From Myxococcota bacterium (GTDB taxonomy: Bacteria; Myxococcota_A; UBA9160; SMWR01): 64,000 nucleotides of DNA. Made by a program: the position numbers and the translations under genes. The stretch's first letter is position 1, and each line of letters starts with the position of its first letter. The notes below the pieces were generated by a model. It saw nothing but the letters and a program-made list of their open reading frames with translations, ran no database searches and was not told the origin of the DNA. The DNA is taken from contig JBCCEW010000022.1 in NCBI GenBank assembly GCA_039030075.1, positions 1 through 64,000 of the forward strand, written 5' to 3'. Positions 1-64,000 of this stretch are shown piece after piece.

Positions 1-1
1 C

Positions 2-283
2 ATCACCGACGGGGCCGGTCGCCGGGAGCTGTGGGTGACCCAGGACGAGGCGCGCATCCCCGTGCGTCTCGAGATCTTCGACCGCCGCACGGCCGAGCGG
101 CGCGTCACGGACTACGTGAACTGGCAGAGCGAGCTACCGATCCCCGACCGCTTCTTCGAGCCCGACCCGAAGGCGAAGCTCGAAGAGATGGACCACCTCG
201 AGTACCTGCGCCGCAGCGTCGACCGCGGCACGGTGGGCCCCGTGCCGGTGCTCTACACGCCGCTGCTCTTCAAGCGCGAGTAG
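2..283 (+). CDS. C-terminal part of a LolA-like outer-membrane lipoprotein-sorting family protein (5' end outside window)
   Basis: The reading frame is open from the window edge to the TAG at 281-283, giving the last 93 residues of a longer protein. The pattern of a basic, charged strand (VRLEIFDRR), a VTDYVNWQ stretch and an LPIPDRFF segment is like the C-terminal beta strands of LolA-like periplasmic proteins, where a substrate-proximal 'polarity and direction' strand is followed by 'lplpdslF'. These proteins carry lipoproteins or other lipids across the periplasm. The N-terminal half, signal peptide and partners are not visible, so the family call rests on this short resemblance only. A truncated start at 35 would be an artefact of the window edge. 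The gene is convergent with mrp. Confidence 0.4.
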   Translation: MTDGAGRRELWVTQDEARIPVRLEIFDRRTAERRVTDYVNWQSELPIPDRFFEPDPKAKLEEMDHLEYLRRSVDRGTVGPVPVLYTPLLFKRE

Positions 284-322
284 GAGCAGAACGGGACCGG
301 GTTCGCGGCCGGGGTCGCGCGC

Positions 323-1420
<1,098 letters not shown>

Positions 1421-1454
1421 GGGGATCCTTGGAGGTGGGGGTCGTCGGGGGTAG

Positions 1455-2612
1455 CTAGCTCGGATCGGGCGCCGGCGTGTCCGGGCCGCTCTCGGGAAGC
1501 GTCGGCATCGCGATCAGCGTCGCATCCGGTTTGCCGGTCAGGGTCTTCAGGAACTCGCGGATGGATCGCACCTGAGCGTCGTCCAGCTCCTTGCCGAGCT
1601 GAATCGCCGCCATGATGCGGATCGCTTCGTCGAGAGTGGCCACCGAGCCGTCGTGGAAGTAGGGACCGGTCTCGGCGATGTTGCGCAGCGACGGCACCTT
1701 GAAGAAGTGCTTCTCGCTGTCGTTTCCGGTGACGGCCGCGCGACCCGGGTCCTCGGTCTCGTAGGCCCGTACCAGGCCGAGCTTCTGATAGAGATTTCCG
1801 CCGATCCCGACACCCGAGTGGCAGGTGGTACAGCCGGTGTCGAGGAAGGTCTCGAGACCCACGAGCTCTTCTTCGCTCAGGGCATCGGTGTTGCCGGCGA
1901 GGAAGTCGTCGAAGCGCGACGGCGTCATCAGTCGCCGCTCGAAGGCACCGATCGCGTTGGCCATGTTGTCGTAGGTGAGGGCCGTCTCGTCGTCGGGGAA
2001 AGCGGCATCGAACATCGGACCGTAGTCGGGGATCGAGCCGAGCACGGCCACCACGACTTCCTCGGACGGCATGGCCATCTCGATCGGGTTGAGCACCGGA
2101 CCCTTCGCCTGGGCCTCGACATCCGCAGCACGCCCGTCCCAGAACTGCGCGAGGTGGAGCGCGGCGTTGTAGACCGTCGGCGAGTTGCGGTCGCCGCGCT
2201 GGCCCTTGTGCCCGGGCGAGGTGGGCTCTCCATCCACGCCGAACCGATCGAGCTGGTGGCAGCTGTTGCAGGAGATGTCGTGGTTCTTCGAGAGGCGCGC
2301 GTCGTAGTAGAGCGCCCGCCCGAGCTCGACCTTCGCGTCGGTGATCGGGTTCTCGGAGTTCGGGACCTCGCCCGGAAGCGTTCCGAAGATGCCCGAGGCG
2401 CGCGATTGGAGCGCTGCGGCGTCCGGGCCGGTAGGCGCCGGCGGCGGCTCCTCGGCGGGCGGCGGGGCGGGCTCTGGGGCCTCGCTGGAGCAGGCCGTGG
2501 CGATGCCGAGCAACCACGCAAGAGCGAGGGCGAGCCCCAGGCGGCCGCGCCTGGCTCCGCTGCCCTCGATGTCCACCGCTTGCTCCCGGTCCGATCGCAC
2601 GCCTTTTCCCAC
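1455..2612 (-). CDS. Di-heme cytochrome c peroxidase (MauG/CcpA family), probable lipoprotein
   Basis: A 385-residue exported di-heme protein. Two c-type heme motifs are present: CNSCH at about 115-119 and CTTCH at about 261-265. Between them is the family signature FWDGRA with a following LNPIEM segment, and after the second heme comes KVPSLRNIAETGPYFHDGS. These match bacterial cytochrome c peroxidases, which reduce H2O2 in the periplasm with electrons from small cytochromes; MauG-like oxidases share the fold, so peroxidase activity is inferred. The N-terminus has a basic stretch, a hydrophobic segment and a cysteine at about 41 (GIATAC), suggesting a lipoprotein, then a Pro/Glu-rich linker. 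The start is GTG, supported by AGGAGGG a few bases upstream. It may be co-transcribed with mrp. Confidence 0.9.
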   Translation of the reverse strand: MGKGVRSDREQAVDIEGSGARRGRLGLALALAWLLGIATACSSEAPEPAPPPAEEPPPAPTGPDAAALQSRASGIFGTLPGEVPNSENPITDAKVELGRALYYDARLSKNHDISCNSCHQLDRFGVDGEPTSPGHKGQRGDRNSPTVYNAALHLAQFWDGRAADVEAQAKGPVLNPIEMAMPSEEVVVAVLGSIPDYGPMFDAAFPDDETALTYDNMANAIGAFERRLMTPSRFDDFLAGNTDALSEEELVGLETFLDTGCTTCHSGVGIGGNLYQKLGLVRAYETEDPGRAAVTGNDSEKHFFKVPSLRNIAETGPYFHDGSVATLDEAIRIMAAIQLGKELDDAQVRSIREFLKTLTGKPDATLIAMPTLPESGPDTPAPDPS

Positions 2613-2761
2613 GATTCCCTCCTGGCTGCTCGACCGACCCCGAGGCCGGTTAAGTGGCTTTCCCCCGAATCAAGACTCGGCCGCGAGTATAGGGCGATGG
2701 CCGGGATCGGCCGGGGGCGGAGCGCGCGAACAGCCCTACCCCACCCCGCACCGGACCCGTC

Positions 2762-3433
2762 CTATCCCACGCCGAACCAGACCGGGTGGAGGAAGCGGAG
2801 GCCGACCGTCGCCGCGATCCCGATGCCCACCTCGAGCGGCTGCTCGCGCACGGCGGCCACGACCGCGGCCGGGGTCGGGAGCGGCAAGAAAGGCGTGGCG
2901 GCGTGGAAGCGGCCGAAATCGGCGTCGCCCTCGGCCAGCTTGCGCTGGTCCTGGTGCCAGCAGCCGAGTGCCACGAAGAGCGGGAAGCCGCCGAAGAAGG
3001 CCAGCTCCGCCGTGTTGACGGCCACCACGGCCAGGTGCAACAACCCGAACAGCCCGAGGCCCATCAGCAGGGGGTGGCGTGTCACGCGCAGCACGCCGCG
3101 TGCCTCGGCCGGGCCAGGCAGGAAGGACGTGGGCGCGGGCGAGCGGAGCCCCCCGACCATCAGAGTGAGCGCCAGGCCCATCCCCACGTACATCACCGGG
3201 CGCATGCCGGGCAGTCCCGCCAGGGAGCCCAGGTAGGCCCCGCTGTGCCGGTCTCCCAGATAGATCGAGACGAGGGGGACGAAGATCACCAGAGAGACGA
3301 GCGAGTAGAGTCCGCGAAAGGGTCCCTCTCCCAGGGCCGCGACCAGGCGGGGTCGCCAACGCAAGCTCGACATTCCGACGTGGGTGATGGCGAAGAGGAG
3401 CCAGAGCAACGCGATGAGGGCGGGTGTCGACAC
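2762..3433 (-). CDS. NnrU-like integral membrane protein
   Basis: A 223-residue polytopic membrane protein with about five to six hydrophobic segments. The layout (ITHVGMSSLRWRP near the N-terminus, LYSLVSLVIFVPLV, then RHPLLMGLGLFGLLHL) resembles the NnrU family, which sits in the methyltransferase/isoprenylcysteine-like membrane protein group and was named from nitric-oxide reduction clusters; its biochemical role is unknown. The RHP motif is characteristic. No nitrate or nitric oxide reductase genes are nearby, so no denitrification role is inferred. I chose the GTG at 3431-3433 because GAGAGGGG precedes it and the first transmembrane segment starts immediately; the open frame extends further upstream without a better start. 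It is divergent from prpE, with 66 bp between them. Confidence 0.75.
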   Translation of the reverse strand: MSTPALIALLWLLFAITHVGMSSLRWRPRLVAALGEGPFRGLYSLVSLVIFVPLVSIYLGDRHSGAYLGSLAGLPGMRPVMYVGMGLALTLMVGGLRSPAPTSFLPGPAEARGVLRVTRHPLLMGLGLFGLLHLAVVAVNTAELAFFGGFPLFVALGCWHQDQRKLAEGDADFGRFHAATPFLPLPTPAAVVAAVREQPLEVGIGIAATVGLRFLHPVWFGVG

Positions 3434-3499
3434 GGGACCCCTCTCGCGGGCGCCCGGCCAGTCTACGCGATCGGCGCCCTGCTGCGTACACTGGCGCCC

Positions 3500-5395
3500 A
3501 TGCCCCCCAGCACTGCCGAAGTCCACGCCGCCTCGCTCACCAACCCCCACGCATTCTGGGCCCGTGCGGCCCAGGACGTCGAATGGGTGCGCCGACCCCG
3601 GTCGGTGTTGAACGACAGCGACCCGCAGCGTCCGTCCTGGTTCCCCGGCGGCATGCTGAACACCTGCTACAACGCCGTCGACCTCCACGTGGTGGCCGGC
3701 CGCGGCGCGCAGCCGGCCCTGATCTACGACAGCCCGGTCACCGACCAGAAGCGCGTGATCACCTACGCCGAGCTACAGGACGAGGTCGCACGCCTGGCGG
3801 GCGTCCTGACAGAGCTCGGTGTCGAGAAGGGGGATCGCGTCCTGATCTACATGCCGATGGTGCCCGAGGCCGTCTTCGGCATGCTCGCGACGGCCCGCAT
3901 CGGGGCGATCCACTCGGTCGTCTTCGGTGGCTTCGCCGCCAACGAACTCGCCCAGCGCATCCAGCATGCCACTCCGAAGGTGGTGCTCACCGCATCGTGC
4001 GGCATCGAGCCTGGACGCGTGGTGGCCTACAAGCCGCTCCTCGACGCCGCCATCGACGCCTCGAGCGAGAAACCGGCTCGTTGTCTGGTCCTGCAGCGGC
4101 CCGAGGAGCGGGCGTCGCTCGTGGAGGGCCGCGACCTCGACTGGGCGACCGAGGTGAAGGACGCGACTCCCGTCGGTGTCACTGCGGTCCAATCGAAGGA
4201 CCCGCTCTACGTTCTCTACACCTCGGGGACCACCGGTGCGCCGAAGGGCGTCGTCCGCGACAACGGCGGCCACGCCGTCGCCCTCAAGTGGAGCTTGCGC
4301 AACGTCTACGGCATGTCGCCCGGCGATGTCTTCTGGGCGGCATCCGACATCGGCTGGGTCGTCGGCCACTCCTACATCGTCTACGCCCCGCTCTTCCTGG
4401 GGTGCACCAGCATCCTCTACGAGGGGAAACCGGTCGGCACCCCCGACGCCGGCGCGTTCTTCCGGGTGATCGAGGAGCACGGCGTCAACGCGCTCTTCAC
4501 CGCGCCGACGGCGCTGCGCGCCGTGAAGCGGGAGGATCCCGAGGCCAACCTGCCCGGCCGCTACGACCTCGGATCGCTGCGCACCCTCTTCCTCGCAGGA
4601 GAACGCGCCGACCCTGACACCGTCGGCTGGTGCGAACGCGCCCTCGATGTTCCCGTGATCGACCACTGGTGGCAGACCGAAACCGGCTGGCCCGTCGCCG
4701 CGAACTGCATGGGACTGGAACCGTTGCCGGTAAAGCGCGGTTCTCCGACCCAACCCGTACCGGGCTACGACGTGCGGGTCCTCGACGAGGAAGGCGCCGA
4801 AGTGCCTCCGGGTACGACGGGACACATCGTGATTCGTCTGCCGCTGCCGCCGGGCTGCCTGCGCACGCTCTGGGAGAACGACGCGGGCTATCAGGCCGGC
4901 TATCTCGAGCGCTTCCCCGGCTACTACCAGACCGCCGACGCCGGGCACATCGACGAGGACGGCTACCTCTGGATCATGTCCCGCACCGACGACGTCATCA
5001 ACGTCGCCGGACACCGCCTCGCGACCGGCGTGATGGAAGAGGTGATCGCCGGCCATCCCGACGTCGCCGAGTGCGCGGTCACCGGCGTCGCCGACCCGCT
5101 CAAGGGCCAGGTGCCACTCGGTTTCGTCGTGCTCAATGCCGGGGTCGAGCGTCCGGCCGCGGAGATCGAAGCCGAGCTGATCGCGCGCGTGCGGGAAGAA
5201 GTGGGGCCCGTCGCCGCCTTCAAGCGGGCGCTCGTCGTGCCGCGACTCCCGAAGACCCGCTCGGGGAAGGTGCTGCGAGGCACGATGCGGGCGATTGCCG
5301 ACTCCCAGAGCTATCGCACCCCGGCGACGATCGACGACCCGAAGATCCTCGACGAGATCCGCGCCGCGCTGCGCGAGGCCGGCTACGCCGGCTGA
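3500..5395 (+). CDS. prpE: Propionyl-CoA synthetase (AMP-forming acyl-CoA ligase)
   Basis: A 631-residue adenylate-forming ligase that activates propionate (or acetate) with ATP and CoA in the cytoplasm. The P-loop motif YTSGTTGAPKG lies near residue 240 and is followed by VVRDNGGH, and the segment DIGWVVGHSYIVYAPL is the form typical of PrpE rather than acetyl-CoA synthetase. YYQTADAG contains the ATP-binding aspartate, and RLPKTRSGKVLRG near residue 580-590 holds the catalytic, acetylatable lysine. Length matches the family. The ATG at 3500 fits the normal PrpE N-terminus; the open frame upstream antisense to the NnrU-like gene is a shadow. The 3' end overlaps the convergent glycosyltransferase by 13 bp. 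No methylcitrate-cycle genes are in the window. Acetate use cannot be excluded. Confidence 0.9.
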   Translation: MPPSTAEVHAASLTNPHAFWARAAQDVEWVRRPRSVLNDSDPQRPSWFPGGMLNTCYNAVDLHVVAGRGAQPALIYDSPVTDQKRVITYAELQDEVARLAGVLTELGVEKGDRVLIYMPMVPEAVFGMLATARIGAIHSVVFGGFAANELAQRIQHATPKVVLTASCGIEPGRVVAYKPLLDAAIDASSEKPARCLVLQRPEERASLVEGRDLDWATEVKDATPVGVTAVQSKDPLYVLYTSGTTGAPKGVVRDNGGHAVALKWSLRNVYGMSPGDVFWAASDIGWVVGHSYIVYAPLFLGCTSILYEGKPVGTPDAGAFFRVIEEHGVNALFTAPTALRAVKREDPEANLPGRYDLGSLRTLFLAGERADPDTVGWCERALDVPVIDHWWQTETGWPVAANCMGLEPLPVKRGSPTQPVPGYDVRVLDEEGAEVPPGTTGHIVIRLPLPPGCLRTLWENDAGYQAGYLERFPGYYQTADAGHIDEDGYLWIMSRTDDVINVAGHRLATGVMEEVIAGHPDVAECAVTGVADPLKGQVPLGFVVLNAGVERPAAEIEAELIARVREEVGPVAAFKRALVVPRLPKTRSGKVLRGTMRAIADSQSYRTPATIDDPKILDEIRAALREAGYAG

Positions 5396-6627
5396 AGTGC
5401 CGCCTCGAAGCGATCGAGGAAACGCTCGAGGGTGAACTCGGCCTCGTAACGCACGCGTCCGGCCCGGCCGAGAGCGTCGCAGCGTTCGGGGTCGCGCCAG
5501 AGCTCCAGCAGCACGCGCGCGATGTCCGCCGGGTCGAGCGGGTCGAAACACAATCCGGTGACACCCTCTTCGACGGTCTCGCCGGGACCGCCCAGACGCG
5601 ACGCGGCGACCGCCCGCGAGCGCGCCATCGCCTCGATCGGAACCAGACCGAAGGGCTCGTCGATGCTCGGGTAGATCAGGAAGCGCCCCGCCGCGATGTG
5701 GTCGGCGTAGGCCGCGTCGTCCAGGCGTTCTAGCACCGTCACATGGCCGCCGAGGCCGAGCTGTTCCACGCGTTCGCGCAGTGATGCGTCGAAGCCGACC
5801 ACCCGCACCTGGAGATCCGGCGCCTCCACCGCGGCAAGACGAATCGCTTCGAGAGTGCCCAGAGGGTTCTTCGCCAGTCTCGGATTCGTGACCCAGGCGA
5901 CGTACGGGGGATCGGCGGGCGGCGCCGGCGCGGACTCGGCAACGGCGACGCCGCACCACAGGGGCTGCGCCGCACACCCGTAGACCCGCTCGACGGCGTC
6001 CGCGATGAAATGGCTGTTGCCATAGATGGCATCGTAGCGGGGCACCGCCGCCTGGTCGAGGCGCCGGTCGAGGACCGTTTCCTTCGGACGCCGCGCGGCG
6101 ACGTAGTTCCGGCGCTCCACGAAGGCCCCGTCTGCCCAGGGATGGGCCTCGGCACCAGCCGCACCTGCCGCCATCAGCGTCGGCAGGGTCTCGGCCGCGT
6201 AGAGACGCTCGGGTGGCTCCTCGCAGTACCAGACGCGCCGGGGGCCCGCTCCCGGCGGCCAGGCCCCGGCCACCCACAGCGTCGCGGGGAAGTTGTGGGC
6301 CACCACGACGTCGGCATCCCGCGCCAGGCTCGCCAAGCGTCGCGCGCGGAAACGCGGCCGTACCGCGCGGGGCACCAGGCGATCGCTGCGCTTCTCGATC
6401 CGATGGACGGGAAGCCCGTCCCACGCACCGTCCGGCCAGGCCGACGCCGAGAAGCGCGCGGTCGCGATCGAGACGGCGTAGCCGCGGGCGCGCAGCCCGC
6501 GCGAGATGTCGAGCACGACGTTCTCCGCGCCCCCTCGGCGGTCGAGGCGCGGGTGAACCATCCACACCTGGCGGACGGGCTGCGTGCGGGCGGGCTCGGG
6601 ACCGGACTCCACCAAGGGTGGTGTCAC
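5383..6627 (-). CDS. GT4-type glycosyltransferase
   Basis: A 414-residue GT-B fold glycosyltransferase. The N-terminal Rossmann domain has WMVHPRLDRRGGAENVV at about 22-38, with the glycine-rich acceptor-binding loop seen in GT4 enzymes. The C-terminal domain holds the nucleotide-sugar signature EPFGLVPIE (an E-x7-E motif) followed by GLCFDPLDPADIA. Such enzymes add sugars from nucleotide donors to glycans or lipids on the cytoplasmic face of the membrane; donor and acceptor cannot be told. The GTG start overlaps the TGA of the upstream glycosyltransferase by 4 bp (GTGA, 6624-6627), so the two are probably translationally coupled and work on the same glycan. The last 13 bp overlap the convergent prpE. 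Confidence 0.88.
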   Translation of the reverse strand: MTPPLVESGPEPARTQPVRQVWMVHPRLDRRGGAENVVLDISRGLRARGYAVSIATARFSASAWPDGAWDGLPVHRIEKRSDRLVPRAVRPRFRARRLASLARDADVVVAHNFPATLWVAGAWPPGAGPRRVWYCEEPPERLYAAETLPTLMAAGAAGAEAHPWADGAFVERRNYVAARRPKETVLDRRLDQAAVPRYDAIYGNSHFIADAVERVYGCAAQPLWCGVAVAESAPAPPADPPYVAWVTNPRLAKNPLGTLEAIRLAAVEAPDLQVRVVGFDASLRERVEQLGLGGHVTVLERLDDAAYADHIAAGRFLIYPSIDEPFGLVPIEAMARSRAVAASRLGGPGETVEEGVTGLCFDPLDPADIARVLLELWRDPERCDALGRAGRVRYEAEFTLERFLDRFEAALQPA

Positions 6628-7775
6628 GCCTGGCGCCCGGTCGCGCGCAACAGCGTCGCTTCGAGGGCATCGGTGCCGCGCTCCCAGTCGAAACGCGCAC
6701 AGCGTTCCCGGCCTACCTCACCCATCGCGCGGGCCCGCTCGGGGTCGGCGAGTACGCGGCGCAGTGCGCCCGCGAGCGCCGAGACATCGTGGGGGTCGAC
6801 GAGGTAACCGGTGTGCTCGTCGACCACGATCTCGGTGCCACCGCCGCTCGCGCTCGCGATCACCGGGAGTCCAGAGCTACCGGCCTCGACGTACGAGATG
6901 CCGAAACCCTCGCCGGCCTTCCCTGGCGCCGTGCGACCCGAGGGCATCACGTAGCAGTCCGCGGCGCGGTAGTACTCACGGGTGTCGGGGACGCCGCCCT
7001 CGAAACGCACCGCAGACCCCAGACCGAGGGCGGCGGCGCGCGCCTCGAGCGCCGCCTGCTCACCCCCCGTCCCGACGATCAGATAGAGCAGATCCGGGAA
7101 GGCGTCGCGCAGCTGAGCCATCGCCTCGATGACGCGGACGTGCCCCTTGTTCGCGGCGATCCGGGAAACGGTCAGCAGCACGGGTCGCTCGCCGAGCCCC
7201 AGCTTCTCGCGCGCCGCGGCGCGGGCCGACGGGTCGGGGGTGAAGGCCGCGGTATCGACGCCGGGGTGGACGACCTCGATCGGGGCGTTCGGCCGCAGGG
7301 TCGCGACGCGGTCGGCGGTGTTCTGGCTGTTGACGACGATCCGGGTCGCGCCGTGCAGGCCGTAGCGACGCCGCACCCGCCAGCGACCGATCGGTCCGCG
7401 ACGCGTGTGCTTGCCGCCGAGCTCGTGCACCGAGACCACGACCGGCGCGAACGGGTAGGCCACGGGAACCACGCGCTCGAGGAGCCGCGAGGCGCGCGAC
7501 ACGAACACCACGTCCGGTGCGACCTCGCGCAGCCAGACCTCGAGACCCGACGACGAGAAGCCGGCGCCCACCCGCAAGAGCGGCACCCGCTGGATCGGGA
7601 AGTCGAAGGCGGCGTCCGCCGTGCGCTCGGCGGGACGGCCCTCGCTCCAGGTGAACAGGCGCAGGTCGTGCCCACGCGCCGCAAGTTGCCGCGCGTACTC
7701 GGCGTTGTAGAGCTCGGTGCCGCCCACATCCGGCGGGAATCCGAGCGCCACGAAGGCGATGCGCAGAGCCGTCAC
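6624..7775 (-). CDS. GT4-type glycosyltransferase
   Basis: A 383-residue retaining glycosyltransferase of the GT4 family. The N-terminus FVALGFPPDVGGTELYN has the G-G-x-E motif near the acceptor site; the donor-binding half has VSRIAANKGHVRVIEAM, then EGFGISYVEAGSSGLPVIAS with the E-x7-E pair, and ends with a helix rich in acidic and basic residues. It starts with GTG at 7773-7775. Its stop codon is shared with the start of the next glycosyltransferase (GTGA overlap). The pair looks like a small surface-glycan or glycolipid operon; no polymerase, flippase or sugar-nucleotide gene accompanies it here. The lipoprotein gene upstream ends 69 bp before this start on the same strand and may or may not be in the same transcript. 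Confidence 0.88.
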   Translation of the reverse strand: MTALRIAFVALGFPPDVGGTELYNAEYARQLAARGHDLRLFTWSEGRPAERTADAAFDFPIQRVPLLRVGAGFSSSGLEVWLREVAPDVVFVSRASRLLERVVPVAYPFAPVVVSVHELGGKHTRRGPIGRWRVRRRYGLHGATRIVVNSQNTADRVATLRPNAPIEVVHPGVDTAAFTPDPSARAAAREKLGLGERPVLLTVSRIAANKGHVRVIEAMAQLRDAFPDLLYLIVGTGGEQAALEARAAALGLGSAVRFEGGVPDTREYYRAADCYVMPSGRTAPGKAGEGFGISYVEAGSSGLPVIASASGGGTEIVVDEHTGYLVDPHDVSALAGALRRVLADPERARAMGEVGRERCARFDWERGTDALEATLLRATGRQA

Positions 7776-7844
7776 GCCGCGGAAGCTAGCAAGCCCGCGT
7801 CGGGTTCCGACCCCGCGAAGGCCACCCGGGCCGACACGGACCGG

Positions 7845-8702
7845 CTAGGACGACGCCGCGTCTCCGGCGCCGGCTCTCGCGGTACCCGCGGCACTCCAGT
7901 GCGCTTCGCGTGCGGTCAGGATCCGCTGGAAGCGCGTCAGCTCGCCGTCCGCGGGCCACGCCTGCTGGTGCAGGAGTCGCCCGTTCGGCGTGACCAGAGC
8001 CAGCCACGGAAGGCCTTCGGCTTCGTTCAAGTAGGCCTCGGTGCCGCCCCGGGTGTGCCGCTGCAGGAGCCAGGGCATCGTCCAGCCGAGTTCGAAGAGC
8101 ACGTCGAAGATCTCCTGGTCGGTGATCTCCCCCTGAAAGAGCATGACGACGCGCACGCGGTCCGTCGCGTCGAGGGCCGAGAGCGGCTCCTGCATCTGCG
8201 CCAAGAGCGCCCGGTCCAAGGGCATCCCGACGAGCAGCAGGTCGCGGTGAGCGGCGTCGGTGCGCCGGTAGGCGCGCCAGGGCTCCCAGCGCGGGTCGCC
8301 CAGCGCTCTCCCGATCATGCGCGTCGCGTTGTCGATCTTGCCGTCGTTTCCTTCCGCCCGAAGCGCCTTCGTCTGCTCCAGGACATCCGTCATCCCGACC
8401 GGGACCGAGTGCATGCCGTAGCGCCCGAAGTCGACGCGCAGATGTTCGGCGTCCTCGACGCGCATCAGGAGGCCACGCTGCTGGGCGATCGGCTGCTCGC
8501 CTTCCGGCGCCCAGGGTTCATCGAGATGGACGCGGTAGGGCCAGTAGTCGTCGAGGATGGGCAGCGTCTGCGCCGTGACCGGCGCGCCGGCCGGCGCGGT
8601 CGCGACGAGGATGGGGGATTCTGCAGGGCTGCAGGAAGCGAGGAGCGCTCCCAGCCAGCCGAGGAAGAAGATCGTGAGCGGTCGCTTCGTTCGAGAGGTC
8701 AT
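7845..8702 (-). CDS. Lipoprotein of unknown function
   Basis: A 285-residue protein that I do not recognise. A short basic N-terminus (SRTKRP) is followed by a hydrophobic helix and the lipobox LLASC with cysteine near residue 24, so it should be a membrane-anchored lipoprotein. The mature part is soluble, with a conserved-looking PILDDYWPYRVHLDEPW stretch, several aromatic pairs and a C-terminal region with a beta-strand/helix alternation (WLALVTPNGRLLHQQAWP) that vaguely recalls thioredoxin-like folds, but there is no CxxC. It lies 99 bp downstream of the beta-helix protein with the PEP-CTERM-like tail and on the same strand, which makes it a possible accessory lipoprotein of that surface module. 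The ATG at 8700-8702 is the only start that keeps the signal peptide. Confidence 0.6.
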   Translation of the reverse strand: MTSRTKRPLTIFFLGWLGALLASCSPAESPILVATAPAGAPVTAQTLPILDDYWPYRVHLDEPWAPEGEQPIAQQRGLLMRVEDAEHLRVDFGRYGMHSVPVGMTDVLEQTKALRAEGNDGKIDNATRMIGRALGDPRWEPWRAYRRTDAAHRDLLLVGMPLDRALLAQMQEPLSALDATDRVRVVMLFQGEITDQEIFDVLFELGWTMPWLLQRHTRGGTEAYLNEAEGLPWLALVTPNGRLLHQQAWPADGELTRFQRILTAREAHWSAAGTARAGAGDAASS

Positions 8703-8801
8703 GAAGATCCAGCTGTCCTGCCGCGAGGGGGAGAGGGAAGCGAGCGAAGGGCCGCCACCCTCGCGGGTGACGGCCCTCGCTACTCCTCGGACTTGCGTGA
8801 G

Positions 8802-10517
8802 CTACGAGCGGTTCCGCCGGCGCAGCAGGCCCAGCACCAGCAGGGCACCCGCGGCGAGCGAGGGGGCAGCCCCCGGCTCGGGCAGGATCCCGCCGACGCT
8901 CATGGCCGACCAGCCGTCGGAGAAGACCCCGCCGGTCCCCACCGCACCGCGGTAGGTCGCGGTGGCGTCCGGGCAGCCCACGAGGGTCGGGTCCACACCG
9001 TCGGTAGCGAGGCTGATCGGCGTCGGGTTGAGCGCCGTGGCGAGGGTGCCCATCAGCTTGCCGCGACCGTTCGAGACCGTGCCCTTGGGATCCCAGAAGG
9101 GACCCTCGTTCACGAGCTGCTCGGCCGAGGTCTCGATGTTCGGACCGACACCGACGCGGGCATCCCCCGTGGCGAAGGCCTCGAGGCCACAGGAATTCAC
9201 GGCCGGCGAGTCCGACACGGTGAGGGCCACGATCTCGATGCCCTCGTCGCCACCCACGACACCGCAGGCCGCGCCGCAGACGCGGTCGCCCGGCGTCGGC
9301 ACGCCCGAGCAGGGCGGGATCGCGCCACCGCCGGTGACGTTCACCGCGTCCGCGCCACCCAGCGAGTTCGTGGTGTTCACGATGATCGAGTTCGCCACCG
9401 TGCCCCCGAAGCCGTTGCGCATGGTGAAGCCGCGGTTGCCGGCCTCGTCGACCACGGCGGGGTTCGTACCGCCGTCGACGTCGCCGTTCCCGAAGATCGT
9501 CAGGTTGCAGATCGACACGTCCGGGACCGGGCTGGCCACGACGTTCGGGCTGTCGTCGCCGTCGAGCTCACCGCCGCGGTCGCCCGAGGCCGCACCGTAG
9601 TCGTCGCTGTCGTCCTCTTCGAAGAAGGGCGAGAGCACGATCGCGTTCTGGATGGCGCCGGTGTAGCCCTGGTCGGTGTCGAGCGAGTCGTCGCCGATGT
9701 AGGCGAGCAGCACGTTGGTGCAGTCGTTGGTGCCACCGAACCACTCGATGCCGTCGTCCTGGTTGGCGTAGATCTCGATGTGGTCGCAGGTCGTGCCCGA
9801 ACCGACGCCCGCGAAGGTGATGCCGTTCAGCTCGTTGCCCGCACCGATCTCGTCACCCGCGTGGCGCAGCGAGATGTAGGCGAGGTCGCCCGAGTCGTCC
9901 CCAGGCGTGGAACCGCCGTAGAGCTGACCGGCGGTGCCTTCCACCCGGCCGATGCCCGTGCCGAAGCCCAGGTCGTTGGCGAGGTTGGTCGGAGCGAAGC
10001 CGGCAACCGTGATGCCACCCCAGAGGCGCACGTTCGCGTCGCCCGCCGTGTTCAAGGGAGCGAGCGGGTTGGTGGCCGGGGTGTCGTCGAGGAAGTTGCC
10101 CTCGCCGTCCGCCAGCACCCACTTCCGCGGCAGGCTCGGCGAGCCGCCGGTCATCTCCGGCACGCCGTCGTCGTCGGTATCGACCGCAGCGGTGGTGAAG
10201 ATGATCGGGCTGCTCGGCGTTCCCACGGCGGTCAGCGTGCCGCCCCGGAAGATCTGCAGCGATCCCGGGGCGCCCGGGTCCGGCGTGTTGAACGGGATGT
10301 CTCGGGGCTGGCCACGGACGATGCAGCCCGCCTCGATGGTGAGGCTGCCGGTCACCACGACCGGGCCCTGAAGCAGCATGGTGTCTTCGTCGTCGCACCA
10401 GGTCTCGGAGCCGGCGATCGTCCCGGCCGGGACCTCGGTGAGAACGGCGGAAGCGGCCGTCGAGAAGCCGAGGCTGGCGAGTAACACGCCGAGCATCACG
10501 GGCGTCTTCTGTCGCAT
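8802..10517 (-). CDS. Secreted beta-helix surface protein with PEP-CTERM-like C-terminal anchor
   Basis: A 571-residue exported protein. A signal peptide covers about residues 1-23 (GVLLASLGFSTAASA). The body is Gly/Asp/Asn-rich with repeated short beta strands (ITFAGVGSGTTCDHIEI, WFGGTNDCTNVLLAYIG, ICNLTIFGNGD), typical of a right-handed parallel beta-helix. It contains scattered cysteines and Asp-rich turns that could bind calcium. The C-terminus has PEP at about 546-548, a hydrophobic helix (AAGALLVLGLL) and the tail RRRNRS, the layout of PEP-CTERM sorting signals cleaved by exosortase. I recall similar proteins encoded beside large TonB receptors with carboxypeptidase-regulatory-like plugs, sometimes mislabelled as multidrug transporters. 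The ATG at 10515-10517 has AGAGAGAAAG upstream and starts the signal peptide. It is 295 bp downstream of the TonB receptor gene on the same strand. Confidence 0.8.
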   Translation of the reverse strand: MRQKTPVMLGVLLASLGFSTAASAVLTEVPAGTIAGSETWCDDEDTMLLQGPVVVTGSLTIEAGCIVRGQPRDIPFNTPDPGAPGSLQIFRGGTLTAVGTPSSPIIFTTAAVDTDDDGVPEMTGGSPSLPRKWVLADGEGNFLDDTPATNPLAPLNTAGDANVRLWGGITVAGFAPTNLANDLGFGTGIGRVEGTAGQLYGGSTPGDDSGDLAYISLRHAGDEIGAGNELNGITFAGVGSGTTCDHIEIYANQDDGIEWFGGTNDCTNVLLAYIGDDSLDTDQGYTGAIQNAIVLSPFFEEDDSDDYGAASGDRGGELDGDDSPNVVASPVPDVSICNLTIFGNGDVDGGTNPAVVDEAGNRGFTMRNGFGGTVANSIIVNTTNSLGGADAVNVTGGGAIPPCSGVPTPGDRVCGAACGVVGGDEGIEIVALTVSDSPAVNSCGLEAFATGDARVGVGPNIETSAEQLVNEGPFWDPKGTVSNGRGKLMGTLATALNPTPISLATDGVDPTLVGCPDATATYRGAVGTGGVFSDGWSAMSVGGILPEPGAAPSLAAGALLVLGLLRRRNRS

Positions 10518-10812
10518 GATGTCTTTCTCTCTTTGGGTATCGATGGGTTTGCTGTGGTTGCGCTCTGCAACAACGTGTCTGCTTGGGTCGGTGCTGCGTG
10601 AGGGAAGGACCGCAGGGCGCACTCGGTCTCAGTCGTCTGCCCCCGCTCAGCGGCTCGGAATATGGGCAAGGCCCGAGGCGAATCCGGCTCGTCGGCATGG
10701 CGGCCCGATCGCACTTCCATGACGATTCCGTGAGTACCGGGGGTGCCGCGGCGGTCCTGCTCGGGCAGGAACCCGCGCAGCGCTCGACCCGGCGGCCACT
10801 CCAAGAGCGCCG

Positions 10813-13800
10813 CTACTCGACGCCGCCCAGCTCGATCTCGTAGGAGAGCGCGAAGGAGTAGTCGCGGCCCACCTTGAAGCGACGCTCCTCGATATCGACG
10901 ACGGTCTGCTCGCGGTCGTAGAGGATGGCGCGTCGCGAGTCGGTGAGGTTCTTGGCGCTGCCCTTCACCGTGAAGATGCCGGGGATGTAGGGCACCGCGA
11001 ATCCCTGGCTCACGACCAGATCGAGCTGGTAGAAGCTGTCCGTGTAGCGGTCGAGCTGGAAGGAGTCGAGCGCACCCGAGCTGTTGAAGTCGGTCGCGGC
11101 CGTCGAATCCAGCACGTCGCTGATCGCGAAGATCGACAGCGTCACCTTCGTCAGCCAGTCCGGGTGGTCGAAGCTGACGTCGGCGTTGGCGATCCACTCG
11201 GGCTGGTTCGTGAGGCGCCGCGTGCGCTCGTACTCGAAGAACTGCACCTGACCCGCCTCCTGGGGGCGCGCCTGGAAGAAGGGAACCAGCGCGCGGCGCA
11301 GCTCCGGCGGCTGCTCCACTTCGGCGTCGATGTAGGTGTAGTTGCCGCCGACCGAGAGCGCGTCGAGCACGCTGGTCACGACGTCGTTGCCGCGGTGCAG
11401 GGGCTCGAGGAGATCCGAGAAGACCCCTAGGGTGAGCCGCCCTTCCAGCTCGACGCCCAGCAGGTCGGCGTCCGAGGGGTTGTTGCGGAAGGTCCGGTAC
11501 GTGTCGATCCCGATCCCGAACGGGTCGCGGACCGTCACGGTCTCGATCGGGTTCTCGATGTCCTTGATGAAGCCGCTGACCGCGAAGAGGTCGCCGTAGT
11601 CGTTCCAGGAGTACTCGAAGCGGAGGTCGTAGCTGGTCACTTCCGAAGGCTGGAGCTGGGGGTTGCCGAGCAGGATCTGGTCTTCGCCCGAGCGCAGCGA
11701 GGCGTAGTAGCCGAGTTCGCGGAAGGACGGCCGGGCCACGGTCTCCGAGTACCCCCCGCGCAGGACGAGCCCCTCGAGGAAGCCCGTCCAGCCAGCCGCC
11801 TGGCTCAGGGTGTCGAAGCGGTAGGTGAAGCCCAGGCTCGGCAGCGTGTAGAACTCGTCGATCTCGCCGTTCACCACCTCGTTGATGCGAGCGGCGTCGC
11901 GGTAGTCGACGAAGCCGGTCGCGGGATCGGGCGTCACGGTGATCCCCACGAGCTCGTCGTTGTTCACCAGCCCCGGAACCCCAGCAAAGGCCATCTCGTC
12001 CGTGATGCTCGGGTTGTCCAGTCGGTCGAAGAGCACGTACACGCTCGGGAAGATGATCGGCGCCTCGCCAGGCGCACACTGGTTGTCCGGGGTCGGTCTC
12101 AAATCGGTACACAACCCCGTGAACGGGTCGTTGTTCGACTCGATCCGCAGCTGCTCGAGGCGCACGCCGCCGAGCAGGTCCAGATCTTCGAAGAAGGTGA
12201 ACTTGCCGCCGAAGTGACCGGCGAGGATCTCGCGCTCGCCTTCGCTGGTGCGAACGTCGAGGGGCGAGTCCAGCCCGACACCCCGAAAGACGCGTGAGCC
12301 CATCTCCTCGATCGTACGGCCCTGGATCGCGAAGATCGTTCCAGCGCCGAGCACTCCAGGCCTTCCCGGGACCGCCGAGAGGGTGTTGCTGAAGCGCGAT
12401 TCGACGTCGCGCTCGGCGAACTCGTACCAGACGCCCGCATTCAGATTCACCACGAGGTCGGCGAGAGGCTCGAACGCGTACTCGAGATCGGCGCGCCCGA
12501 AGATCTGGTCCTCGTCGATCTCGTTGATGCCGAAGACGATGTCGGGCCGCGTCGAGAACTGGCCGGGCGTGAGCTGGTCGACCCGCAAGGGCAGCGACCC
12601 GGGCGGCAGAAACTCGATGAACTCGGCGTCGTCGGGCTCGAAGAAGGAGCGGACGTTGAACTGGGTCTCTTCCTGACGCGTGGTGGCGTAGTTGGCGGCC
12701 CAGTCCAGGCTCAGCCCCTCCAGGAACGGAATCTCGCCGAGGTCGTGCTCGCCGTTCAGCTGGTAGAGATCGAGCTCGCGCTCGCGGTCGAAGGTGCGCC
12801 CCTCGAAGACCGGCGCGTACCAGAGCTGGCCGCGGCCCACCGGGGTCGACGCATCCTCGCGTGCCTGTCCCACCCACTCCGAGAAGGCCACGCGGCCGAT
12901 CAGCTCCTGGCTGACTGCCTCGTTAGCCGACCGTCCCCTCAACGGCGCGTAGATATCCGCGGGGAAGCGCCCGTTCTCGCGGCGCTCCACGCTCTCGTCG
13001 GCGCTCCGTGTCAGGAAGATCGTCGCGTCGACCTTGTGGAGCCCGTCCGTGTCGAGGTCGAGGCCGCCCGCGAAGAACCAGCTGGTGCGCTCCTGGCGCG
13101 TGCTCTGGGTGAGGTCCCAGAGCGCGCCGGGGAGGTTCAACTGGCCGAGCGCCAGATCGCCGCTGCGCGCCAGGCTCGGCGGAAAGTCGCGGAAGCGCGC
13201 GGGCTCGAAGTCCTGCTGCTGGCCGACCGTGGTCGAAAAGTCGAGCTCCTCGGAGTAGCTCGCCACGAGCCGGACCTCGCGGCCGAGCAGCTGCTGGCGC
13301 CCGCCGAGGAACGCGGACACGTCGTACTCGTTGGTGTCCGCGTCGTCGATCGAGCGTCCGATCGGTGACGGTCCGCCACCGCCGCCGTTCTCCTGGTACT
13401 CGAGGAACTCGCGCCGCGCGCGATCGTGGTAGCCACCGCCCCCCGACACCTTCATGGTCCAGGTGTCCGGGTAGCCCGACGTCGCGATGTCGACCGAGCC
13501 GCCCGACGAGTTGCTCGGCGACTCGGGCGCGAAGGTCTTCGCGATCTCCAGGCTCGAGACGATGTCCGACGGGAACAGGTCGAGCTGCACCGACTGGCGG
13601 TCCGGGTCGGGGCTTGGCACCGGCGCCCCGTTGAAGAGGGTGCTGCTGTAGCGCTCCTCGAGGCCGCGGATGATCGCGAACTGGCCCTCGACGATGTTCA
13701 CGCCGGCCACGCGCTTGAGGGCGTCGGCGACGTCGCTGGCCGCGAACTTCGAGAGGTCCTCGGCGGAGAGGATGTTCAGCAGCTGGTCCGACTCGAGGCG

Positions 13801-14358
13801 CAGCTCGAGGGCCGCCATGATCTCGCCGACCGTCGACGCCTCGACGACGAAGGCCTCGAGATCGAGCACCTCCCCGCCCCCGGCGGCGTCGGTCGGAACC
13901 GGCGGCATCGGGAAGTCGGCGGTGTTGTCGACGCCCGCGACGACCTCGAACCCCTGCATCTTGGACGCCCGATAGCCCGACTTGATGAAGTCGAGGTCGT
14001 AGGTACCGGCGGGCAGCGCTCCGAACTCGTAGAAGCCGCCATCGTCGGACACGACGACGTCCTGACGGCGCTCGCTGCCGTCGCCGGTCGCCGGCCAGAG
14101 CACGATGATCGTGACGCCGCCGAGGGGGAGACCACTCGCGCCATCGAAGATCTGGCCCGAGATCGTCCCCTCGCCCGCCCCCGGCTCCGCAGAATCGTCC
14201 ACGCGATCCTGGCCGATTCCGCCGAGCACGTCCTCGAGGTCGGCGTCCTGCGCGTAGCTGGTCGAGGCGCCTCCGATGGCCATCCCGAATGCCACCGCGA
14301 GGGCCAGAACGGCGATGCGCAGCGCGCGGCCGAAGGGCGCAACGGAGGGGAGATGCAT
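10813..14358 (-). CDS. Large TonB-dependent receptor with N-terminal carboxypeptidase-regulatory-like domain
   Basis: A 1181-residue outer-membrane receptor. Residues about 1-36 are a signal peptide ending in YAQ. Residues about 64-145 form a carboxypeptidase-regulatory-like beta sandwich (TISGQIFDGASGLPLGGVTI ... GAYDL-type motif). The plug follows with SDVADALKRVAGVNIVEGQFAIIRGLEERYS and PSPDPDRQSVQLDLFPSDIV, then KTFAPESPSNSSGGSV. This is the subfamily in which the plug carries an 'RGL-RYS-LNGA-PSPDP' block. The remaining 900 residues are the barrel, ending in an aromatic strand (SFALSYEIELGG). Such receptors import large ligands using TonB energy; the ligand here is unknown. It is followed by the beta-helix surface protein and a lipoprotein, suggesting a binding/uptake module. 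The CgeB-like gene is divergent, 145 bp away. Confidence 0.92.
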   Translation of the reverse strand: MHLPSVAPFGRALRIAVLALAVAFGMAIGGASTSYAQDADLEDVLGGIGQDRVDDSAEPGAGEGTISGQIFDGASGLPLGGVTIIVLWPATGDGSERRQDVVVSDDGGFYEFGALPAGTYDLDFIKSGYRASKMQGFEVVAGVDNTADFPMPPVPTDAAGGGEVLDLEAFVVEASTVGEIMAALELRLESDQLLNILSAEDLSKFAASDVADALKRVAGVNIVEGQFAIIRGLEERYSSTLFNGAPVPSPDPDRQSVQLDLFPSDIVSSLEIAKTFAPESPSNSSGGSVDIATSGYPDTWTMKVSGGGGYHDRARREFLEYQENGGGGGPSPIGRSIDDADTNEYDVSAFLGGRQQLLGREVRLVASYSEELDFSTTVGQQQDFEPARFRDFPPSLARSGDLALGQLNLPGALWDLTQSTRQERTSWFFAGGLDLDTDGLHKVDATIFLTRSADESVERRENGRFPADIYAPLRGRSANEAVSQELIGRVAFSEWVGQAREDASTPVGRGQLWYAPVFEGRTFDRERELDLYQLNGEHDLGEIPFLEGLSLDWAANYATTRQEETQFNVRSFFEPDDAEFIEFLPPGSLPLRVDQLTPGQFSTRPDIVFGINEIDEDQIFGRADLEYAFEPLADLVVNLNAGVWYEFAERDVESRFSNTLSAVPGRPGVLGAGTIFAIQGRTIEEMGSRVFRGVGLDSPLDVRTSEGEREILAGHFGGKFTFFEDLDLLGGVRLEQLRIESNNDPFTGLCTDLRPTPDNQCAPGEAPIIFPSVYVLFDRLDNPSITDEMAFAGVPGLVNNDELVGITVTPDPATGFVDYRDAARINEVVNGEIDEFYTLPSLGFTYRFDTLSQAAGWTGFLEGLVLRGGYSETVARPSFRELGYYASLRSGEDQILLGNPQLQPSEVTSYDLRFEYSWNDYGDLFAVSGFIKDIENPIETVTVRDPFGIGIDTYRTFRNNPSDADLLGVELEGRLTLGVFSDLLEPLHRGNDVVTSVLDALSVGGNYTYIDAEVEQPPELRRALVPFFQARPQEAGQVQFFEYERTRRLTNQPEWIANADVSFDHPDWLTKVTLSIFAISDVLDSTAATDFNSSGALDSFQLDRYTDSFYQLDLVVSQGFAVPYIPGIFTVKGSAKNLTDSRRAILYDREQTVVDIEERRFKVGRDYSFALSYEIELGGVE

Positions 14359-14503
14359 CGCGGCGCACGCTACCGAGACGAATCAGCGCAGGATCGACGA
14401 TTGCGTGAATGGCACGAGGCGATCGAGTGACGAAATGTGGGGGATCCGCCGGTCGATGGCGCCGCCGGGGAGCTCTGGCGGCTGTGATACGCTGCGTCGC
14501 CCG

Positions 14504-15535
14504 ATGCGCATCGCGTTGTTCGCAAAGAGCAAACGCCGCACCCAGACCACGGGAGCCATTGCCCGCGGCCTGGTGAGTGAGGGCCACTCCCTTCGTGTCA
14601 TTCATGAAGGAAAGCGGCGCCGCTGGGTCGGGAAGACGTGGGCGCGCCGCTGGACCCTCGCCTCCGTGAAGCGGTTTCGACCCGACTTCGTCTTCATCCA
14701 CGCCCAGGACGTCGCCGACGCGACCTTCGAGGAGCTCGCCGCGGCGCACCCGACGGTGATGTTTACCCCGGACTGCTGGAAATCTCCGGTGGAGCCTCGG
14801 AATCTCGGGATCGCCGACCGCGTCGACCTGCTCTGCACGGTGGCCCGCGGTCAGGTGCCCGAGTTCGAGAAGGCCGGGGTGCCACGCTGCGCCTATCTGG
14901 CCGAGGCCCACGATCCGGACATCCACTTCCCCGTCGACGCCGCGAGCGTTCCCGAGACGTTCCGCTCGGAGGTCGCCTACATCGGAAAGTACTCCGCGGA
15001 CTCGCCGCTCCACCGAACGCGCGGCGAGCTGCTCGGGCCGGTCGCGAAGCGTTTCCAGACCCACGTCTACGGCGTCGGGTGGGAGGCGCTCGGCCTGGAA
15101 GCGACCCGACGCGAAGTGTTCCCCGAGCAGTACCGGCAGATCTGTGCGGGCGCCCAGATCGTGCTGGGCTGCGACTGGCGCCACGACGTCGCCTGGTACT
15201 TCTCGAACCGCACCTGGTTCACGCTGGGCTGCCGCGGCTTCCTGATCACGAACTACGCGCCTGGCCTCGAGGATCTCTTCGAGAACCACGGCCAACTCGT
15301 CTGGTACCGCTCGGTCGAAGAAGCCCTGGAGCTGATCGAGCACTATCGCGCGCGACCCGAGGAGCGCCGGCGCATCGCGGAGGCCGGTCTCGCCTACGTC
15401 CGCGAACACCGCACCTACCAGCACTTCGCGCGCGACCTCGTCGACCTCTTCGAAGGCCGGGATCCCGCCTTTCCGCCGCCGCCACGACCCGTCCACCCCG
15501 ACGGTTCGCCATACTCCCCCCGTGAAGATTCGTGA
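14504..15535 (+). CDS. CgeB-like glycosyltransferase
   Basis: A 343-residue protein of the CgeB/DUF3880-type glycosyltransferase group. It begins MRIALFAKSKRRTQTTGAIARGL and shows a Rossmann-type first half (PDFVFIHAQDVADATFEELAAAHPTVMFTPDCW), then a donor-binding half with YIGKYSADSPLHRTRGELL, HVYGVGW and the family block WFTLGCRGFLITNYAPGLEDLFENHGQLVWYRS. These enzymes glycosylate spore coats in Bacillus or surface structures in other bacteria. The open frame starts further upstream, overlapping the TonB receptor start region, but the ATG at 14504 gives the family N-terminus. The last 14 bp overlap the start of the SirB1-like gene, indicating co-expression. The substrate is unknown. Confidence 0.82.
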   Translation: MRIALFAKSKRRTQTTGAIARGLVSEGHSLRVIHEGKRRRWVGKTWARRWTLASVKRFRPDFVFIHAQDVADATFEELAAAHPTVMFTPDCWKSPVEPRNLGIADRVDLLCTVARGQVPEFEKAGVPRCAYLAEAHDPDIHFPVDAASVPETFRSEVAYIGKYSADSPLHRTRGELLGPVAKRFQTHVYGVGWEALGLEATRREVFPEQYRQICAGAQIVLGCDWRHDVAWYFSNRTWFTLGCRGFLITNYAPGLEDLFENHGQLVWYRSVEEALELIEHYRARPEERRRIAEAGLAYVREHRTYQHFARDLVDLFEGRDPAFPPPPRPVHPDGSPYSPREDS

Positions 15536-16343
15536 ACGATTCGCGGCGCTGGCCGAGGCGCCCGACGCCCGCCTCGACCTCGAAGAAGGCGCCATTCTGA
15601 TCGCCGCCGAGGAGTATCCCGAGCTCGACGAGGCCGGGGTGCGCGCCGAGCTCGACCGGCTCGGCACCGAGGCGGCCACACGAATCGCGTCCCAGAGTGA
15701 TCCCGACGCGCGTGTCGAGGCACTCCACGCCTACCTCTTCGACGAGGAGGGCTTCGCCGGGGCCGAGGCCTACTACGATCCGCGCAACAGCTATCTGAAC
15801 GACGTGCTCACGCGCCGCATCGGGATCCCGATCACACTGGCGCTCGTGTACATGAGCGTGGGGCGACGGGCGCGACTCGACCTGCGCGGCATCTCCTTCC
15901 CGGGGCACTTCCTGGTCCGAGCCGCCGTCGGCGAAGACCGCTACCTCGACGCCTTTCACGGACGCACCCTGGAGATGGGTGAGATCGAGACACGGCTCGC
16001 CGCCACCCTCGGCGCAAACGTCGCCCTGCGGCCCGAGATCCATCTGCGCGACGCCACCTCGCGCGAGATCCTGGTGCGGATGCTCACGAACCTCCAGCAG
16101 ATCTTCGCCCAGACCGGCGACGTCGATCGCCTGCTCTCCTGCTGCGACCGGATTCTCCTGCTCACGCCGCACAACCCGGTCGCCCTGCGTGATCGGGCGC
16201 TCGTGTATCAGAGCCTCGGCTGGTTCGCGGCGGCGGTGTCCGATCTCGAGAGCGCCCTCGAGTGGGCACCCGAGGGAGAACTCTCCCTGAGTCTCAGCAC
16301 GCGTCGCGATGCCCTGCGCTCGCGCATGGGACCGGTGCACTGA
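15522..16343 (+). CDS. SirB1-family transglutaminase-like/TPR protein
   Basis: A 273-residue protein of the SirB1 type (Transglut_core2 domain followed by tetratricopeptide-like helices). The diagnostic segment is YYDPRNSYLNDVLTRRIGIPITLALVYM at about 86-113, followed by GISFPGHFLVR and RYLDAFHGR. The fold derives from cysteine proteases, but there is no cysteine at the expected catalytic position, as in other SirB1 proteins, so it is probably not an enzyme. The C-terminal part (ILLLTPHNPVALRDRALVYQSLGWFAAAVSDLESAL) resembles a TPR pair and may mediate protein contacts. The start is a GTG inside the upstream glycosyltransferase gene, in another frame. The physiological role of the family is not established. 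Confidence 0.82.
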   Translation: MKIRERFAALAEAPDARLDLEEGAILIAAEEYPELDEAGVRAELDRLGTEAATRIASQSDPDARVEALHAYLFDEEGFAGAEAYYDPRNSYLNDVLTRRIGIPITLALVYMSVGRRARLDLRGISFPGHFLVRAAVGEDRYLDAFHGRTLEMGEIETRLAATLGANVALRPEIHLRDATSREILVRMLTNLQQIFAQTGDVDRLLSCCDRILLLTPHNPVALRDRALVYQSLGWFAAAVSDLESALEWAPEGELSLSLSTRRDALRSRMGPVH

Positions 16344-16346
16344 CCG

Positions 16347-17432
16347 GTGGGCGCGCGTCTCCGGCAATGGGCGGCCGTTCTCCTGCTCGGCATTGCGCCC
16401 CTCGCGCTCGTCGAGGGGGGGCTGCGGCTCTTCGGCTGGCCGACCGAGCGCGTGCGCACCCTCGGCAAACTGCTCAACTTCGACGCGGACAGCTGGAACG
16501 GCGCCATCGGCGTGTTCCGCCCGGGCGCGCGCAGCACCGTGATGTGGCCGCCGGAGCTGGCCTACGAAGTGCACATCAACGGCCTGGGTCTGCGTGGCCC
16601 CGAGATCGCGCCCACGCCACCCGCCGGACGCCAACGCATCCTCGCCCTCGGCGACTCGATGACCTTCGGGTACTACCTCGAAGAAGACGAGACCTGGCCG
16701 GCCCAGCTCGAGGCGCGCCTGCGCGCGACGGGGCAGGACGTCGAGGTGGTCAACGGCGGCAGCGGCGGTTGGTCGATCGAGTCCCACGCGAAGTTCCTCG
16801 AAGAACGCGCCCTCTCCCTCGCCCCCGACCATGTGGTGATCGGCTTCTGCGCCAACGACATCGCCGATCTCTCGCGTGGCGGCGCGGTGTTCGAGGGCCA
16901 GAAACGTGCGGTCGGCGGTGGCCGCGGCGCATTGACCGAAGCGGTCTACACGAGCGCCACCTACGAGCTGTATCTGCGCGCGAAGGTCTGGTGGAAGCAC
17001 TTTCGGGAATCGCGCTCGGGCGAGCTCGACCACGCGCTCACGTCGGTAGACGTTCCCCCGGACCAGAGAGACGCGCTCTGGGAGCGCTACGCCGAATGGC
17101 TCGACCGACTCCACGCGACGCTCACCGAGGCCGGGATCCCGCTCACGCTCGTCTACATCCCGGACGCCTACAAGCTCGAGAACGACCTGCCGGCCACCGA
17201 CGCCGAGCGACTCCGTCAGCTGGCCCGTGACCGGGGCATCGGGTTCGCGTCGCCACTCGCACGCTTCGAGGCCAATCCGGACGCGAAGCTCTTCCACCTG
17301 CCCCTCGATCCCCATCTGGCCGTAGACGGGGCCGCACTCGTCGCGTCGGCGGTGGAACAGGCGCTGGCCGACGCCGACGACATGCCCGCGCCGCTTCCGC
17401 CCGAGGGAGTCGACGGCGAAGACGCGTCCTAG
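16347..17432 (+). CDS. SGNH/GDSL-family hydrolase, membrane-anchored or exported
   Basis: A 361-residue SGNH hydrolase. Residues about 8-27 are hydrophobic, a signal anchor or uncleaved signal peptide, so the catalytic domain should face the periplasm. Block I is LGDSMTFG with Ser104; the block II glycine is in VNGGSGGW; block III is GFCANDI with Asn170; block V is LDPHLAVDG with Asp321 and His323, so the catalytic set is complete. Proteins of this kind remove or transfer acyl groups on exported polysaccharides (AlgX/PatB-like). The GTG start is 3 bp after the stop of the SirB1-like gene, so the three plus-strand genes form one operon with a plausible role in surface glycan modification. Its stop shares a CTAG with the convergent tpsA-like gene. 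Confidence 0.85.
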   Translation: MGARLRQWAAVLLLGIAPLALVEGGLRLFGWPTERVRTLGKLLNFDADSWNGAIGVFRPGARSTVMWPPELAYEVHINGLGLRGPEIAPTPPAGRQRILALGDSMTFGYYLEEDETWPAQLEARLRATGQDVEVVNGGSGGWSIESHAKFLEERALSLAPDHVVIGFCANDIADLSRGGAVFEGQKRAVGGGRGALTEAVYTSATYELYLRAKVWWKHFRESRSGELDHALTSVDVPPDQRDALWERYAEWLDRLHATLTEAGIPLTLVYIPDAYKLENDLPATDAERLRQLARDRGIGFASPLARFEANPDAKLFHLPLDPHLAVDGAALVASAVEQALADADDMPAPLPPEGVDGEDAS

Positions 17433-20400
17433 GGCAGCGCGCCCACGCCGCTCGCCTCGACGGCGTCGAGCACGAGGGCGGCATCGAGCCGGTCGCTCGC
17501 CGCGGCGTCCGCGAAGTCACGGGCCACCGCCCGTCGGATCTCGTGGGTCGCCGGGTCGTCGAGGCCCAGCAGCGAGATCTGCGTCAGCACGGTGGCGAGT
17601 TCTTCGAGGCTCTGGCGAGCCGGGTAGTAGCGGCCATCACTCGCGAGCGTGGCGTAGAGCGCCGCGCCGTCGGCCGGAGGCGCGGGCTCGAGCCCGAGCG
17701 GCGCGAACGCTTTTGCGAGTTCGCGGCGTCCCACCGGGCTCGCGATCAGATCGTGATAGCGCCGGACGATCTCGCGAGCGCGCTCGGTGTCGAGCGCGCT
17801 GCCCGAGGAATCGCTCGGCCCGCCGATCGCATCCGCGTCGCAGGGGAACCCTTCGGGTGTCAGGCAGCGCACGTAGTTGAGCACCTGCCGCTGGTCCAAC
17901 ACCGGCGCCGGCACCGGCGCGGTGTCGCTGAAGCGCGCCTGGAGCGTCGGCTGCACGTTGCGCTCGGGACGCGGAACGTCCTGGGACGCGTCGGAGATGA
18001 CGGGACCGCCCGTACCGACCAGATCGGCGAGGCGCCCGCTCCCGAAGTTCTCGAGATCGATCGCGGCCCCGTCCGCCGTGAAGCGCACGGTCTCGAAGGG
18101 CAACGGTCCGCCCGGGAACCGCACGCCGCCGCTGCCGAGCGCGAAGACCGGGGCGGCTCCCGCGCCATCCCAGACCGGTCGACTCGAAGTGACGATGTCG
18201 TTCGCCACCCAGTCGACGCCGCGATCGGCCACGCGCGTGCCGCTCGGAAGCGCCACGTTTCCGGGCGCGCGCCCCTGGATCACGATCGTCGGTGCATCGA
18301 TGTCGATGGAGGTCGCAGAGAGATCTCCGACGCTCACGGTGCCGGCGGCTGCGATTCCCAGCGCGCCCGCCGAGGACAGCTTCTCCTGGGCTCCGACGCT
18401 CACGTTGCCGCCGCTGCGAATGACGAAGCCGCCGCCGGTGTCCGCGATCGTCGCGGTCTCGGGCACCGTGGCGACCGGCGTCGCCATGTTGAGGGCCACG
18501 TCACCCACCGAGGTGATGCCGCTCGACGCGGCGCCGAAGGTGAGGAAGTCGGCATCCGCGTCGAAGGAGGCCAGCGCCTGACCGGCACCCACGTCACCGT
18601 GGAAGCGCAGCTCCGAGTCGGTCCCGAGACCGCGGAGGGTCAGCGCACCGGGCCCGCCGATCGCCCCGCGGAAGTCGGCCTGGGCCACCGTCACGCTGTG
18701 GGGGCCGGCACCGAAGGACACCGTGTCGACGCCGAGGGTGTCGATCGTCGCGGTCCCACCCGAGTCGCTGCCGATGTCGCCGGCGAAGCCCACGCCGGCC
18801 GCTGCGACATCGAGGGAGCTGGCGCCATCGCTAGCGAAGACGCCCGCGTCGGTATCGACGTCGCCCTCGAAGGTCACACCGCCGCCCGCCTGGAGTCGCA
18901 CCTCGTTCGCGGTGCGGGTCTCCATCGTGACGTTGCCCATGTCGTCCACGACGCTGATCTCGTAGCTGCGCGGGTTGGCCAGGGTCACGTCACCCGCGAA
19001 GCGCTGGTTGCCACCGCTGGTCACGTGGGCATTGGTCACCGCAGGACCCGACACGGCGAACGCGGCGAGGCCGTAGCGCAGGTCGCCGAAGCCCGCGCGC
19101 AGCTCGGTGCCCTCCTCGGTGCCCCGAATGACGAAGGCCGGGTTCTCGATGAGCTGGAACGAGGTCTCGTCGGGCTGGATCGCACCGAGCACGATCTCGC
19201 GTCCCCCGTTATCGAGGACGACATCGCCGGTCGCTCCCACGCCGGCGTAGGAGACCGTCTCCTGCTCGCCGCGGTTCGCCACGAGCAGATCGATGGGCAC
19301 CAACTGCAGCACGCCGTTGTCGTTCACCAACTGGAAATCGCCCGATCCACCGCTCCCGGCCACCGCCAACGTGGCGCCTCCGTTCGTGCGCAGGGGGTTC
19401 GCCTCGCTGCCGACACCTGCCCCTCCCACGGCCAGGAGGGCGCCCACGTTCGCGACATGGGTGCCCGTGCCCTCGGCAAGGACCGCGCCGATGCCGTCCC
19501 GATCCGTGTCGGCGATCAGCGCCAGCTGGTTGCCGCCGGCGTCGATCGCGGAACCGGCGCCATCCTCGAGCTGCACGCTGCCGCGGCTCGCGAACCCGCC
19601 GTCGGCGCCCAGCTGTACTGCCCCGTTCGCGATCACCACGGTCGGTTCGTCGGCGGGGCCGCTGCCCGCCGAGTCGTCATCGAGGTGGAAGTAGAAGGCG
19701 GTCCCGCTCGTCGTCGTGTTCGCCGCCGTGACCCGGGTCGTCTCGGTGCGGCTCTGACCATCGTCGACCACCGTGCCGTCGATCGTGACGACGTCCCCGC
19801 CCCCGAGCCCGATGTTGACGTCGGCACCGGCCACCCGCTGGGTCACGTCGAGGATCGCGGCGTTCGTCACGCTGGCGTCGACGCTGCCCGCCACCCCGAG
19901 CTCCACACTGGCTCCGGTACCGTTCACCGAGAGAGGCGTGGCGGTGCTTCCGATGCGGGTTCCGAAGAGCTGGAGATTTCCCGCCGTCGTCACGTGGGGC
20001 CCCGCGCCCTGGGCTTCGATGGCGCCGATCAGGCGTTCGCCCTCGGACTCGGTGGCCACCGCGCGTGCGTGGGCCAACGTGCCGCCGTTGTCTCCGAGAT
20101 TCACCGCGCCGTTCGCCACCACCAGGGTCTGGGTCTCGATGGCATCGATCGGCGTTCCGCCATCTCCGTCGCCGACGTCGGTTCGCAGGCGATAGGTGAG
20201 ATGGGCGTCGCCGTTCTGGGTCACCATCGACTGGAGCGTGTGCTGGGTCGCGGACGTACCGTCCGCGTCGACCACGACGGTGGTGCCGTCGCTGCGGAAC
20301 GCGTCGAAGTTGCGATCGGCCCGGTCCTGGATCAGCTCGACCCGGTCGAAGGCATTGGCGTCGTCGAGCAGGACCCGGGCGTTCCCCGCGGCCTCGACGG

Positions 20401-23400
20401 TCGCCTGGTCGACGAAGTCCGCCGGACCAGTGTTGCCCGTCGACGAGAGCAGGAGGTCGTTCCCGGCGGCGAAGACGTCGCTGCCCGTCACCACGACGGT
20501 CCCGGCCTGGATCTGGGCGTTGCTGCCGGCGCTCTCCACGTCCTGGACCGACGTGATCCGGACGAGCCCCCCGACCCCGTGGTTCTCGTTGGGATCGGTC
20601 GCCGGTGGATCCTGGGTGGGGATGCCGGTTCCGCCGAGGCTGGTGATCGTGCCGCCCAGGAGCACGTCGCCACCGCCCGTCGCGGAGGACCCGGTGCCCG
20701 CGCGCGTCGTGACCTGGACGTTGCCGCCGTTTCCGCCAGCCAGCGGCTCCAGCATCAGGCCCGGCACCACGACGAAGTTCGCGTTGCCGCCGGAGACGTC
20801 GACGTCGGCCAGCGTGGCGGCGCCATCCTGGGTGTCGAGAAGCACCTGGCCCCCCGCTCCCGCGGCACCGTAGTTGCCATCGCCACCGCGTGCCGAGAGC
20901 GCGCCGAGCACCTCGACCTGCCCGCCGTCACCGTTCGCCTCGAAGACGAGGTTGCCGCCGCCACCGCCCTGGCCCGCGAGGATCAGCGTGTCCGGATCCG
21001 GCATCACGAGGCTGGACTCGAAGCGGCCTTCCGCGCCGTTCGCCGTGACCGTGCTGGCGGCGTCCACCCGGACATCGCCGGCGTCGGAGAGCATGCTGAC
21101 CTCCCCGCCGCCGCCGGCCAGACCACCCGGACCCGACACGCTCGCGAGCTGCGTGTCGAAGCCGGACCGGCCGCCGTTCGCGACGATGTCGGTGTCGGTC
21201 AGGACGACATCATCGTGGGCTTCGACGCGGACCGACCCGACCGCGGCGCCGGAGAAGGGCGAGATCCCCCCGCCGGTCGCGTTGCCGCCCGCCGACGTCC
21301 CGGCCCCGCCGGACGCGTCGACCACCACGGGCCCGGCGCCGCCGACGGTGACCGTTCCCTCGTCCGCCACCAGGCCGGCGCCCAGGAAGATTTGTCCGCC
21401 CGCGCCGCCGGACGCACCGAAGTCGCGGTTGGTCGGAGGTCCGCCATCCGGGTCTGGAACGTCCGCGTTGCGGGTGCCGAGACCGTCGCCGCCGCGCGCG
21501 AGCAGGTTTCCGGTGACGGTCACCGAGCGCGCCCCGGCGGCGGCCGGCTCGGCGCTGGTGGGATCCGCGTCGGCGATCAGGCTGATGCCGCCGCCGAACC
21601 CACCACTCGCGTTCTCCGACGGTCCGCTCCCCGTATCGAGAAGCTGGGCCACGCCGTCGCCACCCGAGACGTCGATGGTGTCCACCGTCACCGCGCCGAG
21701 GAACGACGCGACGCTGACGATGCCACCATCGCCGCCGTCGCCGCCATCCGTGAGCGTCGGATCGCTGCTGGTGAGGTTCGTTGCGTTGCCGCCGACGGCC
21801 TCGATGGTCCCGACGGTGACGTCGCCCGCGTCGGTCAGGACGGTCACGTTGCCGGCGTCGATCCGGTTCACGACGACGCCGTCCACCACGTCGGTGGGAC
21901 TGCCCATGGGATCGCTGCCCGACGTGCGCAGCGTGCCGATCTCGATGTCACCGCTTCCCTGCGCGTCGATCTCGATGGCGTTCGCGGCGCCGTCGCGCAC
22001 GCCCTGGGTCTCGAGGGTGCCGACGCGAATCACCGACGCGCGCGTTCCGTCGGTCTCGGTCCGCAGCGAGGCCGCGCCGCCATCGCTGAGCTGCCAGGTC
22101 AGGTCGCCGGTGTCCGACGTGCGGATGTCGATACCGACGATGTCGCCCGGCAGCACCGGGTCACCGGTATCGACGACGAGCAGGTCGAGATCGCGGCCGG
22201 GCTGCAGTCGGACGACGCCCACGCCTTCGCCCGCGCCGCTGTCGTTGTTGAAGGTGCCGGTCGTCGTGATGCTCTGGCCGGCCTGCAGGACCAGGTTGGC
22301 CTGCGTGCCCTCGATCTCGCTCTCGTAGATCTCGAAGGGAACGACGACGCCTGGCGTGGTGTTCGTGCCGTTGTCGGTCGAGGCCACGAAGCCCGCCAGT
22401 CCGGCGTCCCCCTGCAAGAGATTCGCGTCGACGTTCGGAGCGTCGGTGCCGTCGGCGGTCCCGCCGCGGATCACGATCTGGAGCGGGTCGTAGAGCAGGG
22501 TGCCGAACTCGCCGTTGTCGGCCCCGAGATCGACGTCGCCGCGCGACACGAGCGAACGCTTCCCCGAGATCTCGGCGAAGCCGCCGTCGCCGGACTCCGC
22601 ACCCCCGCGTCCGCTCACGGTTCCGTAGAACGCGGTGGTGTCGTCGGCCCAGACGATGATGCGGCCGCCGTTGCCCTCGGAGAGGGCGTCGGCCCGCAGC
22701 ACGCTGTCGGCGTCGACGTAGGTACGCTCGGCGGTGGGCGTGTCGCCCTGCCCCTGCTGTTCACCGCCCACCAGGATCTCGCCACCGCCGGCGTCGCCGG
22801 ATGCATCCAGGGTCGCGTCGACCAGTCCGATCGTGTCACCGAGCACGGCGATGCGGCCGCCCTGTTCGCCCTCACCCTCGCGCGACGCGTCGAGACGCCC
22901 CGCGATGCGCACCACGCCACCATCGCCGCCCTCGGCATGGATCTCGCCGGCCCGGGTGATCCCGGTGTGGTTCATCGCGAGGGAATACGCATCGCCGGCG
23001 GTCAGGTGCACGCTGCCCGTGCTGCCCGCATCGAGGTGACCCGCCTGCACGACGCCGAAGCGATCGGGGTCGGGTGCCGTCGCCCGGTCGGCGGTGATCG
23101 ACACGCGGCCGTCCACCCGCGCCAGACGCACGGCATCGCCCGCCACCAGCGCGATCATCCCGCCAGGCGCCTCGATGTGTCCGTAGTTGGCGACGTAGCG
23201 ACCGGCCAGAAGCACCTGCTCGGCGGCGCGAATCTGCGCTCCCGCGGCGACGCCCACCTCGCCCTGGAGTTCGCTGATGCGATCGACGCCAGCGAGGAAG
23301 TCCTCGTGGTCGACGTGGCCGGCCGCGGCAACCAGGCTGCCCACGTCGATGATCGCGCGATCGCCGACGAACACGCCCACCGGGTTCACGATCCAGACCT

Positions 23401-23752
23401 GACCGTTCGAGACGAGCTGCCCGTCGAGGAAGGTCGGGTCCGTCGAAAGCACGTTGTTCAGAATGCGTGCGTGGGCGCCCGGCTGGTCGATCCGCACCGT
23501 CTCGTGCACGCCGATGTCGAACCCCGTGTAGTTCACGATGGTCTCGGGCGTGTGGGTCGTGATGTGCGTGAGGTTGCCCTCGCGATGGAAGTCCGCGCTT
23601 CCCGAGACGACCTGCTCCCCCTCCGGGCCGGCGAACGCGATGCCCGGCGGAAACACCTGCAGGCACGCGAGCAGCAGCCAGGCCGTAGACCGACGCCATC
23701 GGTCCTTCGGGCGGTGGGGCTGGGCGCTCGGGAGCAGCGGGTTCGTGTTCAT
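17429..23752 (-). CDS. Two-partner secretion exoprotein (TpsA, filamentous haemagglutinin-type)
   Basis: A 2107-residue secreted protein. Its long N-terminal signal sequence has a basic stretch (KDRWRRS), a hydrophobic core and a cut near AFAG at about 41-42. The TPS domain follows (NYTGFDIGVHETVRI, HARILNNVLSTDPTFLDGQL, then VNPVGVFVGDRAIIDVGSLVA, a variant of the NPNG motif). About 1700 residues of Gly/Asp/Val-rich repeats with a period near 20 (DAGDVTVGTIEA-like) predict a long beta-helix rod. The tail has the only two cysteines I see in the mature protein, in VRCLTPEGFPCD about 180 residues before the end, then an alpha-helical domain. The partner transporter is encoded just upstream. The ATG at 23750-23752 has AGGA upstream. 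Likely an adhesin or other surface filament; the target is unknown. Confidence 0.9.
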   Translation of the reverse strand: MNTNPLLPSAQPHRPKDRWRRSTAWLLLACLQVFPPGIAFAGPEGEQVVSGSADFHREGNLTHITTHTPETIVNYTGFDIGVHETVRIDQPGAHARILNNVLSTDPTFLDGQLVSNGQVWIVNPVGVFVGDRAIIDVGSLVAAAGHVDHEDFLAGVDRISELQGEVGVAAGAQIRAAEQVLLAGRYVANYGHIEAPGGMIALVAGDAVRLARVDGRVSITADRATAPDPDRFGVVQAGHLDAGSTGSVHLTAGDAYSLAMNHTGITRAGEIHAEGGDGGVVRIAGRLDASREGEGEQGGRIAVLGDTIGLVDATLDASGDAGGGEILVGGEQQGQGDTPTAERTYVDADSVLRADALSEGNGGRIIVWADDTTAFYGTVSGRGGAESGDGGFAEISGKRSLVSRGDVDLGADNGEFGTLLYDPLQIVIRGGTADGTDAPNVDANLLQGDAGLAGFVASTDNGTNTTPGVVVPFEIYESEIEGTQANLVLQAGQSITTTGTFNNDSGAGEGVGVVRLQPGRDLDLLVVDTGDPVLPGDIVGIDIRTSDTGDLTWQLSDGGAASLRTETDGTRASVIRVGTLETQGVRDGAANAIEIDAQGSGDIEIGTLRTSGSDPMGSPTDVVDGVVVNRIDAGNVTVLTDAGDVTVGTIEAVGGNATNLTSSDPTLTDGGDGGDGGIVSVASFLGAVTVDTIDVSGGDGVAQLLDTGSGPSENASGGFGGGISLIADADPTSAEPAAAGARSVTVTGNLLARGGDGLGTRNADVPDPDGGPPTNRDFGASGGAGGQIFLGAGLVADEGTVTVGGAGPVVVDASGGAGTSAGGNATGGGISPFSGAAVGSVRVEAHDDVVLTDTDIVANGGRSGFDTQLASVSGPGGLAGGGGEVSMLSDAGDVRVDAASTVTANGAEGRFESSLVMPDPDTLILAGQGGGGGNLVFEANGDGGQVEVLGALSARGGDGNYGAAGAGGQVLLDTQDGAATLADVDVSGGNANFVVVPGLMLEPLAGGNGGNVQVTTRAGTGSSATGGGDVLLGGTITSLGGTGIPTQDPPATDPNENHGVGGLVRITSVQDVESAGSNAQIQAGTVVVTGSDVFAAGNDLLLSSTGNTGPADFVDQATVEAAGNARVLLDDANAFDRVELIQDRADRNFDAFRSDGTTVVVDADGTSATQHTLQSMVTQNGDAHLTYRLRTDVGDGDGGTPIDAIETQTLVVANGAVNLGDNGGTLAHARAVATESEGERLIGAIEAQGAGPHVTTAGNLQLFGTRIGSTATPLSVNGTGASVELGVAGSVDASVTNAAILDVTQRVAGADVNIGLGGGDVVTIDGTVVDDGQSRTETTRVTAANTTTSGTAFYFHLDDDSAGSGPADEPTVVIANGAVQLGADGGFASRGSVQLEDGAGSAIDAGGNQLALIADTDRDGIGAVLAEGTGTHVANVGALLAVGGAGVGSEANPLRTNGGATLAVAGSGGSGDFQLVNDNGVLQLVPIDLLVANRGEQETVSYAGVGATGDVVLDNGGREIVLGAIQPDETSFQLIENPAFVIRGTEEGTELRAGFGDLRYGLAAFAVSGPAVTNAHVTSGGNQRFAGDVTLANPRSYEISVVDDMGNVTMETRTANEVRLQAGGGVTFEGDVDTDAGVFASDGASSLDVAAAGVGFAGDIGSDSGGTATIDTLGVDTVSFGAGPHSVTVAQADFRGAIGGPGALTLRGLGTDSELRFHGDVGAGQALASFDADADFLTFGAASSGITSVGDVALNMATPVATVPETATIADTGGGFVIRSGGNVSVGAQEKLSSAGALGIAAAGTVSVGDLSATSIDIDAPTIVIQGRAPGNVALPSGTRVADRGVDWVANDIVTSSRPVWDGAGAAPVFALGSGGVRFPGGPLPFETVRFTADGAAIDLENFGSGRLADLVGTGGPVISDASQDVPRPERNVQPTLQARFSDTAPVPAPVLDQRQVLNYVRCLTPEGFPCDADAIGGPSDSSGSALDTERAREIVRRYHDLIASPVGRRELAKAFAPLGLEPAPPADGAALYATLASDGRYYPARQSLEELATVLTQISLLGLDDPATHEIRRAVARDFADAAASDRLDAALVLDAVEASGVGALP

Positions 23753-23819
23753 CGGAGGCTTCCTGGGCCCAGGGTGCGAGGGTTGGGATCGCTCTGGGCC
23801 AATCAATGATCGTCCGGGG

Positions 23820-25751
23820 TCAATAAAGAATGGTGGCCGCGACGTGGCCTCGGGTTTCACCGTCCTCACCGCCGCGAGACGAGAGGTCGTGGAGCACGTG
23901 TCCAGCGTCGGCGCGCAGCGTCAGGTTGCGGAGGATCTGCAGCTCGATCCCAGCGCCGATCGACACGAGGGTCTCCTCGGGTTCGCTGGCGAGCGCGTTA
24001 CTCGACTCGACGTAGGCCGCGTCGCCGAAGAAGCGCAGGATCAGGTCCCAGTCGGGCACGCCCCAGACGTGGGGGGCGCGCACATGGAACGCCCCGAGCC
24101 CAGGCAGCTTCGGCGGGTTCGCCGTGTCCGACGGGGCGAAGAGGCGCGGGATGTGGAGCCGGTACTCCGCCGTCCCGCCGAGGAGGTTGTCGCCCACCAC
24201 CGCCGACTGGCGGTAGCCACGCACCGTGGCGAACCCACCCGCGACCTGTTGGAACTGGGGCACCAGGCGATTGCCGAGGGCCCACTGACCGCGCGCCAGC
24301 AACGCGATCTCGTGGGCGAGGGTCGAACTGCCCGGCGTGCTCGGGTCTTCCCAGGCGGCGCGGTTGAGCAGCGGTTCCAGGTAGAAGGCGAGGCTCGCGT
24401 CGAAGTTCGCGAGCACGAAGTCGTCGTCGGCAAGCGGCGTGCCGAGCAGATCGAGCTCGGCGGGGCCGGCCACGAAGCGCCCCGTCGCGGGGTCGATGGT
24501 ATCCCCGGTCGTGTCGCCAGCGTCGGTGTCGCTCCAACCGCCCATCAAGCCGGCGCGCGCGCGCAGCGTCGACGTCGCCGTCTCGCGTTCGACGCGGAGA
24601 TCCGCGTGGGGCACCACGTAGTTCACGTCGGCCTCGAAGCCGCGCAGCGCGAGCTGTCGACTCTCGACCGAGAGCAGCTGCCAGCGGGCCCCGATCGCCG
24701 CGTCGACGAAGAAATCGCCCGACTGGTAGAGCTGACGGCTGATCTCGCCGCCCAGGCTGGCTTCGGACCCATCGACGTCGGTGTTGGTGAAGCCGGTCTC
24801 CTCGGCGTCGAACTGGCTGTACCAGCCCGACAGGCCGAAGCGCCATTCCGGTGCTTCCAAGCTGAACGGCGCGACATAGGATCCGACGACCGCGTGCACC
24901 CGGTCGAAGTCGCCGGTCGTGTAGTCGAGTCGCAGGATGTCGTCGCGCCCGGTGAGCTGATGGTGCGCGAACCCGAGCCGCTGGCGGTTGCGGGTCGTCG
25001 TCGAGGTGCCGGTGTTCGTGTACTGGGCGTAGGCGTACCAGGGCTTGGTCTCGGCAACGCGCAGGTTGACCGCGGTCGTTCCGGTGCGATCGCCCGGGGT
25101 CAACTCGGCCTCCACGCGACGTCCGGGGTGACGCGAGAGCTGGGCCGCATAGTCCTCGAGAGACTCGATGCCGAGCAGGCCTCGCGGGCCACCGGGACGC
25201 ACCGGCGAGCGGTCGCGGATCCAGGCGTGGGCAGCGTGGTTGGTGCGCTCGTTCACCGACAGGCCGCCGAAACGATCGCCATCCGCGACGCTCGTCACGC
25301 GACTCACGCGGCCCGTCCAGACCCGGATACGCAGGACCGTGTCGCCGGGAGCGCGCAGGTCGCGGCCGGTCCCTTCCTCGATGTCGGGGACGGAGACGAG
25401 AACGCCGTTGTAACCGGCGCGGTTGAAGGTCGCGACGATGTGCTGGTTGATGTGCAGCAGCGCGGACGCTCCGAAGGAAGCCCGCCGCGGCAGCGACGAG
25501 AGCCGAATGCGGACGGTGCGGTCGACGGGCCGGGGCGCGATGTAGCCCGCTTCGTCGGCGTGCAGCCCGACCTCGAGGTCGAGCAGATCCTCGATCGGGA
25601 TATGGCGCGGGTGGTCGAGGGCGTACTCGATCTCGATGGCGCTCACCGGGTACACGGTCTCGTAGGTGATCGCGCGCGCCGGTGACGCCGCGCCGAGGGC
25701 GAAGGCGAGACACACGACGAGGGCCGCGCCAGCGCGACGTGCACGCGTCAT
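23820..25751 (-). CDS. Two-partner secretion outer-membrane transporter (TpsB, ShlB/FhaC/HecB family)
   Basis: A 643-residue Omp85-superfamily transporter that recognises the TPS domain of its partner and moves it across the outer membrane. A signal peptide ends near ARA at about 27. Two POTRA-like regions follow: one with LLHINQHIVATFNRAGYNGVLV and VLRIRVWTGRVSRV, and one with DRTGTTAVNLRVAETKPWYAYAQYTNTGT leading into the barrel. The barrel region contains the repeated amphipathic strands and ends with an aromatic residue (VAATILY), the typical outer-membrane C-terminus. The gene precedes tpsA by 67 bp on the same strand, so transporter and exoprotein are in one operon. It is slightly longer than FhaC because of extended barrel loops. 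Confidence 0.9.
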   Translation of the reverse strand: MTRARRAGAALVVCLAFALGAASPARAITYETVYPVSAIEIEYALDHPRHIPIEDLLDLEVGLHADEAGYIAPRPVDRTVRIRLSSLPRRASFGASALLHINQHIVATFNRAGYNGVLVSVPDIEEGTGRDLRAPGDTVLRIRVWTGRVSRVTSVADGDRFGGLSVNERTNHAAHAWIRDRSPVRPGGPRGLLGIESLEDYAAQLSRHPGRRVEAELTPGDRTGTTAVNLRVAETKPWYAYAQYTNTGTSTTTRNRQRLGFAHHQLTGRDDILRLDYTTGDFDRVHAVVGSYVAPFSLEAPEWRFGLSGWYSQFDAEETGFTNTDVDGSEASLGGEISRQLYQSGDFFVDAAIGARWQLLSVESRQLALRGFEADVNYVVPHADLRVERETATSTLRARAGLMGGWSDTDAGDTTGDTIDPATGRFVAGPAELDLLGTPLADDDFVLANFDASLAFYLEPLLNRAAWEDPSTPGSSTLAHEIALLARGQWALGNRLVPQFQQVAGGFATVRGYRQSAVVGDNLLGGTAEYRLHIPRLFAPSDTANPPKLPGLGAFHVRAPHVWGVPDWDLILRFFGDAAYVESSNALASEPEETLVSIGAGIELQILRNLTLRADAGHVLHDLSSRGGEDGETRGHVAATILY

Positions 25752-25934
25752 GGCGACGAGCGGACGCGCGCGGAGACCACACCGCGGGGCAATACGGGAA
25801 GATCGGACGGAGATCGGACGGGTCCTCAGGGGGTGGGTCCGCGGGGGTGCCAGAGAGTAGCTGGCCCGTCGCCGTGTGGGGGAATCCCCGGTCGGGTCGG
25901 GCTCGAGGCGCCTCGCGGCATGCGAGGACGGGGT

Positions 25935-27167
25935 CTAGAGCAGCACACCCGCCACGCAGGCCGTGAGGAGGCTGGCCAGGGTGCCCGCCACGATGCTTCG
26001 GAGCCCGAGCGCGGCCACCTCGCCGCGCCGGGACGGCGCCAGGCCGCCGAGCCCGCCTAGAAGGATGGCGAGGGATCCGAAGTTCGCGAAGCCGCAGAGG
26101 GCGTAGGAGGCGATCACGGCGGCCCGCGGCGACAGGGAGCCCGCCTGGATCTCACCGGCCAGAGACTGGTAGGCCAGGAACTCGTTCAGGATCGTCTTCA
26201 CTCCGAGGAGCGAACCCACCCGAGCGGCGTCGCTCCAGGGCACGCCGAGCAACCACGCGACCGGCGCCAGGGCCCAACCCAGGAGGCCCTCCAGCGTCCA
26301 GTCGGGCTGCCCGAACCAGGCGCCGACGCCGCCGATCCCCGCGTTCGCCAGCGCGATCAACGCCACGAAGGCGAGGACCAGAGCGCCGACGTAGCCGGCC
26401 AGCCGCAGCCCCGCGATCGCGCCCTGGGCCGCCGCATCGACGACGTTCACCGAGTCGCTCGGCGGGAGCCCACCGTCGGAAGCCCAGGTCTTCGGGACCT
26501 CGGTCTCGGGCACCATCAGCTTCGCGACGAGCACGCCCGCCGGTGCGGAGATCAGACTCGCGGTGGCGAGATGCCCGGCGTACTCGCCGCCGCCGAGCAT
26601 GCCGACGTAGGCCAGCATCACCGAGCCCGCGACGGTGGCCATGCCCAGGCTCATCAGCGTGAAGAGCTCGGAGCGGGTCATGCCTTCGAGGTAGGGGCGC
26701 ACGATCAACGCCGACTCGGTCATCCCCACGAAGAGGTTGGCGACCGCCGCGAGGCTCTCCGCCCCCGACAGGCGCAGGGTGCGCGACAGCCCGGCGGCCA
26801 ACACCCGCACCACTCGCTGCAGCACGCCGACGTGATAGAGCACGGCGAAGCCGCTGCCCATGAAGACGATGATCGGGAGCACGTGAAGCGCAAAGGAGAA
26901 GCCCGTGTCGTAGAGCGGACCGAAGACGAAGCGTGCACCGGCTTCGGTGTAGGCCGTCAGCGCTGCCACAATCGCATTCATCACGGCGAAGAAGCCGGCG
27001 CCGACGGGCGTCTTCAAGAGGATCAGCCCCAGCACCCACTGCAACCCGATCGCCCATACCACCGTGCGCCAGGCCACTTCGCGTCGGTGGGACGAGAGCG
27101 CCCAGGCCACGCCGACGAAGCAGGCGAAACCGAACAGAGAAACCGCGCGCAGCGAGAGATCCGTCAC
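25935..27167 (-). CDS. Concentrative nucleoside transporter (CNT/NupC family)
   Basis: A 410-residue inner-membrane transporter with about ten hydrophobic segments that takes up nucleosides with H+ or Na+. Family signatures are VANLFVGMTESALIVRPYLEGMTRSELFTLM (related to the N-x3-G-x-E/T-x-A-P motif in the substrate site) and GVKTILNEFLAYQSL, which matches the G-x-K-x-x-x-NEF-x-AY motif, followed by SYALCGFANFGSLAILLGGLGGLAP. I chose the GTG at 27165-27167 because it gives the first transmembrane helix at once and overlaps the thiE stop codon as GTGA; the frame upstream is a shadow of thiE. It is the last gene of the ntrB-ntrC-thiE unit, which suggests nitrogen-responsive uptake of nucleosides as an N source; this is inference. 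Confidence 0.88.
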   Translation of the reverse strand: MTDLSLRAVSLFGFACFVGVAWALSSHRREVAWRTVVWAIGLQWVLGLILLKTPVGAGFFAVMNAIVAALTAYTEAGARFVFGPLYDTGFSFALHVLPIIVFMGSGFAVLYHVGVLQRVVRVLAAGLSRTLRLSGAESLAAVANLFVGMTESALIVRPYLEGMTRSELFTLMSLGMATVAGSVMLAYVGMLGGGEYAGHLATASLISAPAGVLVAKLMVPETEVPKTWASDGGLPPSDSVNVVDAAAQGAIAGLRLAGYVGALVLAFVALIALANAGIGGVGAWFGQPDWTLEGLLGWALAPVAWLLGVPWSDAARVGSLLGVKTILNEFLAYQSLAGEIQAGSLSPRAAVIASYALCGFANFGSLAILLGGLGGLAPSRRGEVAALGLRSIVAGTLASLLTACVAGVLL

Positions 27168-27817
27168 GCAGGAGACTCCCAGGCCGAGACCAGGGCTCGG
27201 GTTGCGGCGCTCGGGTCGGGGGCGCCAGCGACCGCTGAGATCACCGCAAAGCCCGCGGCGCCGGCCGCTCGCACGTCGGGAGCCCGTGCTGCGTCGATGC
27301 CGCCGATCGCGACCAGCGGGCGCGGCGCGACGGCCTCCACCGCCCAGGCCAGGGCATCCAGGCCGCGCGCGTCGAAGGCATGCTCCTTCGACGTCGTTCC
27401 GAACAGCGGACCGAACGCGACGTAGTCGACGGGCTCGGAGACGGTCGAAAGCAGCTGCTCCCGGGTGTGGGTAGAGCGGCCGATCGCGAGCCCCGCGCGC
27501 GCTGGTTCGGGAACCCGGTCCGGGGGCAGATCCCCTTGGCCCAGATGCACGGCGTCGGCCTCGGCGAGGAGCGCGAGGTCGAAGCGGTCGTTCACGACGA
27601 AGGTCACCGCGTGCGCGCGGGTGAGGTCGCGGATCTCGCGCGCCCAGGCAAGCTGCTGGGCGTCGGTCGCGTGCTTCGCACGAAGCTGAACGACCCGGGC
27701 ACCCCCGGCGACGGCCGCGCGCGCCTGCTCGGTCGGCGACCCGGGCCAACGCGGATCGTCGTCGGCCAGGACGTGCAAGCCGGAGAAGTCCCGGGCGTGG
27801 GGCGCCGCGGCGCTCAC
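27164..27817 (-). CDS. thiE: Thiamine-phosphate synthase
   Basis: A 217-residue TIM-barrel enzyme that joins hydroxymethylpyrimidine diphosphate and thiazole phosphate to give thiamine phosphate. Signature pieces are VVQLRAK near 41-47 (the VQxRxK motif), VVNDRFDLAL with the metal/diphosphate aspartate, DAVHLGQGDLP, IGRSTHT, YVAFGPLFGTTSK and LVAIGGI. The loop that usually reads GPVFPTxTK is slightly altered but keeps the Thr/Ser and Lys. Size matches the family. The gene is embedded in the ntrBC operon by 4-bp overlaps on both sides (GTGA at 27814-27817 and at 27164-27167). No other thiamine gene and no visible TPP riboswitch are near, so its placement is unusual. Confidence 0.9.
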   Translation of the reverse strand: MSAAAPHARDFSGLHVLADDDPRWPGSPTEQARAAVAGGARVVQLRAKHATDAQQLAWAREIRDLTRAHAVTFVVNDRFDLALLAEADAVHLGQGDLPPDRVPEPARAGLAIGRSTHTREQLLSTVSEPVDYVAFGPLFGTTSKEHAFDARGLDALAWAVEAVAPRPLVAIGGIDAARAPDVRAAGAAGFAVISAVAGAPDPSAATRALVSAWESPA

Positions 27818-29238
27818 TCGCGCCCGGGCAGCGGGATCGCCAACTCGACGATCTTCTTGCGGAGCGTGTTCCGGTTGATTCCGAGCAGCGCCGCCGCGCG
27901 AATCTGGTTGCCGTCGGTGCGCGCCAGCGCCGCTTCGATCAGCGGACGCTCGACCCGCTCGATGGTGCGGTGGTAGATGTCCTCGGTCTCGGCGTCGAGC
28001 GCCTGCTCGGTCTCCCGGCGCACGAGCTCGGCGAGGTCCGCCCCCGTGTCCGGCGCCGGCGGTTGCTCGATGAACGCGAAGTCTTCGGGCGTCAGCACCC
28101 CGCCGCTGCCGAGAACCAGGGCGCGCTTCACCGCGTTCTCGAGCTCTCGGACGTTCCCGGGCCAGGGGTGACGCGACAGGGCCTCGAGCGTCTCGTCGGC
28201 GAGGGTGCAGGACCCGCCGGCGAGCTCCTGGCTGTACCGGGCCGCGAAGTGCTCGGCCAGCGCGCGCACGTCCTCGCGCCGTTCGCGCAGGGGCGGCAGA
28301 TGCATGGGCACCACGCGCAGCCGGTACAGCAGATCCTCGCGGAAGCTCCCCTCTCGCACGGCGGTGTCGAGGTCGCGGTGAGTCGCCGCAAGAATGCGGA
28401 CGTCGACCCGGGACGAGGTGTTGCTGCCGACTGGCGTCACCTGCTGGTCCTGCAGCACCCGCAAGAGCTTCGCCTGCAGGTCGCTCGACATGTCCCCGAT
28501 CTCGTCGAGGAAGAGGGTTCCGCCCGACGCTTCGCGGAAACGCCCCGCGCGCGCGGCGACCGCCCCCGTGAAAGCGCCGCGCTCATGACCGAAGAGCTCG
28601 CTTTCCAGCAGTTCACGCGGGATCGCCGCCGTGTTCACGGCGACGAAGGGCTGTTCGGCCCGCGGGCTCGCGGCGTGGATCGCACGCGCGACCAGCTCCT
28701 TCCCCGTCCCGCTCTCGCCGGTGACGAGCACCGGGACATCCCGCGGCGCCACGCGCCCGATCGTCTTGAAGACTTCGAGCATCTCGGGCGACTTGCCGAC
28801 GAGGCCTTCCCCCGGGCGGGTGCGACGCCCGACCTCCCGGCGCAGCTGCTGGACCTCGCGCTCGAGATCGCGGGTGCGCAGCACCTTTGTCGCCAGAGCG
28901 CGCACCTCGTCCATCCCGAAGGGCTTGACCAGGTAGTCGACAGCGCCGCGCTTCATGGCTTCGACCGCGTTCTCGTAAGTGTTCTGCGCCGTGATGATCA
29001 CGACCGCGGTATCGACCCGCTCCTCCTGCAGATGATCGAGGAGCTCGAGTCCGGTGAGGCCCGGCATGCGAATGTCGAGGAACGCGAGGGCGTGGGCGCC
29101 CGTCCGCAGCGACGACAGCGCCGCCTCTCCATCGTCGACCTCGGAGACCTCGCAGCCGAGTTCTTCGAGAATCTCTCGGAGGACGAAGCGAATCGACGGT
29201 TCGTCGTCGGCGATCAGGACGCGTGCGCGGGGGTTCAT
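27814..29238 (-). CDS. ntrC: Nitrogen-type sigma-54-dependent response regulator NtrC
   Basis: A 474-residue three-domain regulator. Residues 1-120 are a receiver domain with DD at 11-12, phospho-acceptor Asp55 (AFLDIRMPG) and Lys near 105 (VKPFG). The central AAA+ domain has Walker A GESGTGKE, the sigma-54-contact loop GAFTGA, Walker B GTLFLDEIGD, and an arginine-finger region (LREDLLYRL-like, FREDLLYRLRVVP). The C-terminal Fis-type helix-turn-helix is NQIRAAALLGINRNTLRKKI. Together with the adjacent kinase NtrB it should activate sigma-54 promoters under nitrogen limitation. The ATG overlaps the ntrB stop (ATGA, 29235-29238), and its own stop overlaps thiE. A 17-bp dyad with NtrC-site geometry lies upstream of ntrB, suggesting autoregulation. 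Confidence 0.93.
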   Translation of the reverse strand: MNPRARVLIADDEPSIRFVLREILEELGCEVSEVDDGEAALSSLRTGAHALAFLDIRMPGLTGLELLDHLQEERVDTAVVIITAQNTYENAVEAMKRGAVDYLVKPFGMDEVRALATKVLRTRDLEREVQQLRREVGRRTRPGEGLVGKSPEMLEVFKTIGRVAPRDVPVLVTGESGTGKELVARAIHAASPRAEQPFVAVNTAAIPRELLESELFGHERGAFTGAVAARAGRFREASGGTLFLDEIGDMSSDLQAKLLRVLQDQQVTPVGSNTSSRVDVRILAATHRDLDTAVREGSFREDLLYRLRVVPMHLPPLRERREDVRALAEHFAARYSQELAGGSCTLADETLEALSRHPWPGNVRELENAVKRALVLGSGGVLTPEDFAFIEQPPAPDTGADLAELVRRETEQALDAETEDIYHRTIERVERPLIEAALARTDGNQIRAAALLGINRNTLRKKIVELAIPLPGRE

Positions 29239-30320
29239 GCGGAACTCCGTTGGGGACCCACGACCGGGAGCAGGACGCGCGCGCGCGTGCCCCGGTTCGG
29301 TTCACTCTCGAGGTGGAGCGTCCCGTCGTGGCGGGTCGCCCAGTGTCGGCTCATCGCGAGCCCGAGTCCGGTGCCCCCGGAGCGGGTCGTGAAGAAGGGA
29401 GTGCTCAGACGTGCGAGCACCTGCGACGTGATGCCAGGGCCGTCGTCGATCAACGTCACCTGGACGGTGGGAACGCTCTTGCCGCTCTCGCGGGTGAGGC
29501 GGTTCTCGAAGGCCATCCGCGTCTCGACGCAGAGCGTGCCGTCGCCATCGAGCGCCTGCAGCGCGTTGCGCCCGAGGTTCAAGAAGATCTGGGTCAGGCG
29601 GTCCGGGTCGGCGCGCAGGTCCGGGATCGACGGGTCGAAGCTGCGATCGAGCTTGACTCCGCGCGCCAGCGGATCCATCGACAACAGCTCGAGCACTTCA
29701 TCGAGCAACCGGTGAATGTTCACGTCCTCGAGGCGCAGCGATTCGCCCTGGTTGAAGACCATCAGCTCGTCGACCAACGTGCGGATCCGATCGACCTCGC
29801 GCACGATCATGTTCGCCGCGTCTTGCAGCTTCCCGGCTTCCGTGCGCGCGGCGATGATCTCCGCCGCGCCGCGGATGCCCCCGAGCGGATTCTTGACCTC
29901 GTGGGCGATGCCGGCTGCGATCGTGCCGTAGAGCGACAGTCGCTCGCGCTCGACCGCACGCTCTTCGAGAGACCGCTGCAGGGTTCGATCGCGCAGGGCG
30001 AGCACCACCCCGCTCGGGGTTCGGTCCTCGGCCCAGAGCGGCGAGGCGGCCACGTCGACCACGACGTCTTCCGCGAAGCGCCGGGTCAGGAGCTGCTCGT
30101 CCTGGACCGCAGACCGACCACTCTCGAAGACGCCGCGTGCCAGCGCTTCGAGCCGTCGCTCCCGGCTCACCCTCGAGAGGTGGGCACCGCGCGACGCCTC
30201 GCCCGAGGTGCCCAGAAGCCGGCAGGCCTCGGCGTTCAGGAATTCCACCCGGCCCTCGTGGTCGACCACGATCACGCCCTCGAAGACCGCATCGAGCACG
30301 TCTTTCAGGTCGTGGTTCAT
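29235..30320 (-). CDS. ntrB: Nitrogen regulation sensor histidine kinase NtrB
   Basis: A 361-residue soluble histidine kinase/phosphatase that controls NtrC. Residues about 1-115 are a PAS domain (FEGVIVVDHEGRVEFLNAEACRLLG). The dimerisation/phosphotransfer domain has AAGIAHEVKNPLGGIRGAAEII with the phospho-accepting His140. The ATP-binding domain follows with the N box NLGRNALQAL, the G1 box IDDGPGI, the F box and the G2 box GTGLGLAMSR. There is no transmembrane segment, as expected for NtrB, which senses nitrogen through PII. It is the first gene of ntrB-ntrC-thiE-CNT. The ATG at 30318-30320 has GAGAGCG upstream. The 245-bp gap to the divergent moeA holds palindromes described separately. 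Confidence 0.92.
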   Translation of the reverse strand: MNHDLKDVLDAVFEGVIVVDHEGRVEFLNAEACRLLGTSGEASRGAHLSRVSRERRLEALARGVFESGRSAVQDEQLLTRRFAEDVVVDVAASPLWAEDRTPSGVVLALRDRTLQRSLEERAVERERLSLYGTIAAGIAHEVKNPLGGIRGAAEIIAARTEAGKLQDAANMIVREVDRIRTLVDELMVFNQGESLRLEDVNIHRLLDEVLELLSMDPLARGVKLDRSFDPSIPDLRADPDRLTQIFLNLGRNALQALDGDGTLCVETRMAFENRLTRESGKSVPTVQVTLIDDGPGITSQVLARLSTPFFTTRSGGTGLGLAMSRHWATRHDGTLHLESEPNRGTRARVLLPVVGPQRSSA

Positions 30321-30565
30321 GGAACGCTCTCACGCCCCGCCGGCTCCTCGGCAGCGCGCCTGGCGGCGGAAAACCGAGGGGACCCGGAACGGGGGCCGAA
30401 GGAAGGAAAAAAGGCAGGCCGGACGGCCCCGGATGCGGGGCCGGGGCGGACCGGCGTGGTTGCCCAATTCTTGGGCAGAGTAGCGGCCGCGCCGCTGGGC
30501 GCCATCGTCCCCTGGCGGTCGGAGGCGCCTCCATAAGGTGCTGAGTTCGGTAGCTTCTTGGCGTT
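30321..30565. other. Divergent ntrB/moeA intergenic region with several dyads
   Basis: This 245-bp region separates ntrB (leftward) from moeA (rightward). It holds a perfect 7-3-7 dyad (30461-30477), a perfect 12-bp palindrome GGAGGCGCCTCC (30521-30532) and a hairpin with an 8-bp stem (30424-30431/30436-30443) followed, on the ntrB strand, by a T6 run about 11 nt later (30407-30412). The last looks like a weak terminator or leader hairpin in front of ntrB. I see no convincing sigma-54 (GG-N10-GC) or sigma-70 promoter, but a GC-rich organism can hide them. Confidence 0.5.
30461..30477. promoter_or_regulatory. Candidate NtrC-binding dyad
   Basis: TGCCCAATTCTTGGGCA is a perfect 7-bp inverted repeat with a 3-bp spacer, 17 bp in all. 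Enterobacterial NtrC sites have the same 7-3-7 geometry and share TGC at one end and GCA at the other. It lies 141 bp upstream of the ntrB start and 89 bp upstream of the moeA start. NtrC autoregulation of its own operon is known in enterobacteria. Binding here is inferred from geometry and position only. Confidence 0.45.
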
Positions 30566-31837
30566 GTGCGTACCGGAATCACGCCGGCCGAGGCGCTCGA
30601 GACGATTCTCCAGCGCGCCGAGCCCCTCACCCCCGAGACGGTCTCGCTGCCCGAGGCCCAGGGGCGGATCCTCGCCGAATCGGTGACCTCAGAGCGGGTG
30701 ATCCCACCCGCCGACAACTCGGCGATGGACGGCTACGCGGTGCGGGCCGCCGACTGCGCCCAGGCCTCGGCCGACGCCCCGGTCGCGCTGCCCGTGTCCT
30801 TCGAGGTGCCCGCGGGCGCCGCCGCACCTCCCACCCTCGAGGTCGGACAAGCCGCCCGGATCCTGACGGGTGCCCCGCTCCCGCCCGGCGCAGACAGCGT
30901 CGTGCGGCAGGAAGACACGGAGCGCAGCGGCGACCGCGTCGCCGTGCGGGTCGTTCCGAAGCTCGGCGAGCACGTGCGGCGGGCCGGAGAAGACGTCGAT
31001 GCCGGGGACGCGGTGCTGACGGCCGGCGATCGCGTCGGCGCCGCCCAGATCGGCATGCTCGCCTCGCTCGGCCGCAGCTTCGTCGCGGTTCACCGGGCGC
31101 CGCGGGTCGCCATTCTGTCTGGCGGCGACGAGTTGGTCGAGCCGGATGGCGACATCAGCGGCGGTCGCATCGTCTCTTCGAACTCCTATTCGATCGCCGC
31201 CCAGTGTCGGGAACTCGGTGCCATCCCGAGCTACCTCGGCATCGCGCGCGACACCCCGGAAGACCTGGAGCGGTGCTTTCGCGGTGGTCTGCGCGCCGAC
31301 CTGCTCGTGAGTTCGGCCGGCGTGTCCGTCGGCGATCGCGACTTCGTGCGCGACGTGCTCGAGAAGCTGGGCTGCACGCTCGCCTTCTGGGGCGTTCAGA
31401 TGAAACCCGGCTACCCCCTCGCCTTCGGCGAGATCGGCGCCGAGCGAGGCGCGGGTGCGGGTGGCCCGCTCGTGTTCGGCCTGCCGGGCAACCCGGTCTC
31501 GGCGATGATGACCTTCGAACAGTTCGTGCGGCCGGCGATCTTGCAGATGCGCGGCGAGCGCGCCCTGTTCCGCCCGCTCCTCGAGGTCCGGCTGGGCGAG
31601 CGCCTGCGCAAGAAGCCCGGCCGGCTGCACTTCGTCCGCGTCACCCTCGAGAAGGAAGGCGACGACTGGGTGGCCCGCAGCGCCGGCAACCAGAGCTCGG
31701 GCGCGCTGCGCTCCATGCTCCGCGCGCGTGCCATTCTGATCTTCGACGCCGAGCTCGAACGGCTCGACGTGGGTGATCGCGCGCGCGTCCAGGTCGTCGA
31801 CCCGACGGTGCTCGCCGGCGCCGACGGAGGATTCTGA
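30566..31837 (+). CDS. moeA: Molybdopterin molybdenumtransferase
   Basis: A 423-residue enzyme that inserts molybdate into adenylylated molybdopterin to form Mo cofactor. Signature segments are PADNSAMDGYAVRAADC near 50-66, RILTGAPLPPGADSVVRQED, GEHVRRAGEDV, VAILSGGDELVEPDG and SAGVSVGDRDFVRDVLEKLG (the MoCF/MPT-binding domain), then MKPGYPLAFG and VFGLPGNPVSAMMTFEQFVRP. The C-terminal beta-barrel domain (FRPLLEVRLGERLRKKPGR) is complete. It starts with GTG at 30566. mobA begins 1 bp after its stop, so the pair forms a Mo-cofactor operon. No molybdoenzyme is encoded within the window. Confidence 0.95.
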   Translation: MRTGITPAEALETILQRAEPLTPETVSLPEAQGRILAESVTSERVIPPADNSAMDGYAVRAADCAQASADAPVALPVSFEVPAGAAAPPTLEVGQAARILTGAPLPPGADSVVRQEDTERSGDRVAVRVVPKLGEHVRRAGEDVDAGDAVLTAGDRVGAAQIGMLASLGRSFVAVHRAPRVAILSGGDELVEPDGDISGGRIVSSNSYSIAAQCRELGAIPSYLGIARDTPEDLERCFRGGLRADLLVSSAGVSVGDRDFVRDVLEKLGCTLAFWGVQMKPGYPLAFGEIGAERGAGAGGPLVFGLPGNPVSAMMTFEQFVRPAILQMRGERALFRPLLEVRLGERLRKKPGRLHFVRVTLEKEGDDWVARSAGNQSSGALRSMLRARAILIFDAELERLDVGDRARVQVVDPTVLAGADGGF

Positions 31838-31838
31838 G

Positions 31839-32453
31839 ATGGGCGAGATGGCCTCGAACGGAGATCGATTGCGCAACGTGGCGGGCGCTGTGCTCACGGG
31901 CGGCGCGTCCTCGCGCATGGGTCGAGACAAGGCGCGCCTCGCCGTCGGGGGCGTACCTGCCGCGACGCGCGTTGCCGAATGCCTCGCCCAGCTCTGCACC
32001 GACGTCGTGATCGTGGGGGGCGATCCGCCGTCGGACGCGCCCGGCCGCCGCGTTCCGGATCCGCCGGGCCCGCGCTGCGCCCTGCGCGGGCTGGTCGGTG
32101 CCCTCGACGCCTGCGAGGCCGAACGCGTCTTCGTGGTCGCGACCGACGTCCCGTTCGTTCGCCCTTCGCTGCTCCTCGCGCTGTTTGCATGGCCCGAGGC
32201 CGACGCGGTAGTGCCTCGCTCCTCGCACGGTTTACAGCCCCTGGTCGCGCTCTACCGGCGCGAGCCCGTCCTCGAGGTGGCGCGTGGACACCTCGAGGAA
32301 GAGCGCCTGGCCCTGCGCCACGTCCTCGACGCGGTGGAGACCCGCCTCTTCGAGGGGGAAGACCTCGCGCGGGTCGACGACCACGGGTTCGCCCTCACCA
32401 ACCTGAACACGCCGGAAGACCTGGCCCAGGCCGAGGCCGCCCTGGCGCGCTAG
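31839..32453 (+). CDS. mobA: Molybdenum cofactor guanylyltransferase
   Basis: A 204-residue nucleotidyltransferase that attaches GMP to Mo-molybdopterin, producing the dinucleotide form used by DMSO-reductase-family enzymes. The N-terminal motif is GAVLTGGASSRMGRDKARL (LxGGxSxRMGxDK) at about 16-34; VVATDVPFVRPSLL carries the metal-binding aspartate, and TNLNTPEDLAQAEA is the usual C-terminal motif. The ATG at 31839 follows the moeA stop by one base; the frame upstream is a shadow within moeA. Its TAG stop shares a CTAG (32450-32453) with the convergent 89-residue gene. Confidence 0.92.
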   Translation: MGEMASNGDRLRNVAGAVLTGGASSRMGRDKARLAVGGVPAATRVAECLAQLCTDVVIVGGDPPSDAPGRRVPDPPGPRCALRGLVGALDACEAERVFVVATDVPFVRPSLLLALFAWPEADAVVPRSSHGLQPLVALYRREPVLEVARGHLEEERLALRHVLDAVETRLFEGEDLARVDDHGFALTNLNTPEDLAQAEAALAR

Positions 32454-32719
32454 CGCCCGAGGATGATCCGGCAGATGGCTTCGAGGCGCTCGAAGGCGCC
32501 GTCGAAGCGTTCGCGCAGGGACGCATCGGCCCACTCGACGGCCCCCAGACGCGAGAGCACCGCGAGGGTCTGTTCCGCGGCGCCAGACAGGTCATCCGAA
32601 GCGCGCTCTCCCAGATCGTCGAGTGCCTCGGTCACGCCGGTGTCGGCCGCAGCTCCGGCTTCGCGGAGTGTTCCTACGAGATCCCCCAGCAGGCGTCGAT
32701 ACTCCCCCCGCACAGACAT
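32450..32719 (-). CDS. Small hypothetical protein (89 aa)
   Basis: An 89-residue acidic, helical protein that I do not recognise. It has no signal peptide or membrane segment; heptad-like spacing of Leu/Ala (LLGDLVGTLREAG, LDDLGERASDDLSGAAEQTLAVLSRL) suggests a helical bundle or coiled coil, and it ends with AICRIILGR. The start at 32717-32719 is 26 bp downstream of rfaE2, on the same strand, so it is probably the third gene of the AsmA-like/rfaE2 transcript. Codon use resembles the neighbours, and the stop is shared as CTAG with mobA. It is likely a real gene, though short. Confidence 0.55.
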   Translation of the reverse strand: MSVRGEYRRLLGDLVGTLREAGAAADTGVTEALDDLGERASDDLSGAAEQTLAVLSRLGAVEWADASLRERFDGAFERLEAICRIILGR

Positions 32720-32745
32720 CTAGTGGCGCTCCTTCCCCACCGGAC

Positions 32746-33237
32746 TCATCGGCTGCGCATCGCTTCGACGATGTGGGTCGTACGCACGCCTGGAATCACG
32801 CGCAGACGCTCGACGCGCCCACCCCAACTCTCGACGTCCTCGCGTCCGACGATCTCGTCGAGCTTCCAGTCCCCGCCCTTCGCCAGGACGTCGGGGCGCA
32901 GCTTGCGAATCGCCCGCAGAGGCGTGTCCTCGCCGAACAGGACGACCCAATCGACGCAGGAAAGCGACGCCACGATCTCGGCGCGCTGGCGCTCGGGGAT
33001 CACCGGCCGCGTCGGGCCCTTCAGGCGCCGCACCGACGCGTCGCGATTCAGGGCGACGATCAGGCGGTCGCCGAACCCACGTGCCTCTTCCAGACTGCGC
33101 ACGTGTCCGACGTGGAGCAGGTCGAAGCAGCCGTTGGTGAAGACGACGGTCTCCCCGCGGCGCTGGGCCGCCGCGACTTCGTGCCGGGCCCGATCGCGAG
33201 ACAGCACGCGCGCGCGCGCCGGCCGCACCTCGCTCAC
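32746..33237 (-). CDS. rfaE2: D-glycero-beta-D-manno-heptose 1-phosphate adenylyltransferase (stand-alone HldE C-domain)
   Basis: A 163-residue cytidylyltransferase-like enzyme that makes ADP-heptose for the LPS inner core. VVFTNGCFDLLHVGHVRSL holds the HxGH nucleotide-binding motif, and RPVIPERQRAEIVASLSCVDWVVLFGEDTPL and PDVLAKGGDW are specific for the RfaE2 domain. In E. coli this domain is fused to a heptose kinase; here it is a separate protein and no kinase domain is adjacent. The GTG at 33235-33237 overlaps the TGA of the AsmA-like gene (GTGA), showing translational coupling. Upstream open frame is a shadow of that gene. Confidence 0.9.
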   Translation of the reverse strand: MSEVRPARARVLSRDRARHEVAAAQRRGETVVFTNGCFDLLHVGHVRSLEEARGFGDRLIVALNRDASVRRLKGPTRPVIPERQRAEIVASLSCVDWVVLFGEDTPLRAIRKLRPDVLAKGGDWKLDEIVGREDVESWGGRVERLRVIPGVRTTHIVEAMRSR

Positions 33238-35936
33238 AGCGTGACCTCGGGCGCCGCGGGAGCCGCCTCGGGGTCCGGCGCCGGCGGCTCGGGTTCGGGC
33301 TCCGCGCCCTTCGGAGGGGACTCGCCACCCGGCGACGCCAACCCGAGTTCCTCGATGCCGCGCCGCACGACCGACGGAAGCCCGGTCACCATGCGAATCG
33401 GTCCGGCGTTGAGCGAGCGCAGCGGTTGGGGCCGCGCGGTCGGCGCGTCCCACGGACCGCTGAGTTTGAAATGGGCCGCCACCAAGTTGTTCGCCCCCCC
33501 GAGCAGCAGGTTCCCCAGGATCGGGATGCTACCGAGCGCACGGTCGACGGGCCGGAACAAGAACACCACGAGCTCCGCGTCGACACCGTGGGGCTCGTGA
33601 CCGATGTCGATCTGACCCGTGCCGAACACGCGCACGTCGGGGCCGTCGAATTCGAGGCCATCGGTCTTCGCCACACCTTCTTCGAGGTCGAAGGCGACTT
33701 CACAGCGCGTGTAGCGAATCTGATCCCGCCCGCCGCTGAGATCGAGGCTCTCGGTCGACAGCGTCAGCGCCAGGAGAGCGGGCATCTCGCGTTTGACGGT
33801 GCCGTCGTACGCGTCGACGGTGGCGCGGCCCGACAGACTCGCCAGCGGGAAGACACCGTCGCGGTGCCGCGCTTCGAGATCGGCGCGCACGTCGACCCGC
33901 CCGGTGACGAGCTCTTCCCCGAGCCCTGCCTGGGCGAACAGCGCGGCCGCATCGAGATCCTGGGCCACGAAGGCGCCGCGGTAGGGCAGGACGTCGGCCG
34001 TCGAGAGGTCCACCGAACCGTCGCCGACCAGATGTCCCTGGGGTCGGATCGCCGCCTGGACGCCGTCGAAATAGACGCTCGCGCCCACACCGCGCACGCG
34101 CGCCTGGACCTTCTCGTGGGACCAGAGGTCGGTATCCCAGGGACCGATCTCTAGCGTGCCGCGCGCCCACACGTCCCCTCGGATCGGCGCAGGCGTGCGC
34201 TGATTGCGGTCCGGCGCCCTGGCGACCAGGCGGGCCGTCAAACGCATCGGGTCGTCGTCCCAGATCAACGTGCCGCGCAGCGGCACCTCGGCCCAGGTGG
34301 CGCGACGGATCTCGGCCACCAGGTCTTCGCCGCGCCCGTCGATCCCGACCTCGACCGAACGCAGCGGCCAGAGCACGAGCGGGTGGGCCAGGTGATCGAG
34401 ACGCACTTCGAAATGGGGCGGTTCGGCTTCCTCGCCGGGCTCGGGCTCGAACACCGAGATCAACAGAGGCAACCCCGCCAGCAAGACTTCGTCCCGCACG
34501 GGAACCCGGTTCGCGAGGTCCGAGTCGAGCAGGTGAGAAACCCCATCGAAGTCGAGATCGAGAATGGGGAGGTCGAACCCATCACGCGAGCCGGTGAGAC
34601 CGCGTACTTCGAGGCGATCCCCCGCCAGGCTCGCCCGCATCGCAACGCGCTCGAGGGCGTCGTCTTCGTCGAGCGCGATTCGCAGCTCTTCGAGACCCGC
34701 CTCGAGCCGGAAGCCCTCGGGCAGGTGACCGGACTCGCCGGTGAAGACCTGCTCCCAGCGCGCGAGGGTCTCCTCGCCCTCGGCGCGCATGTCAACGATG
34801 CGGCCTTCGCCGAGCGCACCCAGCAGGTCACGGGCGTCTTCGAAGGCGGCGGCGTTTCCGGTCATGGCGACGAGATCCTCGACGGCGATGTCCGCGAGCT
34901 TCGCGCGCAGGGCAAGCGCCGCCTTGGGGTCCACCGGCCGCGAAAGGCTGCCACTCACGTCGACGTCGATCGCGCCACTGCGCAGACGCACTTCCTCGAA
35001 CTCGAAACGGTCCTCGTCGAATCGAATCGTCGCCTGGCTCGCGATCCGCGGTGCGCCCCAGAGCGGCGTGTCGACCCCGTCTTCGACGAGGGCGAAGTCG
35101 CGCATCACCCAGTCCACCTGGGCACGGGCCGGGCGATCCGGAGTCGCGCGCAGATCGATCACTCCGTCCAGGCGACCCGCCGGTCCCATCGTCGCCGCCC
35201 CGAACCAGCTCGCGGCCCAGCCCAGATCGAGCCCGTTGGCCGTGACCTGCAGGTCGAGGTCGTCCGGCTCGTCGAGCGTCGCCTCCCACTCCAGGGCGCC
35301 GCGCTGGGCCCCCTCCCCCACGACCCGCATCCGGGCGACCAGCGCGGTCTCGGCCCGCAGCTGGCGGTAGTCGAGCTCGGCTTCGAGATCCTCTGCCGAG
35401 AAGGTGCGGGTCGCGCCGGTCTCGTCGGCCCAGATCACCTCGATCCGCCCGTCCCGCAGGCGCAGGTGGTCCGCGAGGTGCGGCCCGCGGAGGAGTTCCC
35501 GGAGCGCAAATTCCGGAGCCACGTGCTCGGCGTGGTCCTCCTCGCCACCGGTGTGCGGCTGCGGGTCGGCGTTCGGGAGGTGGATGCCCGAGGCATCGCC
35601 CCGCAGACGCAGCGTGACGCCTTCCAGCTCCAGCCGGGAGAGCCGCACGTTCCCCATCAGGCTGGCGCCCAGGCTGAGCCGCGCGCTCGCCCGCTCGACC
35701 TGTAAGTCCCCGTTCAAGAGGGACATTTTCCCCGCCTCGAGCTCGATGGGCAGGCCCGGACGGACGCGCAGGCTGTCGATGTTGCAGCGCGCGCCCGTGG
35801 CCTGGGCCACCTGTCGCTCGACCTCGCGGCGCAGCTGCTCGGGCCCCAGGGTGGACGCGGCATAGAGCCCGGCCACCAGAGAGGCGAGCAGTAGGAGGGC
35901 CGCCAGACCCCAGCGCCATGCGCGTCGCCGGCTCAC
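33234..35936 (-). CDS. AsmA/YhdP-like envelope protein
   Basis: A 900-residue protein with a single N-terminal membrane segment (GLAALLLLASLVAGLYAAS, about 10-28) and a very long periplasmic part made of amphipathic beta strands. The first 200 residues resemble AsmA (LEGVTLRLRGDASG, strand-turn repeats) and the end, IPILGNLLLGGANNLVAAHFKLSGPWDAP, matches the C-terminal block of YhdP/AsmA-like proteins. This family forms bridge-like grooves thought to move phospholipids from inner to outer membrane. The C-terminal tail is Pro/Glu-rich and probably disordered. The start is GTG at 35934-35936; a 16-bp palindrome sits directly upstream of it. Coupling to rfaE2 suggests shared expression of outer-membrane lipid and LPS functions. 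Confidence 0.8.
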   Translation of the reverse strand: MSRRRAWRWGLAALLLLASLVAGLYAASTLGPEQLRREVERQVAQATGARCNIDSLRVRPGLPIELEAGKMSLLNGDLQVERASARLSLGASLMGNVRLSRLELEGVTLRLRGDASGIHLPNADPQPHTGGEEDHAEHVAPEFALRELLRGPHLADHLRLRDGRIEVIWADETGATRTFSAEDLEAELDYRQLRAETALVARMRVVGEGAQRGALEWEATLDEPDDLDLQVTANGLDLGWAASWFGAATMGPAGRLDGVIDLRATPDRPARAQVDWVMRDFALVEDGVDTPLWGAPRIASQATIRFDEDRFEFEEVRLRSGAIDVDVSGSLSRPVDPKAALALRAKLADIAVEDLVAMTGNAAAFEDARDLLGALGEGRIVDMRAEGEETLARWEQVFTGESGHLPEGFRLEAGLEELRIALDEDDALERVAMRASLAGDRLEVRGLTGSRDGFDLPILDLDFDGVSHLLDSDLANRVPVRDEVLLAGLPLLISVFEPEPGEEAEPPHFEVRLDHLAHPLVLWPLRSVEVGIDGRGEDLVAEIRRATWAEVPLRGTLIWDDDPMRLTARLVARAPDRNQRTPAPIRGDVWARGTLEIGPWDTDLWSHEKVQARVRGVGASVYFDGVQAAIRPQGHLVGDGSVDLSTADVLPYRGAFVAQDLDAAALFAQAGLGEELVTGRVDVRADLEARHRDGVFPLASLSGRATVDAYDGTVKREMPALLALTLSTESLDLSGGRDQIRYTRCEVAFDLEEGVAKTDGLEFDGPDVRVFGTGQIDIGHEPHGVDAELVVFLFRPVDRALGSIPILGNLLLGGANNLVAAHFKLSGPWDAPTARPQPLRSLNAGPIRMVTGLPSVVRRGIEELGLASPGGESPPKGAEPEPEPPAPDPEAAPAAPEVTL

Positions 35937-35952
35937 GATCCCTGCAGGGATC
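35937..35952. promoter_or_regulatory. 16-bp perfect palindrome abutting the AsmA-like start codon
   Basis: GATCCCTGCAGGGATC is a perfect palindrome ending at the base before the GTG start of the AsmA-like gene. Its minus-strand right arm includes AGGGA, the only candidate ribosome-binding sequence, so it could act as an operator or as a small hairpin hiding the binding site. The function is inferred from symmetry and position. Confidence 0.4.
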
Positions 35953-36132
35953 TCGAGGCCGCCCGACCCCCCCTAAATGAAGGTTCTTCGATGTGCGTCA
36001 ACGGCTCGATCCTGGGCCCCTGCCTACGGATTGCGGCGCGGGGCGTACCCCCCAGAGCCGCCCCAAGGCCCCATTCTCCCTAAAGAAATTCGTCGTACCC
36101 GTCGAAACGGCTTCCAAGTGGAGAGGAACCCA

Positions 36133-36153
36133 GTCGGCCTTCGTCCGGCCGAC
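36133..36153 (+). promoter_or_regulatory. Hairpin just upstream of the XRE-gene ribosome-binding site
   Basis: GTCGGCC (36133-36139) and GGCCGAC (36147-36153) form a 7-bp GC-rich stem with a 7-nt loop, ending 2 nt before the GAGGGAG ribosome-binding sequence (36156-36162) of the downstream regulator gene. It may be a leader hairpin or a protein site; there is no T-run, so it is not a terminator. Confidence 0.35.
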
Positions 36154-36173
36154 CCGAGGGAGTGTGCGTGGGT

Positions 36174-36458
36174 ATGGAGAATAATCGATCGAAGACGATT
36201 CGGAAGAATCGCGTGCGCGAGCTGCGAGAGAACCGCCTGATGACCCAGGCGCAGCTGGCTCGCAAGGCCAAGGTTGCTCTCCGTACGATTCATTCCGTCG
36301 AGAAGGGCATGAACTGTCGGATGGACACCAAGCGCAAGATCCTGCTCGCGCTCGGTCTCCGCTTCGAAGACAAGGACCAGGTGTTCCCGCCCGCTCACGT
36401 GTTCGCCGACGAGCCGTCGTCCGAACCGTCGACGCCGCAGAACACGCCGTCGTACTAG
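36174..36458 (+). CDS. XRE-family helix-turn-helix regulator
   Basis: A 94-residue DNA-binding protein. The HTH_3 domain spans about residues 13-70: VRELRENRLMTQAQLARKAKVALRTIHSVEKGMNC, followed by MDTKRKILLALGLRFEDKDQVFP, a form I recall from many deltaproteobacterial small regulators. The C-terminal 20 residues are Ser/Pro-rich and probably disordered. GAGGGAG at 36156-36162 serves either the ATG at 36174 (spacing 11) or a GTG at 36168 (spacing 5, two more residues); I list the ATG. The hairpin upstream and the 274-bp gap to ptsP on the same strand suggest it may regulate itself or ptsP, but no operator is certain. Confidence 0.82.
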   Translation: MENNRSKTIRKNRVRELRENRLMTQAQLARKAKVALRTIHSVEKGMNCRMDTKRKILLALGLRFEDKDQVFPPAHVFADEPSSEPSTPQNTPSY

Positions 36459-36732
36459 TCGCCTAGCGCGCACTCGGCGGCACACACCGCCGAGCCGTGC
36501 GTTCTCGCGGCACACCACGAACGGGGTCCCGTCCACGGGACCCGACGCCACCGATCTCCCTCGCAGCCCAGCGCGAGCGGGTTTCGGTACCATGGCGTTG
36601 GGACGCTCTCCGGGCGCCTGATCCGCGATCGGGCGCGTCTTCCTCGGCGAGCGTGCGTCTTCCCGACCGCACCGCGCGGACCCGAGAGGACGTCGACGAG
36701 TCGCATCCCACCCACGCTCGGAGGCCCGCCCG
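36459..36732 (+). other. Leader region between the XRE gene and ptsP
   Basis: This 274-bp stretch has no supported gene. All three forward frames lack a plausible coding start that joins ptsP; the ptsP frame itself is closed by a TGA at 36619-36621. The only clear signal is GGAGG at 36720-36724, 8 nt before an ATT in the ptsP frame. I see no good promoter hexamers. Confidence 0.6.
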
Positions 36733-39105
36733 ATTCCGGACCGGATCACACTGCTGGCAGACGTCGCCGAGATCGTCGCACGCTCGCACGATCTTCACGA
36801 GACGCTCGGCAATGTGGTCGATCTGGTCGGCAAGCGCCTCGATGCGGATGCCTGCTCGATCTATCTGGTCGAAGCCGACGTCACGCAGCTCACTCTCTCG
36901 GCGACCAATGGGCTGCACCGCGAGTCGATCGGCCGGGTCCGGCTGCCGGTCGGTCAGGGACTGGTAGGGCTCGCCGCGGCGCAACGCTCTCCGGTGGTGA
37001 GCGACGACGCGCAGACGCACCCGAGCTACCGCTACTTCCCCGAGACCGGTGAGGAGCGCTTCACGTCGCTGATGGCGGCTCCGCTGCTCGTCAAGAACGT
37101 CACCGTCGGCGTCCTCGTGGTGCAGACGATCGAGCAGCGGCGCTTCGAGCCCTTCGAAGTCGACGTGCTCCAGACCTGCGCGCAGCTGATCTCGCCGGTG
37201 GTCATGAACGCGCGCTTCCTTTCGCTGGTCGACCAGTCCGAGGAGGCCCTCGAGCGCGACTCGGAGGAGCTCGCGGCCCACGGGATTCCGATCGTGCGCA
37301 GCCCCGCCCCGCGCCCCGACCAGAACGTCGAGTTCAAGGGCCTCGGGACTTCGCGAGGCATCGCGATCGGGCGCATCTACCGGATGGAGAATCCGCTCGA
37401 TCTGGCCCAGCTCGAGTACGAGCCGAGCGCATCCGCGGACGCCGAGGAGCGCGACCTGATCCAGGCGATCTCGAGCGTCCGCCGCGACCTCGACGACAAC
37501 CGCGAAGAGCTCGGTGACCGCTTCGGCCCCGAGTTCTCCGCCGTCTTCCACACCCACATCCAGATCCTCGAGGACAAGGGCTTCGTCTCGAAGCTGCGCG
37601 ACGAAGTCGGCCGCAGCGCCAACGCCCGCGTGGCCCTGCAGAGCGTGCTCGGGGCCTACCGGAAGACCTTCAGCCGCATCGAGGACGCCTACTTCCGCGA
37701 GCGGATGAGCGACATCGAGGACATCGGCCGGCGCGTGATGGAGCAGCTCCTGGGCGATCGCGCCCAGCGCCCGCGCATGGAAGACGGCGCCATCGTCTTC
37801 GCCGACAACATCCTGCCGGGTCACTTCGCGCGCCTCGACCTCGAACGGGTCGGCGCCATCGTGTCCGAGCACGGTGGCTCGACCTCCCACGGTGCGATCT
37901 TCGCCCGCACCCTGGAGATCCCCGCGGTGACGGGCGTCTCCGGCCTGGGGGAGAACCTGCGCCCGGGCGAGCTGGCGATCGTCGATGGTGGCGAGGGGAC
38001 GATCTTCCTCTCCCCCGACGAGCACCTCATCACCGAGTACGAGCGTGCCCGCGAGCGCTTCGAGATCGCGGCAGAACACCTGGACGCGCTGCGCGAGGTT
38101 CCGGCCGAGACCCGCGACGGACGGCGCATCGCACTCACGGCGAACTGCGGGCTGGTCAGCGACCTGCGTCTGGTGGAGCAACACGGTGCCGAAGGGGTCG
38201 GGCTCTTCCGCACCGAGATGTTGGCATTCGCCCATCGAGGGTTCCCGGAAGAGGAAGAGCAGGAGCAGCTCTACGAACGGGTGGCCGGCTTCCTCGCGCC
38301 CCGCCCGGTCACGTTCCGAACCCTCGACCTCGGCGGCGACAAGGAGGTTCCCAACCTCGCCCTGCCCTACGAAGAGAACCCGCAGCTCGGTTGTCGCTCG
38401 ATCCGCTTGAGCTTCACCCACGAGGAGTCCTTCCGCGCGCAGCTGCGGGCGATCCTCCGGGCGAGCGCGCGCGGCAACGTGCGCTTGCTGCTGCCGATGA
38501 TCTCGTCGGTCGGGGAGCTGCGTCAGGCGCGCGAGATCGTGAACGACGTGATGGACCAGATGCGCGCCAAGGGCACCGCCTTCGACGCCGACATCCCGGT
38601 CGGCGTGATGATCGAAGTTCCCTCCGCCGCCCTGATCTCCGAGTCGCTGGCGCGCGAATGCGACTTCTTCAGCGTAGGGACGAACGACCTCACCCAATAC
38701 ACCCTCGCCGTCGACCGTGGCAACGAGCGCATCGCCCACCTGTTCGATCCGTTGCACCCGGCGGTCATCAGCCTGGTCGATCACAGCGTGCGCGCGGCGC
38801 GCAAGACGGGTATCCCGATCTCGATCTGCGGCGAGATGGCGAGCAACCCGCTCGCGGTCCCCATCCTGGTAGGACAGGGCATCGCCGAGCTGTCCGGACC
38901 ACCGAGCGCCGTCCCGATCGTGAAGGAGATCGTGCACGCCCTGGACCAGGGCGAGGCCGAAGCCGATGCGCGCCGCGCACGCGATGCGAGCTGCGCCTCG
39001 GAAGTGCGCGCCATCGGCGCGAGCAGACTCCGAGAAGCCGGACTCCTCGACCATCCGGATCTCGGCCCGTGGCTGCGCCGCCAGGTCGAGACCGCCCTCC
39101 GCTGA
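36733..39105 (+). CDS. ptsP: GAF-domain phosphoenolpyruvate-protein phosphotransferase PtsP (EI-Ntr), apparent AUU start
   Basis: About 790 residues: an N-terminal GAF domain (ITLLADVAEIVARSHDLHET through LISPVVM, about 1-160) and a PTS enzyme I module. The phosphohistidine is in GGSTSHGAIFAR, the PEP site in GVGLFRTEMLAF and LDLGGDKEVPNL, and the C-terminal motifs are IPVGVMIEVPSAAL, DFFSVGTNDLTQYTLAVDR and SICGEMASNPLAVP. EI-Ntr passes phosphate from PEP to NPr in a regulatory chain. The first GTG in frame (36814) falls inside the GAF domain, after the conserved first helix. Upstream to the in-frame TGA (36619-36621) there is no ATG, GTG or TTG. ATT at 36733 has GGAGG with 8-nt spacing and gives the full domain. 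An assembly error or a CTG start (36751) are alternatives. Confidence 0.88.
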   Translation: MPDRITLLADVAEIVARSHDLHETLGNVVDLVGKRLDADACSIYLVEADVTQLTLSATNGLHRESIGRVRLPVGQGLVGLAAAQRSPVVSDDAQTHPSYRYFPETGEERFTSLMAAPLLVKNVTVGVLVVQTIEQRRFEPFEVDVLQTCAQLISPVVMNARFLSLVDQSEEALERDSEELAAHGIPIVRSPAPRPDQNVEFKGLGTSRGIAIGRIYRMENPLDLAQLEYEPSASADAEERDLIQAISSVRRDLDDNREELGDRFGPEFSAVFHTHIQILEDKGFVSKLRDEVGRSANARVALQSVLGAYRKTFSRIEDAYFRERMSDIEDIGRRVMEQLLGDRAQRPRMEDGAIVFADNILPGHFARLDLERVGAIVSEHGGSTSHGAIFARTLEIPAVTGVSGLGENLRPGELAIVDGGEGTIFLSPDEHLITEYERARERFEIAAEHLDALREVPAETRDGRRIALTANCGLVSDLRLVEQHGAEGVGLFRTEMLAFAHRGFPEEEEQEQLYERVAGFLAPRPVTFRTLDLGGDKEVPNLALPYEENPQLGCRSIRLSFTHEESFRAQLRAILRASARGNVRLLLPMISSVGELRQAREIVNDVMDQMRAKGTAFDADIPVGVMIEVPSAALISESLARECDFFSVGTNDLTQYTLAVDRGNERIAHLFDPLHPAVISLVDHSVRAARKTGIPISICGEMASNPLAVPILVGQGIAELSGPPSAVPIVKEIVHALDQGEAEADARRARDASCASEVRAIGASRLREAGLLDHPDLGPWLRRQVETALR

Positions 39106-39112
39106 GTCGCAT

Positions 39113-39994
39113 TCAGCCGAAGCGAGCGATCAGGGCGATGCCGATCACGGTCAGCACGGCGCCCCACACGCGCGCTCGCCCCGGTCGTTCCCCGAGCCAG
39201 ACGATCCCGAGGCCGACGGCGAAGAGCACGCTCACCTGGCGCACGGCCACGACGTAGCTGGCGAGCGCGCTCTCGTAGGCCCAGAGGATCAGCGCGTACC
39301 CCACGAACGAGATCGCCGCGGCCATCGCGGCCGTCCGCAGTTGGGGTCGGATCTCGGCGCGCAGCCTCGACCAGCCCATTCGTCTCACCACCAACACCGT
39401 CAGGAAGGACGCGTCGAAGGCGTGGTAGAGCAGCGAGTACACGATCGCCCACGGGAGCGGCCCCGGGTTCTCCGTCTCCCCGAGCGTGTGCATCGCGTGC
39501 TTGTCGAGCAGCGAATACACGACGGTCGCACCCAGGGTCAGATAGGCGAAGCGCGCGGCCTGGCTGCGCAGCGCGCTGCCGCGGGTCTCGGGTCCCAGGT
39601 GGACGCACCAGATGCCGAGCACCACGACCGCGATGCCCAGAGCTCCACCGAGACGGATCTCCTCCCCGAGCAGCGGCACCGCCAGGAACGGCAAGAAGGC
39701 GGGTGTGGAGCGCGCGATCGGATAGACGAGCGAGAGGTCCCCGCCCTCGTACGCGCGCGCCATCCAATACATGTACGCCGAATGGGCGACTCCCGTCGCG
39801 CCCATCGTCACCCAGACCTCGGTCGGGACGGAGGCCCAGGGGATCCAGGGGAGCGCGAGCCAGAGGCCGGTGGTCCCGAGCACGACTTGGAGCCAGTTGA
39901 AGGCCAGCGGGTGGCCGCTGCGCTTGATGGTCGCGCTCCAGATCGCGTGAAGCGCCGCGGACGCCAAGACCAGAGCGAAAGCGAGGGGCGACAA
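39113..39994 (-). CDS. EamA/DMT-family transporter
   Basis: A 293-residue inner-membrane protein with about ten hydrophobic helices arranged as two EamA repeats. The first repeat ends with LLGEEIRLGGALGIAVVVLGIWCVH; the second has SALASYVVAVRQVSVLFAVGLGIVWLGERPGRARVWGAVLTVIGIALI, the canonical 'E-x3-glycine-x3-G' end of drug/metabolite transporters. Members export amino acids, metabolites or drugs; the substrate is unknown. It starts with TTG at 39992-39994 in front of the first helix. It is convergent with ptsP, with a 7-bp gap. Confidence 0.85.
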   Translation of the reverse strand: MSPLAFALVLASAALHAIWSATIKRSGHPLAFNWLQVVLGTTGLWLALPWIPWASVPTEVWVTMGATGVAHSAYMYWMARAYEGGDLSLVYPIARSTPAFLPFLAVPLLGEEIRLGGALGIAVVVLGIWCVHLGPETRGSALRSQAARFAYLTLGATVVYSLLDKHAMHTLGETENPGPLPWAIVYSLLYHAFDASFLTVLVVRRMGWSRLRAEIRPQLRTAAMAAAISFVGYALILWAYESALASYVVAVRQVSVLFAVGLGIVWLGERPGRARVWGAVLTVIGIALIARFG

Positions 39995-40195
39995 GCGGCA
40001 AGCCTACCGCGTCCGCGCGAGACGCCTCGAAACGGTGGCGCTGGGCTCCGCGACACCGCCCGCGAGCCGCTCGACCACCCTCAGGCCCCGTGCTACCCCT
40101 TCGCCGTCCCAAGGGGCCGTCCCGCCCTCTCACCTCCCGCCCGCGTCCTGCCCCTTCCGAGGGCGCCCCTGGACGCCGTCGGAGCCCACCCAACC

Positions 40196-41083
40196 ATGGC
40201 AGAAGCTGCCCTTCCGTCCGTCAGCCAGCGGCTGCGCGGCTACTTGGAATTGACCAAGCCGCGGATCCTGGTGCTCGTGATCTTCACGGGGCTGCCCGCG
40301 ATGATGATGGCGGCACCGGGCTGGCCGCCGGCGGGGTTCGTCGTCGCGACGCTGCTCGGCATTGCCCTGGCGGCTGGCGCGGCCAACACGCTCAACTGCT
40401 ACCTGGAGCGCGACCGGGACGCGCTGATGGAGCGCACCCGCACCCGTCCGCTGCCCTCCCAGGACATTTCGCCTCAGTCGGCCCTGGCCTTCGGGCTGGC
40501 GCTGTCGGCGATCTCGACCGCGCTGCTGTGGACCATCGCCGGGCCGGTCGCCGCCGGGCTCGGGGTCGCGAGCATCCTCTTCTACGTGTTCGTGTACACG
40601 GTCTGGCTGAAGCCGCGCTCCTCCTGGAACGCGGTCGTGGGCGGCGCCGCGGGCGCGGCTGCTCCCCTGATCGCGGACGCGGCCGTCAATGGCCACGTCG
40701 GAGCCGCCGGCTGGCTGCTCTTCGCGATCATCTTCTTCTGGCAGCCGCCCCACGTGTGGGCCATCGCGCTGTTCCGGAAAGAAGACTACGCCCGGGCGGG
40801 CATCCCGATGCTGCCGAACGTCATCGGCGACGAGCCGACGCGCTGGCGGATGCTGCTCTACACGATCGCTCTGGTGCCCTTCACGCTGGCCCCGACGGCG
40901 CTCGGGCTGCTGGGAACCCCGTACCTCGTATGCGCCGTGGCCCTGGACGCATGGTTCCTGTGGCACGTGGTGCGGGTCATTCGTGAGCGCAATGACGAGG
41001 CGGCGCGCCGCGCCTTCCACGTCTCGCTCGGTTACCTGTTCGCCCTGTTCCTGGCGATGATCGTCGATCGGGTGATCGCCTAG
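40196..41083 (+). CDS. ctaB: Heme o synthase (protoheme IX farnesyltransferase)
   Basis: A 295-residue polytopic membrane enzyme of the UbiA superfamily that farnesylates heme b to heme o, needed by heme-copper oxidases. Key motifs are LTKPRILVLV near 19-28, NCYLERDRDALMERTRTRPLP (the N/D-x3-D-x-D-MxRTxxRPLP prenyl-diphosphate site), YTVWLKPRSSWNAVVGGAAGAAAPLI and FFWQPPHVWAIALFRKEDYARAGIPMLP. The start at ATG 40196 has GGAG upstream; the longer open frame starts antisense within the transporter gene. No oxidase or ctaA gene is adjacent, so it is a stand-alone copy. A UUCG-capped hairpin follows its stop. Confidence 0.95.
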   Translation: MAEAALPSVSQRLRGYLELTKPRILVLVIFTGLPAMMMAAPGWPPAGFVVATLLGIALAAGAANTLNCYLERDRDALMERTRTRPLPSQDISPQSALAFGLALSAISTALLWTIAGPVAAGLGVASILFYVFVYTVWLKPRSSWNAVVGGAAGAAAPLIADAAVNGHVGAAGWLLFAIIFFWQPPHVWAIALFRKEDYARAGIPMLPNVIGDEPTRWRMLLYTIALVPFTLAPTALGLLGTPYLVCAVALDAWFLWHVVRVIRERNDEAARRAFHVSLGYLFALFLAMIVDRVIA

Positions 41084-41092
41084 CGCGATCTA

Positions 41093-41110
41093 CCCGGGCT
41101 TCGGCCCGGG
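41093..41110. terminator. UUCG-capped hairpin after ctaB
   Basis: CCCGGGC (41093-41099), TTCG (41100-41103) and GCCCGGG (41104-41110) form a 7-bp all-GC stem with a stable UUCG loop. It sits between the convergent ctaB stop (41083) and the 109-residue gene's stop (41125). There is no T-run on either side, so it is a strong stability or pausing hairpin rather than a proven intrinsic terminator. Confidence 0.6.
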
Positions 41111-41124
41111 CCCTGACTCGCGGA

Positions 41125-41454
41125 CTAGGCGTCCTGCGAGCCCTCGGCGCGCTTGCGGCGCTTGAGGGTGGGAGTCTTGCGACCTCGCGGCGGAGCCGTC
41201 CGAGGGGCGTTCCGATCCTTGAGGCGGAACGGCGGGTAGACGGGCACCTGCACCATGACGGTGGTGCCGTCGGGCCGGGTGAGTTCGCGCTCGACCATCT
41301 TGATGGGTTCGAGCGCCTCGCCCTCGATGATGCCGTTGCCCACCGAAGTACCGACCTCGGCTTTCGCGGACCCGCCCGCGGATGTCTCGGCGGGCTGCTT
41401 CGTCTCAGACTTCGTGCCAGACGTCTTTGCGCCGGCCGTCTCGCGCTTGGCCAT
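41125..41454 (-). CDS. Hypothetical basic-tailed protein (109 aa)
   Basis: A 109-residue protein that I do not recognise. Residues 1-40 are Lys/Thr/Ser/Glu/Gly-rich and low-complexity (ETAGAKTSGTKSETKQPAE); the middle, MVERELTRPDGTTVMVQVPVYPPFRLKD, looks like a short beta hairpin and may be the conserved core; the end is Arg/Lys-rich (PRGRKTPTLKRRKRAEG), suggesting nucleic-acid or ribosome contact. There is no signal peptide or membrane segment. A strong GGAGGTG lies 6 nt before the ATG at 41452-41454. The gene is 244 nt downstream of a near-consensus promoter interrupted by an intrinsic terminator, so attenuation is possible. The longer upstream frame would read through that hairpin and is unlikely. 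Confidence 0.6.
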   Translation of the reverse strand: MAKRETAGAKTSGTKSETKQPAETSAGGSAKAEVGTSVGNGIIEGEALEPIKMVERELTRPDGTTVMVQVPVYPPFRLKDRNAPRTAPPRGRKTPTLKRRKRAEGSQDA

Positions 41455-41655
41455 CGCTGCACCTCCGCTCTCGGCTCGCCCCCTGTCCGGTGGGTCGAGG
41501 TTCCGGGCGGATCGGAATCGGGCTCCTGGCCCCCGGGGAGGTCCGGAGCCGACGCACGCCGCCTTCGCCTTCCGAATCGGCGGATCGAGGGGCGCGCAGG
41601 ACCCCGAATCCCGAAAACCATGGCCGAACACGAATCTAAAGCGAAAGTACTCGGC

Positions 41656-41684
41656 AAAAAACAACCCGCTCAAGGCGGGTTTTT
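41656..41684. terminator. Bidirectional intrinsic terminator
   Basis: AACCCGC (41663-41669) pairs with GCGGGTT (41675-41681) around a 5-nt loop. On the minus strand the stem is followed by GTTTTTTG (T6 at 41661-41656); on the plus strand by TTTTT (41680-41684). It is the best intrinsic terminator in the window. On the minus strand it lies only about 20 nt after the predicted start of transcription from the promoter at 41705-41732. Confidence 0.85.
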
Positions 41685-41704
41685 GATTTCGTGATGATGT
41701 GGAG

Positions 41705-41732
41705 ATAGTAGCACGGGTTCCGGTTTTGTCAA
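41705..41732 (-). promoter_or_regulatory. Near-consensus sigma-70 promoter with extended -10
   Basis: On the minus strand TTGACA (41732-41727) is separated by 16 nt from TACTAT (41710-41705). The base triplet TGC before the -10 box makes an extended -10 element. Transcription should begin at A41700 or A41698. The -35 box matches the consensus perfectly and no other site in this GC-rich window is as good. Its output meets the terminator at 41681-41656 at once. Confidence 0.75.
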
Positions 41733-41739
41733 GCCGAAA

Positions 41740-41766
41740 TTCGAGGAACCCGGAGGATTCCTCGAA
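41740..41766. repeat. 9-bp inverted repeat upstream of the -35 box
   Basis: TTCGAGGAA (41740-41748) and TTCCTCGAA (41758-41766) are perfect inverted arms around a 9-nt centre. The element lies 8 bp upstream of the minus-strand TTGACA, a position used by activator or repressor sites, and also downstream of leuS, where it could be an mRNA 3' hairpin. There is no T-run adjoining it. Confidence 0.45.
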
Positions 41767-41831
41767 ACACACCTCAGGACGGCGAAAAGAGCCCCGAGAG
41801 CGCGCGAAAAGCGGCTTTCAAACGAGGTTTT

Positions 41832-44447
<2,616 letters not shown>

Positions 44448-44539
44448 GGTCGCGGGAATCTAGTGGATTGGGCTTTGGCCCGGGAGTCGTCTCGGGAGCC
44501 TGCCGGGTGGCCTCGCGGGACTTCTGGCAAGCTTGGGTG

Positions 44540-45355
44540 GTGAGCGAGTCGTCCCTCCCGGCACCGATCTTCATCGTCTCCGATGGCACCGGCGATACCG
44601 GCGCCGCCGTCGCCCAGGCCGCCCTCGCCCAGTTCCAGTCGAAGGGGAAGCTGCGACGCTTCGGCGGAATCCGACAGGCCTCGCTCGCCCGACGCGTCGT
44701 GGAGGAGGCCGAACGATCGGGCGCCCTCGTGATCTTCACCCTGGTCGATCGGCGCGTGGCCCAGGGCTTGATCGAAGAGGCGACGGCGCGCGGCGTCCCG
44801 ACCCTGGACGTCCTGGGCGGAATGATCGCGAAGATCGCGGAGCATCTCGGCGCCGAACCGCGCTCCCAACCCGGACTGCTCCACGGCTTCTCCGACGACT
44901 ACTTCCGCCGCATCGAGGCGGTGGAGTTCGCCGTTCGGCACGACGACGGAGCCAACCTCCACACGCTGTTTCGGGCCGATCTGGTCCTCACCGGGATCTC
45001 CCGCACCTCGAAGACCCCGCTGTCGATGTATCTGGCCCAGCGCGGCTACAAGACCGGCAACGTGCCGATCGTGCCCGGAATCGAGCCGCCTCGGGAGCTC
45101 CTCGAGCTCGACCCGCGCAAGGTGTTTGCCCTGAGCGTCGACCCCTCACTGTTGCTCACGATCCGACAGGCCCGCGTGCGCAGCCTCGGTGCCGCCCCGT
45201 ACAGCACCTACGCCGACCCGGAGAATCTGATCGAAGAGGTCCGGCGCGCCCGGCGCCTCTACCGGGAGCAGGGCTGGCAGGTCGTCGACATCAGCGGCCG
45301 CGCCGCCGAGGAGAACGCGTCGCGCATCCTGCGCCTGTTCGAAGCGGACGGCTGA
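44540..45355 (+). CDS. ppsR: PEP synthase regulatory protein (bifunctional kinase/phosphorylase, DUF299)
   Basis: A 271-residue regulator that, in characterised homologues, inactivates PEP synthase or pyruvate phosphate dikinase by ADP-dependent phosphorylation and reverses it by Pi-dependent dephosphorylation. The start SLPAPIFIVSDGTGDTGAAVAQAAL and the P-loop-like GISRTSKTPLSMYLAQRGYKTGNVPIVPG near 152-180 are family hallmarks. The conserved end DISGRAAEENASRIL is present. The GTG at 44540 is preferred for its family N-terminus; a TTG at 44534 is possible. Its target enzyme is not encoded in the window, though PtsP, another PEP-linked regulator, lies 5 kb away. Confidence 0.92.
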   Translation: MSESSLPAPIFIVSDGTGDTGAAVAQAALAQFQSKGKLRRFGGIRQASLARRVVEEAERSGALVIFTLVDRRVAQGLIEEATARGVPTLDVLGGMIAKIAEHLGAEPRSQPGLLHGFSDDYFRRIEAVEFAVRHDDGANLHTLFRADLVLTGISRTSKTPLSMYLAQRGYKTGNVPIVPGIEPPRELLELDPRKVFALSVDPSLLLTIRQARVRSLGAAPYSTYADPENLIEEVRRARRLYREQGWQVVDISGRAAEENASRILRLFEADG

Positions 45356-45362
45356 GGTCGCG

Positions 45363-48335
45363 TCAGCGCAAGGCCGACGCGGAACGCGGGCGCAGGATCG
45401 AGTAGAGCGCCGGCACCACCGTCAGCGCGCCGAGCATGTGGAGCCCCATCAATAGCGCGAGCAGAGCGGCCATCTCCGCCTGGAAGCGCAGACTCGCGAA
45501 CGCCCACACCCCTACGCCGGCCACGATCGTCATCGCGGTCAACCCGATCGCGACTCCGGTGGTCGAGAGCGCGCGGCGGATCGCGGCGTCTTCGTCGAGG
45601 CCGGCCGCGACTTCGAGGCGGACCCGATCGACGATGTAGATCGCGTAGTCGACACCGAGCCCCACCCCGATCGCCTGCACCGGGAGGGTATGGAGGTTGA
45701 GTCCGACACCGCGTACGGCCATGAACGCCAGGGACGCGAGCGTCACGGTGGCGAGCTGGAAGGCGAGGATCCCGCCGCTCCAGGCGGAGCGATAGGTCAG
45801 CGCATGCAGCACGAAGATCACGACGAGGATCAACGAGAGGTTCGCCAGGTGGCTGCGCTCGACTTCCGCGTTGATCGCCGCGAGAGTGCCGAGGCTGCCT
45901 CCCGCTAGCACGAACTGGACGCCCCGCGTCCAGGCCTGGGTCGGGCGGAACGCCGGAGCGGGATCGACCGCGCGCGCGTCGGCGACGATCAGCTGGTCGG
46001 TGTCGACCACGACCGCCCGGACCCCGAAAGCGGGGTCCGACCACCAGCCGTCCACGTCTTCCGCCCCCCAGTCGCGCAGAGCGACGGGCCAGCGCTCGGG
46101 CGCCAGGTTGGCCGCATCGAGTGCCGCCACCCGAAACTCCTCCAACCATTCCGGTTGGGCGTCTCCGGAAGCGGTGGTGCCCACCGTGTCGCTTGCGTCG
46201 CTTCCGCGCACCGACACGCGGAGGTCGTGGGCGCGGGTCGGCAGCAGCGGACCGATCGCGTAGTAGAGCCCGTCGAGCAGCCGTTCGCGGTCGAAGAAGC
46301 CCGCGTCGGTCGCGCCGCTGCGACGCTCCAAGCGCAGCTGCAACTCACCGGGCGCGCTGGCGGCGATCGCCGCCTCGGCGGCGATGATCGCGCGGTGGAT
46401 CGTCGCGCCGCGGTGGTCGCGGTAGCGGAAGACGGCCCGGGCGTCGCGGCCATCGTCGGAGAGCACCGAACGCATCGAGCCCGGCGGCGCATTCTGGCGT
46501 AGCTGGAAGATCAGGCTGCGCGTCGTGCCCGGATCGTCGGGCACGAACCGCCACTTCGGGTCGCCGTGGTGCTGTCGCTGCCAGAGCTCGGCGATCGCCG
46601 GTGCGATCGAGACGCTCCCCGACAGCGCCGAGTCGCGGGCGAGTGCTTCTTCGAGCGCTTCGATCGCGTGCAGCGCGGCCGGGTCCACACTCGCGTGAGG
46701 CCGATCGCCGTCGAGGTAGACCTCCAGGCTGTCGACCCCGCCGAACCGTTCGGCCAGAGCGGCCGTCGCCCGGTTGAAATCGTGATCGGGCCACAACAGC
46801 GGCGTTCCCGGCGCAGCCTCGCCGATCTGCGAGCCCGTCGCGACGACCCACGCAGAGACCACGCAGACGACGAGGCTGGTACCCGCCACGGCGAAGCGGC
46901 CCAGCGGATGCGTCGCGATGCGACCGAAGCGTGCGAGCCCGTAGCCGAGCCATACGGGTGACGTGTACTCGGCGCGTCGCGGCGGCGGCAGGAAGCAGAG
47001 CAGGACGGGATGCAGGATCTCGACGGTCACGACGATCGCCGCCACCCAGAAACCGCCCAGCCAGGCCAGGTCCTGCAGCTGGCGGATCGTCGTCAGGCCG
47101 ATCACGGCGAGTCCGGCGACGTCGGTGAGGACGCCGAGGGTCCCGGGCACCAGGAGATCGGCGAGTGCACGCGTGGCCGCGCGATCGCGCGCCAGACGCG
47201 TGTCCTCGGTGCGCGGCCGCTCTTCGGCGTAGACCTCGAAGAAGCGCTCGGCCATCTGCACCGTGTGAGAGACCGCGCGGGCGGTGATCACCATCGGCAC
47301 CACGAGCCACAGCGGATCGAGGTGGATGCCGCTCCACGCCGCGAAGCCCAACCCCCAGACCGCCGTCGTGCCCGCCGCGACGGCCGGGACGACGACACCG
47401 TGCCAGCGTCGGAACGTGAGCCACAGCAAACCGAAGATCACGAGCAGGCTCGCGGCGATCAGCCCCAGGATCTCTTCGACGTGCAACAGCACCCAACCGC
47501 GCGCGATCGGCGCACCCGACACGTCGATCTCGAGATCGGGAACCTGCGCTTCCCAGCGCGCCTCGATTCCGCGGACGTGCTCGAAGACAGCGCGCACCGC
47601 GGCCTGGTGGTCCATCCGCTCGCTCACGAACCCCGCGGCGACGAGCGCCGCCGATTCGTCCCGCGAGACCCAGCGCCCGACGAGCTGCGCGGCATGGCGC
47701 CGCACCCGCTCGCGCAGCGCGGCCAGCTCGGCCTCGGTCCGGGGGGACCCGCGCACCACGGGGTCCACGGCGAGTGTCCCGTCCGCAGCGATCTCGAACA
47801 CCCGGGTGTTGGGGTGGGTGAGAGAACCGACGCGCTCGTGGTGCACCGGATACGGAGCGTAGGCGCGGTCGAGCTCGCGCCGAATGGTGGTCGGGTCTTC
47901 GACCCCTTGCTGGCGGAGCGTCGCCCGTTGCCGCTCGCGCGCCTCGCTCTGGAGATCGAACCCCTCGCCGTCGAGCTCCCGGGTGATCGCAGCCAGCGCG
48001 TCGATCACGTCGGGGCGATAGATCGTCCCGTCCGGGACGCGCACCACGAGCGCCACGGTCTCCACACGACCGAAGACCGGTTCGAAGCTCTCCTGAGCGC
48101 GCAAATACGGGTGGTCGGGGAAGCGGTCCTGGGCGCGCGAGTCCACCTCGAGCCGCGGACCGGGCCACGCGACACCGAAGAGCGACGCGAGGGTGCCCGC
48201 CAGCGGGAACGCGAAGAAGAGCGTGGACACCGCGAGCACGCAGGCGATGGGGCGCCGGTGCCGGGTGATCGCCTCCGCGAAGCGCTGGGTCCTCGAGCGC
48301 ACACGGAGCGCGGCTGCGCTCGTCCCTTCCCCCAT
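45363..48335 (-). CDS. RND/MMPL-family exporter
   Basis: A 990-residue inner-membrane transporter with the RND layout: one N-terminal helix (IACVLAVSTLFFAFPLAG), a large periplasmic loop, a bundle of five helices starting at ILGLIAASLLVIFGLLWLTFRRW, then a second helix/loop/bundle repeat. The second bundle contains the MMPL/SSD-type motif GVGLGVDYAIYIVDRVRLEVAAGL with the transmembrane acidic residue, and ends in LGALTVVPALYSIL. The periplasmic loops carry no heme or metal motifs. Members export lipids, hopanoids or hydrophobic compounds (HpnN, MmpL). ATG at 48335 is chosen over an upstream TTG (48347); neither has a clear ribosome-binding site. It lies 61 bp downstream of the NYN-domain gene on the same strand. 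Confidence 0.85.
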   Translation of the reverse strand: MGEGTSAAALRVRSRTQRFAEAITRHRRPIACVLAVSTLFFAFPLAGTLASLFGVAWPGPRLEVDSRAQDRFPDHPYLRAQESFEPVFGRVETVALVVRVPDGTIYRPDVIDALAAITRELDGEGFDLQSEARERQRATLRQQGVEDPTTIRRELDRAYAPYPVHHERVGSLTHPNTRVFEIAADGTLAVDPVVRGSPRTEAELAALRERVRRHAAQLVGRWVSRDESAALVAAGFVSERMDHQAAVRAVFEHVRGIEARWEAQVPDLEIDVSGAPIARGWVLLHVEEILGLIAASLLVIFGLLWLTFRRWHGVVVPAVAAGTTAVWGLGFAAWSGIHLDPLWLVVPMVITARAVSHTVQMAERFFEVYAEERPRTEDTRLARDRAATRALADLLVPGTLGVLTDVAGLAVIGLTTIRQLQDLAWLGGFWVAAIVVTVEILHPVLLCFLPPPRRAEYTSPVWLGYGLARFGRIATHPLGRFAVAGTSLVVCVVSAWVVATGSQIGEAAPGTPLLWPDHDFNRATAALAERFGGVDSLEVYLDGDRPHASVDPAALHAIEALEEALARDSALSGSVSIAPAIAELWQRQHHGDPKWRFVPDDPGTTRSLIFQLRQNAPPGSMRSVLSDDGRDARAVFRYRDHRGATIHRAIIAAEAAIAASAPGELQLRLERRSGATDAGFFDRERLLDGLYYAIGPLLPTRAHDLRVSVRGSDASDTVGTTASGDAQPEWLEEFRVAALDAANLAPERWPVALRDWGAEDVDGWWSDPAFGVRAVVVDTDQLIVADARAVDPAPAFRPTQAWTRGVQFVLAGGSLGTLAAINAEVERSHLANLSLILVVIFVLHALTYRSAWSGGILAFQLATVTLASLAFMAVRGVGLNLHTLPVQAIGVGLGVDYAIYIVDRVRLEVAAGLDEDAAIRRALSTTGVAIGLTAMTIVAGVGVWAFASLRFQAEMAALLALLMGLHMLGALTVVPALYSILRPRSASALR

Positions 48336-48396
48336 GGGCGACCGCAAGATAGCGCCGGGAAGCGCCGTCAGGCCGCATGGAACCCGTCGCTCCCGG

Positions 48397-49107
48397 TCAG
48401 CTCATGGCAGGGCAGCGCGCCAGGAAGGCCGCCGGCGCCACGACCGCGGCGCCACGGCGCTTCGCCCGCTCGGCGAGGCGGCGATCCGCCGTCACCACGG
48501 CCACCTCACCCGCCGGTCGCCCCGAGAGCCGCCGCAACAACCAGTCGTCGGCACTGGGTGCGAATACCGAGCGGACGCGGCGCGGCGCCTCGGCATCGTC
48601 GGCCGCCGGGTGTGCGCCGTCGAACACCACCCAGAGCTCCGCCCCGGCCGCCTCGAAGCGGGCGACGCGACCGAGCAGCTCCTCGCGAAAATGCGAACGC
48701 CACCAGCCCTCACGCGAGCGCCCGGCGAGGAGCCCCACGTTGAGGACGTTGTAGCCGTCGATCAACCAGACCCGGGGCTCCTCGGCGCCGAGTTCGGGTG
48801 CATCGGCCCCTCGGATCGTGTCCATCCCGGGAACGTAGTACGGGCGTTCGCGCGTCTCCGGGGGGGCGGCGGACAAGTGCCCCGCCCACAGGAGCCCGCC
48901 CGCCACGAACAGGAGCACCAGGCCGAGCGCCTCGGCGACCTCCTGGAGGAACCGCCGCCCGCGGGCCAAGCGCCTTGCGGGAGGCTGCGGGGCGCCGATA
49001 GCGGCGGCCTGAGGGCGGGGAGACGCTTCGCGCCTCGCGCGGAGGGGAGCGGCGGTCGGCAGGGGGGCACGGGTGCGGGACGGGCGAGGGGCCGGGGGCG
49101 GTGTCAT
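48397..49107 (-). CDS. Membrane-anchored YacP-like NYN-domain nuclease
   Basis: A 236-residue protein. Residues 1-50 are Pro/Arg/Ala-rich; a single hydrophobic helix follows (VAEALGLVLLFVAGGLLWAG, about 58-77); then comes a YacP-type NYN (PIN-like) domain. The domain has VWLIDGYNVLNVGLL with the first catalytic aspartate, ELWVVFDGAHP with the second, VFAPSADDWLLRRL with acidic residues, and EVAVVTADRRLAERAKRRGAAVVAP. YacP/Rae1 is a ribosome-associated mRNA endonuclease in Bacillus, normally soluble. Here the positive-inside pattern (RRLARGRR before the helix) would put the NYN domain outside the cytoplasm, an odd arrangement for an RNase; the topology needs proof. The ATG has GGAG upstream. 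It may be co-transcribed with the MMPL exporter. Confidence 0.7.
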   Translation of the reverse strand: MTPPPAPRPSRTRAPLPTAAPLRARREASPRPQAAAIGAPQPPARRLARGRRFLQEVAEALGLVLLFVAGGLLWAGHLSAAPPETRERPYYVPGMDTIRGADAPELGAEEPRVWLIDGYNVLNVGLLAGRSREGWWRSHFREELLGRVARFEAAGAELWVVFDGAHPAADDAEAPRRVRSVFAPSADDWLLRRLSGRPAGEVAVVTADRRLAERAKRRGAAVVAPAAFLARCPAMS

Positions 49108-49234
49108 GCGGTTCTCCGGGTGCGGCTGTTTCGGGGGGGGAACCTCAGCGTGGGGTGCGGCCGTGACGGATCCGGTCACCCGAGGACCGCGGGCGGGGTT
49201 GCTGCCTTCAGAGCCGTGGCCTACGCACCCCGGT

Positions 49235-50095
49235 ATGGCGGTACGCGTCGCGCTCGTGCAGATGCAGGTCGACCCCGATCCGCGCGTGAATCTCGATCGC
49301 GCCCTGGCCGAACTCGAGCGGGCAGCGCGCGAGGGCGCCCAGCTCGTCTGCCTCCCCGAGCTGTTTCGCTCTCTCTACTTCTGTCAGGAGGAGAACCCGG
49401 CCCACTTCGACCTGGCCGAGTCGATCCCGGGCGAGAGCACCGAGGCGCTCGGCAAGGCCGCCGCGGAACACGGCGTGGTCGTGGTCGCACCGCTCTTCGA
49501 ACGCCGGGCCGCGGGCCTCTACCACAACTCGGCGGTGGTGATCGATGCGGACGGCCGTCCGCTCGGGACCTACCGCAAGATGCACATCCCCGACGACCCG
49601 CTCTACTACGAGAAGTTCTACTTCACGCCGGGGGACCTGGGCTTCCAGTCCCACGCGACGCGCCACGGGCAGGTCGGGCCACTCATCTGCTGGGACCAGT
49701 GGTTTCCCGAAGCCGCGCGCATGACCGCCCTCGCGGGTGCCGAGTTCCTGGTGTACCCGACCGCGATCGGCTGGCAGTTCGACGAAGGCGACGCGACGGA
49801 TGCGGCGCAGCGCGACGCGTGGGAAACGATCCAACGCAGTCACGCGATCGCCAACGGCGTCTTCGTGATCGCCGTGAACCGGGTCGGCACCGAGGGCCCG
49901 ATCCGCTTCTGGGGAAGCTCCTTCGTCGCGGATCCGTTCGGCCGGGTGCTGGCGCGCGCCGGATCCGACGGTCCGGAGACGCTGGTGGTCGATTGCGACC
50001 TCGGGGACATCGAGCGGGTGCGACGCGACTGGCCTTTCCTGCGCGACCGGCGCATCGACGCCTACGCGGATCTCGACCGCCGCCTCCGGGACTGA
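49235..50095 (+). CDS. aguB: N-carbamoylputrescine amidase (carbon-nitrogen hydrolase)
   Basis: A 286-residue nitrilase-superfamily enzyme that converts N-carbamoylputrescine to putrescine, CO2 and ammonia. The catalytic triad is Glu42 (CLPELF), Lys115 (YRKMHIPDDPLYYEKFYF) and Cys152 (ICWDQWFPEAARM). The PDDPLYYEKFYFTPGD and YPTAIGWQ segments are typical of plant and bacterial AguB. The ATG at 49235 gives the normal N-terminus MAVRVALVQMQ; the longer open frame overlaps the divergent NYN gene and is not supported. aguA starts 6 bp after its stop, so both steps from agmatine to putrescine are in one operon. Confidence 0.93.
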   Translation: MAVRVALVQMQVDPDPRVNLDRALAELERAAREGAQLVCLPELFRSLYFCQEENPAHFDLAESIPGESTEALGKAAAEHGVVVVAPLFERRAAGLYHNSAVVIDADGRPLGTYRKMHIPDDPLYYEKFYFTPGDLGFQSHATRHGQVGPLICWDQWFPEAARMTALAGAEFLVYPTAIGWQFDEGDATDAAQRDAWETIQRSHAIANGVFVIAVNRVGTEGPIRFWGSSFVADPFGRVLARAGSDGPETLVVDCDLGDIERVRRDWPFLRDRRIDAYADLDRRLRD

Positions 50096-50101
50096 CGCGC
50101 C

Positions 50102-51112
50102 ATGACCGCGCCGGACGCCGCGCGCCCGCGCTGGCCCGCCGAATGGGAGCCGCACCGGGCCACCTGGCTCGGTTGGCCCCACAACCCGGACACCTGGCCC
50201 GGCCACCTGGAAGACGCCCGCGACGAGTACGTCGAGATCCTGCGGGCGCTGCAGGGCCGCGAGGCGATCGAACTCGTCGTGCCCGACGAAGCAACCGCCG
50301 ATGACGTCCGCCACCGACTGCGCCGGGCGGGCGCGGATCCGGAAAAAGGCATCCGCTTTCACCCGATCCCGACCAATGACGTCTGGTTCCGGGACACGGC
50401 GCCCGTGTTCGTCGACCGCGGCGGCGTGCTCCACGCCGTCGACTTCGACTTCAACGCCTGGGGAGGGAAGTACCCACCCTGGGAGCTCGATGCGGCGCTT
50501 GCCACGAAAGTCGCGGCGATCACCGGGGCAGCCTCCGAGTCGCCGGGCTTCGTCCTCGAGGGAGGCTCGCTCGAGGGCGACGGCGCCGGCACCCTGCTCA
50601 CCACGGAGCAGTGCCTGCTCCACCCGAACCGAGAAGCCGGGCGAGATCGCGCGATGATGGAGGCGCGGCTCGGCGAGTGGCTGGGGGCCGAGCGGGTGGT
50701 CTGGCTGCCCGGCGGAATCGCCGGCGACGATACCGACGGCCACATCGACGACGTCTGTCGCTTCGTCGCCCCCGGCGTCGTGGTGGCGGCAAGCGCCCAG
50801 GCGGGGGCCGACCAGTCGGTGCTCGAACACAATCGCCGCCGCCTCGCGGAAGCGGGGCTCGAGATCCACGATCTGCCGATGCCGCCGTCCCACCGGGTCG
50901 ACGGTGAAGGCTGCCCCGCCAGCTACGCCAACTTCTACCTGGCGAACGGCGTCGTGCTGGTGCCGACCTTCGGGGCGTCCAGCGACGCGCGTGCGCTGGC
51001 CGTCCTGAGCGACTTGTTGCCCGACCGCGAGGTCCTGGGGATCCCGTGCCGCTGGCTGATCCAGGGGCTCGGCGCCATCCATTGTCTGACCCAGCAGGAG
51101 CCGGCCCTCTAG
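50102..51112 (+). CDS. aguA: Agmatine deiminase
   Basis: A 336-residue peptidyl-arginine-deiminase-fold enzyme that hydrolyses agmatine to N-carbamoylputrescine and ammonia. Diagnostic segments are MPAEWEPH-like WPAEWEPHRATWLGWPHNPDTWPG at the start, NDVWFRDTAPVF, FVLEGGSLEGDG, DTDGHIDDVCRFV and the nucleophile Cys328 in GAIHCLTQQEP. It is cytoplasmic and forms an operon with aguB. Arginine decarboxylase, the agmatine source, is not in the window. The last codons precede the 289-bp region upstream of frdA. Confidence 0.94.
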   Translation: MTAPDAARPRWPAEWEPHRATWLGWPHNPDTWPGHLEDARDEYVEILRALQGREAIELVVPDEATADDVRHRLRRAGADPEKGIRFHPIPTNDVWFRDTAPVFVDRGGVLHAVDFDFNAWGGKYPPWELDAALATKVAAITGAASESPGFVLEGGSLEGDGAGTLLTTEQCLLHPNREAGRDRAMMEARLGEWLGAERVVWLPGGIAGDDTDGHIDDVCRFVAPGVVVAASAQAGADQSVLEHNRRRLAEAGLEIHDLPMPPSHRVDGEGCPASYANFYLANGVVLVPTFGASSDARALAVLSDLLPDREVLGIPCRWLIQGLGAIHCLTQQEPAL

Positions 51113-51401
51113 CGGGGTCCTGCCCCCCCAGAACGGGCCTCGTCCCGCGCCGAAGGGCGCGAAAGTGCCGATCCGCTTTCCACTTTCCGGGAGATTCGTT
51201 ACAACGGATCTGGGCCCGCCAGGCTGGAAGATCCCGTCCCCCGTGATCCTCCACCGCGCTGGAAACCATCGGCGGAGCCCCTCGAGATCCAGCGCGAACG
51301 CTTCGGCGCAGCCGGCCTTCCCAGCCAGCGCGCCCCACGAACGGAACCCCAGCCGCGCGCCTTCGTCCCGGCGAGGTTCCTCCCAGTCGAGAGGTCCCAT
51401 C
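51113..51401 (+). other. Intergenic region upstream of frdABCD
   Basis: This 289-bp region lies between aguA and frdA and should hold the frd promoter. I found no FNR-type TTGAT-N4-ATCAA dyad and no convincing -35/-10 pair. The frdA frame is open through most of it but has no conserved-looking protein sequence. The ribosome-binding sequence GAGAGG (51389-51394) is at its end. Confidence 0.5.
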
Positions 51402-53120
51402 TTGGTGGAAGTCATTCGTCACGACGTCGTCATCGTGGGTGGAGGCGCCGCTGGCCTCCGCGCCGCAGTCTCCGCCGTGGAGGCGAATCCCGACGTCTCG
51501 GTCGCGATGGTCTCCAAAGTCTATCCGATGCGGAGTCACACGGTCTCGGCCGAGGGCGGCGCCGCCGCCGTCGCGCGAGACGACGACAGCCTCGAGATGC
51601 ACGGCTACGACACGGTCAAGGGCTCCGATTTCCTCGGTGACCAGCACGCGATCCAGTACTTCGTCGAGGAAGCGCCGAAGGAGCTCACCCGACTCGAGCA
51701 CTGGGGCTGCCCCTGGAGCCGCAACGAAGACGGCACCGTAGCGACGCGGGCCTTCGGTGGCATGACGACGAAGCGCACCTGGTTCGCGACCGACAAGGTC
51801 GGCTTCCACATGCTGCACTCGCTGTTCCAGCACTCGATGCGGTTCGACCGGATCGTCCGCTACGACGAGCAGTTCGTGACCAAGCTGATCATCGAAGGCG
51901 GCGTCGTGCGGGGCGTCGCGTCTCTCGACATCCGCGACGGTACGGTGCGCGCCATCCTCGGGCGCGCCGTCATCCTCGCCACGGGCGGGGCCGGCAAGAT
52001 CTTCCCGTTCACCACGAACGGCAACATCAAGACCGGCGACGGGATGGCCCTGGCCTACCGCGAAGGCGTCCCGCTCAAGGACATGGAGTTCGTCCAGTAC
52101 CACCCGACCGGACTCCCGGGCACCGGCATCCTGATCACCGAAGCCACCCGCGGCGAAGGCGGCCACGTCAAGAACTCGGAAGGCGAGCGTTTCCTCGTGA
52201 CGCGCGACTACGGCGTCGGCACGAAGGCCGAACTCGGGCCCCGCGACATGATCTCGCGCGCGATCGTGCAGGAGATCGAAGCGGGCCGCGGCCTCAAGGG
52301 GCCCTACGGCGAGTACGCGCACCTCGACCTCACCCACCTGGGCGAGGAGAAGATCAGCAAGCGCCTCCCGATGGTGCGCGAACTGGCGAAGATCTACGCC
52401 GGGGTCGATCCCGTCCACGAGCCGATCCCGATCCGACCGGTCGTGCACTACATGATGGGCGGCGTCGATACGGACATCGACGGCGCGACGCCGCTGCCCG
52501 GCCTCTACGCGGCCGGCGAGGTGGCCTGTGTCTCGATCAACGGTGCGAACCGGCTCGGCTCGAACTCGCTGACCGAGTGCCTCGTGTTTGGCGCGCGGTC
52601 GGGTCGGGTCGCGGTCGACTATGCGAACGGCACCAACGAGGGTGACGAGGCGGCCTGCGTCCGCATCGTCGAGGAAGAGGCCGCGCGCATCGAGTCCGCG
52701 CGCAACATGCAGGGCGGCTCCGAGAAGATCTCGGACATCCGCACCGAACTGAAAGCCACGATGGAGACCGGCTGCGGTGTGTACCGCGAGCAGGCCTCGA
52801 TGGACGCCACCGTCCGTGACGTCGCCGCGCTCAAGGAGCGCATGGCGAACGTGAAGATCGAGGACAACTCGAAGGTCTTCAACACGGAGCTGATCGCGGC
52901 ACTCGAGCTCGACAACATGCTCGAGGTGGCCGAGTCGCTCGCCGTGTCCGCCGCGCATCGCAAGGAGTCGCGCGGCGCTCACACCCGGCGCGACGCACCT
53001 ACCCGCGACGACCAGAACTACCTCTATCACACGCTCTGCTACTACGGAGAGCAGGGACCGCGCCTCGACAAGAAGGACGTGACCCTCGGCACCTGGGTCC
53101 CGGAAGAGCGGAAGTACTAA
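51402..53120 (+). CDS. frdA: Fumarate reductase flavoprotein subunit
   Basis: A 572-residue FAD protein that interconverts fumarate and succinate on the cytoplasmic face of the membrane. The FAD-binding motif is VIVGGGAAGLRAAV at about 9-23; RSHTVSAEGGAAA carries the histidine (about 46) that holds FAD covalently; HPTGLPGTGILITEATRGEGG and VHYMMGG supply substrate residues. SKVYPMRSHT, LWGCPWSR-like HWGCPWSRNEDG, NTELIAALELDNMLEVAE and the C-terminal RDDQNYLYHTL are close to E. coli FrdA rather than SdhA. GAGAGG at 51389-51394 points to TTG at 51402 (spacing 7) or GTG at 51405. First gene of frdABCD. Confidence 0.93.
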   Translation: MVEVIRHDVVIVGGGAAGLRAAVSAVEANPDVSVAMVSKVYPMRSHTVSAEGGAAAVARDDDSLEMHGYDTVKGSDFLGDQHAIQYFVEEAPKELTRLEHWGCPWSRNEDGTVATRAFGGMTTKRTWFATDKVGFHMLHSLFQHSMRFDRIVRYDEQFVTKLIIEGGVVRGVASLDIRDGTVRAILGRAVILATGGAGKIFPFTTNGNIKTGDGMALAYREGVPLKDMEFVQYHPTGLPGTGILITEATRGEGGHVKNSEGERFLVTRDYGVGTKAELGPRDMISRAIVQEIEAGRGLKGPYGEYAHLDLTHLGEEKISKRLPMVRELAKIYAGVDPVHEPIPIRPVVHYMMGGVDTDIDGATPLPGLYAAGEVACVSINGANRLGSNSLTECLVFGARSGRVAVDYANGTNEGDEAACVRIVEEEAARIESARNMQGGSEKISDIRTELKATMETGCGVYREQASMDATVRDVAALKERMANVKIEDNSKVFNTELIAALELDNMLEVAESLAVSAAHRKESRGAHTRRDAPTRDDQNYLYHTLCYYGEQGPRLDKKDVTLGTWVPEERKY

Positions 53121-53201
53121 CGGCCCACCTCGTCCCGCCGACCCGTAAGCGACTGGAGGTCGCGCGCAACGAGCCGGGGGCAAGCGGGAACTGGAAGGAA
53201 C

Positions 53202-53948
53202 ATGAGCGAAGAAAAGAAGACGTTCGTCATCACCCGCTTCGATCCGGACCAGGACGAGGCTCCGCGCCAGCAGACCTACGAGGTCCCGGTGCAGCCCGAC
53301 TGGAAGGTCCTCGACGCCCTCAACTACATCAAGGACGAGATCGACGGCACGCTGTCGCACCGCTGGTCGTGCCGCATGGCCGTCTGCGGAAGCTGCGGGA
53401 TGATGGTGAACGGCAAGCCGTCGCTCACCTGCAAGGACGCGCTCAGCAAATACGGTGACCGCGTCGAGGTGACGCCCCTCTCGAACTTCCCCATCGTCCG
53501 AGACCTCGTGGTCGAGATGGACGGCTTCATGGAGAAGTTCAAGAAGGTCAAGCCGTGGATCATCACGGCGAAGGAGAAGGCGGTCGAGGAAGGCACGAAC
53601 CGCCAGTCACCCGAGGAGCTCGAACACTTCAAGCAGTTCAGCATGTGCATCAACTGCATGCTCTGCTACTCGGCCTGCCCGGTCGTCGGCAACGAGCCCG
53701 AGTTCCTCGGGCCCGCCGCGATCGCCCTCGGACACCGCTACAACATGGACTCGCGTGACGAGGGCGCCGGCGAGCGCAACGAGATCTTCCGCGGCGAGGG
53801 CACGGTCTTCTCGTGCTCATACGCCAACGAGTGCAGCGAGGTCTGCCCGAAGAACGTCGATCCGGCCGCCGCCGTGAACCAGTCGAAGATCAACGCTGTG
53901 ATCGACTGGGCCACCGGCTTCGTCGTGCCGCGAGGAGGAGACAAGTAG
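53202..53948 (+). CDS. frdB: Fumarate reductase iron-sulfur subunit
   Basis: A 248-residue electron-transfer subunit. The N-terminal ferredoxin domain binds [2Fe-2S] through Cys57, Cys62, Cys65 and Cys77 (SCRMAVCGSCGMMVNGKPSLTC). The C-terminal domain binds [4Fe-4S] with Cys149, Cys152, Cys155 (CINCMLC) and [3Fe-4S] with Cys159, Cys205 and Cys211 in part, with Cys215 in SEVCPKNVDPAAAVNQ closing the [4Fe-4S] set. Spacing is the same as in E. coli FrdB. It passes electrons between FrdA and the quinone site formed with FrdC/FrdD. The gap to frdA is 81 bp and the start has GGAAGGAA upstream. Confidence 0.95.
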   Translation: MSEEKKTFVITRFDPDQDEAPRQQTYEVPVQPDWKVLDALNYIKDEIDGTLSHRWSCRMAVCGSCGMMVNGKPSLTCKDALSKYGDRVEVTPLSNFPIVRDLVVEMDGFMEKFKKVKPWIITAKEKAVEEGTNRQSPEELEHFKQFSMCINCMLCYSACPVVGNEPEFLGPAAIALGHRYNMDSRDEGAGERNEIFRGEGTVFSCSYANECSEVCPKNVDPAAAVNQSKINAVIDWATGFVVPRGGDK

Positions 53949-53949
53949 G

Positions 53950-54390
53950 ATGGCACGAGCTGCCCACCCGCATGCGATGACGCCGTCGCGGCCGGGCTCG
54001 ACGCGCACGGCACCGCCGATGATGCCGCCGAAGTTCCCGACGCAGGGCCGCTACTTCAGCTACACGCTCTTCGGAGCCACCGGCATCATCTATCTGGTGG
54101 CTGGCTTCGTGGCGCTGCGCGCCATCTGGGCCCTCGGCGAGGGTCCCGGCTCGTGGCAGGGCATGCTGGAGCAGCTGGGACACCCGCTCTACGTGGCCTT
54201 CCACGTGCTCGCGCTCGTCGCAGTCCTCTTCGTCGGCGTGCGCTTCTTCAGCCTGTTCCCGAAGGCCCAGCCGGCGAAGATCGGCCCGGCGAAGCCGCCG
54301 CCGGAGCCGGTCCTCTTGGCTGGGCTCTACGCCGCATGGATCGCGGTCGCGGGCGGACTGGCTCTGGTTCTCGCCGGGGGGATCTTCTGA
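53950..54390 (+). CDS. frdC: Fumarate reductase membrane anchor subunit C
   Basis: A 146-residue membrane protein with three hydrophobic helices (ATGIIYLVAGFVALRAIWAL, LYVAFHVLALVAVLFVGVRFF, VLLAGLYAAWIAVAGGLALVLAG). A charged, proline-rich N-terminus resembles the cytosolic start of E. coli FrdC, and PKAQPAKIGPAKPPPEP before the last helix matches the loop of that family. There is no heme-ligand histidine pair, consistent with the heme-free type D complex. The ATG follows the frdB stop by 1 bp, with GGAGGAGAC upstream. It anchors FrdAB and forms the quinone site together with FrdD. Confidence 0.85.
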   Translation: MARAAHPHAMTPSRPGSTRTAPPMMPPKFPTQGRYFSYTLFGATGIIYLVAGFVALRAIWALGEGPGSWQGMLEQLGHPLYVAFHVLALVAVLFVGVRFFSLFPKAQPAKIGPAKPPPEPVLLAGLYAAWIAVAGGLALVLAGGIF

Positions 54391-54749
54391 TGAAGACGTT
54401 GCTCTTGAAGCTCGAGCCCATCATCTGGCTGCTCTTCGGCCAGGGCATCATGATCGGAACCATGCTGCTCACCGCGTGGATCGCGGTGGTCGGCGTGGCC
54501 ATCCCCCTCGGCATCATCTCTCCCGAAGCGCTGGCCTACGACCGCGCGATCGGCCTGGGCGGCAGCCTGATCGGCAAGATCGTCCTGTTCGGCCTGATCG
54601 CCCTCCCCCTCTGGAAGGGAGCCCACCACATGCGGCACCTTTCCCTCGACATGGGGGGACACGATCGCGACACCCTGGTCGCGCCGCTGCTCTACGGAGC
54701 GGCCGTGGTCGGGAGCGTGCTCGCGGTCGTCGCGGTGATTCGCCTGTAG
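54390..54749 (+). CDS. frdD: Fumarate reductase membrane anchor subunit D
   Basis: A 119-residue membrane protein with three helices (IIWLLFGQGIMIGTMLLTAWIAVVGVAI, IGKIVLFGLIALPLW, LLYGAAVVGSVLAVVAVI). The loop GAHHMRHLSLDMG corresponds to the RxxHGxHDL segment of FrdD. The ATG overlaps the frdC stop by one base (TGATG). It is the last subunit of the complex; the order frdABCD and the two small heme-free anchors are as in E. coli. In that organism the complex reduces fumarate with menaquinol under anaerobiosis; succinate oxidation is possible in vivo too. Confidence 0.85.
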   Translation: MKTLLLKLEPIIWLLFGQGIMIGTMLLTAWIAVVGVAIPLGIISPEALAYDRAIGLGGSLIGKIVLFGLIALPLWKGAHHMRHLSLDMGGHDRDTLVAPLLYGAAVVGSVLAVVAVIRL

Positions 54750-54793
54750 CGAAATACGAGGCGTTCCCGACTCCCCGAAAGAGGAGAATCCGG

Positions 54794-55219
54794 ATGCGCC
54801 CTCGCTCGCTGTTGGTCTGTGCGATCGCCCTGGTCTGGCTGCTACCGGCGGCCGCCGGCGCAGTCGAGGCCCTCGAGAAGCCGGGGATCGCCCGCAAGGC
54901 GGCCCGCGGCTTCGGCAACCTGGCCACCTGCTACCTCGAGTGGCCCGGAACCATCTACGAGATGTCGAAGGAGCGTGGGCCGGTCTGGGGCGCCAGCCTC
55001 GGTTTCGTCGAAGGCCTCGGCAAGACGATTCCGCGGGCCTTCGTCGGTCTCTACGAGTTCCTCTCATCGCCGGTCGAATACCCGGCAAAGTGGAGGCCGA
55101 TCCTCGAGCCCGAATTCACCTGGCAGTACTTCGAGGACGTCTACGAGCCCTGGTTCGCGACGACGGAGGGCACCGAGCCCCAACCGATCGCGCGGACCAC
55201 GACACACGCGCGCTCCTAG
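54794..55219 (+). CDS. Exosortase system-associated protein, TIGR04073-like
   Basis: A 141-residue exported protein. A signal peptide covers about residues 1-23 (LLVCAIALVWLLPAAAGAV). The core GFGNLATCYLEWPGTIYEMSKERGPVWGASLGFVEGLGKTIPRAFVGLYEFLSSP and the end PILEPEFTWQYF fit the TIGR04073 family as I remember it, which occurs in genomes with exosortase/PEP-CTERM sorting; its biochemical role is unknown. AGAGGAG lies 9 nt before the ATG. It starts 44 bp after frdD on the same strand and so may be on the frd transcript. Its TAG is shared as CTAG with the convergent amidase. The PEP-CTERM-like protein at 8.8-10.5 kb is a possible client of the same system. Confidence 0.7.
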   Translation: MRPRSLLVCAIALVWLLPAAAGAVEALEKPGIARKAARGFGNLATCYLEWPGTIYEMSKERGPVWGASLGFVEGLGKTIPRAFVGLYEFLSSPVEYPAKWRPILEPEFTWQYFEDVYEPWFATTEGTEPQPIARTTTHARS

Positions 55220-56727
55220 TCCGACGCCTCCTCGAGGGCGAACGCGAGCCGGTACAGCGTCGCCTCGTCCCAGTGGCGGCCCACGAGCATGGCGCCGATC
55301 GGCAGCCCGTCGTCGTCGCCGCAGGGCACGCTGATGGCCGGGTGATGCGTCGCATCGAAGGGCTGGGTATTCGGACTCGTCTCGGCGGCGCGCGCGAAGG
55401 TCTCGAGGATGTTCGCGCCGGGAGCCGGGAGCGGTGAAGCGACCCCAGGACAGGTCGGTAGCAGGAGCGCGTCGAAGCCCTCGAGGCCCGCGTCGTACTC
55501 GGCGCGGAGCCGTCGCGCCTGATTCGCCGCAGCCGCGTAGTAGCGGGTCCCGGCTTCGGCTTCGATGTGCGCCCCGGCCAGGGTGAGCAGCTTCGCGAGT
55601 GGAGACATCGCGTCGGCGTGGTCACGCCACTGGGACATGCGCCTGCCGAACTCGGGCGGGTAGATGTCGGGCCGACCCGTTCCCATCCCCTCGCCGGCGA
55701 GCACGGTTCGGAACATGCCCTGGGCGAGCAACGGCAGTGTCAGGGTGCCGGCTTCCGCGTGGGCGGGAATCGAGCGCTCCTCGACCCGCGCGCCGAGCTG
55801 CTCGAGCCGATCGGCTGCGCGTCGCACCGCTTCGACGACCACGGGCTGAGCCCCCGGCGCCTCGAAGCCCTCGCGCAGCAGGGCAATGCGCCGCCCCCGC
55901 ACCCCCTCCTCGAGCCCGGCGAGATAGTCGGCCGCGGGCGCGCCTGACTGGCGCATGTCGATGCCATCGGGACCCGCCATCACCGCGAGCATCCGCGCGT
56001 TGTCCCGGACGTTCGCGGTGATCGGACCCGTGTGGTCGAGTGAGGGTTCGATCGGCGCGATCCCCGTATAGGGAACCAACCCCCAGGTGGGCTTCATCCC
56101 CACCACACCGCACAGCGCCGCGGGAATCCGAATCGAGCCCCCCTGGTCGCCACCGATCGCCAGCTCGACATCGCCTGCCGCCACCAGCGCAGCCGAACCC
56201 GAGGAGGAGCCTCCCGCCGAGTAGCCGCGCCGGCGCGGGTTGTGCACCGGCCCGGCGAAGTTGGTGAAGCTACCGCCGGAGAGACACAGGTCTTCACAGT
56301 GCGCCTTCCCGAGCAAGGTCGCGCCCGCCTCCAGCAGTCGCGCCACGATCGTCGCGTCGATCTCGGCGACATAGCCCTCGAGGATCGCGCTGCCGTTGAG
56401 CAGCGGCAGCCCGGCCACCATCACGTTGTCCTTCGCTGCGAAGCGCAGGCCCGCCAACGGTCCGTCCTGGTGGGTCCGGATCTCACAGCGGGCGTACCAG
56501 GCTCCGTGCGAATTCTCGGCTTCGCTCGGCTCCCACCAGGAGCGCCCCTCGGGCACCGCAGGGAGCGCACTCGGCGCGTTGTCGATCTCCGCGAAGCTCC
56601 CGATCGAGCCGAGCATCAAGGAGCGATACGCCTCGACCTCCTCGTCCGAAAGCGACATGCCCAGGCGCTCGCCCAACGCGCGCAACGCATCCGGGCTCGG
56701 GAGTTCCAGGGTTCCGGTCTCGCTCAT
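55216..56727 (-). CDS. Amidase signature family enzyme
   Basis: A 503-residue hydrolase of the amidase signature family. The catalytic triad is visible: Lys99 in FAAKDN, the cis-serine in GGSSSGSAALVAAG (about 174-175) and nucleophile Ser198 in GGDQGGSIRIPAALCGVVGMKPT. A GPITANVRDNARML segment and a C-terminal half with LLLPTCPGVA complete the fold. The substrate is unknown; homologues act on small amides, formamide-like or aryl amides. There is no GatB or GatC, so it is not the tRNA amidotransferase. It is coupled by an ATGA overlap (56724-56727) to the 110-residue gene upstream. Confidence 0.88.
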   Translation of the reverse strand: MSETGTLELPSPDALRALGERLGMSLSDEEVEAYRSLMLGSIGSFAEIDNAPSALPAVPEGRSWWEPSEAENSHGAWYARCEIRTHQDGPLAGLRFAAKDNVMVAGLPLLNGSAILEGYVAEIDATIVARLLEAGATLLGKAHCEDLCLSGGSFTNFAGPVHNPRRRGYSAGGSSSGSAALVAAGDVELAIGGDQGGSIRIPAALCGVVGMKPTWGLVPYTGIAPIEPSLDHTGPITANVRDNARMLAVMAGPDGIDMRQSGAPAADYLAGLEEGVRGRRIALLREGFEAPGAQPVVVEAVRRAADRLEQLGARVEERSIPAHAEAGTLTLPLLAQGMFRTVLAGEGMGTGRPDIYPPEFGRRMSQWRDHADAMSPLAKLLTLAGAHIEAEAGTRYYAAAANQARRLRAEYDAGLEGFDALLLPTCPGVASPLPAPGANILETFARAAETSPNTQPFDATHHPAISVPCGDDDGLPIGAMLVGRHWDEATLYRLAFALEEASD

Positions 56728-57056
56728 GTGGTCGCTCCGTCGTCGATCGGTCGCGGCACGTCGACCGTGAGCGATCCGCGATCGCCCTTCCCTTCCCATT
56801 CGCCTACGAGCCGCGCCGCACCCTCGCGACGCAACACGGCTCGCCGCGGACGACTCCTCGCCACGAGTTCGTAGCGGCCGTCGTCCTGGCGTTCCCCGGC
56901 AAAGACAACGGCTCCGCCGTCGTCCCAATAGGTGAGCAGCAGGGTGCCGCCCTGCAACTCGAGATCCGCGTCGTCGTCGATGTCCGGGGCGCGGCCGTCG
57001 TCGAAGCCGGCGACGACGCGACATCCCTCGACACGCATTCGCTCGGGTCCGCTCAT
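56724..57056 (-). CDS. Hypothetical protein (110 aa)
   Basis: A 110-residue protein that I do not recognise. It is predicted to be almost all beta: alternating strands such as LELQGGTLLLTYWDDGGAVVFAGERQDDGRYELVARSRPRRAVL with Gly/Asp turns, like a small lipocalin- or DUF-type barrel. There is no signal peptide, so it is cytoplasmic. Its stop overlaps the amidase start (ATGA), which supports both frames being genes and suggests a functional link, for example an accessory or substrate-binding protein. It is divergent from a CaiB-family gene, with 38 bp between them. Confidence 0.6.
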   Translation of the reverse strand: MSGPERMRVEGCRVVAGFDDGRAPDIDDDADLELQGGTLLLTYWDDGGAVVFAGERQDDGRYELVARSRPRRAVLRREGAARLVGEWEGKGDRGSLTVDVPRPIDDGATT

Positions 57057-57094
57057 CGTCGGGAACGTACGCGGCGTCCAGGGCGGGTGCTACG

Positions 57095-58297
57095 TTGCCG
57101 CGCGTGCCGGGCCGAGTCCTCGAAGGGTTGCGAATTCTCGATCTCACCCGCGTCGTCGCGGGCCCGTTCGCCACCGCGGTCCTCGCCGACCTCGGCGCCG
57201 ACGTCGTCAAGATCGAGCGGCCGAAGACCGGGGACGACTACCGCTACGGCCCGTCTCCAAAGGGCGAAACATCCCTGTCGTTCCAGAACACGAACCGGGG
57301 GAAGCGCGGCATCACCCTCGACCTGCGACGCGAAGAGGGTCGCGCGCTCTTCCTCCGCCTCGTCGAGAGCGCCGATGCCGTAGTCGAGAACTTTCGCGCG
57401 GGCTGGCTGTCCCGACAGGGCCTGGGCCCCGACATAATCCAGGCCCGCAATCCCCGCTGCGTCGTGGCATCGCTCTCGGGCTTCGGCCAGACGGGCCCGG
57501 CCGCGGGCCGCGCTTCGTACGACATCGTCGCCCAGGCGAGCGGGGGCCTGATGGCGATGACCGGGTTCCCCGACGGTCCTCCGACGCGGGGCGGAGGCGC
57601 CCTGGCCGACTACGTCGGTGGGCTCTTCCTCGGGCTCGGGTTGGTCGCGGCCCTGCTGGAGCGCAACCAGACCGGCGTCGCGCGCGTGCTCGACCTCTCG
57701 AACCAGGACGCGATCTTCGCCATCACCGATTCGGTCGCCACGATCCACCACGGCATCGGCGCAACGACCGAACGCCTCGGCAACCAGCATCCGTTCGCAT
57801 CGCCCTACGACGCCCACGCCACGCGCGACGGCTGGGTGGTCATCGCGACCGCGAGCAACAAACTCTTCCGCGCACTCTGCGAAGCCATCGGCCGCCCGGA
57901 GATGGGCACCGACGAGCGCTACCGCAGCCATCGCGACCGGGCGCGCAACCGGGTCGAACTCAATGCCACGATCGGGGATTGGATGCGCGAGCGCTCGAGC
58001 GCGGAGGTGCTCGGCGTTCTCGGCCCCGAGGGCGCCGACCTACCCTGCGCGCGGGTCGAACCGCCGGAAGCGCTCACCCAGGATCCGCAGCTCGTCGCGC
58101 GCGGGATGATCGAACGCCACGCGCATCCGACCCTCGGCGAGGTGCTCTTCCACGGAAACCCGCTGCAGTTCAGCGGGGCAGAGGGGCGAGCGCGCGCACT
58201 CGCTCCGGATCTCGGCGAGCACAATGCAGAACTCTTCGCCGAGCTCGAAGTGTCCCCGGAGGAGCTGCGGAAGCTGTCGGAAGACGGCGTGATCTAA
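57095..58297 (+). CDS. CaiB/BaiF family (type III) CoA-transferase
   Basis: A 400-residue type III CoA-transferase. The N-terminus GLRILDLTRVVAGPFATAVLADLGADVVKIERP is diagnostic, followed by NRGKRGITLDLR, VENFRAGWLSRQGLG and SLSGFGQTGP. The conserved catalytic aspartate is in GALADYVGGLFLGLGL. These enzymes transfer CoA between carboxylic acids such as carnitine, formate/oxalate or bile acids; the substrate here is unknown. TTG at 57095 has GGGCGGG 8 nt upstream; GTG at 57104 is an alternative start that loses three residues. Another member of the superfamily begins at 63484, but they are 5 kb apart. Confidence 0.9.
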   Translation: MPRVPGRVLEGLRILDLTRVVAGPFATAVLADLGADVVKIERPKTGDDYRYGPSPKGETSLSFQNTNRGKRGITLDLRREEGRALFLRLVESADAVVENFRAGWLSRQGLGPDIIQARNPRCVVASLSGFGQTGPAAGRASYDIVAQASGGLMAMTGFPDGPPTRGGGALADYVGGLFLGLGLVAALLERNQTGVARVLDLSNQDAIFAITDSVATIHHGIGATTERLGNQHPFASPYDAHATRDGWVVIATASNKLFRALCEAIGRPEMGTDERYRSHRDRARNRVELNATIGDWMRERSSAEVLGVLGPEGADLPCARVEPPEALTQDPQLVARGMIERHAHPTLGEVLFHGNPLQFSGAEGRARALAPDLGEHNAELFAELEVSPEELRKLSEDGVI

Positions 58298-58337
58298 CGC
58301 TTTTCTGGCTTTATCGCGCCTTTTTTCGAGCGGGCGC

Positions 58338-58365
58338 TTGACCCGCCCCTGCCCGTTCTTAGGGT
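58338..58365 (+). promoter_or_regulatory. Candidate promoter of the hsp20 gene
   Basis: TTGACC (58338-58343) and TAGGGT (58360-58365) are separated by 16 nt, about 143 bp upstream of the Hsp20 start. CTTGACCC is also near the sigma-32 -35 consensus, but no good CCCCAT-type -10 follows at the right distance. No CIRCE element is visible. Confidence 0.4.
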
Positions 58366-58507
58366 TCTCTCGTTCGAATGCACGGCCGGTGTCTCGGCCG
58401 AAGCGAACCGGCGCCCCCCGCACGGCGGGCGCTCTGGGGCGCGAATGCGCTCCCGATCTCGCGACGCCACCCGTCCATCTGCATCTCGAATTCGATAGGA
58501 GGCAACA

Positions 58508-58975
58508 ATGAAGACCCATGTACTCGTTCCCCGACGCCGAACCCTCGCGCCCGCGCTGGCGTGGAATCACTTCGACCGCGTCTTCGACTCGTTCTGGAAG
58601 GACTTCGGCAACCAGACACCGGTATCGCGACCGACGTCTCTGAAGCCGCGGGTGGATTTCAAGGAAACCGAGACCGAAATGGTCGTCGCGGCCGAGATGC
58701 CCGGCCTCGAAGAGGAGAACATCTCCGTGTCCTTCGAGGAGGGCGTCCTCACGCTGCGCGGTGAACACGCCGCCGAGGAAGCCGAGACCGATGCCGAGGG
58801 GGCGCGCCACGTGGAGACCGCGCGGGGCACCTTCGAGCGCCGACTCCGGTTCCATGCCGAGGTCGACGCTGACGCCATCAAGGCGGTGTACAAGGCGGGC
58901 ATCCTGACCGTCACGCTGCCCAAGGTGCCCGAGGCGAAGCCCGAGGTACACACCATCCCGGTGACCTCCTCATAG
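58508..58975 (+). CDS. Small heat shock protein (Hsp20/alpha-crystallin family)
   Basis: A 155-residue ATP-independent holdase chaperone. The N-terminal arm ends near residue 45. The alpha-crystallin domain spans about 46-145: PRVDFKETETEMVVAAEMPGLEEENISVSFEEGVLTLRGE, then FERRLRFHAEVDADAIKAVYKAGILTVTLPK with the A-x3-n-G-x-L signature, and the short C-terminal IPV anchor motif (HTIPVTSS). It binds unfolding proteins as large oligomers. A strong AGGAGG lies 5 nt before the ATG. It is monocistronic by its spacing. Confidence 0.93.
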   Translation: MKTHVLVPRRRTLAPALAWNHFDRVFDSFWKDFGNQTPVSRPTSLKPRVDFKETETEMVVAAEMPGLEEENISVSFEEGVLTLRGEHAAEEAETDAEGARHVETARGTFERRLRFHAEVDADAIKAVYKAGILTVTLPKVPEAKPEVHTIPVTSS

Positions 58976-59058
58976 AGATCTCTGCGCTTCATCGCAACGC
59001 CTCCTCGCGGCGGTGCGGCGGACCGAACCCCGGTCCGTCGCGTCCGTCGCGAGGTGGC

Positions 59059-59802
59059 TCAGCGGGCGTCGTGAAAGATGACGCCGAGCGCCAGCCGCTC
59101 CCCGTCGTGGAGCGGGCTCATCCCATGGCGGAGCGACGCCCGGAAGACGCCACGCGCGCCCTCCACCGGCCGCTCCTGGGTCGGGAACACCAGCGCTTCG
59201 CCCTGGGCGAGCGCCAAGGCGCTTCCCCGAGACTGCTGGCGTGGGCGGTTCTCGACGAGCAGGAACTCGCCGCCGGTGAAGTCGCGCTGCGGCCGACTCA
59301 ACAGCAGCACCACCTGCAGCGGGAACGCGACCTGCCCGTAGAGATCCTGGTGGAGGTTGTTCCAGCCTCCCGCGCGATACCGGAGCAAGAGCGGCGTCGG
59401 ACGAGCCTGTCCCTCGGCACGGCAGCGCCGAAGGAAGGCCGGCAAACGCGGCTCGAAGCGATCGGGCCGTCCGAAGCGCTCCTGCCAATCGTTCGCGATG
59501 CGCGCGAGGGCGGGGTAGAGCGTTCGACGCAGATGCGCCACGACATCGGGCAGGGGAGCGTCGAAGTAGCGGTACTCCCCGCTCCCGAACCGGTGCGCGT
59601 CCATCGAGACCGTCTTGCGAAACGACGCATCGCGGTCGTAGAGGCCGGCGAGCCGTCGGCACTGGCGGGCGTCGAGCAGCTTGCCGAGTCGGGCGTAGCC
59701 CCAGGTATCGAGTTGCGCCTGGGCGCGGCGCCAGTCGATGCGATCGACGCGTGCGTCGAGGCGCGCGCTCTCGCTGCGTTCGTCGGCGGCTCCTTGGGTC
59801 AC
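59059..59802 (-). CDS. 2-oxoglutarate/Fe(II)-dependent oxygenase
   Basis: A 247-residue double-stranded beta-helix oxygenase. The facial triad is visible: His151 and Asp153 in NNLHQDLYG, and His226 in FRASLRHGMSP; Arg236 in GERLALGVIFHDAR probably binds 2-oxoglutarate. An N-terminal helical part (WRRAQAQLDTWGYARLGKLLDARQCRRLAGLY) and LLLRYRAGGWNNL match the prolyl-hydroxylase-like 2OG-Fe(II) group. The substrate is unknown; some related proteins are linked to DNA-repair genes, but none is nearby. GTG at 59802 gives the normal N-terminus; the frame is open to 59883, with weak ribosome-binding sites in both cases. bolA is divergent, 110 bp away. Confidence 0.85.
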   Translation of the reverse strand: MTQGAADERSESARLDARVDRIDWRRAQAQLDTWGYARLGKLLDARQCRRLAGLYDRDASFRKTVSMDAHRFGSGEYRYFDAPLPDVVAHLRRTLYPALARIANDWQERFGRPDRFEPRLPAFLRRCRAEGQARPTPLLLRYRAGGWNNLHQDLYGQVAFPLQVVLLLSRPQRDFTGGEFLLVENRPRQQSRGSALALAQGEALVFPTQERPVEGARGVFRASLRHGMSPLHDGERLALGVIFHDAR

Positions 59803-59912
59803 GGCCGCAAGGATGACGCCCCTGTCGCCGCTTGTCCCCAGACGGGGGCTCCGACGTCCGAAATCCGCGTACCCGGAGACCACCGCCCCGCGCGGGAGCT
59901 ACCCTGGAACCC

Positions 59913-60194
59913 ATGGATCGACGCGATCGCATCGAGAGTCGTCTTCGAGACGGACTGGCCGCCTCCCACGTCGACGTGGAAGACGAGAGCCACCTGCATG
60001 CGGGCCACGCCGGCGCCAAGGAAGGTGGCGGGCACTTCCGAGCGACGATCGTCTCCGAGCGTTTCGACGGCCTCGGCCGGGTTGCCCGCCAGCGACTCGT
60101 GTTCGACCTACTGGCCGACGAGATGCGGGGCGACATTCACGCCCTTTCGATGCGGACCTTCACCGCAGACGAGTGGGCCGAAGCCGACGGCTAG
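59913..60194 (+). CDS. bolA: BolA family protein
   Basis: A 93-residue protein with the BolA class II KH-like fold. VDVEDESHLHAGHAGAKEGGGHFRATIVSERFDGLGRVARQRLVFDLLADEM followed by IHALSMRTFTADEW matches the family from end to end. BolA proteins bind [2Fe-2S] clusters with monothiol glutaredoxins and influence Fe-S handling and morphology. The position that is usually RHR in BolA reads RQR (GRVARQRLVF), as in some IbaG-like members. The ATG at 59913 fits the family length; the open frame upstream is a shadow. It is convergent with the DHH gene, with 21 bp between them. Confidence 0.92.
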   Translation: MDRRDRIESRLRDGLAASHVDVEDESHLHAGHAGAKEGGGHFRATIVSERFDGLGRVARQRLVFDLLADEMRGDIHALSMRTFTADEWAEADG

Positions 60195-60196
60195 AC

Positions 60197-60224
60197 CGGT
60201 TTCAGCAGAACGGTTTCAGCAGAA
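60197..60224. repeat. Perfect 14-bp tandem duplication across the DHH stop codon
   Basis: CGGTTTCAGCAGAA occurs twice in a row (60197-60210 and 60211-60224). The second copy contains the stop codon of the minus-strand DHH gene (60216-60218); the first lies in the gap to bolA. It looks like a recent slippage duplication and does not change the reading frame of either gene. Confidence 0.85.
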
Positions 60225-61067
60225 CTCGCTCGACCACTGCTCGAGCGAAACGCTGAAACCCGCGGCGTTGCGATGTCCGCCGCCGTCGTAGCCCTCGGCA
60301 ATCGACGCGACGTCGACGTCGCCGATCGAATAGATCGAGGCGTCGACGGTACGTCCGTTGAGTCGATAGACGAGGCCGATGGCGTGGCCGTAGGCCGCGC
60401 GCTTGGCGAGCTCGTGGCCGATGTGACTGCGCTGGTGGGGGGCGTTCACGGCCTCGACGCGATGGCCGGCGACGGTGACGGGATGCGCACTCAGGAGCGA
60501 GCGGCGGACGTCGGCGCGTTGGGCCCGCAGGATCGGCTCTCCCTCACCCGCCAGCACCTCGGCACCCCGCGCGTCGAGCTCGTCCCAGATCGCGAACTCG
60601 CGCCGGTGGGAACCGATCGCTGCGTTCACCTCCGCCGAGCGGGGCAGCGCCCAGTTCCAGAGGTCCTGGTCTTCGACGTATGCGAGCAGGGGCGGGAGCT
60701 GCGTTCCGGGGTGAAAGTACTGCCACGCCAGCACCGCCCCGGAGTGGCCGAGATCGAAGCGCACCTCGTGCCCGTTCTCGACGACGAGGTTCTCGGCGCC
60801 AGGATCCGAGGCGTATCGCTCCTGGGCCGAGATGTGGTGGTCCAAGACGACGACGCGGGCGGCCACTGGCGCCAAGCCCCGCAACTCCTCGTTGCTCGGC
60901 GCGATGTCGACGAAGACGACTTCGTGACCCGCGTGGGCACTCGGGTCGAGGACGTCGTTGTGGCCCCGTGCGACGTAGCGGGCGTCCTCGCCCCAGTGGC
61001 GCCAGACGGACCAGGCAGCACCGAAGCCGTCGGGACACCCGGCGTGGAAGTAGCAAGTGCGATTCAC
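60216..61067 (-). CDS. DHH/DHHA1 family phosphoesterase
   Basis: A 283-residue cytoplasmic phosphoesterase. The N-terminal DHH domain has YFHAGCPDGFGAAWSVW (metal-binding aspartate in CPDG), VVFVDIAPS and the namesake VVVLDHHIS with Asp76-His77-His78. The C-terminal DHHA1 domain ends with EGYDGGGHRNAAGFSV, the GGGHxxAAG substrate motif. Relatives degrade nanoRNA, pAp or cyclic dinucleotides; this version lacks the extended linker of RecJ, so it is a small oligonucleotide or nucleotide phosphatase, exact substrate unknown. The start is GTG at 61065-61067. It is divergent from pabB, with 95 bp between them. Confidence 0.88.
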   Translation of the reverse strand: MNRTCYFHAGCPDGFGAAWSVWRHWGEDARYVARGHNDVLDPSAHAGHEVVFVDIAPSNEELRGLAPVAARVVVLDHHISAQERYASDPGAENLVVENGHEVRFDLGHSGAVLAWQYFHPGTQLPPLLAYVEDQDLWNWALPRSAEVNAAIGSHRREFAIWDELDARGAEVLAGEGEPILRAQRADVRRSLLSAHPVTVAGHRVEAVNAPHQRSHIGHELAKRAAYGHAIGLVYRLNGRTVDASIYSIGDVDVASIAEGYDGGGHRNAAGFSVSLEQWSSEFC

Positions 61068-61162
61068 GAGGCCAGCGTAGCCCAGCCGACGCTGGCGACG
61101 GTCGGGCATGCTGGGCGGGACGGCAGCGCCGGGTGCGTTAGCGTGGCGTGCGAGAACCTCCG

Positions 61163-62617
61163 ATGATTCCCAAGCCCCGCCATACCGCCCACGTGGCCGT
61201 TCCGTTGCCGGTGCCCGTCGACCCTGCAGAGGCCCTCGAGCGCCTGCGGGGCCTGCGCTGCCCCTGGCTCCTGGAGAGCGCCCTCGAGAACGACGACACC
61301 GGACGCTTCTCGTTCGTCGGCGCGGACCCCTACGCGATGCTCCAGCACCGCGACGGCGAGAACGCATGGCTCTGCCATCGAGCGGTCTATCCGGGCTTGC
61401 GCACGGGCAGGACGCGCGTGCCCGGCCCGACCCTGGACGCGTTGCGCAGCGTGTTGCCATCGGCACCGCCGGATGCTCCTCCCTACCCGTTCTGCGGCGG
61501 AGCGGTCGGCTACTTCGGATACGAACTCGCTGAGCAGCTCGACGTGCATCGGGTCCAGACGATCGACGACCTCGCTCTCCCCGAGGCCCAATGGCTCTTC
61601 GTCGATGCGCTGGTGGTCTTCGATCATCGCCAGGGAACGGCCGAGATCTCGGCCCTCGGGTTCGGCGACGAACGCGACCCGGCAGAGCGTCGCGCCCGGG
61701 AAGCCGCCGCGCGTCTGGCACGACAGCTCGAGGCACCGACCTCACAGCGACGCGCCTACGCGTTCGGATCCTCGGCCGGTGGACGTCACAGCGCGCTCGA
61801 CCTGTCCCGGTACCACAAGGCGTTCCACGAGGTGGGAGATGCGATCGCCGCCGGCGAGCTCTACCAGGCCTGCCTCACCTACCGGATCGACCGGCCCTTC
61901 CACGGCGATCCCTGGGACTTCTACCGGACCCTGCGCGAAGGCGACCCGGCTCCGTTCGCGGCCTACCTCGAGCTTCCCGGCGTCACGGTCGCCGGCAACT
62001 CACCGGAGCGCTTCCTCCGCGTGGACGACGAGGGTCGGATCGAGAGCCGCCCGATCAAGGGCACCGCGCCCCGCGGAGCGACACCCGAGGAAGACACGGC
62101 GCTTGGCGAAGGGCTCCTCGAGTCCGAGAAGGATCGGGCCGAGAACGTGATGATCGTCGACCTGGTCCGCAACGACCTGGGCCGCGTCTGTGAAGTGGGC
62201 AGCGTCCGGGTCCCCCACTTGTTCTCGATCGAACCATACGGGTCCGTGTTCCAGATGGTCTCGACCGTCACCGGGCAGCTCCGAATGGAGTGCGATGCTC
62301 TGCACGCCGTCGCTGCCGCCTTCCCACCGGGCTCGATGACGGGAGCCCCGAAGCTCGCCGCCATGCAGCTGCTCGATCGACTCGAGGACGTACGTCGGGG
62401 CATCTATTCCGGGGCCATTGGCTACCTCGACCCACGAGGCCATACGGACTTGTCCGTCGTCATTCGCACGGCCTTCTTTCGGGAAGGGCGCGCCTATCTG
62501 CACACGGGCGGCGGCCTGGTCGCCGACTCGTCGGCCGAGCAGGAATACGCCGAGACCCGCGACAAGCTCCGATCGCTCCTCGCAGCGCTGTACGCCTGCG
62601 ACGTCGAAACGTCCTAG
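61163..62617 (+). CDS. pabB: Aminodeoxychorismate synthase component I
   Basis: A 484-residue chorismate-binding enzyme. The N-terminal domain has [26 protein letters not shown] and [17 protein letters not shown]; the catalytic domain has [98 protein letters not shown] and [23 protein letters not shown] with the alanine in PIKGTAPRG fits PabB better than TrpE. It makes aminodeoxychorismate for folate, using ammonia from a PabA partner that is not in the window. ATG 61163 is preferred; GTG 61148 is possible. The stop is shared as CTAG with the convergent methyltransferase. Confidence 0.9.
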
Positions 62618-63408
62618 TCGCGGTTCGCGAAGAAGAGCCCCGTGTTCGCGTGCCGACTCGAGGGTTCGGTGGCGACCCGAAACCCGGCCGTCTCCAAGAG
62701 AGCGCGGAAGTTCCCGATGCGCGTGCGCGGATCGTCCGGGTCGACGTCGTGGTACTCGCCGACGATGCGCGAGACGCGAGACAGGAGCTCCGGCGGTGCC
62801 GCGCCGAGGATGTCGTACTCGGCGCCCTCCACGTCGATCTTCAGCAGATCGCAATGCTCGATGCCGTGTTCGTCGAAGAGCGCCTCGAGCGTCGTCACGG
62901 GCACCTCGACTTCGCTGTCCAACAGTTCCGGCGCGAGGTTGGAGAACTGGGTAGACCGCCCACCGAGCTTGCCGCCTTCTGCGAGGTGCAGACGCAGGGT
63001 TCCGGTGCGGGCCCCCGCGGCCTCGGGAACTGCGACCGCGTCCTTCGCATCGGCCAGGTTCCGTCGGAGCAGCTCGAAATTGTGGGGGTCGGGCTCGTAA
63101 GCGATCAGCCGATCGACCCGCGGAAGGATCCGACAGCTGAAGCAACCCACGTTCGCGCCCAGGTCGACGACGGTTCCCCAGCGACCGGGGACCTCATCGA
63201 GGCGATACTCGTCGCGCAGGAAGATGCGATCGAACACGTGGTAGTCCGAGTACCCTCCGCGCAGCCAGAGCCGGCGGCCGTCACGGAAACGCACCTCGAT
63301 TTCGCCCTCGCGCTGCCGCCGCGCTCGACGCACTTCAGCCGGGTTCTCGAGGAGGCGGTGCAGACGCCAAACGTCGCCAAGACGGGAGAGTTTCAATCGA
63401 TGCTCCAT
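62614..63408 (-). CDS. FkbM family methyltransferase
   Basis: A 264-residue SAM-dependent methyltransferase. [41 protein letters not shown] carries the SAM-binding glycine-rich loop and the acidic residue after strand 2; [16 protein letters not shown] is the FkbM hallmark. The N-terminal 60 residues are a helical cap ([21 protein letters not shown]). FkbM enzymes O-methylate sugars, antibiotics or small molecules; many sit in surface-polysaccharide loci, but none is adjacent here. The ATG at 63406-63408 starts just before the helical cap; the frame upstream is a shadow of the CoA-transferase gene. Confidence 0.88.
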
Positions 63409-63483
63409 GGACAGGACCCACGACGGTGGGGCCAGACACTGGGGTATGATGCCCAGTCCCGAAATTGGCAACAGGAGAATCGA

Positions 63484-64000
63484 ATGGGTCCCCTCCACGG
63501 CGTACGCATCCTCGAATTCGCGGGCATCGGCCCCGGCCCGTTCGCGGCCATGATGCTCTCGGACATGGGGGCCGACATCCTGCGCCTCGACCGCGCCGGA
63601 TCGGTCAAGGACCCGACGCCGGCAGGGGCCTCGAAGGACCTCCTGAACCGCGGACGTCGCAGCATCGGTCTCGATCTCAAGAGCGCGGAGGGCATCGAGA
63701 CGGCGCTGCGCCTGATCGAGAGCGCCGATGCCGTGATCGAGGGATACCGACCGGGGGTCATGGAGCGTCTCGGATTGGGTCCGGAGATCTGCCTCGAACG
63801 CAACCCACGCCTGGTCTACGGACGCATGACGGGCTGGGGCCAGGACGGCCCGATGGCCCACGCCGCCGGCCACGACATCAACTACGTCGCCCTGGCAGGT
63901 TCCCTCGCGCCGCTGGGTCGCGCTGGCGAGCGCCCCACGGCGCCGATCAACCTGATCGGAGACTTCGGGGGCGGCGGCATGCTGCTCGCCTTCGGAGTCG
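63484..64000 (+). CDS. Alpha-methylacyl-CoA racemase / CaiB-family CoA-transferase, 3' truncated by window end
   Basis: The first 172 residues of a CaiB-superfamily enzyme. [32 protein letters not shown] is the N-terminal signature. The racemase-type active-site pair is present: His in [13 protein letters not shown] and Asp in [15 protein letters not shown], which in alpha-methylacyl-CoA racemases exchange the alpha proton. [35 protein letters not shown] also fits. It probably inverts branched acyl-CoA esters during degradation of methyl-branched lipids. AGGAGAA lies 6-7 nt before the ATG. The rest of the protein lies beyond the window. Confidence 0.88.

Follow-up and report, generated by a model that had tools for sequence, protein, structure and literature searches.

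The window, i.e. the whole stretch of 64,000 nucleotides analysed here, carries on its forward strand the gene ptsP, which codes for PtsP (EI-Ntr). The following features were assigned at this locus:

36619–36621, + strand: in-frame TGA, upstream bound of the ptsP frame (reading-frame check)
36720–36724, + strand: Shine-Dalgarno (SD) sequence GGAGG, 8 nt 5′ of the ATT; a purine-rich tract lies at the equivalent place order-wide
36733–36735, + strand: ATT (AUU) start codon of ptsP, presumably read as formyl-methionine (order: ATT 62, ATC 10, ATG 5 of 77)
36733–39105, + strand: ptsP (EI-Ntr), 790 amino acids counted from the AUU, stop codon at 39103–39105 (translation, domain matches)
36790–37194, + strand: GAF domain (Pfam PF01590), residues 20–154 counted from the AUU (Pfam; alignments with PDB 3ci6 and 3trc)
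36814–36816, + strand: GTG, first canonical in-frame codon, internal and likely a mis-annotated start (frame reading, Pfam GAF comparison)
37336–37704, + strand: PEP-utilising enzyme N-terminal domain (PF05524; Pfam)
37780–37998, + strand: PEP-utilising mobile domain with the phospho-His motif STSHGAI (Pfam and translation)
38080–38940, + strand: PEP-binding C-terminal domain (PF02896; Pfam)

The ptsP frame is open from the TGA to the stop codon at 39103–39105. Re-reading of this frame gave the same result as the first-pass annotation, which had claimed that there is no ATG, GTG or TTG between the TGA and the GTG at 36814; this GTG is the first canonical codon of the frame, and a CTG lies in frame at 36751. 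The ATT at 36733 follows the GGAGG at a gap of 8 nt, so that ptsP displays an AUU at correct SD spacing and no usable canonical start. A codon-usage model trained without homology on the sampled 1.26 Mb of the window genome (1082 modelled genes) sets the onset of coding at 36721, which is 31 codons 5′ of the first canonical start.

Translated from the AUU, PtsP has its GAF domain in full, together with the three EI domains (PEP-utilising N-terminal, mobile, and C-terminal), which is the architecture of PtsP/EI-Ntr. PRK11061 matches over the full length with 510.9 bits, below its cut-off of 583, and TIGR01417 scores above its cut-off. The string STSHGAIFAR in the translation was recognised by eye and is presumably the TSH motif with the phospho-acceptor histidine of the mobile domain. 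The Pfam GAF model scores 64.8 bits and aligns from its position 1 when the protein begins at the ATT, versus 56.2 bits and alignment from position 10 when it begins at the GTG; the first nine positions and 8.6 bits are lost. In alignments with the solved PtsP GAF structures 3ci6 and 3trc, the match begins at query residues 10 and 6, respectively, and the GTG is residue 28. These comparisons support the earlier statement that the GAF domain needs residues encoded 5′ of the GTG. Since the homologues and the Pfam GAF domain on the one hand, and the codon-usage model on the other, provide two independent grounds, the region from the ATT to the GTG codes for protein. In other bacteria, the GAF domain of PtsP senses the ratio of glutamine to alpha-ketoglutarate, and PtsP heads the PTS-Ntr system (PMC13104625).

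Conservation of the start codon was assessed in a sample of 80 genomes of the order, which are MAG assemblies (where named, under Myxococcales, Myxococcota or Deltaproteobacteria) and fall into families f1–f11. The gene is present in 78 of these 80 genomes, with matches that start at the ATT codon (query residue 1) in nearly every case. Among 77 ptsP genes from separate assemblies, 62 start with ATT, 10 with ATC and 5 with ATG. Two of the 62 ATT starts are displaced by short insertions, each with an SD of its own. The alignment of related ptsP genes proposed by the first-pass annotation has thus returned a conserved ATT (62/77), with ATG at the same codon in 2/77; the other three ATG starts lie four codons upstream, in genes lacking the Ile codon. 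GTG, TTG, GTT and CTT were not found at the ptsP start in any of the 77 genes of the order. One ptsP copy (G034:C68:102049–104418) contains a single in-frame TAA.

Internal Ile codons of the same ptsP genes are ATC in 84% and ATT in 15% of cases. At conserved internal Ile columns, ATT occurs in 2/64, 2/60 and 7/74 genes (3–9%); a further column of lower conservation has it in 12/45. Within the 1.26 Mb sampled from the window genome, long genes use ATT for 6.7% of their Ile codons. Against this background, 62 of 72 Ile-codon starts are ATT (naive binomial p about 5e-41, the sequences being related). A quick ptsP tree, in which many rows are short and branches weak, gives an approximate count of 11 start-codon changes, all within ATT, ATC and ATG, four of them between an Ile-type codon and ATG. 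Codon counts, columns and tree alike indicate that the start codon is kept beyond background Ile codon usage.

Metagenome assemblies contain errors, and an ATG misread in sequencing or assembly had been named as a main alternative. However, the ATT is identical in 62 separately assembled genomes spanning nearly all 11 families, which leaves this explanation with practically no chance, and we reject it.

The sequence around the ATT changes sharply in character. In an alignment of 70 starts, positions −10 to −7 hold purines almost throughout and are rich in G, as expected for an SD, and codons −10 to −1 display no protein conservation beyond that forced by the SD. Codon 2 is Pro in 55/70, codon 3 Asp in 64/70 and codon 4 Arg in 70/70 genes, with freely varying third bases, so the N-terminus is indeed family-like, as had been proposed. 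An SD match of at least 5 bases precedes 49/77 starts, versus 5% of control positions. In 40 of the 72 Ile-codon starts, ATG, GTG and TTG are absent from the in-frame stop to the start, and in 29 that stop lies no more than 22 codons away. Canonical starts further upstream were considered as candidates and dismissed: they are in frame in 31/72 Ile-codon starts at places that are not conserved, and absent in the 40 with a stop in reach. The aligned genes hence present the pattern that a start codon would be expected to leave.

Could translation begin downstream, with the preceding stretch serving as leader? GTG is a canonical start, and CTG is known to act as a near-cognate one; the CTG at 36751 had been put forward as the other main alternative. 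Yet its column is CTG in only 24/70 genes and Ile or Val in 23, its distance from the SD is 26 nt, and the preceding P-D-R codons are conserved with synonymous variation. A start at the GTG at 36814 would remove part of the GAF domain that is contained in the solved PtsP GAF structures, and in several relatives the first canonical codon appears only 50–79 codons into the protein. We therefore reject the CTG and regard a start at either downstream codon as very improbable. Translation of ptsP starts at the ATT at 36733; order-wide conservation, SD and sharp coding boundary uphold this claim of the first-pass annotation, and we make it with high confidence.

No conserved hairpin or other control element was found in 70 ptsP leaders (mean folding z −0.3). 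Part of family f5 (L140, L142, L152, L161, L188) displays a strong GC hairpin ending just 5′ of the ptsP SD, which is absent in the window.

In the sister order within the same class, ptsP starts with ATG or GTG near the equivalent place, and in Binatia and Gammaproteobacteria ATG or GTG mostly lies nearby. Among the other Myxococcota sampled, no full-length GAF-EI match was found. Because these outgroups mostly use ATG or GTG, the AUU would most simply have arisen on the branch leading to the order. The excess of ATT over the Ile background, the sharp boundary and the outgroup starts together argue that ptsP initiation at AUU is ancestral in the order and maintained by selection, and is not a base error. 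A genome of sister family f12 (G086) holds, on a 3.7-kb contig (L219, G086:C178), an f1-like ptsP with 66% identity and an ATT start; this contig is probably mis-binned.

Weak starts occur in other genes of the same genomes. In infC, which encodes initiation factor IF3, the codon with the best SD, a strong one, is AUC in 20/30 genomes of the order, AUA in 5 and CUG in 3 (L189–L218), and an AUU start of infC was not found among these 30. The infC gene of the window genome (G000 C10:22425–22922, L211) is separate from ptsP. A phoH-like gene (G000 C2:32058, + strand, L289; relatives L290–L318) has CTG at one column in 26/30 genomes of the order; an SD-like tract precedes it, and canonical codons are usually out of reach. 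CTG makes up 38% of the Leu codons of the gene, and TTG predominates near the start column in the sister order. The start of ruvC (loci G000 C1:28046, L319; L341, L346) is mostly ATG in the order, CTG in the window genome and in G004, and ATT in two genomes of family f8. Among the 1082 modelled genes (1.26 Mb), a canonical start near the coding onset is seemingly missing in a handful. In three of these, no canonical start seems to be present, and a CTG or ATC stands at SD spacing:

G000 C18:33807, − strand: LGEFIGG-type protein
G000 C20:25905, + strand: TetR regulator
G000 C6:40373, − strand: TPM-domain protein

A general laxity of start selection in this genome was considered and set aside, as only the phoH, ruvC, TetR regulator, LGEFIGG-type and TPM-domain genes looked affected. 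Weak starts are rare and gene-specific, yet not unique to ptsP. Because infC with AUC, AUA or CUG and phoH with CUG stand in the same genomes, the identity of the weak codon is specific to the gene, and ptsP is one of a few genes with such starts. No match to pcnB above the cut-off was found in the window genome.

IF3 discriminates against AUU, AUC and AUA starts (PMC4611024), and AUU limits the expression of infC and pcnB in E. coli (PMC1780047, PMC9410913, PMC1805508). Position, identity, conservation and gene specificity of the start codon are computed results; what goes beyond them we infer from such knowledge. In the proposed mechanism, the GGAGG eight bases upstream would position the ribosome at the AUU at 36733, with which the initiator tRNA would pair imperfectly, inserting formyl-methionine as judged from E. 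coli infC and pcnB. IF3 would reject AUU complexes and PtsP output would be low; this output may also track the balance of free IF3 and 30S subunits. By analogy, sensitivity to IF3 or a pcnB-like limitation of expression is plausible for ptsP. Translation initiation is probably the stage at which the amount of PtsP is limited or tuned, and its synthesis would be sensitive to initiation conditions. The limited dosage of the first PTS-Ntr enzyme might then be what selection keeps; a weak start could plausibly be retained in order to restrict the enzyme that heads a phosphorelay. We consider it quite likely that the AUU start is placed by the GGAGG and kept by selection because it limits the amount of PtsP; for dosage limitation as the selected effect itself, argued from infC and pcnB, we express a slight preference. 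Against this explanation stand the lack of a conserved leader structure and the four switches on the tree between ATG and an Ile-type codon, which show AUU to be dispensable in some lineages. Changes from AUU to AUC occur as well, and the exact weak codon is not fixed in the order.

The AUU might instead be a neutral leftover: AUG was lost in an ancestor, translation was efficient enough, and the codon merely persisted. ATG is one mutation away from ATT, and isolated weak starts such as the CTG of ruvC exist elsewhere in the genome. However, a neutral Ile-type codon would be expected to be mostly ATC in these GC-rich genomes (84–93% of Ile codons), whereas ATT exceeds ATC by 62 to 10 across the eleven families, while nearby synonymous positions vary freely. 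We hold neutral persistence to be improbable.

Another explanation places ptsP in a set of genes that sense IF3, together with infC (AUC) and phoH (CUG). When IF3 is scarce or fidelity is lowered, PtsP would rise and PTS-Ntr would be tied to the state of translation. Gene-specific weak starts are conserved order-wide in infC, ptsP and phoH, and E. coli IF3 represses translation from AUU (La Teana 1993, as related in PMC4611024). On the other hand, some lineages have an AUG ptsP, the CUG of phoH mismatches the initiator tRNA elsewhere than AUU does, and no shared operon or leader emerged. We rate membership of ptsP in such a set as rather unlikely. We would give somewhat less credit still to the proposal that infC, ptsP and phoH form a translational regulon read by IF3 and initiation fidelity, which would link nitrogen/PEP signalling to the state of the ribosome.

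Limitation of PtsP dosage, the reading we prefer, has precedents of differing closeness. To our knowledge, very few bacterial genes need a start other than AUG, GUG or UUG, and infC is the main long-conserved one. The infC genes of E. coli and B. subtilis likewise combine AUU with a good SD and have conserved it over long evolution (PMC1805508, PMC9410913), unlike infC of this order with its AUC, AUA or CUG. Their self-feedback arises because the product, IF3, itself rejects AUU. A similar control of ptsP had been suggested in the first-pass annotation; infC-type autoregulation does not carry over, because PtsP is no initiation factor and IF3 is encoded elsewhere (C10:22425–22922). E. coli pcnB lies outside the initiation machinery, and its AUU restricts its expression (Binns and Masters 2002, as cited in PMC1780047 and PMC9410913); it differs from ptsP in gene and function, and the AUU of ptsP is conserved through an order. 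Gene-specific, evolutionarily conserved non-AUG starts of chloroplasts have been proposed as a layer of translational regulation (PMC9845219), which concerns an organelle and other genes. Other AUU starts deduced from reading frame and homology relate to single genomes, whereas ptsP is documented here by 77 genes with a codon-usage control. Our literature search found no report of an AUU start of ptsP, and ptsP joins the small class of conserved AUU-start genes.

In this group, gene finders limited to ATG, GTG and TTG will cut or misplace the N-terminus of PtsP and thereby damage its GAF sensor. With an AUU start kept order-wide in a signalling enzyme, and different conserved weak codons in infC and phoH, the idea that weak starts serve as a general device for setting expression is now testable.
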